This document shows, one piece after another, positions 1 through 34,786 of a DNA stretch of 34,786 bases. How positions within the stretch are numbered: the first letter of the stretch is position 1; the number at the start of each line of letters is the position of its first letter. This stretch comes from an uncultured Lachnospiraceae bacterium (lineage in GTDB: Bacteria; Bacillota; Clostridia; Lachnospirales; Lachnospiraceae), in NCBI GenBank assembly GCA_905234525.1, contig CAJOIL010000003.1, positions 1 through 34,786 on the forward strand, given 5' to 3'. Made by a program: the position numbers and the translations under genes. The notes beneath the pieces were generated by a model, which was not told the DNA's origin, searched no databases, and worked only from the letters and a program-made list of their open reading frames with translations.

Positions 1-549
1 AATCACTATCTCATCATCAACTCGCTCAACACTCACCTCATACAACGTCCTGGTAAATGTATTTACCTGTGCCTTAACTGAACAAAAGCTTGTAAAGTCG
101 TGCTCACCCTCGAGATACTTCGCAGCTTTCTTCATTGCTTCTATATCCAAGTCATAATGATAATGATGCGTATACAATCTTCTGAGTGGATCCGGAAAAG
201 TGCTGTTAAGAATTCTGTACTCATATGTCTTAGTTGAATCCACAAGGTGCGGATGCCAATCTTCTGCTACCTGCTCTGACTTTATCACAACAATGTCACG
301 TGGTAGTCTCGAGTTAAGTGCAAAGCTTATGCGACTCGGATCCATTTTTGAATCGGTATCAAACACAGCCACATTTCCCATAGAGTGAACTCCGCTGTCA
401 GTACGACTTGCGCCAATGACCTTAATGTCCTCCTCAAACAACTCCGCAAGAGCCCTATTCAATTCCTCTTCAATTGTAATTCCGTTAGGCTGCACCTGCC
501 ACCCACAATAATTAGTGCCATCGTATGCAACCGTAAGTCTAATTCTCAT
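1..549 (-). CDS. truA: tRNA pseudouridine(38-40) synthase TruA, N-terminal part (runs off window edge)
   Basis: Reverse complement from ATG at 549 translates MRIRLTVAYDGTNYCGWQVQPNG...GASRTDAGVHSMGN, the TruA signature; not in the ORF track because it is open at the window edge. Confidence 0.95.
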   Translation of the reverse strand, partial: MRIRLTVAYDGTNYCGWQVQPNGITIEEELNRALAELFEEDIKVIGASRTDSGVHSMGNVAVFDTDSKMDPSRISFALNSRLPRDIVVIKSEQVAEDWHPHLVDSTKTYEYRILNSTFPDPLRRLYTHHYHYDLDIEAMKKAAKYLEGEHDFTSFCSVKAQVNTFTRTLYEVSVERVDDEIVI

Positions 550-559
550 ATATTCTCCT

Positions 560-751
560 GTTACTATTCACAGTCCATCCACCAATCTATTCGCAAAATT
601 TTAATTCGAATATATAATTAATAATGAAATCAAAATTTTGCTCATGTGGTGGATGTTCCTGCTTCACAGAATAATTTTGATTATTAATTATATGCTCCCA
701 TGCAAGCATGACGCATATAATTAATAACCAAAATTAACTGTGAATAGTAAC
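560..751. mobile_element. AT-rich MITE-like element with 15-bp perfect terminal inverted repeats and nested internal inverted repeats
   Basis: GTTACTATTCACAGT (560-574) is the exact reverse complement of ACTGTGAATAGTAAC (737-751); inner stems CATCCACCA/TGGTGGATG, GCAAAATTTT/AAAATTTTGC and a long imperfect hairpin 663-744. Confidence 0.7.
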
Positions 752-1593
752 TATTGGTTTATCATGTTACTAAACAACCCACCCAAATAATGGTTATAAA
801 TCACATTAGCAACTATCGTCAGCAATAAAAACAAGGCTTCCACAAGATACCCCGTCCTATCATCAGGCTTATACTTCAGCGGCTTCATCTTAGTTCGCCC
901 ATCCCCACCGTTATAGCATCTGGCCTCCATCGCAAGCGCCAAATCATTGGCCCTTCGAAAAGCAGACACAAAAAGCGGCACGAGTATAGGCACCATGTTC
1001 TTGGCGCGCTTAAAGAGATTACCCGACTCAAAATCCATACCTCTTGCCATCTGCGCCTTCATTATCTTATCCGTCTCTTCCACAAGAATAGGAGTAAAAC
1101 GAAGCGCAATTGACATCATCATTGCTATTTCATGCACCGGTATTCTTATCTTATTAAGAAAGCCCAGCGACTTCTCAAGACCGTCCGTCAGCTGATTGGG
1201 CGTTGTCGTAAGTGTCATTATTGACGTACCCACAATAAGATAAACCATTCTGATTATCATGAATATACAATTCTTAATTCCTACATCGGTGATGTGAAAT
1301 ATCCAGATTTCGAATAAAACATTTCCGGGAGTCAAAAAAAGATTGAATATACCGGCAACAATAAGCAACATTACAATAGGTCGAAGTCCCTTCACCATAA
1401 ATGACAAAGGAACCTTGCATAAAAGTATCGCAGTTATTAAAAAACCGGTAACAACAACAATTGAAAATATATTATCAGCGAGAAAAACAGTCACAATAAA
1501 AACCATTGCGCCCATTAATTTGACTCGCGGATCAAGACGATGTATTACCGAATCAATCGGATAATACTGTCCTATTGTTAGTTCTCTAAACAT
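751..1593 (-). CDS. ecfT: ECF transporter transmembrane subunit EcfT
   Basis: MFRELTIGQYYPIDSVIHRLDPRVKL..., typical EcfT N-terminus, multi-TM; downstream of two ECF ATPases. Confidence 0.93.
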   Translation of the reverse strand: MFRELTIGQYYPIDSVIHRLDPRVKLMGAMVFIVTVFLADNIFSIVVVTGFLITAILLCKVPLSFMVKGLRPIVMLLIVAGIFNLFLTPGNVLFEIWIFHITDVGIKNCIFMIIRMVYLIVGTSIMTLTTTPNQLTDGLEKSLGFLNKIRIPVHEIAMMMSIALRFTPILVEETDKIMKAQMARGMDFESGNLFKRAKNMVPILVPLFVSAFRRANDLALAMEARCYNGGDGRTKMKPLKYKPDDRTGYLVEALFLLLTIVANVIYNHYLGGLFSNMINQ

Positions 1594-1604
1594 CAGTCTA
1601 TTCC

Positions 1605-2450
1605 TTAACCAAAGAGCCTTAAAATCTCAGCACTCGCTTCATCAACAGTAGTCGCATCCGTTGATACGTCATATCCAAGATTCTTAAGATCATGCATAAG
1701 ATATGTAATCTGCGGCGCCCTAAGACCCATTTGTTCTAATTCTTTGTAATTCTTATATACTTCCTTAGGGGTATCATCATATGCGACTTTACCCTTATTC
1801 ATAACAATTATTCTATCAACAAGCCTTGCTATATCTTCCATGCTGTGAGATACAAGTACAACGGTGTTACCTGTACTCTTATGCATATTATTAATCATAT
1901 CAAGTATATCATCTCGCCCCTTAGGATCGAGTCCGGCAGTCGGCTCATCCAGTATAAGTATCTCCGGCTTCATTGCAAGTACGCCTGCAATGGCAGCCCT
2001 TCTCTTTTGACCGCCTGATAAGTCAAATGGCGATGCTGATATCAAATCCTCGGGAAATTCCACCAGCTTAAGTGCCTCATATACTCTGTCATCGATTTCT
2101 TCCTTGCTTAGCCCTAAGTTGGAGGGTCCGAATGCAATATCCTCAAAAACCGTTGCTTCAAAAAGCTGATGCTCCGGATACTGAAAAACCATACCCACCT
2201 TGCTTCGAAGCTCCTGCTTATTAAAGCCCTTCTCGGATATATCCTTACCGTTAAAATAAATGTCACCGCTTGTCGGAGCAAGCAATCCATTCATATGCTG
2301 AATAAGAGTAGATTTACCGCTTCCCGTGTGACCGATAATTCCTATGAACTCATTATCCCTAATCCTTAGCGACACATTATCTATTGCCACCGTCTCATAT
2401 GCATTGCCCGGGGAATATATGTATGATACTTTATCTAGAATTAAGGACAT
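1605..2450 (-). CDS. ecfA2: ECF transporter ATPase EcfA2
   Basis: Walker A GHTGSGKST, signature LSGGQKRR, Walker B ILILDEPTAGLDP. Confidence 0.93.
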   Translation of the reverse strand: MSLILDKVSYIYSPGNAYETVAIDNVSLRIRDNEFIGIIGHTGSGKSTLIQHMNGLLAPTSGDIYFNGKDISEKGFNKQELRSKVGMVFQYPEHQLFEATVFEDIAFGPSNLGLSKEEIDDRVYEALKLVEFPEDLISASPFDLSGGQKRRAAIAGVLAMKPEILILDEPTAGLDPKGRDDILDMINNMHKSTGNTVVLVSHSMEDIARLVDRIIVMNKGKVAYDDTPKEVYKNYKELEQMGLRAPQITYLMHDLKNLGYDVSTDATTVDEASAEILRLFG

Positions 2451-3279
2451 TGGTTAATTCCTCTCTGCTTAGCACCCCATCGGGTATATCAAGTCCTGCC
2501 TCTTTAAGCTTATGCGCCAAAAGTGTTATCTGCGGTACATCAAGCTGCAATGCTCGAAGCTCGTCTACACGAGAAAATACTTCCTTGGGCGTACCTTCTA
2601 ATGCAACCTTTCCTTTATGCATAACGAATACCTTATCGGCATCAACAACCTCTTCCATGTAATGCGTGATAAGTATAATGGTAACGCCTTTTTCTCGGTT
2701 AAGCTGATGCAAGGCGTCTATAACTTCTCCGCGACCGATTGGGTCTAGCATTGCCGTAGGCTCATCAGCAACAATGCATTTAGGCTCCATCGCCATAACT
2801 CCGGCAATTGCAACTCTTTGCTTCTGACCACCGGACAATTTATTCGGCGAATGATCTCTGTACTCCCACATACCGACAGCCTTTAGACTTCTTATGACAC
2901 GCTGCCATATCTCATCGGTGGGCACTCCCATATTCTCGGGACCGAAGCCAACATCTTCTTCAACTATACTTGCGATAATCTGGTTGTCAGGATTCTGGAA
3001 TACCATACCGGCTCTCTGCCTTACATCCATAACACTCTCTTCTTTAGATATATCAATGCCATCTACGAAGAGTGTTCCGTCAGATGGTGTTAACAATGCA
3101 TTAATATGCTTGGCAAATGTTGATTTGCCTGAGCCGTTATGTCCTAAGACACAGATGAACTGACCCTGCTTTACATCAAGACTTACACCGTCAAGTGCAA
3201 CATTAATGTCTTCGATATTGTCGTCTTCATCTCGTCTTATATATTGATAAGATATATTGTCAGCTTTAACTATTCCCAT
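2431..3279 (-). CDS. ecfA1: ECF transporter ATPase EcfA1
   Basis: GHNGSGKST, LSGGQKQR, CIVADEPTAMLDP; 3' end overlaps the ecfA2 start by 20 bp. Confidence 0.93.
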   Translation of the reverse strand: MGIVKADNISYQYIRRDEDDNIEDINVALDGVSLDVKQGQFICVLGHNGSGKSTFAKHINALLTPSDGTLFVDGIDISKEESVMDVRQRAGMVFQNPDNQIIASIVEEDVGFGPENMGVPTDEIWQRVIRSLKAVGMWEYRDHSPNKLSGGQKQRVAIAGVMAMEPKCIVADEPTAMLDPIGRGEVIDALHQLNREKGVTIILITHYMEEVVDADKVFVMHKGKVALEGTPKEVFSRVDELRALQLDVPQITLLAHKLKEAGLDIPDGVLSREELTNVLNSR

Positions 3280-3290
3280 GAGACTATCTT

Positions 3291-3376
3291 AGCGCGACAG
3301 GGGGACGGGTCCCTTGTCGCGCTAATAGTAATCTTATATTACGTCCGCGACAAGGGACCCGTCCCCCTGTCGCGCT
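3291..3376. repeat. REPIN-like inverted repeat: two 31-nt REP-like arms around a 24-nt spacer
   Basis: AGCGCGACAGGGGGACGGGTCCCTTGTCGCG (3291-3321) and its exact reverse complement (3346-3376); each arm is itself hairpin-forming (GCGCGACA..TGTCGCGC, GGGAC..GTCCC). Confidence 0.85.
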
Positions 3377-3836
3377 TAAGCCCACTAAAATCCAATTGCC
3401 TTAACGCTTCATACAAGATAATTGCAACTGAATTAGACAAATTAAGTGAACGTTCCTCTCCAAACATCGGTATCCTTATACACTGCTCGGGCGACTTAAC
3501 AAGAAGCTCCTCGGGAATTCCGGCTGTCTCCTTGCCAAACATTATATAATCACCGTCGGAAAAGCTCACATCGGCATATGTCTTATACGCCTTGGTTGTC
3601 GCCATATAAATATTAGCACCTGCATTACGATTGGTAAAATCCGCCCAGTCATCATAGATGGTGACATCAAGTCTTGGCCAATAATCCAATCCGGCCCTCT
3701 TAACAGACTTATCATCTGTCCTGAAGCCAAGCGGTTCAATCAGATGCAGTCTCGTATTCGTCGCTACACATGTACGACCGATATTTCCTGTATTCTCCGG
3801 AATCTCCGGCTCATGTAAAACAATATTAAGCGGCAT
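3339..3836 (-). CDS. trmL: tRNA (cytidine(34)-2'-O)-methyltransferase TrmL (SPOUT family)
   Basis: MPLNIVLHEPEIPENTGNIGRTCVATNTRLHLIEPLGF...YIMFGKETAGIPEELL...IPMFGEERSLNLSNSVAIILYEALRQ; last residues RDRGTGPLSRT are encoded by the repeat at 3346-3376. Confidence 0.94.
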   Translation of the reverse strand: MPLNIVLHEPEIPENTGNIGRTCVATNTRLHLIEPLGFRTDDKSVKRAGLDYWPRLDVTIYDDWADFTNRNAGANIYMATTKAYKTYADVSFSDGDYIMFGKETAGIPEELLVKSPEQCIRIPMFGEERSLNLSNSVAIILYEALRQLDFSGLKRDRGTGPLSRT

Positions 3837-3858
3837 TCTACATCGCTTACAGTACTTA

Positions 3859-5028
3859 CTACTGTTCCTTCCTTAATTCATTAACGAACTCTTCTATCTT
3901 ATCAAGCGCCTTCTTAAGATTGCTTAGTGAATACGCATAAGATATACGAATAAAGCCCTCACCGCATTCACCAAATGCATTACCCGGAACAACAGCCACC
4001 TTCTTAGACTGAAGCAGTCTTGTTGCAAATTCATCCGATGTCATATTAAATTCCTTAACAGACGGGAAGATATAAAACGCTCCGAACGGTTCAAAGCATT
4101 GAAGCTTCATCTCTTCAAAACGCTTCATAAGATAACGTCTTCTGGCGTTATATTGCTCACGCATATCTGCAACTTCCTTGTCGCAATCCCTTATGGCGCT
4201 GATTGCCGCATATTGACTTGTGGTCGGCGCACACATAATTGCAAATTGATGTATCTTAAGCATTTCGCTAATTATACGCCTAGGGGCGCATGCGTAGCCA
4301 AGTCGCCATCCCGTCATTGCATGTGACTTAGAAAAACCGTTAATTAAAACAGTTCTTTCCTTCATGCCCGGAAGCGATGCAATACTTACATGCTCATCCA
4401 AGTAAGTAAGCTCTGAATATATCTCATCTGACATTACGAAAATATCATGCTTAATAACAACCTCAGCAATTGCCTCAAGGTCCTTCCTTTCAAGCACCGC
4501 ACCCGTAGGATTATTTGGAAACGGTAGGATTAACATCTTAGTCTTATCGGTAATTGCCTCTTCTAGCTCTTTTGCTGTTAATCTAAAGTCATTCTCTTCC
4601 TTAAGCTCAATTATGACAGGCTTTCCGCCCGCAAGTATTGTGCACGGTTCATATGATACATAGCTCGGCTGCGGAATTAGCACTTCATCGCCTATATCAA
4701 TCATTGCGCGAAGTCCTATATCGATTGCTTCAGAACCACCGACAGTGATTAACATTTCCTCATAAGGATTATAGTTAAGGGAATATCTCCTCTCTAAGAA
4801 ATGTGATATCTCTTCCTTAAGCTCCTTAAGTCCGGCATTACTCGTATAGAAGGTTCTTCCTTGCTCTAACGAATAGATTGCTTCATCTCGTACTCTCCAA
4901 GGAGTATCAAAATCGGGCTCGCCGACACCAAGCGAAATCGCATCAGTCATCTCGCTTACAATATCAAAGAACTTCCTGATTCCGGAAGGCTTAATTTCAG
5001 TAATTGTTTTATTTAAAGGATCTCTCAT
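3859..5028 (-). CDS. PLP-dependent class I/II aminotransferase
   Basis: LGVGEPDFDTP, PFPNNPTGAVL, SDEIYSELTY, INGFSKSHAMTGWRLGY. Confidence 0.93.
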   Translation of the reverse strand: MRDPLNKTITEIKPSGIRKFFDIVSEMTDAISLGVGEPDFDTPWRVRDEAIYSLEQGRTFYTSNAGLKELKEEISHFLERRYSLNYNPYEEMLITVGGSEAIDIGLRAMIDIGDEVLIPQPSYVSYEPCTILAGGKPVIIELKEENDFRLTAKELEEAITDKTKMLILPFPNNPTGAVLERKDLEAIAEVVIKHDIFVMSDEIYSELTYLDEHVSIASLPGMKERTVLINGFSKSHAMTGWRLGYACAPRRIISEMLKIHQFAIMCAPTTSQYAAISAIRDCDKEVADMREQYNARRRYLMKRFEEMKLQCFEPFGAFYIFPSVKEFNMTSDEFATRLLQSKKVAVVPGNAFGECGEGFIRISYAYSLSNLKKALDKIEEFVNELRKEQ

Positions 5029-5507
5029 GCTCTAATCTGTTCCCTTTCATCCTTGTGACCTTCTTGCATAATTGTACCGTGATCTTTGTATTTCTTAAGT
5101 ATGAAGTTAGTCTTAGTGCTTAAGATTGACTCAAGCGGAGCAAGCTTAGATGATACAAACTCCGATACTTCTCTTAAGGTCTTACCCTCAATAATTACCA
5201 TAAAATCAAATCCGCCCGAGATAAGATATAGTGCATGAACCTCCGGATAATGATAAAGATGCTCAGCAACCTTATCAAAGCCCATACCCCTCTGTGGTGT
5301 AACTCTTACCTCGATAAGTGCTGTTACCTTCTCAACATTAACCTTATCCCAATTAATAAGTGTATGATAGCCACAGATAATATTCTTATCCTTCATATCC
5401 TCTAATGCATTTAGCACATCTGCTTCTTCTGCGCCCACAAGCGCAGCAAGATCATGCACATCGATACGGGCATTTTTCTCAATATACTGCAAGATTTTCT
5501 CTTCCAT
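5025..5507 (-). CDS. Lrp/AsnC family transcriptional regulator
   Basis: N-terminal HTH-like region plus RAM-like ligand domain; stop/start overlap with the aminotransferase. Confidence 0.85.
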   Translation of the reverse strand: MEEKILQYIEKNARIDVHDLAALVGAEEADVLNALEDMKDKNIICGYHTLINWDKVNVEKVTALIEVRVTPQRGMGFDKVAEHLYHYPEVHALYLISGGFDFMVIIEGKTLREVSEFVSSKLAPLESILSTKTNFILKKYKDHGTIMQEGHKDEREQIRA

Positions 5508-6499
5508 TATTCTCTACCTCCAATAACTTGATATAATTCATCCTTCCCCGGTGTCTCTAAAAATCTTATGTCTTCTCCGTTAATCAATCGTCTGTCATTA
5601 GAATCTGTTGCCTTGCCGATTACGCAGGCTTCAATTCCATTATCATTAAGCCTTCTTACAATTGCTTCCCCGTCATCACCTGCAATTAAAAGACAGCCTG
5701 ATGATATTAATTTGTAGGGATTAATGTGATAGTATTCGCATATCTCTATCGACTCTTGTCTGACATTAATCTTCTTAACATCAATATCAAGACCAACGCC
5801 TGAGCTTTCCGCTAACTCCCACAGCGCTCCGAATATTCCGCCTTCAGTCACGTCATGAAGTGATACGGCCATATCTCTTATCAGCATTGCTTCGGGAACT
5901 ATCAGTATCTCCTCATCGAAGCTTACCGCTTTATCAATCATATCCACGGGGAAATGTGTGATTAATTCATCTCCACATTCCTTGGCGATAATACTTGTGC
6001 CCTCCAGCGCAATAGCCTTAGTCATAACAATGTCCATCCCCGGCTTAATGGCGCCTGCTTTAAGCAATTTATCCTTCTTGACCTTGCCAACACCCGTAAC
6101 CGACACAACAGGACTGTTAACAACTCTTGTTACTTCCGTATGACCACCTATAACTTGTATATTAAGCTTCTTACAGGCCTCATTGATATCAGAAGTAATT
6201 GTCATAAGCTCATCTTCAAGAGTCTTGTCCGGCAACATAATTGTAACCATAACGCCAAAAATTTCCGCACCTGAACAAGCTATATCATTAGCCGTTATGT
6301 ACACTCCCAGCTTGCCGACATCCTTAGCCGTTCCTGTTATCGGATCGGTTGACATAACCATTACTTCGTCATCTGCGACCTTGACAGCTGCACAATCTTC
6401 ACCAACCTTGGCGCCGAGTACAACCTCTTCTCTTACGTTATTAACTTTACTTAGCACGCATCTCTTCAGCATGCTCTCTGGTATTTTCCCCGGTTTCAT
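5507..6499 (-). CDS. AIR synthase-related (HypE/PurM-like) protein
   Basis: VGEDCAAVKV...STDPITG...NDIACSGAEIFGVMVTIMLP...IGGHTEVT...MTKAIALEGTSIIA...LHDVTEGGIFGALWE. Confidence 0.87.
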   Translation of the reverse strand: MKPGKIPESMLKRCVLSKVNNVREEVVLGAKVGEDCAAVKVADDEVMVMSTDPITGTAKDVGKLGVYITANDIACSGAEIFGVMVTIMLPDKTLEDELMTITSDINEACKKLNIQVIGGHTEVTRVVNSPVVSVTGVGKVKKDKLLKAGAIKPGMDIVMTKAIALEGTSIIAKECGDELITHFPVDMIDKAVSFDEEILIVPEAMLIRDMAVSLHDVTEGGIFGALWELAESSGVGLDIDVKKINVRQESIEICEYYHINPYKLISSGCLLIAGDDGEAIVRRLNDNGIEACVIGKATDSNDRRLINGEDIRFLETPGKDELYQVIGGRE

Positions 6500-6501
6500 G
6501 A

Positions 6502-8100
6502 TTATACTGCCGGCTGTTCTGCGCTCTGCTCTGCCGGCTCTGCCGCAGGCTCCGTTGTTGCCGGAGTGCTCGCTGCCGGTGCACCCGCTACCGCCGCCTT
6601 AACCGATGCTTCGTCATTGGTTGCTATTGCCGCATCTATGGCTGACTTACCCGCTGCCGATAGTCCGTTAGCACCAATGACATATACCGCATTACTTGCC
6701 TTATATGTACTATTATTAAAAATGCTCCTGCTTTGTTCTACACCGTTTACCTTAACAATTTTCCATAATCTTGCCGTATAACCTGTGTGAGGTCCTTGTT
6801 CTCTTGTTATAGAACCGGCAGGCGCGTTGGCATCGAATTTGTAAGATACACCGGCTTCTGTTGTAGATGTTACTTCGCTCTCAAAATCTATTGAACGGCT
6901 AGGATCCCTTGTCTCTTTACCGTATACGTTGAAGTATATCTTGCCGCCTTCACAATAGCCTTCGATGTAAATAGGTGTCTCTTGATTATTCTTGAATTTA
7001 AAATCAAGAATACCCTCTGCAATAGCCGCGTCCATTGAAGGCTTAACATACGTAACAATCATTGAGTGACAATTACGCTGTGTAACCTCAAGCTCGGACC
7101 TGATTACAGCGTTATATAACGTCGTTGAAACCTGACATATACCACCACCATAGGTCTCAACCGTTGTACCGTTCTCATATGAACCGGCAAGCTCATATCC
7201 GTTCTCTGCAGTAAACGGAACAACCGCTTCCGTTACGGAGAAGGATTCGCCCGGATAAAGAATCGAGCCGTTAATCTTCTCACATCCGTTACGCACATTC
7301 TTGGCACGACCTGCTGCCGATGACGAATAATCCGTGCTGTAGCTTCCGAGACAATCTTGAACTGATTGCAGCTCCTCTTGAGAACCGATTGGATCCTTAG
7401 TCTCTACCACAAGATCAATCTTACTGTTCTGACCATTCCAGTCCTTAGTAATATAATCAGATATCTTATTGGCAGATGCATTAATATCAACAAGCTTACC
7501 TTGTGTACCCGGCACATATGTAAATGTACCGTTCTCATGCTTTAATCCGTTATTAACCACCTTGGTATCAAGATAAACCTTATTCTTCTCTAAATACTCT
7601 GCAACCGATGCATTCTTGGCAGTAAGTGATACCTTAAAGTCCTTACCCTTGCCGGATTCTAAATCCTTAGAGGCTTTATATCTGTATAATGGGTTGCCCT
7701 CATTACCGTAATTGGCTGCACGCTCAGCCACATCATCATTCTTAATACATAAATTCAATTCCTTGCCGGTAGCGTTAACTGACTTGTCTCCGGCATTAAG
7801 TGTAAATACTGTGCTCTTACTGTCACCCAGGCTGGAATCTACCGTCTTCTCTGCTTTGGCCACAGTCTGACCCGATACATCAACACCCTCAATCGTAATG
7901 CCCTTGGGAATTACCTTTTCTTCCTCACTGTTGTTATCTAAAGCTTGTGTGTTCGATGTTGAATTAGCTGTAGAGTTATATGTTGAATTGGCTGCAGTGT
8001 TATTTGTACTGTTGGCTGCAACGGAACTAAAGCCCACAAGTCCTAACGCCATAACTGTTATAGCCATTATTAATACAATTCGTTTGTTTACCTTGCTCAT
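6502..8100 (-). CDS. VanW family protein, secreted/membrane-anchored
   Basis: N-terminal signal/TM; NST-rich low-complexity stretch; VanW core PGESFSV...YGGGICQVSTTLYNAVIRSELEVTQR.CHSMIVTYV; A/P/E-rich C-terminus. Confidence 0.9.
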   Translation of the reverse strand: MSKVNKRIVLIMAITVMALGLVGFSSVAANSTNNTAANSTYNSTANSTSNTQALDNNSEEEKVIPKGITIEGVDVSGQTVAKAEKTVDSSLGDSKSTVFTLNAGDKSVNATGKELNLCIKNDDVAERAANYGNEGNPLYRYKASKDLESGKGKDFKVSLTAKNASVAEYLEKNKVYLDTKVVNNGLKHENGTFTYVPGTQGKLVDINASANKISDYITKDWNGQNSKIDLVVETKDPIGSQEELQSVQDCLGSYSTDYSSSAAGRAKNVRNGCEKINGSILYPGESFSVTEAVVPFTAENGYELAGSYENGTTVETYGGGICQVSTTLYNAVIRSELEVTQRNCHSMIVTYVKPSMDAAIAEGILDFKFKNNQETPIYIEGYCEGGKIYFNVYGKETRDPSRSIDFESEVTSTTEAGVSYKFDANAPAGSITREQGPHTGYTARLWKIVKVNGVEQSRSIFNNSTYKASNAVYVIGANGLSAAGKSAIDAAIATNDEASVKAAVAGAPAASTPATTEPAAEPAEQSAEQPAV

Positions 8101-8214
8101 AATTTACCTCTTATCACATATTATCTGTTAACGATGCTGTCATTAAATTATTTGCATTCTACATTGTATGTTACCTCTTACTTTATATCGAAAATGTGAT
8201 ATACTTAATTAACC

Positions 8215-8239
8215 GTTCAGAGCCTATTCGTCTCTGAAC
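8215..8239. promoter_or_regulatory. Perfect 8-bp inverted repeat in the divergent intergenic region (possible operator or hairpin)
   Basis: GTTCAGAG-cctattcgt-CTCTGAAC between divergently transcribed genes. Confidence 0.4.
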
Positions 8240-8322
8240 TATAGTACATTTTAGCACAAAATAGACTAATTTTTTTACTTTTTTTACTAAATATATGTGT
8301 CAAATATAGAAAGGATGCACAA

Positions 8323-8967
8323 ATGGTTTTTCCTTTACTCGGGCTGATTCTTGTAGGCATGGTTGCACTTGCTTTACGATACAGACATCTTAATAAGAAA
8401 ATTGATAATGATAAGGAAGATTTTTATGAAAGAGAGCGTCGTGCCAATTCTACGCTTGCGAAAGACATTTCAAATATCAAATATCTTACCGTACCGTTAG
8501 ACAAATGGCCCATCGGACAAATAGACGCCCCCGACATCAAGGCTATAGAAGATAGGCTAAAGGCTTTATCCGACAAAGACATCCTTAACCTTACTCACAA
8601 AACAAATACGGATCTCAAGGAAGAATACGGCGTACCTAATTTTGATAAGATGCAACAGGTGGGCGATAATTTCAATGACTTAACCGTTGCCATCGTAGAC
8701 TATGCCAATGAACTGATGCTCCATAACATGTATGACGAAGCTATTACCGTATTGGAATACGGTATTGTTATCGGCACGGATATGAGTAATAACTACACTA
8801 TGCTTGCAGATTGCTATGCATATAAAAATCAGCCCAGACGCATAGAAACTCTACGCACCCAGGCAGAGAACTACGAAGGAATTATGAGAAGCAGTATCCT
8901 TAAGCACTTAGATGAATTACTGGAAAATAATACTACCGAGACGGAGAATTTTGATGCGAATGAATGA
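8323..8967 (+). CDS. Hypothetical membrane-anchored protein, possible TPR-like C-terminal half
   Basis: Only plausible plus-strand gene; AGAAAGGA upstream of the ATG; N-terminal TM MVFPLLGLILVGMVALALRY. Confidence 0.8.
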   Translation: MVFPLLGLILVGMVALALRYRHLNKKIDNDKEDFYERERRANSTLAKDISNIKYLTVPLDKWPIGQIDAPDIKAIEDRLKALSDKDILNLTHKTNTDLKEEYGVPNFDKMQQVGDNFNDLTVAIVDYANELMLHNMYDEAITVLEYGIVIGTDMSNNYTMLADCYAYKNQPRRIETLRTQAENYEGIMRSSILKHLDELLENNTTETENFDANE

Positions 8968-8981
8968 CGTACATTTAAGCA

Positions 8982-9962
8982 TTAATAGTTCTTCATAATA
9001 TCATTAATATACTTCTTGTAATCATCCTTAACATCATTCGGACCATCGATATAAACGTTATCACCAAGTCCCGTCAGCCAGCCATAGAATGCGGGACCGA
9101 CCTCGAGTTCAAGTCTGATCTTAGCCATATCGCCCTTAGTAACAATGCTTATATCTCGTCCGAATCTATCAATAAAGATACCTACCTTAGACTTATCGCA
9201 CATAATGCTTACCGTCTTGTTATCTCCTTGATACATGCCAAATGAATTACTTGCGATTCTGGCAATCTCTGTTCGATCAATCTTACTGACACCCTGTCTA
9301 ATCTCATCAAGCTCTGTTGCCTCTTCCATCTTATCAACTCTATAATATCTGATGTCCTCTCTGAGATCGGAATACGCAACAAGATAATAATTCTCTTCAA
9401 ACCACAACAGACAAGCGGGACTTACCGTAATGGCTTTACCATCATACTTGAATTCCTTCTCCTTATTGACATCCCAATTATAGTATTTAAAGCTCATCTT
9501 ATGATTCTCATCAATACATCTGTATATCGTATCGATTGCATAGAATATCTTGTCGCTCTTGCCTCTGTTACGATTGGCAACAACCACCTGTCTTGAAAGC
9601 TCGGCGGCATCATATATATTGCCGAGTGAACCGACTCTCTTTGCTAAATCTCTGGCTTTGTTCTCGCTTATAAATCTGGAGGAGGAAATAGCATCAACGA
9701 GAAGTTTAAGCTCTGCCAATTCAAAGCTCTTCGATGCAATGTAATATCCGCCCGTATATTCCTCTGACTTCTCGATATCAAGACCGTATTCTATAAGTGT
9801 GCTTATATCTGCGTAAATGCTCTTTCTTTCGGCCTGAATGCCCATGGCGGCTAAGCGGTCTATTAGGTCGTTGGCGTTAAGCGGGTGGGCTTCGTCGGTT
9901 TCGTTCAAGAGGATATTCATTATGTATAGTATTTTAATTTTTTGACCATATTTGTTAGCCAT
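8982..9962 (-). CDS. WYL-domain transcriptional regulator
   Basis: N-terminal HTH-like region (LNANDLIDRLAAMGIQAERKSIYADISTLIEYGLDI) and WYL-type core (ITVSPACLLWFEENYYLVAYSDLREDIRYYRVDKM); AAGGAGA RBS. Confidence 0.9.
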   Translation of the reverse strand: MANKYGQKIKILYIMNILLNETDEAHPLNANDLIDRLAAMGIQAERKSIYADISTLIEYGLDIEKSEEYTGGYYIASKSFELAELKLLVDAISSSRFISENKARDLAKRVGSLGNIYDAAELSRQVVVANRNRGKSDKIFYAIDTIYRCIDENHKMSFKYYNWDVNKEKEFKYDGKAITVSPACLLWFEENYYLVAYSDLREDIRYYRVDKMEEATELDEIRQGVSKIDRTEIARIASNSFGMYQGDNKTVSIMCDKSKVGIFIDRFGRDISIVTKGDMAKIRLELEVGPAFYGWLTGLGDNVYIDGPNDVKDDYKKYINDIMKNY

Positions 9963-9981
9963 TGTATCTCCTTATTAATCC

Positions 9982-10179
9982 GGCCCTCTTTGCCAACTGT
10001 CCTTATGGACTACGGTCCAAATGGCTTATTAACTCAGATCTCGGACAAAGTACCTCTGTTCCAACCGGGCATTCGCCCAACGTTTCCACAGAGGTCTTTG
10101 CTCCTCGACCTAAGTGTTAAATTCTACTACAACCTGTCTTGGCACCTTCGTCCTTAATTAACTATTCTGTGAGAGGGCC
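9982..10179 (-). ncRNA. Candidate ~198-nt highly structured RNA (orphan ncRNA or cis-leader)
   Basis: Closing stem GGCCCTCT/AGAGGGCC, TGCCAA/TTGGCA, long rod TTAACACTTAGGTCGAGGAGCAAAGACCTCTGT...ACAGAGGTACTTTGTCCGAGATCTGAGTTAA capped by GGGCGAATGCCC, side hairpin GGACCGTAGTCC; occupies nearly the whole degV-WYL gap. Confidence 0.7.
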
Positions 10180-10184
10180 TACAA

Positions 10185-11042
10185 CTACTGTTCCACAATA
10201 AATAATACCCCTAGCGTACCGTAGCCACAATGACTTGCAACGGTACCTCCTGCGTTGGTGATGCATATCTCGTTGAATTTGTTAAGACTCTCTACGTATT
10301 CCGTAACCGAGTCCTCAATCTCCTTGGCCACACCTGTAAATGTTATAAATACACGCGTAGGGTCTGCGTGCATCATAGCTTCTTCCATATCCTTAACGTA
10401 ATCAAGAACAACCTTAGAATACTTGCCACGATACTTCTTGCCCGGTTGCATATTGCCATCAACAACTTCGATACGTGGGTGAAGCTTAAGTGCACTTCCG
10501 GCAAATGCAGCTACTCCCGAGCATCTGCCTCCTCTGTGAAGATACGTAAGTGTATCAACTACGAAGCTTGCTCGCACATAAGGTCTGAGTGCTTCTATCT
10601 TCTCAACGGTTTCTGCTCTTGTCATGCCCTCTGCTACAAACTCTGCACATTTACATACAAGAAGGCCTATACCTGTAGATAGGTTCATTGAATCTATGAC
10701 TGTAATCTTATCCTCTGCTTCAATCTCCTCAGCTGCAAGTCTCATTACATTGCCGGATGTTGACATAGTATCCGATATAGAAAATGCAATTATCTCATCA
10801 CCATTATCTATAATGGGTTGAAACAGATTCATTGCATCCTCCATAGATGGTGCAGAGGTCTTAGGTGTTGTCTTATTCTCATCAGCCCATGCAAACAGTT
10901 CGGGAAGTGTAATATCTACTCCGTCCTTGTATTCCTTGTCACCACATAATATATGTAGTGGTAAAATCACAATATTAAAGCGTTCAACCAACTCAGGCGA
11001 TAAATCGCATGTGCTGTCAGAGACAATTCTTATCATGTTCAT
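10185..11042 (-). CDS. DegV family protein (fatty-acid binding)
   Basis: RIVSDSTCDLSPEL...TSAPSMEDAMNLF...ISDTMSTSGN...VVDTLTYLHRGGRCSG. Confidence 0.94.
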   Translation of the reverse strand: MNMIRIVSDSTCDLSPELVERFNIVILPLHILCGDKEYKDGVDITLPELFAWADENKTTPKTSAPSMEDAMNLFQPIIDNGDEIIAFSISDTMSTSGNVMRLAAEEIEAEDKITVIDSMNLSTGIGLLVCKCAEFVAEGMTRAETVEKIEALRPYVRASFVVDTLTYLHRGGRCSGVAAFAGSALKLHPRIEVVDGNMQPGKKYRGKYSKVVLDYVKDMEEAMMHADPTRVFITFTGVAKEIEDSVTEYVESLNKFNEICITNAGGTVASHCGYGTLGVLFIVEQ

Positions 11043-11058
11043 GTCCTCCTTGACTTAG

Positions 11059-11087
11059 CCCAATAAGGTGTACCATTATTGGGACAC
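11059..11087. repeat. Small REP-like palindrome overlapping the 3' end of the upstream-transcribed gene
   Basis: GTGTACCATTATTGGGACAC (11068-11087) shares CATTATTsGGACAC with 15174-15187; also CCCAATAA/TTATTGGG stem (11059-11083). Confidence 0.6.
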
Positions 11088-11726
11088 ATCTTTTTTCTTT
11101 CTTCTTCTCTTATATCTTCTCCTGCGCCGAGCCTTCTTGCCGTTAGCTTCTCTGTATGCATTAATCCTCTCGGCTATTGTATCATAATCTCTCTCGAACA
11201 GCTCCATACAGACTTGCTCTCTCAGAACGTCATGAGGTACACGGTCAACTATCATCTCCCCTACTGTCTTCTTAGACTTGTTCTTATAAGCCGGCAAATC
11301 ATTAAGCTCCTGTATATGTGCAAGTTCGAATCGCCATAATATCTCTATCTTCTTATACCAATCCATATTAGGATTGAGCTCGGGCTCCCTTAGAAAGTAG
11401 AAATCCAACGACCCATCTTCAATCTCTTCAACGGTAATTATACCCCAGTGATCCGGCACATGCTCTGTTATATGATTGCCATGTGAGCTACCTACGACCA
11501 CATAATTGTAATCATAATACAAGTCATAATATGCAACCTGTCTCGACAATCTGGCGTACGTGTCAGCATCCGACTTAATCTCTATGCCGTAAATGTCAGA
11601 TTCCGTAATCATTACAGCATCTGCTCTCGCAGAGCCGATTTGCTTCTCTTCTAAGATACGCGTCTTGCCGTACTTTACTTCTAACAAGTCGAATAACGGC
11701 TCTCTTATATCCTTATCATATATCAT
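11076..11726 (-). CDS. sce7726/MmcB-like protein, PD-(D/E)XK nuclease-like fold, basic C-terminal tail
   Basis: GSARADAVMITESDIYGIEIKSDADTYARLSRQ; tail KKARRRRRYKRRRKKKDVSQ. Confidence 0.7.
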   Translation of the reverse strand: MIYDKDIREPLFDLLEVKYGKTRILEEKQIGSARADAVMITESDIYGIEIKSDADTYARLSRQVAYYDLYYDYNYVVVGSSHGNHITEHVPDHWGIITVEEIEDGSLDFYFLREPELNPNMDWYKKIEILWRFELAHIQELNDLPAYKNKSKKTVGEMIVDRVPHDVLREQVCMELFERDYDTIAERINAYREANGKKARRRRRYKRRRKKKDVSQ

Positions 11727-13048
11727 TATTCTTCTGTATCAGTGCTGTCACTGCCGGCATTAGAATCACTTGTACGATCATTATCGCCACCGGTCTCTAT
11801 ATCCTTGCCCGGAACCTCGACATCTTTATCCTTGCCAAGCACCTCATCCTCTGTATTCTTGCCCAGAACTTCATCAACTGTAGCCTTTGCATCTTCAACT
11901 GCTTCTTCAAAAGCTTGCGGTTCTTTAACCTCTTTTTGTGCCTGTACATTTTCTACAGTAGCAGCGTTTGCGGCTGCCTGATTAACATTTACCACATTAA
12001 TAGTCGGAGATGTATAACCTGTACTTCCACCCATCTTAAGTGCACGATACAGATTGGCATCAGTAGCATAATAATACGGATTAACGTAGAACAGACCAAG
12101 AATACCGCATGTAAGGGAGTTCAATATGAACCAACCTAAGAATGATAAGTCAAGCACAAATGTATCCAACTTATTACCCATCATCATGTTCTTGGATCTA
12201 GCGAAGGCTTCCTTGTATGACATATTGGGATTCTCTGCAATCAAATATGGTATCATGCGATACTCATAAGCCTTGATAATACCCGGCACAATGAATAAAA
12301 GGGTCCATAATCCTGTAAAAATATCCCTGAGAATTAATGTTCCGACATTCTTCAAATAATTATTCTTAAAGCCATTAAGCAAATCCTTAGTCTCGGCAGG
12401 CCTATCATATGCTTTAAGGAACAATGATTTGGCTCCCAAAATTACCGGATTAATAAGAAATGCTTTAATTGAAAGAGTGACTGCCAAGGAAATCAGAGTT
12501 ACAATTAAAACAATAGGCAGAACAATGGCAAGAACCATTCCGACAATTGCAAACGCTTGCCCGAATTCCTGTACGTCAGCAGCATCCTCATCTCTGAAGT
12601 GACCCCTGTCTCCATTGTCAGACTTACCTTGATTATCATTAATCGACGGATCACTGTTCTGTATATATTCATTAATCCCCGGTATGTCACCGATATTACC
12701 GTTCCTAATATAATCGCCGATATTCTCAGGCACTTCTATAGTCTTACCGTCCTGCTCGATTATAATCTTACCATCCTTCTCTGTAATTTGGGCGCTATGG
12801 GACTGGCTATCCGTGCCTTCCTCTATAGTTGAATAATGACGATAACTCTTACTTTTATCATGATTATCGGAACCATTTGTTATGCTGAGCGCACTTATAG
12901 CACGCCCAACGCCTCCTCCGAAAAACCCTCCGGTCAATCCACCTGTTAGCAACGCTATAAGGAGTGCCGCCAAGACAAATCTCCAATAATTATCCTTATA
13001 TGTAAAAGCCTTCTTCGCTTCTTCCTTTATTAATTGTCTATTCCACAT
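11726..13048 (-). CDS. DUF975 family membrane protein with long inserted hydrophilic loop and acidic C-terminal tail
   Basis: LINPVILGAKSLFLKAYDRPAETKDLLNGFKNNYLKNVGTLILRDIF...; paralog of the next gene. Confidence 0.82.
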   Translation of the reverse strand: MWNRQLIKEEAKKAFTYKDNYWRFVLAALLIALLTGGLTGGFFGGGVGRAISALSITNGSDNHDKSKSYRHYSTIEEGTDSQSHSAQITEKDGKIIIEQDGKTIEVPENIGDYIRNGNIGDIPGINEYIQNSDPSINDNQGKSDNGDRGHFRDEDAADVQEFGQAFAIVGMVLAIVLPIVLIVTLISLAVTLSIKAFLINPVILGAKSLFLKAYDRPAETKDLLNGFKNNYLKNVGTLILRDIFTGLWTLLFIVPGIIKAYEYRMIPYLIAENPNMSYKEAFARSKNMMMGNKLDTFVLDLSFLGWFILNSLTCGILGLFYVNPYYYATDANLYRALKMGGSTGYTSPTINVVNVNQAAANAATVENVQAQKEVKEPQAFEEAVEDAKATVDEVLGKNTEDEVLGKDKDVEVPGKDIETGGDNDRTSDSNAGSDSTDTEE

Positions 13049-13065
13049 ATACTTGACTCTTTCTA

Positions 13066-13806
13066 TTATTCTTCTACCTGCTCCTCACTGTCACTCACTG
13101 CTTCTGTAGCTTGCTCGCTATCCTCCTTCTTAAAAGCTTGCGCACCGCCGTCCTTCTTAATAGCTCTGTAAAGATTGGCATCTGACGCATAATAATACGG
13201 ATTTACAAAGAAAATACCGAGTATTCCGCAGGTTAACGCATTAAGTAAATACCATCCTATAAATGATAAATCAAACACAAAAGCCTTCCACTTATTACCC
13301 ATCATCATCTCTCTTGACGCTTTAAATGCCTCAGAATAAGATATGTCCGGATTCTCCGAAATTATATAAGGTATCATACGATATTCATACATCTTGATAA
13401 TACCCGGTATTACAAAGAGGCATGACCACAAAAATGTAAATACATCACGAAGAACAAGTGTCACCACATTATTCAAGTAATTATTTTTAAAACCGTCCAA
13501 CAAATCATCGTACTTTGCAGTTCTGTCATAAGCCCTAAGATAAAAGCCCTTGGCTCCGAGTACTATAGGATTAACCGCAAAGAACCTTATTGCAAGTCCG
13601 AGTATAATATATACAATTGTAACCGGTTTGAAAAATATGGCTACGAGATTACCTATAACTGCCGATACGCCACCTAATTCCGAACCGACTGCCCCACTTA
13701 GAATTGCCAAAATGAGGGCTCCTAATACGAACTTCCAATAGTTATAATTATCCTTGTATGTGAATACATTCTTGGCTTCCTGCTTAAGCAGCGCTCTATT
13801 CCACAT
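13066..13806 (-). CDS. DUF975 family membrane protein
   Basis: MWNRALLKQEAKNVFTYKDNY..., ...FAVNPIVLGAKGFYLRAYDRTAKYDDLLDGFKNNYLNNVVTLVLRDVF. Confidence 0.85.
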   Translation of the reverse strand: MWNRALLKQEAKNVFTYKDNYNYWKFVLGALILAILSGAVGSELGGVSAVIGNLVAIFFKPVTIVYIILGLAIRFFAVNPIVLGAKGFYLRAYDRTAKYDDLLDGFKNNYLNNVVTLVLRDVFTFLWSCLFVIPGIIKMYEYRMIPYIISENPDISYSEAFKASREMMMGNKWKAFVFDLSFIGWYLLNALTCGILGIFFVNPYYYASDANLYRAIKKDGGAQAFKKEDSEQATEAVSDSEEQVEE

Positions 13807-13822
13807 TGTCTTTGCCTCCCTT

Positions 13823-15067
13823 CTATGCTGTCGCTTCTTCCTTTACCGTTGCGTCTTCCTTCTTGTCCTCACCACTGTCTGACGGAGTGCCTCCATTCTT
13901 ATCCTTAAACACCAGCTTAAGTAACATTGGCGTTATAACAGTTGTCACAATAACCATAACTACAATCGGCGCAAATAAATCCTCTCCGATAAGTCCAACC
14001 TGTTGTCCCTTCGCGGCAACTATGAGCGCAACCTCCCCACGGCTTATCATACCAACACCAATTTGTATTGATTCCTTGCCGGTAAATTTACATATCTTGG
14101 CACCCAATCCGCAACCAAACAGCTTACTGAAAACTGCCACAATCGTAAGAACGATTGCAAACATCCAAAGCGAACCGCTCATTCCGCTAAACGTAGCCTT
14201 AATACCGATGCTCGCAAAGAATATCATAGCAAAGAAATGATTATTAATTATCTCAACTCTATCATCAAGGTACTTAGCTGTCTTGGAATTACAAAGCATA
14301 AGTCCGGCAAAGTATGCACCTGTAATGTCGGCTATACCGAAGAATTCTTCAGATGCAAATGATAATACAAAACAAAATACCAGTCCGAAAATCGATGCTC
14401 GTCTCCTGCCGTCTCTCGTCTCAATGAATGGCTTGATAGCCTTAATGACAAGGAATAATACAACAAGTGCCACCGCATATATACCAATCTTAATGAATAC
14501 TGTTGATACCTCAACCTCTGGATCTGCGAGACTTGTTACAATTGTAAGTACGATAATACCGAGAATATCGTCAATTACAGCCGCACCAAGTATTGTTGTA
14601 CCGACAGCTCCTCTGAGCTTGCCCATCTCTCTTAACGTCTGTACCGTTATGCTGACGGACGTGGCGGTCAATACCACTCCGACGAAAATACACTTAAGTA
14701 CCTCTGTGTGGTCGGCAAGATTCTCGTGGAAGAATAATGCATATGCTCCTGCTCCCAAAACCAGAGGCAATATTACACCACATACAGCTACCACAAATGA
14801 CGCAAGCGCATTATTCTTAAGCTCCGTCATATCCGTCTCAAGACCGGCACCATACATCAAAAGTATAACGCCAACCTCAGCGGCATATTCTATAAATGTA
14901 CCCACATCACCGTCAAAGTTCACCACTCCCAGAAGCGATGGGCCTATAACAATACCTGCAACAAGTGCTCCGACCACCTCCGGTAAATGTATCTTCTTGG
15001 CCAATATACCAAGTAACTTTGTAGAGAAAAATATTATTGCCAAACCAAGTAAAAATTTGTAATCCAT
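13823..15067 (-). CDS. CPA2-type cation:proton antiporter
   Basis: MDYKFLLGLAIIFFSTKLLGILAKKIHLPEVVGALVAGIVIGPSLLGVV...; start moved from 15097 to the ATG preceded by AAAGGAGA. Confidence 0.9.
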   Translation of the reverse strand: MDYKFLLGLAIIFFSTKLLGILAKKIHLPEVVGALVAGIVIGPSLLGVVNFDGDVGTFIEYAAEVGVILLMYGAGLETDMTELKNNALASFVVAVCGVILPLVLGAGAYALFFHENLADHTEVLKCIFVGVVLTATSVSITVQTLREMGKLRGAVGTTILGAAVIDDILGIIVLTIVTSLADPEVEVSTVFIKIGIYAVALVVLFLVIKAIKPFIETRDGRRRASIFGLVFCFVLSFASEEFFGIADITGAYFAGLMLCNSKTAKYLDDRVEIINNHFFAMIFFASIGIKATFSGMSGSLWMFAIVLTIVAVFSKLFGCGLGAKICKFTGKESIQIGVGMISRGEVALIVAAKGQQVGLIGEDLFAPIVVMVIVTTVITPMLLKLVFKDKNGGTPSDSGEDKKEDATVKEEATA

Positions 15068-15121
15068 CAGACACTCTCCTTTGAAAGCCATTTTCATATA
15101 TTATGTGATTTCACACTACTT

Positions 15122-15158
15122 AATAATAAAACAAACGAGCTTATTTTTCAATAAGCTC
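15122..15158 (-). terminator. Rho-independent terminator downstream of murI
   Basis: Minus strand GAGCTTATTGAAAAATAAGCTC followed by GTTTTGTTTTATT. Confidence 0.8.
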
Positions 15159-15169
15159 TTAATAAATAT

Positions 15170-15187
15170 GTGTCATTATTCGGACAC
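15170..15187. repeat. Small REP-like palindrome overlapping the murI stop codon
   Basis: GTGTCATTATTCGGACAC; related to 11068-11087. Confidence 0.6.
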
Positions 15188-15970
15188 CTCAGAATATAAC
15201 AATTGCTTGCACAATTCAATCTTATCTTCAGATTTCTCGCTATTTTCAAATGTAACGTTGCCCTTTGTAGTCCTATCCGTTAATAATCCCGCAACGTCAA
15301 GACGCCTTCGCATCTCTCTCGCCGTACCTTCGCTACCATCGAAAATGCGAATTCCGGGGCCAAGTATTCCGCTTATAGTAGACCTGACAAACGGGTAATG
15401 TGTACACCCGAGTACTACCGCATCAATACTTCCGTCTCTGTACGGCATAAGTAATCCTTCCAAGAAGTTCTTAACCTCTGCCGAATCCGCTTTGCCTTCC
15501 TCTACATACTCCATAAGTCCGGGACATGGCAATTTATATATAGTTGCAATATCCTCAAATCTTTCAAAGAGAAATCTAAACTTATCTTCCTTAATAGTCA
15601 TAGGCGTTGCAAGAACAAGCACTCTTGAATTGCGCTTATATGTGGCTGCCGGTTTAAGCGCCGGCTCAATTCCCACAAGTGGCAAATCGGGATACATTTC
15701 CCTGAGTACCCTGACAGCTGCAGACGTAGCGGAATTACACGCTATTACACACCCCTTTACAGGTATCTTAATAAAGTCTTCAACCTTAGCTATTGTAAGT
15801 TCTCTTACCTCTTCGGTTGTCTTCGTTCCGTAAGGAGCATTAGCTGAATCTCCAAAATATATAAAGTCCTCGCACGGCATAATCTTCACAAGTTCTCTTA
15901 AAACACTGATTCCGCCGACTCCCGAGTCGAATACCCCTATCGGTTTAGAATTAAGCTTACCTAAATTCAT
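15176..15970 (-). CDS. murI: Glutamate racemase
   Basis: IGVFDSGVGGISVLREL, YFGDSANAPYG, CNSATSAAV, GCTHYPFV. Confidence 0.95.
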   Translation of the reverse strand: MNLGKLNSKPIGVFDSGVGGISVLRELVKIMPCEDFIYFGDSANAPYGTKTTEEVRELTIAKVEDFIKIPVKGCVIACNSATSAAVRVLREMYPDLPLVGIEPALKPAATYKRNSRVLVLATPMTIKEDKFRFLFERFEDIATIYKLPCPGLMEYVEEGKADSAEVKNFLEGLLMPYRDGSIDAVVLGCTHYPFVRSTISGILGPGIRIFDGSEGTAREMRRRLDVAGLLTDRTTKGNVTFENSEKSEDKIELCKQLLYSEVSE

Positions 15971-15993
15971 ACATTTCCCTTAATACATAAAAA

Positions 15994-16016
15994 GCAAGAC
16001 CTATACACGGTCTTGC
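15994..16016 (-). terminator. Rho-independent terminator at the end of the alpha operon (after rplQ)
   Basis: Minus strand GCAAGACCGTGTATAGGTCTTGC followed by TTTTTATG. Confidence 0.85.
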
Positions 16017-16039
16017 CTTATATGAATACAAAACAATAA

Positions 16040-16561
16040 TTAAACGAGCTCTAAAACAACCTCTAAAGCACCGTCACCCTTACGCTGACCGATCTTGATG
16101 ATTCTTGTGTAACCACCCTTGCGATCCATATACTTAGGTGCGATATCATCAAAGAGCTTGTTAGGCATATTAATTGTTCTTACCTTATCCTTATCATCTC
16201 TCTCCTGAACAGGATAAAGAACCTTAAGCATCTCTCTTCTTGCATGAAGTCTTGAAGGCTGATCCTTCTTGATAGTCTTATCAACTGTATCATATACAGT
16301 TACCTTCTTACCATCAACAACTTCCTTAACACGTCTGCCTGTCTTATCCTTACGTGCTTGCTTTGCCTGAATGGTTACTTCCTCGAAGTTATCCTTTTCC
16401 TTGCAGGCAAGTGCAATTAATCCTTCGGCAATCTTCTGTACTTCCTTAGCCTTAGCCTCAGTTGTAATAATCTTGCCATGGTAGAGAAGCTGTGTTACTT
16501 GGTTACGAAGTAATGCCTTTCTCTGTGATTTTGTTCTACTTAACTTTCTGTACTTTGCCAT
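16040..16561 (-). CDS. rplQ: 50S ribosomal protein L17 with internal insertion
   Basis: LSRTKSQRKALLRNQVTQLL...ITTEAKAKEV...LHARREML...LFDDIAPKYMDRKGGYTRI. Confidence 0.95.
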   Translation of the reverse strand: MAKYRKLSRTKSQRKALLRNQVTQLLYHGKIITTEAKAKEVQKIAEGLIALACKEKDNFEEVTIQAKQARKDKTGRRVKEVVDGKKVTVYDTVDKTIKKDQPSRLHARREMLKVLYPVQERDDKDKVRTINMPNKLFDDIAPKYMDRKGGYTRIIKIGQRKGDGALEVVLELV

Positions 16562-16670
16562 AACTTAACCTCCTTTGGCAATACATTCCCGTGCGTCATG
16601 CGACTTATCGGTTATGTAAAATGTGGTTGGGCGCCGCGCCTGTGGACTTACCGGTGACCCTTATTGGAGT

Positions 16671-17624
16671 CTATTCTCCATCCCTGGCTAATGAAACTCC
16701 TAACTCTCTTAGCTTATCAACAATCTCGTCTAATGACTTACGTCCGAGATTCCTTACCTTAGACAATTCTGAATATGTCTTACTTGTAAGCTCTGCAACA
16801 GTGTTAATGTTAGCACGCTTAAGACAATTGTAAGAACGAACCGTAAGTTCTAAGTCATCAATACTCTTATCGCTTGCAACAGGTGTGTCTTCATCTTCCT
16901 GTACGTTCATTACCTCTGCACCTACCGCTACCTCTGAGAGATTAATGAAGAGACTTAAGTGCTCTGATAATACCTTGGCAGCGAGGCTTAATGCATCATC
17001 TGCAGACATGGTACCATTAGTAAATACTTCGATAGTCAACTTATCAAAATCTGTTACGTTGCCGACACGAGTATCCTCTACCTTGATGTTAACTCTCTCA
17101 ATAGGTGTATATATAGAATCTATTGCGATAACACCAATCGGTGTATCCTCTGTCTTATTCTTGTCAGCGCTGATATATCCGCGTCCCGATGTTACGGTAA
17201 GCTCCATATATAGCTTAGAGCCGGCACCGCAGTTGGCAATAACAAGATCCGGATTAATCACTTCTATATCAGAACCGAATTCAATATCGGAAGCCTTTAC
17301 TACGCCTTCGCCCTGAAAGTCAACGTAAGCTGTCTTAGGCTCATCATTATCACTGACATCGCGAAGCTCGAGATTCTTAATATTCATAACAATCTCTGTA
17401 ACATCTTCCTTAACACCTTCTATTGTGCTTAATTCATGAAGTACGCCATCTATCTTAATCTGGCTTACTGCAGTACCCGGAAGAGTAGAAAGCATAATTC
17501 TTCTAAGAGAATTGCCAAGTGTTGTACCATAGCCTCTCTCAAGCGGCTCCACAACAAACTTGCCGTACTTCTTGTCCTCTGAAAGCTCTGCTATCTCAAT
17601 GTTAGGTCTGTTAAAATTAAACAT
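16671..17624 (-). CDS. rpoA: RNA polymerase subunit alpha
   Basis: FVVEPLERGYGTTLGNSLRRIMLSTLPGTAV; alpha-CTD ELSKVRNLGRKSLDEI. Confidence 0.97.
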   Translation of the reverse strand: MFNFNRPNIEIAELSEDKKYGKFVVEPLERGYGTTLGNSLRRIMLSTLPGTAVSQIKIDGVLHELSTIEGVKEDVTEIVMNIKNLELRDVSDNDEPKTAYVDFQGEGVVKASDIEFGSDIEVINPDLVIANCGAGSKLYMELTVTSGRGYISADKNKTEDTPIGVIAIDSIYTPIERVNIKVEDTRVGNVTDFDKLTIEVFTNGTMSADDALSLAAKVLSEHLSLFINLSEVAVGAEVMNVQEDEDTPVASDKSIDDLELTVRSYNCLKRANINTVAELTSKTYSELSKVRNLGRKSLDEIVDKLRELGVSLARDGE

Positions 17625-17652
17625 GTATTTTCCTCCCTAGGTCGGGTTTTTA

Positions 17653-18246
17653 TTATTTAGAATATAACTCGACGATAAGCATTTCATCAACAGGTACATC
17701 TATTTGGTCACGAGTTGGCAACTCCTTAACTGTACCTGTAAGGTTGTCTTGATCAACATCCAACCAATCAGGAACTATTCTGCCACTTGTAACATCCAAT
17801 ATCTCTTTGAATCTCTGAAGGTTCTTGCTCTTCTCACGTACTTCGATAACATCACCCGGCTTAACGCTGTATGAAGGGATGTTAACACTCTTGCCGTTAA
17901 CTAAGAACATCTTATGGTCAACAACCTGTCTGGACTCCTTACGTGTTCTGGCAAAGCCCATACGAAATACTACATTATCAAGGCGTTGTTCAAGCATAAT
18001 CATAAGGTTCTCACCTGTCATGCCCTTCTTCTTATCAGCCTTCTTATAGTAATTTCTGAAAGGCTTCTCCATTACGCCATAGATAAACTTAGCCTTCTGC
18101 TTCTCTCTTAACTGTAAAGCATATTCTGATTTCTTACGTCCGTTTCTTAACGGTTTTCTTCTTGATTTCTTATCATATCCTAAGAATACAGGATCAAGAT
18201 CAAGTGATCTGCATCTCTTAAGGACAGGTGTCTTATCAACTGCCAT
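17653..18246 (-). CDS. rpsD: 30S ribosomal protein S4
   Basis: [48 protein letters not shown]. Confidence 0.97.
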
Positions 18247-18262
18247 CTAATAATCCCTCCTA

Positions 18263-18655
18263 TTATACTCTTCTACGCTTCGGTGGACGACATCCATTAT
18301 GTGGAACAGGTGTAACATCTGTGATTGATGTTACCGCAATACCGCATGCATTAAGTGCACGAATTGCTGCCTCTCTTCCGGAACCCGGTCCCTTTACGAA
18401 TACGTCAACTGACTTTAATCCATGTATAAGTGCCGCATTGGCAGCTGTCTCTGCAGCCATCTGTGCAGCATATGGAGTAGATTTCTTAGAACCTCTAAAT
18501 CCAAGGCCACCTGCACTGGCCCAAGATAATGCATTACCCTGTGCATCCGTCAATGTAACAATTGTATTATTAAAAGATGCCTGGATATGCGCTTGTCCGC
18601 GTTCAACGTTCTTCTTGACGCGCTTTTTTGTTGATTTCTTTGCAACTTTAGCCAT
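18263..18655 (-). CDS. rpsK: 30S ribosomal protein S11
   Basis: [41 protein letters not shown]. Confidence 0.97.
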
Positions 18656-18674
18656 ATCTAAATCTCCTTACAAT

Positions 18675-19043
18675 TTACTTTTTCTTACCAGCTACCGTTC
18701 TCTTCGGACCCTTACGCGTTCTTGCGTTAGTCTTTGTCTTCTGTCCGCGAACAGGTAAGCCCTTCCTATGACGAATACCACGATAACATCCAATCTCTTG
18801 AAGTCTCTTAATATTAAGAGCGATTTCTCTTCTGAGTTCACCTTCTACTGTCATATCTTCATCAACAACAGCACTGATCCTCTTAACTTCTTCGTCTGTC
18901 AAATCCTTGACACGTGTATCAGGGCTTACTTTTGCTTTCTCAAGAATCTTGTTAGAGCTTGCTCTACCGATTCCGTAAATATAAGTTAAGCCAATCTCGA
19001 TACGCTTTTCTCTTGGTAAATCTACACCTGCAATACGAGCCAT
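18675..19043 (-). CDS. rpsM: 30S ribosomal protein S13
   Basis: [26 protein letters not shown]...[32 protein letters not shown]. Confidence 0.97.
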
Positions 19044-19181
19044 GTGAAAAGTACCATCCTTTCTACTACTATAACTACAATTACCATATCCTCTCCTATA
19101 TCAAGTGGAGAGAGTTCCTTCAAGCAAAGAAAGAACTAACCGTCACGGTAAAATGACGATCCGCTGAATATACGTCTAGCG

Positions 19182-19295
19182 TTAGCCCTGTCTTTGTTTG
19201 TGCTTCGGGTTCTCGCAAATAACCATTACGCGACCCTTTCTCTTGATTACCTTGCACTTTTCGCACATAGGTTTTACTGATGATCTTACTTTCAT
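19182..19295 (-). CDS. rpmJ: 50S ribosomal protein L36 (absent from the ORF track, 37 aa)
   Basis: Translation [37 protein letters not shown] with zinc-binding Cys/His pattern; GGGAGGA RBS. Confidence 0.97.
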
Positions 19296-19333
19296 GAGAG
19301 TCCTCCCTTCTCATATTAGTCATCTAATAATGT

Positions 19334-19402
19334 GTCTCGCCCATTATAATTCGCTTCGCGAAAGGGCTCGACGTGTAGCATTTTACTGCGTAAAAAAGCT
19401 AC
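19334..19402 (-). promoter_or_regulatory. Structured leader element A upstream of rpmJ (two GNA-triloop hairpins)
   Basis: Minus strand GTAGC-TT-TTTTAC-GCA-GTAAAA-T-GCTAC, then GTCGAGCCC[TTTCGC-GAA-GCGAA]TTATAATGGGCGAGAC. Confidence 0.6.
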
Positions 19403-19425
19403 AAGCGCACATAGTCGCAGATAAC

Positions 19426-19455
19426 AGTATATCAAAAACCCTTGACTAATGTCAA
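19426..19455 (-). promoter_or_regulatory. Predicted sigma-A promoter for rpmJ-rpsM-rpsK-rpsD-rpoA-rplQ
   Basis: Minus strand TTGACA (19455-19450), 18-bp spacer, TATACT (19431-19426); the -35 lies inside the terminator stem. Confidence 0.65.
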
Positions 19456-19464
19456 GGGTTTTTT
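19434..19464. terminator. Bidirectional Rho-independent terminator downstream of infA
   Basis: AACCCTTGAC-TAAT-GTCAAGGGTT with A-run on one side and T-run on the other. Confidence 0.85.
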
Positions 19465-19505
19465 CAACAAATCCATATTGTTCCAAAACCGGTCGTTAAT
19501 AAGGC

Positions 19506-19724
19506 TTATTTGTCACGCCAAATTATTCTTCCTTTATCAAGATCATAAGGACTCATCTCAACAGTAACCTTATCTCCCGGTAGAATTCTGATATAATTCA
19601 TACGAAGCTTACCACTGATATGTGCCAATATCTCGTGACCATTCTCTAACTCAACACGAAACATAGCATTGGGTAATTTCTCTAAAACCTTTCCTTCTAC
19701 TTCAATTACATCAGCTTTTGACAT
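19506..19724 (-). CDS. infA: Translation initiation factor IF-1
   Basis: [70 protein letters not shown]; start trimmed from the ORF track. Confidence 0.97.
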
Positions 19725-19737
19725 CACATTTCTCCTT

Positions 19738-20019
19738 CTAATTGTCCTGCGCCTTGCAGGCATCTAAATAACTGTTATATTCCTTAACCGCCTTAGCAAT
19801 CACATCATCATTAAGACTCTCCGTGTCCTCCAATATCCTTCGAACATTTGCAGGTAGCTTCTTAATCACTTGTACGTGCAATATGTTCTTACGCTTGGGC
19901 TTATCCACCGTCTTAGTTGTTCCGTTGGCAAGTGTCATATAACCATCGACCTCGCTCAGCACAACATATATATGATTTTTGTCGTGACCCGCTAAGGATT
20001 TTCCCAGGTAAATATTCAT
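19738..20019 (-). CDS. KOW-domain (L14e/L6e/L27e-like) RNA-binding protein
   Basis: [45 protein letters not shown]; typical position before infA in Clostridia. Confidence 0.8.
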
Positions 20020-20661
20020 TTAACCTAAAATCTCTACGATGTTGGCAAATACATCTTCCATCGCCTGTGTACCGTCTACCGACTTAAGAATGCCTTGCTT
20101 CTTATAATAATCAATAAGCGGCTGTGTCTGCTCATGATATACATCAAGTCTCTTCTGAACTGTCTCAGGCTTATCATCATCTCTTAAGACAAGCTCGCTG
20201 CCACATACGTCACATATACCTTCCTTCTTAGGAGGGATGCTTACTATATGGTATGTTGCGCCACAGTCAAGACAAGCACGACGACCGGACATACGTTTAA
20301 CAATATTTTCATCAGGTACATCTACATCGATTGCGAAGTCCATGCTTTCGCCTAACTTATTAAGTGCATCCGTTAGAGCCTCTGCTTGCGGAATTGTCCT
20401 TGGGAATCCGTCCAGAACAAAGCCATTCTTGCAATCATCCTGTCCGATTCTGTCTACAACAAGATCGCATGTTAACTCATCAGGAACCAAGAGTCCTTGA
20501 TCCATGTATTCCTTAGCCTTCTTACCAAGCTCTGTGCCGTTCTTGATATTGGCGCGGAATATATCTCCTGTTGAAATGTGTGGAATAGAGTACTTTCCTG
20601 CGATTTGCTTCGCTTGTGTTCCTTTGCCGGCACCCGGCGCACCCAACATAATAATCTTCAT
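20020..20661 (-). CDS. adk: Adenylate kinase (zinc-finger lid type)
   Basis: [21 protein letters not shown]...[15 protein letters not shown]...CLDCGATYH...[14 protein letters not shown]. Confidence 0.96.
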
Positions 20662-20687
20662 TGATGATACCCCCTTTAATTAAGTCT

Positions 20688-21056
20688 CTATCCGTAAGCC
20701 ATTCACGGTACGAACCCCCCTTCCGTCTGACAAAAGACTCCAAGGGATTGTCCCGCTGAATAGCTTCGGTTCAGATAATTCCTATCTGTAATCCATTCAT
20801 ATGTACGAACCCCCCTTCCGTCTGACGAAAGACTCCAAGGGGTTGTCCCACTGAATAGCTTCGGTTCAGATAATTCCTATCTGTAATCCATTCATATGCA
20901 CGAACCCCCTTCCGTCTGACGAAAGACTCCAAGGGGTTGTCCCGCAAAATAGCTTCGATTCAGATAATTCCTATCTGTAATCCATTAATATGTACGAACC
21001 CCCCTTCCGTCTGACGAAAGACTTCATGGGGTTGTCCCGCAAAATAGCTTCGATTT
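20688..21056 (-). repeat. Four tandem copies of a ~94-bp hairpin-forming unit in the secY-adk gap
   Basis: Unit CTATCTGTAATCCATTCATATGTACGAACCCCCCTTCCGTCTGACGAAAGACTCCAAGGGGTTGTCCCGC..ATAGCTTCGRTTCAGATAATTC, starts at 20688, 20782, 20877, 20971. Confidence 0.95.
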
Positions 21057-22368
21057 AATCCAAGAATCCCTTATAGTTGCGAACCTTCATCTGGGATTCG
21101 ATTTGCTTGATTGTCTCGATTACAACACCGACTACGATGATAATTGATGTTCCGCCAAACGATACATCTGCTCCGAACAATCCGTTGAATACGATCGGAA
21201 TAATTGCAACTATTGATAAACCGATAGCACCGATAAATATGATGTTATTAAGTACATGCTGCAAATAATCGCTTGTCGGCTGTCCCGGTCTGATTCCCGG
21301 AATTGAGCCACCCTGCTTCTTCATATTGTTGGCAATCTCAAGCGGATTGAATGTAATCGTTGTATAGAAATATGCAAATGCAATGATAAGCAGAACATAT
21401 ACAACCGCACCTATCGTATAATAGAATTGATCTACTTTGAACCAGTTCGACTGAGACAATCCCTTAAGGACATGACCCCAGAAGCCTTCAACACTGTTTG
21501 AGCCTTTAATTAAGCTTACAATGATAACCGGTGTCTGCATAAGTGACTGTGCAAAGATTACAGGAATAACTCCGGCTGTATTAACCTTAAGCGGAATATG
21601 TGTGGTATTACCACCAACCTGTCTTCTTCCCTGCATCTTACGTGAGTATTGTACAGGTATTCTTCTCTCTGCATTTTGTAAATATACTACAAGTATTACC
21701 GTTGCAACAATGATTGCTATAATAATCACACCGCTAAGTATTGCCTTAGCAACAATCTTACCTTCGATAAACTGATTGTAAAGCGATACAAGATCACTTG
21801 GAATACGAGAGATGATATTAATAATAAGTACAATTGATATACCATTACCGACACCATGCTCTGTAATTTGCTCGCCAATCCACATAAGTACTGTTGAGCC
21901 ACCTGTAAGAACGGTTATAACAAGGATTACATATAATGCATTGTATTCTGTAAGATATCCGCTCTTACCAAATCCAATAGCCATAGCTGTTGACTCAAAA
22001 AGCGCAAGTGCAACAGTTAAAATTCTTGTAATCTGTGTCATCTTCTTACGGCCCTGCTCGCCTTCCTTTTGCATCTCCTCCAGCTTAGGAATTGCAATTG
22101 TAAGAAGCTGCATAATGATTGATGATGTAATGTATGGTGTAATACTTAATGCAAAAACTGACATTTTCTCAAAAGAACCACCTGTAATTGCATCAAAGAA
22201 GCTCATTGAGTCTCCCGTTGCATTAAATAGTTCCTTGAAAACATCCGGATCAACACCCGCAACAGGTATTCCTGATCCAAGTCTTACTACCACAAGCATC
22301 AAAAACACAAAAAATATTCGTCTTCTAAGATCCTTGATCTTGAACACATTAATAAATGATTGAATCAT
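21055..22368 (-). CDS. secY: Preprotein translocase subunit SecY
   Basis: LRRRIFFVFLMLVVVRLGSGIPVAGVD...LTIAIPKLEEMQKEGEQGRKK...IRPGQPTSDYL. Confidence 0.97.
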   Translation of the reverse strand: MIQSFINVFKIKDLRRRIFFVFLMLVVVRLGSGIPVAGVDPDVFKELFNATGDSMSFFDAITGGSFEKMSVFALSITPYITSSIIMQLLTIAIPKLEEMQKEGEQGRKKMTQITRILTVALALFESTAMAIGFGKSGYLTEYNALYVILVITVLTGGSTVLMWIGEQITEHGVGNGISIVLIINIISRIPSDLVSLYNQFIEGKIVAKAILSGVIIIAIIVATVILVVYLQNAERRIPVQYSRKMQGRRQVGGNTTHIPLKVNTAGVIPVIFAQSLMQTPVIIVSLIKGSNSVEGFWGHVLKGLSQSNWFKVDQFYYTIGAVVYVLLIIAFAYFYTTITFNPLEIANNMKKQGGSIPGIRPGQPTSDYLQHVLNNIIFIGAIGLSIVAIIPIVFNGLFGADVSFGGTSIIIVVGVVIETIKQIESQMKVRNYKGFLD

Positions 22369-22808
22369 TAGATCACCTCTGCCTTACCGCCTAAAGCTTC
22401 TATCTTCTCTTTTGCGCTTGCACTGAAAGCGTTCACTGTAACATTTAACTTCTTAGTAAGCTCTCCGCCACCAAGAATCTTAACACCATCGCGTGGGTTC
22501 TTAACAATTCCCTTATCAATAAGTGTCTCAACTGTTACGTCTGTACCGTTATCAAACACTTCAAGTGCTGACATATTAATACCTACGATATTCTTAGAAT
22601 TCCTACATGTGAATCCTCTCTTAGGTATACGTCTGTATAATGGCATCTGGCCACCTTCGAAACCGGGTCTTGGAGCACCTGAACGAGCCTTCTGTCCTTT
22701 GTGTCCCTTACCGGCTGTCTTACCATTACCTGATGCGTGTCCACGACCACGTCTGAAATTATCGCTATGCTTTGAGCCTTCTGCAGGCTTTAAGTTAGAT
22801 AAATCCAT
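22368..22808 (-). CDS. rplO: 50S ribosomal protein L15
   Basis: [44 protein letters not shown]. Confidence 0.97.
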
Positions 22809-22823
22809 CTTCTGACACCTCCC

Positions 22824-23012
22824 TTATTCTTCAACTTCTACTAAGTGGTTAACGTGTCTGATCATGCCGCGTGTAGCATCATTATCAGGTAGTTCCACTG
22901 TCTGATGAAGCTTTCTGAGTCCCATAGCTTCAACAGTCTTCTTATTCTTAGGTACCGCTCCGATTGGAGACTTTACAAGTGTTACTTTGATAGTCTTTCC
23001 CTTCTTAGGCAT
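22824..23012 (-). CDS. rpmD: 50S ribosomal protein L30
   Basis: [38 protein letters not shown]. Confidence 0.96.
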
Positions 23013-23040
23013 CTTAATTTCCTCCTATCCAACGAGAATC

Positions 23041-23550
23041 TTATGCAAGAATCTCTTCTACAGTCTTACCGCGAAGTCTTGCAACTTCTTCAGGAGACTT
23101 TAACTGACTGATTGCGTCAATTGTTGCAAGTACAACATTTTGCTTGTTAGATGAACCCAATGACTTCGTACGAATATTCTGGATTCCCGCAAGCTCACAT
23201 ACCGAACGAGCCGGACCACCGGCGATAATTCCTGTACCTTCAGGAGCTCTCTTAAGTAGTACCTGTGCACCTGTATGCTTACCGATAATATCATGTGTGA
23301 TACTATGGTGCTCATCTAATTTAACACTAACAAGATTCTTAATGGCATCTTCTTTACCCTTACGGATTGCTTCAGGAATTTCAGTCGCTTTACCAAGGCC
23401 TGCACCTACGTGACCGTTGCCGTCTCCAACAACTACGAGCGCGGTGAATCTCATGTTACGACCACCCTTAACAACCTTAGTTACACGCTTGATCGATACC
23501 ACGTTTTCATTTAATTCCAATTGACTTGCATCAATAATTTCACGTCTCAC
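23041..23550 (-). CDS. rpsE: 30S ribosomal protein S5
   Basis: [40 protein letters not shown]. Confidence 0.97.
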
Positions 23551-23564
23551 GATTCGCTTCCTCC

Positions 23565-23933
23565 TTAAAATTCTAATCCGGCTTCTCTTGCTGAGTCAGC
23601 AAATGCCTGAATCTTACCTGCATATATAAAGCCACCTCTGTCAAATACAACAGTCTTGATATTCTTATCCAATGCACGCTTAGCCATAACTTCTCCAAGC
23701 TTCTTAGCTGCATCTACGTTATTAGTCTTATCAAGACCCTTACTTACTTCCTTATCAAGTGTTGATGCAGAAGCTAATGTGTTACCAACTGTGTCATCAA
23801 TAATCTGTGCATACATATGATTATTGCTTCTGAATACGGCAAGCCTTGGCATTTCGGCTGTGCCGGAAATTTTATTACGAATTCTCTTATGCTTATCTTG
23901 GCGAACAATCGCTCTTGACTTTTTCTTGATCAT
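23565..23933 (-). CDS. rplR: 50S ribosomal protein L18
   Basis: [31 protein letters not shown]...[26 protein letters not shown]. Confidence 0.97.
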
Positions 23934-24023
23934 TTATCCGTCACTCCTTCTTTGTAGTTCTTATCAACCGTTAGGTCCCAACATCGCTTCGCGATGTCGC
24001 CTTCGGTTGACTACGTCAACCCA

Positions 24024-24560
24024 TTACTTACCAGTCTTACCAACCTTACGTCTAATAACCTCATCAGCGTACTTAATACCCTTGCCCTTATAAGGTTCAG
24101 GTCTTCTCTTGTCTCTGATTTCAGCGGCGTATTGACCAACTTTTTCCTTGTCAATTCCTGAAATGATAATCTTATTACCATCTACCTTAGATTCAATTCC
24201 TTCAGGATCTGTCATCTCTACCGGATGAGAAAATCCTAAGTTAAGTGTTAACTTCTTACCTGACTTCTGAGCCCTGTAACCAACACCGTTAACCTCAAGT
24301 GTCTTCTCATAGCCTTCTGTAACACCGATAACCATATTGTTAATAAGTGTTCTTGTAAGACCATGGAGAGATTTCATCTTCTTAAGATCATTAGGTCTTG
24401 ACACTGTAACCTCTGCGCCCTCAACCTTAACTTCCATCTCAATTGGAAGCGTTCTCTCAAGTGTTCCTTTAGGACCTTTAACAGTCACATGATTATTTTC
24501 TGCCATTGTCACAGTTACACCTGCGGGAATGGCGATTGGCATTCTTCCTATACGTGACAT
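24024..24560 (-). CDS. rplF: 50S ribosomal protein L6
   Basis: [17 protein letters not shown]...[12 protein letters not shown]...[27 protein letters not shown]. Confidence 0.97.
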
Positions 24561-24673
24561 GCCCGTACCTCCTTAATGTAGTTTACTATAAAAAGCTTTA
24601 CTTATCCAACATTTCGCTTCGCGAAAACGTCGCCTTGTCGTAAGGGATCCGTCGCTTCACGACACCTTACGAC

Positions 24674-25075
24674 CTACCATACAAAGCAGAGAACTTCACC
24701 GCCGACAGCTTCCTTACGAGCCTCTTTATCGGTAATGATTCCCTTATTAGTTGAGAGAATTGCTATACCTAAGCCACCGAGTACTGATGGTATCTCGTCC
24801 TTGCCTGCGTACACACGAAGACCCGGCTTAGAGATTCTCTTAATACCTGTAATAATCTTCTCATTCTTATCAGCGCCGTATTTCATTGTTACACGGATTG
24901 TCTTGAAGCTACCATCCTCTACGATGTCATACTTGCTGATATATCCCTCATCTACTAAGATACCTGCAATGGCAACCTTCATCTTAGATGCAGGAATATC
25001 TACTGTATCATGTTTTGCAGTATTTGCATTACGAATTCTTGTAAGCATATCTGCAATTGGATCACTCATTGTCAT
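24674..25075 (-). CDS. rpsH: 30S ribosomal protein S8
   Basis: [20 protein letters not shown]...[21 protein letters not shown]...GGEVLCFVW. Confidence 0.97.
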
Positions 25076-25102
25076 GATTTTATTCCTCCTAAACTTGTAT
25101 AC

Positions 25103-25288
25103 TTACCATGATGCTTTCTTAACACCGGGAATCTGACCTTTGTAAGCTAACTCCCTAAAGCATACTCTGCAAATACCATACTTTCTTAAATATGCATGTG
25201 GACGTCCACAAATCTTGCAACGACTGTATTCTCTGGTAGAGAATTTCTGCTTGCGTTGCTGTTTAACTTTCATTGATTTCTTAGCCAT
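25103..25288 (-). CDS. rpsZ: 30S ribosomal protein S14 type Z
   Basis: [61 protein letters not shown] (CxxC...CxxC). Confidence 0.96.
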
Positions 25289-25300
25289 CTAAATTCCCTC

Positions 25301-25843
25301 CTAATTTTCAGCAAAAGGCATATTGAAAAGTTTTAACAACTCTCTGGCCTCTTCATCTGTTCTTGCTGTTGTTACAAATATAACATCCATACCTCTCACT
25401 TTATCAACCTTGTCATATTCGATCTCAGGGAATATGATTTGCTCCTTAATACCGAGAGCATAATTACCTCTTCCATCAAATGAATTAGGGTTAACGCCTC
25501 TAAAGTCACGTACACGAGGAAGTGCAAGATTAATAAGACGATCTGCAAATTCATACATCTTTTCACCACGAAGAGTGGTCTTGCATCCTATTGCCATGCC
25601 TTCACGAAGCTTGAAGTTAGCAATCGAATTCTTAGCCTTGGTAACAACTGCCTTCTGACCTGTGATTGTCTCCATGTCCTTAACAGCCGCATCTAATACC
25701 TTGGCATTTTCTTTTGCTTCACCAACGCCCATGTTGACAACAATCTTGTCGAGCTTTGGCACTTCCATTTTATTCTTATAACCAAACTTCTTAATCATAG
25801 CATCTATGATTTCATCTTGGTATGTATCCTTTAGTCTACTCAC
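25301..25843 (-). CDS. rplE: 50S ribosomal protein L5
   Basis: [19 protein letters not shown]...[30 protein letters not shown]. Confidence 0.97.
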
Positions 25844-25863
25844 CGCTATAGCCTCCTTCCTAA

Positions 25864-26175
25864 TTAGTCAATTACGTCGCCTGTTTTCTTGGCGTAGCGC
25901 ACTTTCTTGTCTCCATCCATCTTGAAGCCAACCCTTGTAGGCTCGCCCTTGTGAAGGAGCATAACATTGGAAATGTTAATAGGAGCTTCCGTCTCTATTC
26001 TACCGCCGGCCTGATTAGCCATGCTTGGTTTCTGATGCTTAGTAACAATATTGATACCTTCGACGGTAACGGTATTTTGCTTAGCGTTAACTTCGAGCAC
26101 TTTACCTTCTTTGTGAATATCTTTGCCGGCGATTACTCTTACCTCATCACCTTTTTTAATTTTCATCATTGCCAT
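25864..26175 (-). CDS. rplX: 50S ribosomal protein L24
   Basis: [26 protein letters not shown]...[17 protein letters not shown]. Confidence 0.97.
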
Positions 26176-26186
26176 AGGTCGACCTC

Positions 26187-26555
26187 CTATAATACTTCCG
26201 GAGCAAGTGACACAATCTTCATAAATGACTTATCACGAAGCTCTCTTGCTACAGGACCAAAGATACGTGTTCCTCTCGGAGTGTTGTCTTCCTTTAAAAT
26301 TACTGCAGCATTCTCATCAAACTTAATGTATGAGCCGTCCTTACGACGTGCACCCTTCTTGCTACGTACTACAACTGCTTGAACAACATCACCCTTCTTA
26401 ACTTGTCCGCCGGGGATGGCTTCCTTAACAGTTGCGGTAACAATATCACCGATATTAGCATATCTTCTTGTAGAGCCGCCCATAACACGAATAACAAGTA
26501 TCTCCTTAGCACCCGTATTGTCGGCTACCTTTAATCTGCTTTCTTGTTGAACCAT
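26187..26555 (-). CDS. rplN: 50S ribosomal protein L14
   Basis: [46 protein letters not shown]. Confidence 0.97.
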
Positions 26556-26569
26556 GATAGCGCCTCCTT

Positions 26570-26824
26570 TTACTTAGCACGCTCTACGACTTCAACAAGT
26601 CTCCATCTCTTATCCTTAGAGAGAGGTCTTGTCTCCATTACTCTTACGGTATCACCCTTATGAGCATTGTTCTCTTCGTCGTGAGCCTTTAACTTATATG
26701 TTCTCTTAACAATCTTATTATAAAGTGGATGCTTAACGTTGTCCTTTACGGCAACAACGATTGTCTTATCCATCTTATCGCTTACAACAACGCCTTGACG
26801 TGTTTTTCTTAAGTTTCTTTCCAC
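26570..26824 (-). CDS. rpsQ: 30S ribosomal protein S17
   Basis: [21 protein letters not shown]...[23 protein letters not shown]-like C-terminus. Confidence 0.96.
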
Positions 26825-26846
26825 GATTTAACTCCTTTCTAATTAA

Positions 26847-27053
26847 CTATTTTCCGGCCGCTGCCTCACTCTTTACAGTCTGAATTCTTGCGATGTCTCT
26901 TCTGACTTCCTTAATTCTTCCTGTGTTCTCTAATTGATTGGTAGCATTCTGAAATCGTAAATTAAAAAGTTCTCTCTTGGCTTCTACCAATTTCGCATCA
27001 AGCTCTTCAGGAGCCAATGTTCTTAAATCTTTGAGATAATCTTTAGTTTTCAT
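26847..27053 (-). CDS. rpmC: 50S ribosomal protein L29
   Basis: [60 protein letters not shown]; internal start chosen, GGAGGAGCAG RBS. Confidence 0.95.
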
Positions 27054-27477
27054 CTGCTCCTCCTTCCAAATCAGCCTTTGATACAATCTTACACTTACAA
27101 GGGAGCTTATGAGTTGCAAGACGAAGAGCTTCCTTAGCAATCTCTTCCTCAACTCCGGCAATCTCAAACATAACTCTTCCCGGCTTAACTACTGCAACCC
27201 AGTATTCTACGGCACCTTTACCTTTACCCATACGAGTCTCGGCAGGAGTCTTAGTAATTGGCTTGTCAGGGAAAATCTTAATCCATACCTGACCACCACG
27301 CTTTACGTAACGAGTCATCGCTACACGGGCTGCTTCTATTTGATTTGACTTTATCCAACAAGGTTCTGTGGCAACAATACCATATTCACCGTAAGTAATC
27401 TTATTACCTCTGGTTGCCTTGCCCCTCATAGAACCTCTGAATTGCTTTCTATGCTTTACTCTCTTAGGCATTAACAT
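27043..27477 (-). CDS. rplP: 50S ribosomal protein L16
   Basis: [88 protein letters not shown]. Confidence 0.97.
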
Positions 27478-28139
27478 TAGCGGTTTCCTCCTTCCTTGTT
27501 CTCCTTCACAGGAAGTATCTCACCTTTGTAAATCCAAACCTTAACACCAACCTTACCATAGGTTGTATCAGCCTCAGCGAAACCATAGTCGATATCAGCT
27601 CTTAAAGTCTGAAGAGGAATTGTTCCCTCATTATAGAACTCTGTACGAGCCATATCAGCACCACCGAGACGTCCTGATACAGATGTCTTAATACCCTGTA
27701 CGCCTGCCTTCATTGCTCTTGACATGCAAGACTTCATTGCACGACGGAAGGATACTCTGTTCTCAAGCTGTGCAGCAATATTCTCTGCTACAAGCTGTGC
27801 ATCCTTCTCAGGTCTCTTAACTTCCTTAATGTCAACAACAAGCTTCTTGTCTGTTAACTTCTGAAGTTCTGATTTAACTCTCTCTATCTCTGCACCACCC
27901 TTACCGATTACGATACCGGGCTTAGCTGTATAAACTATTACTTTAACACGGTCAGAAGAATCTCTTTCGATATTAATCTTTGATACGCCTGCCGCATATA
28001 ACTTTTTCTTAAGAAATGTTCTGATATTATAATCTTCAACTAATTGGTCACCAAACTGATCCTTAGGTGCATACCACTTAGAATCCCAATCTTTGATAAT
28101 ACCAACTCTTAAGCCATGAGGATTAACTTTTTGACCCAT
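27477..28139 (-). CDS. rpsC: 30S ribosomal protein S3
   Basis: [24 protein letters not shown]...[12 protein letters not shown]. Confidence 0.97.
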
Positions 28140-28153
28140 GCTTTCCCTCCTTC

Positions 28154-28549
28154 TTACTTTCTGTCAAGCACAATTGTAATGTGACTCATTCTCTTCTCTA
28201 TTCTGTAAGCTCTACCTTGCGCTCTAGGCTGAATTCTCTTCATTGTAGGACCTTTGTTAGCATAGCACTCTGCTATGTATAGCTCCTCAGCGCTGTAATT
28301 CTCTTCCGGATAGTTATTCTCTGCATTAGCAATTGCAGACTTTAATAACTTCTCTATTACCTTAGATGCGTATCTTGGGTTGTAACTTAGAATACCAAGT
28401 GCTGTTGTTACATCCTTACCTCTAATGGCATCTAATACAAAGCAAGCCTTTGTTACTGACATTCTTGCAAATGATAACTTAGCAGAAGGTCGGGTATCTT
28501 TAACAGCATTTCTTTCTTGCTTAATTTGACTTCTATGTCCCTTAGCCAT
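28154..28549 (-). CDS. rplV: 50S ribosomal protein L22
   Basis: [30 protein letters not shown]...[26 protein letters not shown]. Confidence 0.97.
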
Positions 28550-28565
28550 GAGTAACTCCTTTCAG

Positions 28566-28847
28566 TTAACTAATCTTAGATTTCTTCTCGTCTTTGCCAT
28601 GACCTCTGTAAGTTCTTGTTGCAACGAACTCTCCCAGCTTATGGCCTACCATATCTTCTGTGATGTATACAGGCACATGCTTGCGTCCATCATGAACAGC
28701 AATTGTATGTCCTACGAATTGCGGGAAGATAGTAGAACGACGAGACCATGTCTGAATAACACTCTTGTCTCCCGAAGCGTTCATGGCATCTATTTTCTTC
28801 AATAAGCTTTTGTCGGCAAATGGTCCTTTTTTTAATGAACGTGACAT
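28566..28847 (-). CDS. rpsS: 30S ribosomal protein S19
   Basis: [19 protein letters not shown]...[42 protein letters not shown]. Confidence 0.97.
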
Positions 28848-28858
28848 ATTCTTCCTCC

Positions 28859-29701
28859 TTACTTAATCGCTCTACCGTCGCGTCTACGTACGATTAGCTT
28901 GTTAGATTGCTTGTTCTTCTTACGTGTCTTAAGTCCAAGTGCGGGTTTACCCCAAGGAGTACAAGGACCCGGACGTCCGATAGGTGCCTTACCTTCACCA
29001 CCACCATGTGGATGGTCATTAGGGTTCATAACAGAACCACGAACTGTAGGACGAATTCCCATGTGACGTTTACGACCTGCTTTACCAATCTTGATAAGGT
29101 TATGCTCGCCATTACCGATAGTTCCGATTGTAGCTCTGCAATTAAGTGGAACCATTCTCATCTCGCCTGAAGGAAGTCTGAGTGTTGCATACTTACCTTC
29201 CTTAGCCATGAGCTGTGCCGAGTTACCTGCTGAACGAACAAGCTGTCCGCCCTTGCCCGGATATAACTCAATGTTGTGAACGAGTGTACCAACCGGAATG
29301 TTAGCAAGCGGTAAACAGTTACCGATGTTAACCTCTGCCTCGGGACCATTCTCGATTATATATCCAACCTTAAGTCCTTCAGGGGCTAAGATGTATGTCT
29401 TCTCACCATCTGCATAGCTAAGAAGCGCAATGTTTGCAGTTCTGTTAGGATCGTACTCGATTCCGACAACCTTAGCCGGTATTCCGTCTTTTCTTCTCTT
29501 GAAATCTATTACTCTATACTTTTGTCTATTACCACCACCATGGTGTCTAACCGTTATCTTACCTTGATTGTTACGTCCGGCGTTCTTCTTCTTAGACTTA
29601 AGAAGTGATTTCTCGGGAGTCTTCTTTGTAATCTCTTCGAAATCAGAACCGGTCATATTTCTTCTTGAAGGTGTATATGGGTTATATGTCTTGATTCCCA
29701 T
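28859..29701 (-). CDS. rplB: 50S ribosomal protein L2
   Basis: [21 protein letters not shown]...[38 protein letters not shown]. Confidence 0.98.
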
Positions 29702-29743
29702 TTTGTTCTCCTTTCTATTCGACCATCGTTTCTAAATCACATT

Positions 29744-30043
29744 TTAAAGACCTGAGAAAATCTCGATCTCAGCACTGTCTTCCGTCAATGTAACGATTGC
29801 CTTCTTACTCTTAGCAGTCTTGCCGTATGTCATACCACGTCTCTTAGTCTTACCTGACTTATTCATCGTGTTAACCGACTTAACCTTAGTTCCTTCGAAC
29901 ATCTTCTCAACTGCTTCTTTAATCATTGTCTTGTTAGCCTCAGGATGTACTAAGAAAGTATATTTCTTATCAGCCATGCCGTTCATACTCTTCTCAGTTA
30001 CGAGGGGCTTCAGGATTACATCATAATATTGTACATTAGCCAT
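29744..30043 (-). CDS. rplW: 50S ribosomal protein L23
   Basis: [43 protein letters not shown]. Confidence 0.97.
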
Positions 30044-30663
30044 TATGCATACACCTCCTGAATCTTATCTACTGCGTCCTTGGTAAGAACGAGTGTGTTA
30101 TACTTCAATATATCATACACATTGATTGTTTCTGTTGATGCTGTCTTAACTGTCGGAATGTTCTTAGCTGATGCAACAACATTCTTTGAGTCATCACCAA
30201 GCACAACAAGTGCCTTCTCAACCTTAAGGTTATCCATAACCTTAGCAAAGTTCTTAGTCTTAATCTCATCCATCTTAATCTCATCAACAACAATTATGTT
30301 ATTATCTGTAACCTTAGATGAAAGAGCGCTCTTAAGTGCTAATCTCTTCTCTTTCTTATTCATCTTAAATGAATAATCTCTTGGTACCGGAGCGAATACA
30401 ACGCCACCGCCTGTCCACTGTGGAGCTCTGATAGAACCCTGTCTTGCATGACCTGTTCCCTTCTGTCTCCAAGGTTTTCTTCCGCCGCCTCTTACTTCAG
30501 AACGTGTCTTTGCCTTCTGAGTACCTTGACGGTTATTGGCAAGCTGCTGTACTACAGCCATGTGTACTAAGTGTTCGTTAACTTCTACACCAAATACGGC
30601 ATCATTAAGTTCGATATCACCGACTTCTTTGCCGTCCATATTGTATACGGATACTTTAGCCAT
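30043..30663 (-). CDS. rplD: 50S ribosomal protein L4
   Basis: [48 protein letters not shown]. Confidence 0.97.
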
Positions 30664-30691
30664 CGTAAAGTTCCTCCTTTCATAATCTTAA

Positions 30692-31375
30692 TTACTTAGT
30701 CTTCTTAACAGATTCCTTAATTGTTACTAAAGACTTCTTAGGTCCGGGAACTGCTCCCTTAACAAGCAGTAAGTTCTTCTCTGCGTCAACTCTTACAACC
30801 TCAAGGTTCTGGATTGTAACCTTAACGCTTCCCATATGTCCCGGCATTCCTTTGCCCTTGAATACCTTACTGGGTGAAGAACATGCTCCGTTGGAACCCT
30901 GATGGCGATGGAACTTAGAACCATGTGCCATAGGACCTCTGTGCTGTCCTAATCTCTTAATAGTACCCTGGAAACCTTTACCCTTAGAGATTGCTGTTGC
31001 ATCTACCTTATCACCCTTTTCAAAGATATCAGCCTTAATCTCATCAGCCAGGTTATATTCTTCACAGTTATCGAACTTAAATTCTCTAACATATTTCTTG
31101 GCGCCTACGCCTGCCTTATCGAAATGTCCCATCTCAGGCTTATTAACACCGTGTCTTCTCCACACCTTCTTGTGTCCGCCGGCGTCAACGTTAACGCTCT
31201 TTTCCTTTGCATCTGCAAATCCTACCTGGATTGCATCATATCCATCATTATCTACTGTCTTGATCTGTGTTACGACACAAGGTCCTGCTTCAAGCACTGT
31301 TACAGGAACGAGTGAGCCGTCTTCACCGAACACTTGAGTCATACCAAGCTTCGTAGCCAAAATAGCTTTCTTCAT
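30692..31375 (-). CDS. rplC: 50S ribosomal protein L3
   Basis: [20 protein letters not shown]...[43 protein letters not shown]. Confidence 0.97.
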
Positions 31376-31439
31376 TGTCTTTCCTCCTAATTAATCTACA
31401 GCGGAACGGAAGCAATCCGTTCATACTAGTTTACAAGGT

Positions 31440-31506
31440 GTCTCGCCCATTGTGTTCACCTGCGGTGAAGGGCTCGACATGCAGCACATCGACTTCGCCG
31501 ATACGC
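31440..31506 (-). promoter_or_regulatory. Structured leader element B upstream of rplC (two GNA-triloop hairpins)
   Basis: Minus strand GCGTATCGGC-GAA-GTCGATGTGC, then GTCGAGCCC[TTCACC-GCA-GGTGAA]CACAATGGGCGAGAC; matches element A. Confidence 0.6.
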
Positions 31507-31509
31507 AGC

Positions 31510-31827
31510 CTACTTCTCTTTCATCTTAATGCTGATATCAACACCGGCAGGCATCTCTAATGAAGAGAGTGCATCAACAGTCTTATCTGTTGGTGTAATG
31601 ATATCAATAAGTCTCTTATGAGTTCTCTGCTCGAACTGCTCTCTTGAATCCTTATACTTGTGAGTAGCTCTAAGAATTGTAACGACCTCCTTCTTAGTGG
31701 GAAGAGGTACGGGTCCGCTCACCTTAGATCCATTCTTCTTAACAGTCTCGATAATCTTCTTGGCTGATGAATCAACGAGTTCGTGATCATATGCCTTAAG
31801 TGTAATTCTCATAAATTGAGTTGCCAT
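31510..31827 (-). CDS. rpsJ: 30S ribosomal protein S10
   Basis: [71 protein letters not shown]. Confidence 0.97.
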
Positions 31828-32074
31828 AAAAAAAGTCGCCTCCTTTTCGCACTTTAATAGTGAGACAAGCGGTGACTGTACACTTAACCGTGTGTGTCCT
31901 ATTTTACAACAGGAATATAACGGACGGTTTCTGCCTCATTTGGCAGACCTGTCATGTATACAGTGACTTGTCGTCAGTTTCCTAACTTGACATTCGCTCC
32001 GCCGAATTCTCTGCAGCCCGGCTAGTTAGCCTTGTGCAGTAACCTCAAACTTCATCGCTATCAATGTCACAGCG
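31828..32074 (-). promoter_or_regulatory. ~245-nt structured 5' leader of the S10 operon
   Basis: Long-range complementarity 31863-31882 with 31956-31972; local hairpins CTGCC/GGCAG and TCCT/AGGA; between predicted promoter and rpsJ ATG. Confidence 0.6.
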
Positions 32075-32080
32075 TGTACT

Positions 32081-32109
32081 AATATACACTAGATTAGTTT
32101 CTATTGCAA
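32081..32109 (-). promoter_or_regulatory. Predicted sigma-A promoter of the S10 operon
   Basis: Minus strand TTGCAA (32109-32104), 17-bp spacer, TATATT (32086-32081). Confidence 0.75.
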
Positions 32110-32290
32110 GGAGATTTTAAATTAGATTGTATTTTATTAAATACAAAAGAATATGGTTGTGCCACAAGTGTAACACAACCACTAGATGTTGATTTTTAGG
32201 CAAATGACTGAGCAGCCAAGGACCTGCTAAGCGACATTTCGTCATGAGCGCGCAGGTCCCTGGTGCGAAGGCATAAGATAATAATATAAG

Positions 32291-32490
32291 GTGTGTCACG
32301 GGGACATATCTTAAAACATAAGCCCTACAACTGACACAGTGTTTCTAAGAGACCTTAACGGGTCTCGGTGCTTAGCGATTCACAAGCGAAGCGCAGTGAG
32401 AGTTTAGCACCGCTAGGGGAACCCGTTCAGCTTTGTCAGTTGCAGGGCTTGTGGCGTATTTGTGTCAAGGGACACGTCCCGCTGACACAC
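32291..32490. mobile_element. ~200-bp nested inverted-repeat element with REP-like GTGTGTCA..GGGAC termini
   Basis: Termini GTGTGTCACGGGGAC / GTCCCGCTGACACAC (13/15); inner arms 32320-32339 / 32431-32450 (18/20), AACGGGT/ACCCGTT, CGGTGCT/AGCACCG. Confidence 0.75.
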
Positions 32491-33619
32491 TAAATAAGAT
32501 ACCGTTATTAGTTGATGTTGCACTTATTCTCCAGCCATGCAATTCAACAATCTCCTTGGCAAGAGCAAGACCGATACCTGTATTGCCTTTGCTTCCGGTA
32601 TGAGATGCATCAAATATGTTCGCCAACTCTTCTTCATCTATATTAGTGTCTAAGTCATTCCAAACAGTAAACGTATTATTGTAATACTTGATTTCAATCT
32701 TACTCTTGGCAAATTTTAGAGAATACGTAAACAAACCGGATATGACGTGTTCAAGCTTACCGGGGTCAGCTAACACATTTCCTGTAGCCATATCAACATC
32801 AACCCTCAAATCGAGCTCTGCTACTGCGCCCTCAAACGGCATTAGGACATCTTCCACGAACTCACCAAAGCGTATCTCTTCCTTATTGATGTGAACTGCA
32901 CCACTCTCAACCTTAGCCATGTACAATATATCTTCTATAAGATCACTCATGTGCTTGGTCTCACCTACAATAATGCGCCCTGTCCTTTGATCGTCATTAA
33001 CTATGCCTTGCTCTATAGCCTCTGCATAGCCTCCAATCATCATAAGCGGTGTCTTAAGCTCACGCGAAGTATTCTCGAAGAAATTCATCTGCGCCAATTC
33101 CTTCTGTTCAATGCTAAGGCTCATATAATAACCAAAAACAGCTCCGATAACACCTATTATAATGGCCATGATAATCATTGCGATGTTAATTCCTATAATG
33201 ATTTCCGGTCCGCCGGACACATCTACATATGCCATCAGAAGATCTCCGGATTCATTAAAATCGTTAAATTCCTGTATATAATATGAATTTTCTCCCAGCT
33301 TAACCGATTGCATATCGGAAGCATCATTGTCGAGCACCCATTTATATATTTCTCGCTCCCTGGCTGTCAGCTCATCCGCATTGCTGTCCGACTTAGCTTC
33401 CTTAAAATACACCCACTGCGCATAGTATATGGCGTCTTTGGTTTCGTCTTCCGACGAATTATCTGCTTCATAAGACGTTACCGCCTCTATAGCGTCCTTA
33501 GCATTATTCTTAATCCAAAAATGCACGCATATATTAAATATTAATGTTATTAATATAATTATTGCAAAAGCAACACCACCTATTAGTATTGCTGTTCTTA
33601 TCTTAGGCCTTTTCATCAT
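32465..33619 (-). CDS. Two-component sensor histidine kinase homolog with degenerate catalytic motifs
   Basis: N-terminal TM and extracytoplasmic region, HisKA-like NTSRELKTPLMMIGGYAEAIEQGI, HATPase-like GNTGIGLALAKEIVELHG. Confidence 0.85.
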   Translation of the reverse strand: MMKRPKIRTAILIGGVAFAIIILITLIFNICVHFWIKNNAKDAIEAVTSYEADNSSEDETKDAIYYAQWVYFKEAKSDSNADELTAREREIYKWVLDNDASDMQSVKLGENSYYIQEFNDFNESGDLLMAYVDVSGGPEIIIGINIAMIIMAIIIGVIGAVFGYYMSLSIEQKELAQMNFFENTSRELKTPLMMIGGYAEAIEQGIVNDDQRTGRIIVGETKHMSDLIEDILYMAKVESGAVHINKEEIRFGEFVEDVLMPFEGAVAELDLRVDVDMATGNVLADPGKLEHVISGLFTYSLKFAKSKIEIKYYNNTFTVWNDLDTNIDEEELANIFDASHTGSKGNTGIGLALAKEIVELHGWRISATSTNNGILFSVSAGRVP

Positions 33620-34304
33620 TTATCTCCAACTTATAGCCAAAGCCCCACATAGCCTTGATATATACATTACTTCCGGCCAGCTTAAGCTTTGCATTGATGC
33701 GTCTTACAGTCTCATCAACTACACTCGTATTAATATCTTCAGAATCAATATCCCAGATTTCTTCAAGTAGGTCACTTCTCGAATACACATTTGGCTGATT
33801 CTTAAGCAGCAAGCTAAGAAGCTCAACCTCCATCATTGTAAGCTCTGCATCGTTGCCGCTTACTGTCACCTTCCTTGTCTTGGATGAAAATGTTACATCA
33901 ACATATGTAATATCCTCATCCCCGGCCGATGTCTCTTGCATATTGACAAGGCGAAGAAGCGCACCCACTCGCATAACAAGCTGCATCGGCAAAAACGGTT
34001 TAGTTAAATAATCATCTCCGCCATACGTAAGTCCTTTCATCTTATCTGTCTTACAATCCTTATCTGTAATAATAATAATCGGCACCGAAGAAACCGATCT
34101 GATCTTCTTACATATAGTCATGCCATCAATAGTAGACCTTATTATATCTAAGATTACAAGGTCGCATGGATACGTGCGAAAAGAGGCAAAAAGCTCATCG
34201 CCTGTCTCAAAGCTTTCCACCTCATAACCCGCATTTTCAAGAAATCCCGTTAAAATCTCTCTAATATCTTGTTCATAGTCTGCTATGTAAATTGTCTGAC
34301 TCAT
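33603..34304 (-). CDS. OmpR-family response regulator
   Basis: Receiver IYIADYEQDIREIL...CDLVILDI...IIITDKD...YLTKPF; winged-helix C-terminus ELTMMEVELLSLLLKNQPNVYSRSDLLEEIWD; start moved to MSQTIY (GGAGAAGG RBS). Confidence 0.9.
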   Translation of the reverse strand: MSQTIYIADYEQDIREILTGFLENAGYEVESFETGDELFASFRTYPCDLVILDIIRSTIDGMTICKKIRSVSSVPIIIITDKDCKTDKMKGLTYGGDDYLTKPFLPMQLVMRVGALLRLVNMQETSAGDEDITYVDVTFSSKTRKVTVSGNDAELTMMEVELLSLLLKNQPNVYSRSDLLEEIWDIDSEDINTSVVDETVRRINAKLKLAGSNVYIKAMWGFGYKLEINDEKA

Positions 34305-34342
34305 GACATTAACCTTCTCCACCTTTTCACAAATTATACACA

Positions 34343-34370
34343 ATTATAACACTTATTATTATTATTTCAA
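34343..34370 (-). promoter_or_regulatory. Possible sigma-A promoter for the two-component genes
   Basis: Minus strand TTGAAA - 16 bp - TATAAT. Confidence 0.5.
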
Positions 34371-34381
34371 GGTTGCTAAAA

Positions 34382-34786
34382 CTACATATCCCGTAATGTA
34401 TTCTTATATTCTATAATCTGATCGCGGTAGTCCGCAGCCAATTCGAAGTTAAGGTCAGCGGCTGCCTTACCCATCTTCTCCTTAAGCTTCTTAATAAGCT
34501 CTTCCAATTCCTCTTTATCCATTGCATCAACTTCCGTTAACATCTCGTTATCTTCTGCTGCAATTTCCTTGTAAATGCTGATTTGATCCGCTACTGCTTT
34601 CTTAATGGTAGTAGGTGTTATATTATGCTCTTCATTATATGCCTTCTGTATCTCGCGACGTCTGTTCGTCTCATCAATCGCCTTCTTCATTGAATCGGTT
34701 ATCTCGTCTGCGTACATTATAACTCTTCCTTCGGTATTACGCGCCGCACGACCTATTGTCTGTATAAGCGACGTTTCGGAGCGAAG
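34382..34786 (-). CDS. uvrB: UvrABC system protein B, C-terminal part (runs off window edge)
   Basis: Open frame from the window end: [58 protein letters not shown]...UVR motif [10 protein letters not shown]. Confidence 0.95.

Follow-up and report, generated by a model that had tools for sequence, protein, structure and literature searches.

A putative promoter -35 hexamer inside a predicted terminator hairpin between infA and rpmJ: a probable bifunctional element in a genus of Lachnospiraceae

Layout of the infA-rpmJ junction

The window, by which we mean the whole stretch of 34,786 nucleotides analysed here (contig C3), belongs to an uncultured Lachnospiraceae genome of 1.85 Mb in 134 contigs. 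A neighbouring gene is also encoded by uncultured Lachnospiraceae MAGs, one of which is labelled Pseudobutyrivibrio sp. UBA3626, and the isolate names of these relatives read as rumen-derived. The window contains a ribosomal-protein cluster whose genes were named by Pfam (IF-1, L36, S13, alpha and S10); the infA start codon was set at MSKADV, which is conserved in eight genomes. Direct reading of the sequence places a 39-bp composite element at 19426-19464 on the minus strand, between infA and rpmJ. On this strand the gap contains GAAAAAACCCTTGAC-ATTA-GTCAAGGGTTTTTGATATACTG, with ATTA as the loop, and between infA and rpmJ the strand reads GTTGAAAAAACCCTTGACATTAGTCAAGGGTTTTTGATATACTGTTATCTGCG. 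The features of the region are the following:

19506..19724, minus strand: infA (IF-1), Pfam PF01176, E=3.9e-30; the last gene before the composite
19434..19463, minus strand: predicted intrinsic-terminator hairpin with a 13-bp stem and an ATTA loop; compensatory changes in 8 genomes
19450..19455, minus strand: putative -35 hexamer TTGACA within the 5' arm; 11/12 in the promoter scan, TTGAC invariant in 8/8
19426..19434, minus strand: putative extended -10, TG-A-TATACT, directly after and overlapping the T-run; spacer of 18
19418..19420, minus strand: predicted start of the rpmJ-rpsM-rpsK-rpsD-rpoA-rplQ unit, from a spacing of 6-8 nt after the -10
19326..19408, minus strand: copy of a dispersed two-hairpin element in the rpmJ leader (R1 covariance model, 73.7 bits, E=2.5e-17)
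19182..19295, minus strand: rpmJ (L36), Pfam PF00444, E=1.6e-21; the first gene of the downstream unit
31432-31515, minus strand: second copy of the dispersed element, between rpsJ and rplC

A 93-aa protein without a Pfam match is encoded between adk and infA (19738-20019, minus strand), and its versions in the relatives are only 45-59% identical. Between secY and adk, still inside the ribosomal-protein cluster, a 95-bp unit is repeated 3.9 times in tandem (20688-21052; 93% matches). The 138-nt gap between rpmJ and rpsM (19044-19181, minus strand) has a predicted terminator-like hairpin at 19161-19138 and is a possible candidate for a ribosomal-protein leader.

Terminator and promoter signals

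The hairpin has a stem of 13 pairs (19463-19451 with 19446-19434) and an MFE of -18.6 kcal/mol, with z = -6.1 and none of 200 shuffles as good; across all eight genomes of the genus z-scores range from -4.6 to -6.5. The lower stem consists of A5 paired with T5, and the T-run doubles as the U-tract. The arrangement typical of intrinsic terminators, a stable hairpin with a U-tract (here T5) directly after it, is present in 8/8 genomes. A standard terminator scan missed the hairpin, probably because the T-run was partly counted as stem. Since the opposite (plus) strand also forms a terminator-like hairpin with a T-run, the terminator may be bidirectional. Intrinsic terminators release the transcript 7-8 nt past the G-C part of the stem, which here would be at about 19432, and the RNA 3' end on the infA side is predicted at about 19434-19431. 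We also used a d'Aubenton-Carafa-type terminator score, with the A-U part of the stem left out; it gives -1.9 in two genomes (G007 and G001), and the remaining six score between +5 and +20. In the same two genomes the stem is weaker than in the rest, and termination there may therefore be partial. The hairpin was not assigned to a known RNA family: its score against the rimP leader (RF01770), 31.6 bits, lies below the gathering threshold of 47 and is explained by the shared terminator shape.

Five bases of the TTGACA hexamer (19455-19450) lie in the 5' arm and the sixth is the first base of the loop. The TATACT hexamer (19431-19426) follows after an 18-bp spacer composed of loop, 3' arm and U-tract, and TG at 19434-19433 makes it an extended -10. 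An earlier sequence-only reading of this DNA had placed TTGACA in the terminator stem and TATACT 18 bp farther on, and direct reading of the minus strand confirms this. Judged by sigma-70/sigma-A hexamers at a spacing of 16-18 bp, the site has 10 to 12 of 12 matches plus TG in the eight genomes. Transcription is predicted to start at about 19420-19418, approximately 13 bp past the predicted RNA 3' end; the positions proposed in that reading, 19434 for the 3' end and 19419 for the start, are close to the refined predictions. In a scan of 20 kb of the 34.8-kb window, the site is one of two with 11/12 matches. Dinucleotide-shuffled windows contain 1.4 sites of at least 11/12 each, and only 0.06 that also have TG. 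By itself, the promoter match is unremarkable. The combination of promoter, TG and coincident terminator, kept in 8/8 species, is on the comparative evidence not a product of chance.

Conservation within the genus

The comparison set comprises eight genomes (species) of the genus, which are related and provide few independent stem changes. In all eight, the composite is found at the same place between infA and rpmJ. Anchored on the -10, the sequences share the invariant, gap-free pattern AAAAA...CTTGAC............TTTTTG.TATA.T. The spacer is 18 bp in 8/8 although the sequences of stem and loop vary. Even in the source genome, where the loop has 4 nt instead of 3 and the 3' arm is one base shorter, spacer length is still 18. 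Changes in the upper stem are compensated (ACCC/GGGT, GCCC/GGGC, GTC/GAC), and 92.9% of the cells in the stem alignment are paired. The covariation score is 0.179 versus 0.117 in shuffled alignments (5 of 500 reach 0.179) and at most 0.084 when the partner is slid. Pairwise identity within the composite averages 0.83, as against 0.65 at four-fold degenerate sites of infA and rpmJ in the same species. In the five pairs made by -35 bases, all departures (two or three events) are on the 3' side, which is suggestive of a promoter holding the 5' side. A dual-use element thus seems well supported by sequence evolution. The claim, made before any genomes were compared, that termination on the infA side and the start of the rpmJ transcript use the same bases likewise gains support: the two signals are co-conserved in the eight species, the stem changes are compensated, the spacer is fixed at 18 bp, and -35 and -10 are invariant.

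A dispersed element in the rpmJ leader

The two-hairpin element in the rpmJ leader is present there in this species only and is absent from that position in the other seven genus genomes. The element is about 85 nt long, and the covariance model finds approximately 149 copies in the eight genus genomes (4 to 42 each); in 149 other family genomes it gave weak matches only, in two of them. Two-sided changes occur in 21 of 24 pairs, with 102 two-sided cells versus 32.6 in shuffles (0/500). Its core reads CACGUCGAGCCC-hairpin-AWAAUGGGCGAGAC, and the closing helix contains a tandem G-A motif. About 10 of the 33 copies examined begin directly after stop codons, others directly after tRNA 3' ends, and either orientation relative to the neighbouring genes is found. 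Examples of copies of the element are L079 279-366, L106 1501-1588 and L089 1501-1588. The last of these lies, in genome G003, inside the RNase P RNA (RF00010, 264 bits; L089 1270-1710, minus strand), on the sense strand and at a site that we read as the P12 loop; another copy sits at the 3' end of the same gene. In G006, three copies in alternating orientation stand directly upstream of a 16S rRNA gene (L105 1501-1867). The element matches no family in Rfam. As for a RAYT/Y1 transposase as its source, Y1_Tnp is found in seven of the eight genomes, and G005 has element copies and no Y1 match. It resembles a structured repeat, mobile or dispersed, of an undescribed kind.

Origin and rarity of the overlap

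In the same family but outside the genus, 15/15 loci have a promoter-like site ahead of rpmJ, its -10 often ending about 34 nt before the start codon. In none of these 15 loci does the -35 lie inside a terminator stem. One family member (L020) has a terminator and a promoter between infA and rpmJ as separate elements, and a more distant named relative (L043) has a promoter-like site only. Six loci that belong to the same order but to other families have 25-81 nt between infA and rpmJ, and a convincing promoter is absent. In the relative G008, the rpmJ promoter region (L017 1713-2017) has a long inverted repeat, ATTTCCAAAAGCGTC...GGACGCTTTTGGAAAT, which spans the -10 and is a different palindrome at the same junction. 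This distribution indicates that the composite is an innovation of the genus. Most likely, an internal promoter of long standing turned palindromic, in its spacer and upstream flank, in the genus ancestor.

We surveyed 435 kb (the 34.8-kb window and 400 kb of G006) for terminators with an overlapping promoter. There are three such cases among 153 predicted terminators, versus 0-3 in shifted controls (mean 0.7). The three are the infA-rpmJ locus, the orthologous locus of G006 and a third, weak site. Since overlaps are hardly commoner than in the controls, the one at infA-rpmJ could have been born by chance and then kept. The pattern TTGACN{2,6}GTCAAN{6,12}TATAMT occurs in the eight genus genomes at infA-rpmJ in five, plus at four sites without a T5 run, and in 299 family genomes it has sites in 100. 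Inspection of the matches listed for these 299 genomes showed no CAAGG-T5 arrangement outside infA-rpmJ. Genome-wide use of terminator/promoter overlap was considered and rejected: the overlap is not enriched, and among the matches listed for the family sample there is no other composite with a U-tract. As far as these surveys indicate, the overlap is confined to a single locus, where it has been kept for as long as the genus has existed.

Discussion

Based on these observations, we propose, with a probability of about 0.72, that the infA-rpmJ composite is a bifunctional terminator-promoter. According to this proposal, an older, family-wide sigma-A promoter before rpmJ would have gained, in its spacer, bases complementary to its own -35 side. 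The strand carrying -35, spacer and -10 would thereby also encode a terminator hairpin and a U-tract. RNA polymerase coming from infA would form the hairpin and release its RNA at about 19434-19431, and holoenzyme would start the rpmJ-to-rplQ transcript at about 19419, some 13 bp onward. Termination and initiation would share DNA and could not be simultaneous. At the level of sequence, both signals exist, overlap and are co-conserved with a fixed promoter spacing. Each of them presumably works in the cell, and infA termination and rpmJ initiation would hence affect each other.

Matches of 11/12 turn up about 1.4 times per shuffled window, and only one of the two signals might work; the locus would then be, for example, a terminator that happens to contain a promoter-like string, or else a promoter whose palindrome is incidental. 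However, the extended -10 TG, the 18-bp spacing and the -10 are invariant though a terminator needs none of them, and stem pairing is kept though a promoter has no need for pairing; we consider a single working signal unlikely. The palindrome might also be an operator for a DNA-binding regulator over the -35 instead of an RNA terminator, and palindromes of the form TTGAC...GTCAA that cover a -35 region, lack a U-tract and resemble operators do recur in the family. Yet in an operator both the sequence and the distance between the half-sites would be retained. Here the stem outside TTGAC varies with compensation between species, the loop varies in length, and it is the A-tract and the T-tract that are invariant; conservation of both half-sites in sequence and spacing is not seen. 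Given the compensated variation of the outer stem and the variable loop length, we judge the operator very unlikely.

If the composite is a bifunctional terminator-promoter, a polymerase that terminates and one that initiates require the same stretch of DNA, and therefore two opposite consequences can be envisaged: occlusion of the promoter or immediate reuse of the polymerase. In other words, "handover" and "interference" are opposite predictions. Both are sub-forms of the bifunctional terminator-promoter, and our confidence in them overlaps with that in the proposal as a whole and is not additive to it. With occlusion, upstream transcription pausing and terminating on the promoter would lower initiation, resulting in a negative balance between the two halves of the cluster. 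General footprint sizes suggest that a terminating polymerase would cover the spacer, the -10 and the start site. However, a terminating polymerase may dwell there too briefly to have an effect, and we hold occlusion only tentatively, with the odds somewhat against it. With recycling, the polymerase would stay on the DNA after release of the infA RNA and reinitiate at the promoter that it already covers, and output of the rpmJ operon would rise with termination at infA. Recycling with reinitiation at nearby promoters has been shown in vitro for E. coli RNAP, and the terminator-promoter distance is expected to influence it (PMC6978380, PMC11347151); at this locus the distance is about 13 bp, near the minimum, and is kept in eight species. 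On the other hand, in vivo reinitiation by recycling has not yet been demonstrated according to PMC11347151, restarts were mainly antisense in a parallel study (PMC6978322), and a terminating polymerase on the promoter may block it. Recycling at infA-rpmJ seems to us improbable. A stronger version would be a selected relay, in which the polymerase ending the S10-spc-infA transcript passes straight to the rpmJ-rplQ promoter beneath it; production of ribosomal proteins and of RNA polymerase alpha would then be coupled although no single mRNA spans the genes. If true, the relay would mean that post-termination recycling is put to use in vivo and that this use has been conserved in evolution; we regard it as a distinctly long shot.

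If the bifunctional terminator-promoter is confirmed, it would mean that the terminator of one operon can be written into the promoter spacer of the next without adding any length, and that such shared signals sit inside one of the most conserved gene clusters of bacteria. With the predicted 3' end and the next start about 13 bp apart, the locus would be a natural construct on which occlusion and RNA polymerase recycling could be told apart cleanly: its terminator-promoter distance is close to the minimum, and the two predict opposite outcomes.

Comparison with known systems

A search of open-licence papers for an infA/rpmJ overlap or for other cases of a -35 in a terminator found nothing direct, which is weak evidence of absence. 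An ordinary terminator followed by a promoter has the same two signals in the same order as infA-rpmJ; the difference is that ordinarily they occupy separate bases, whereas here the bases are shared. Proximity as such is common: most terminators of E. coli and B. subtilis are close to a promoter, and most E. coli termination sites lie within 1000 bp of the nearest start site (PMC11347151). The systems in which RNA polymerase recycling has been studied (PMC6978380, PMC6978322, PMC11347151) resemble infA-rpmJ in having a termination site and a promoter within diffusion distance. At infA-rpmJ, where the distance is about 13 bp, recycling is only a proposed consequence. At the frd-ampC junction of E. 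coli, a likely parallel, the regulatory region of the downstream operon also ends the preceding operon: the frd terminator serves as the ampC attenuator, and the last frd gene contains the ampC promoter (PMC6045580, which cites Grundstrom and Jaurin 1982). The frd-ampC promoter is thus upstream of the terminator, i.e. of the ampC attenuator. At infA-rpmJ, in contrast, the -35 is in the terminator stem and the -10 comes after the U-tract. The frd-ampC -35 is presumably outside the stem; the reversed order and a -35 within the stem therefore set infA-rpmJ apart as a probable variant within the same general kind.
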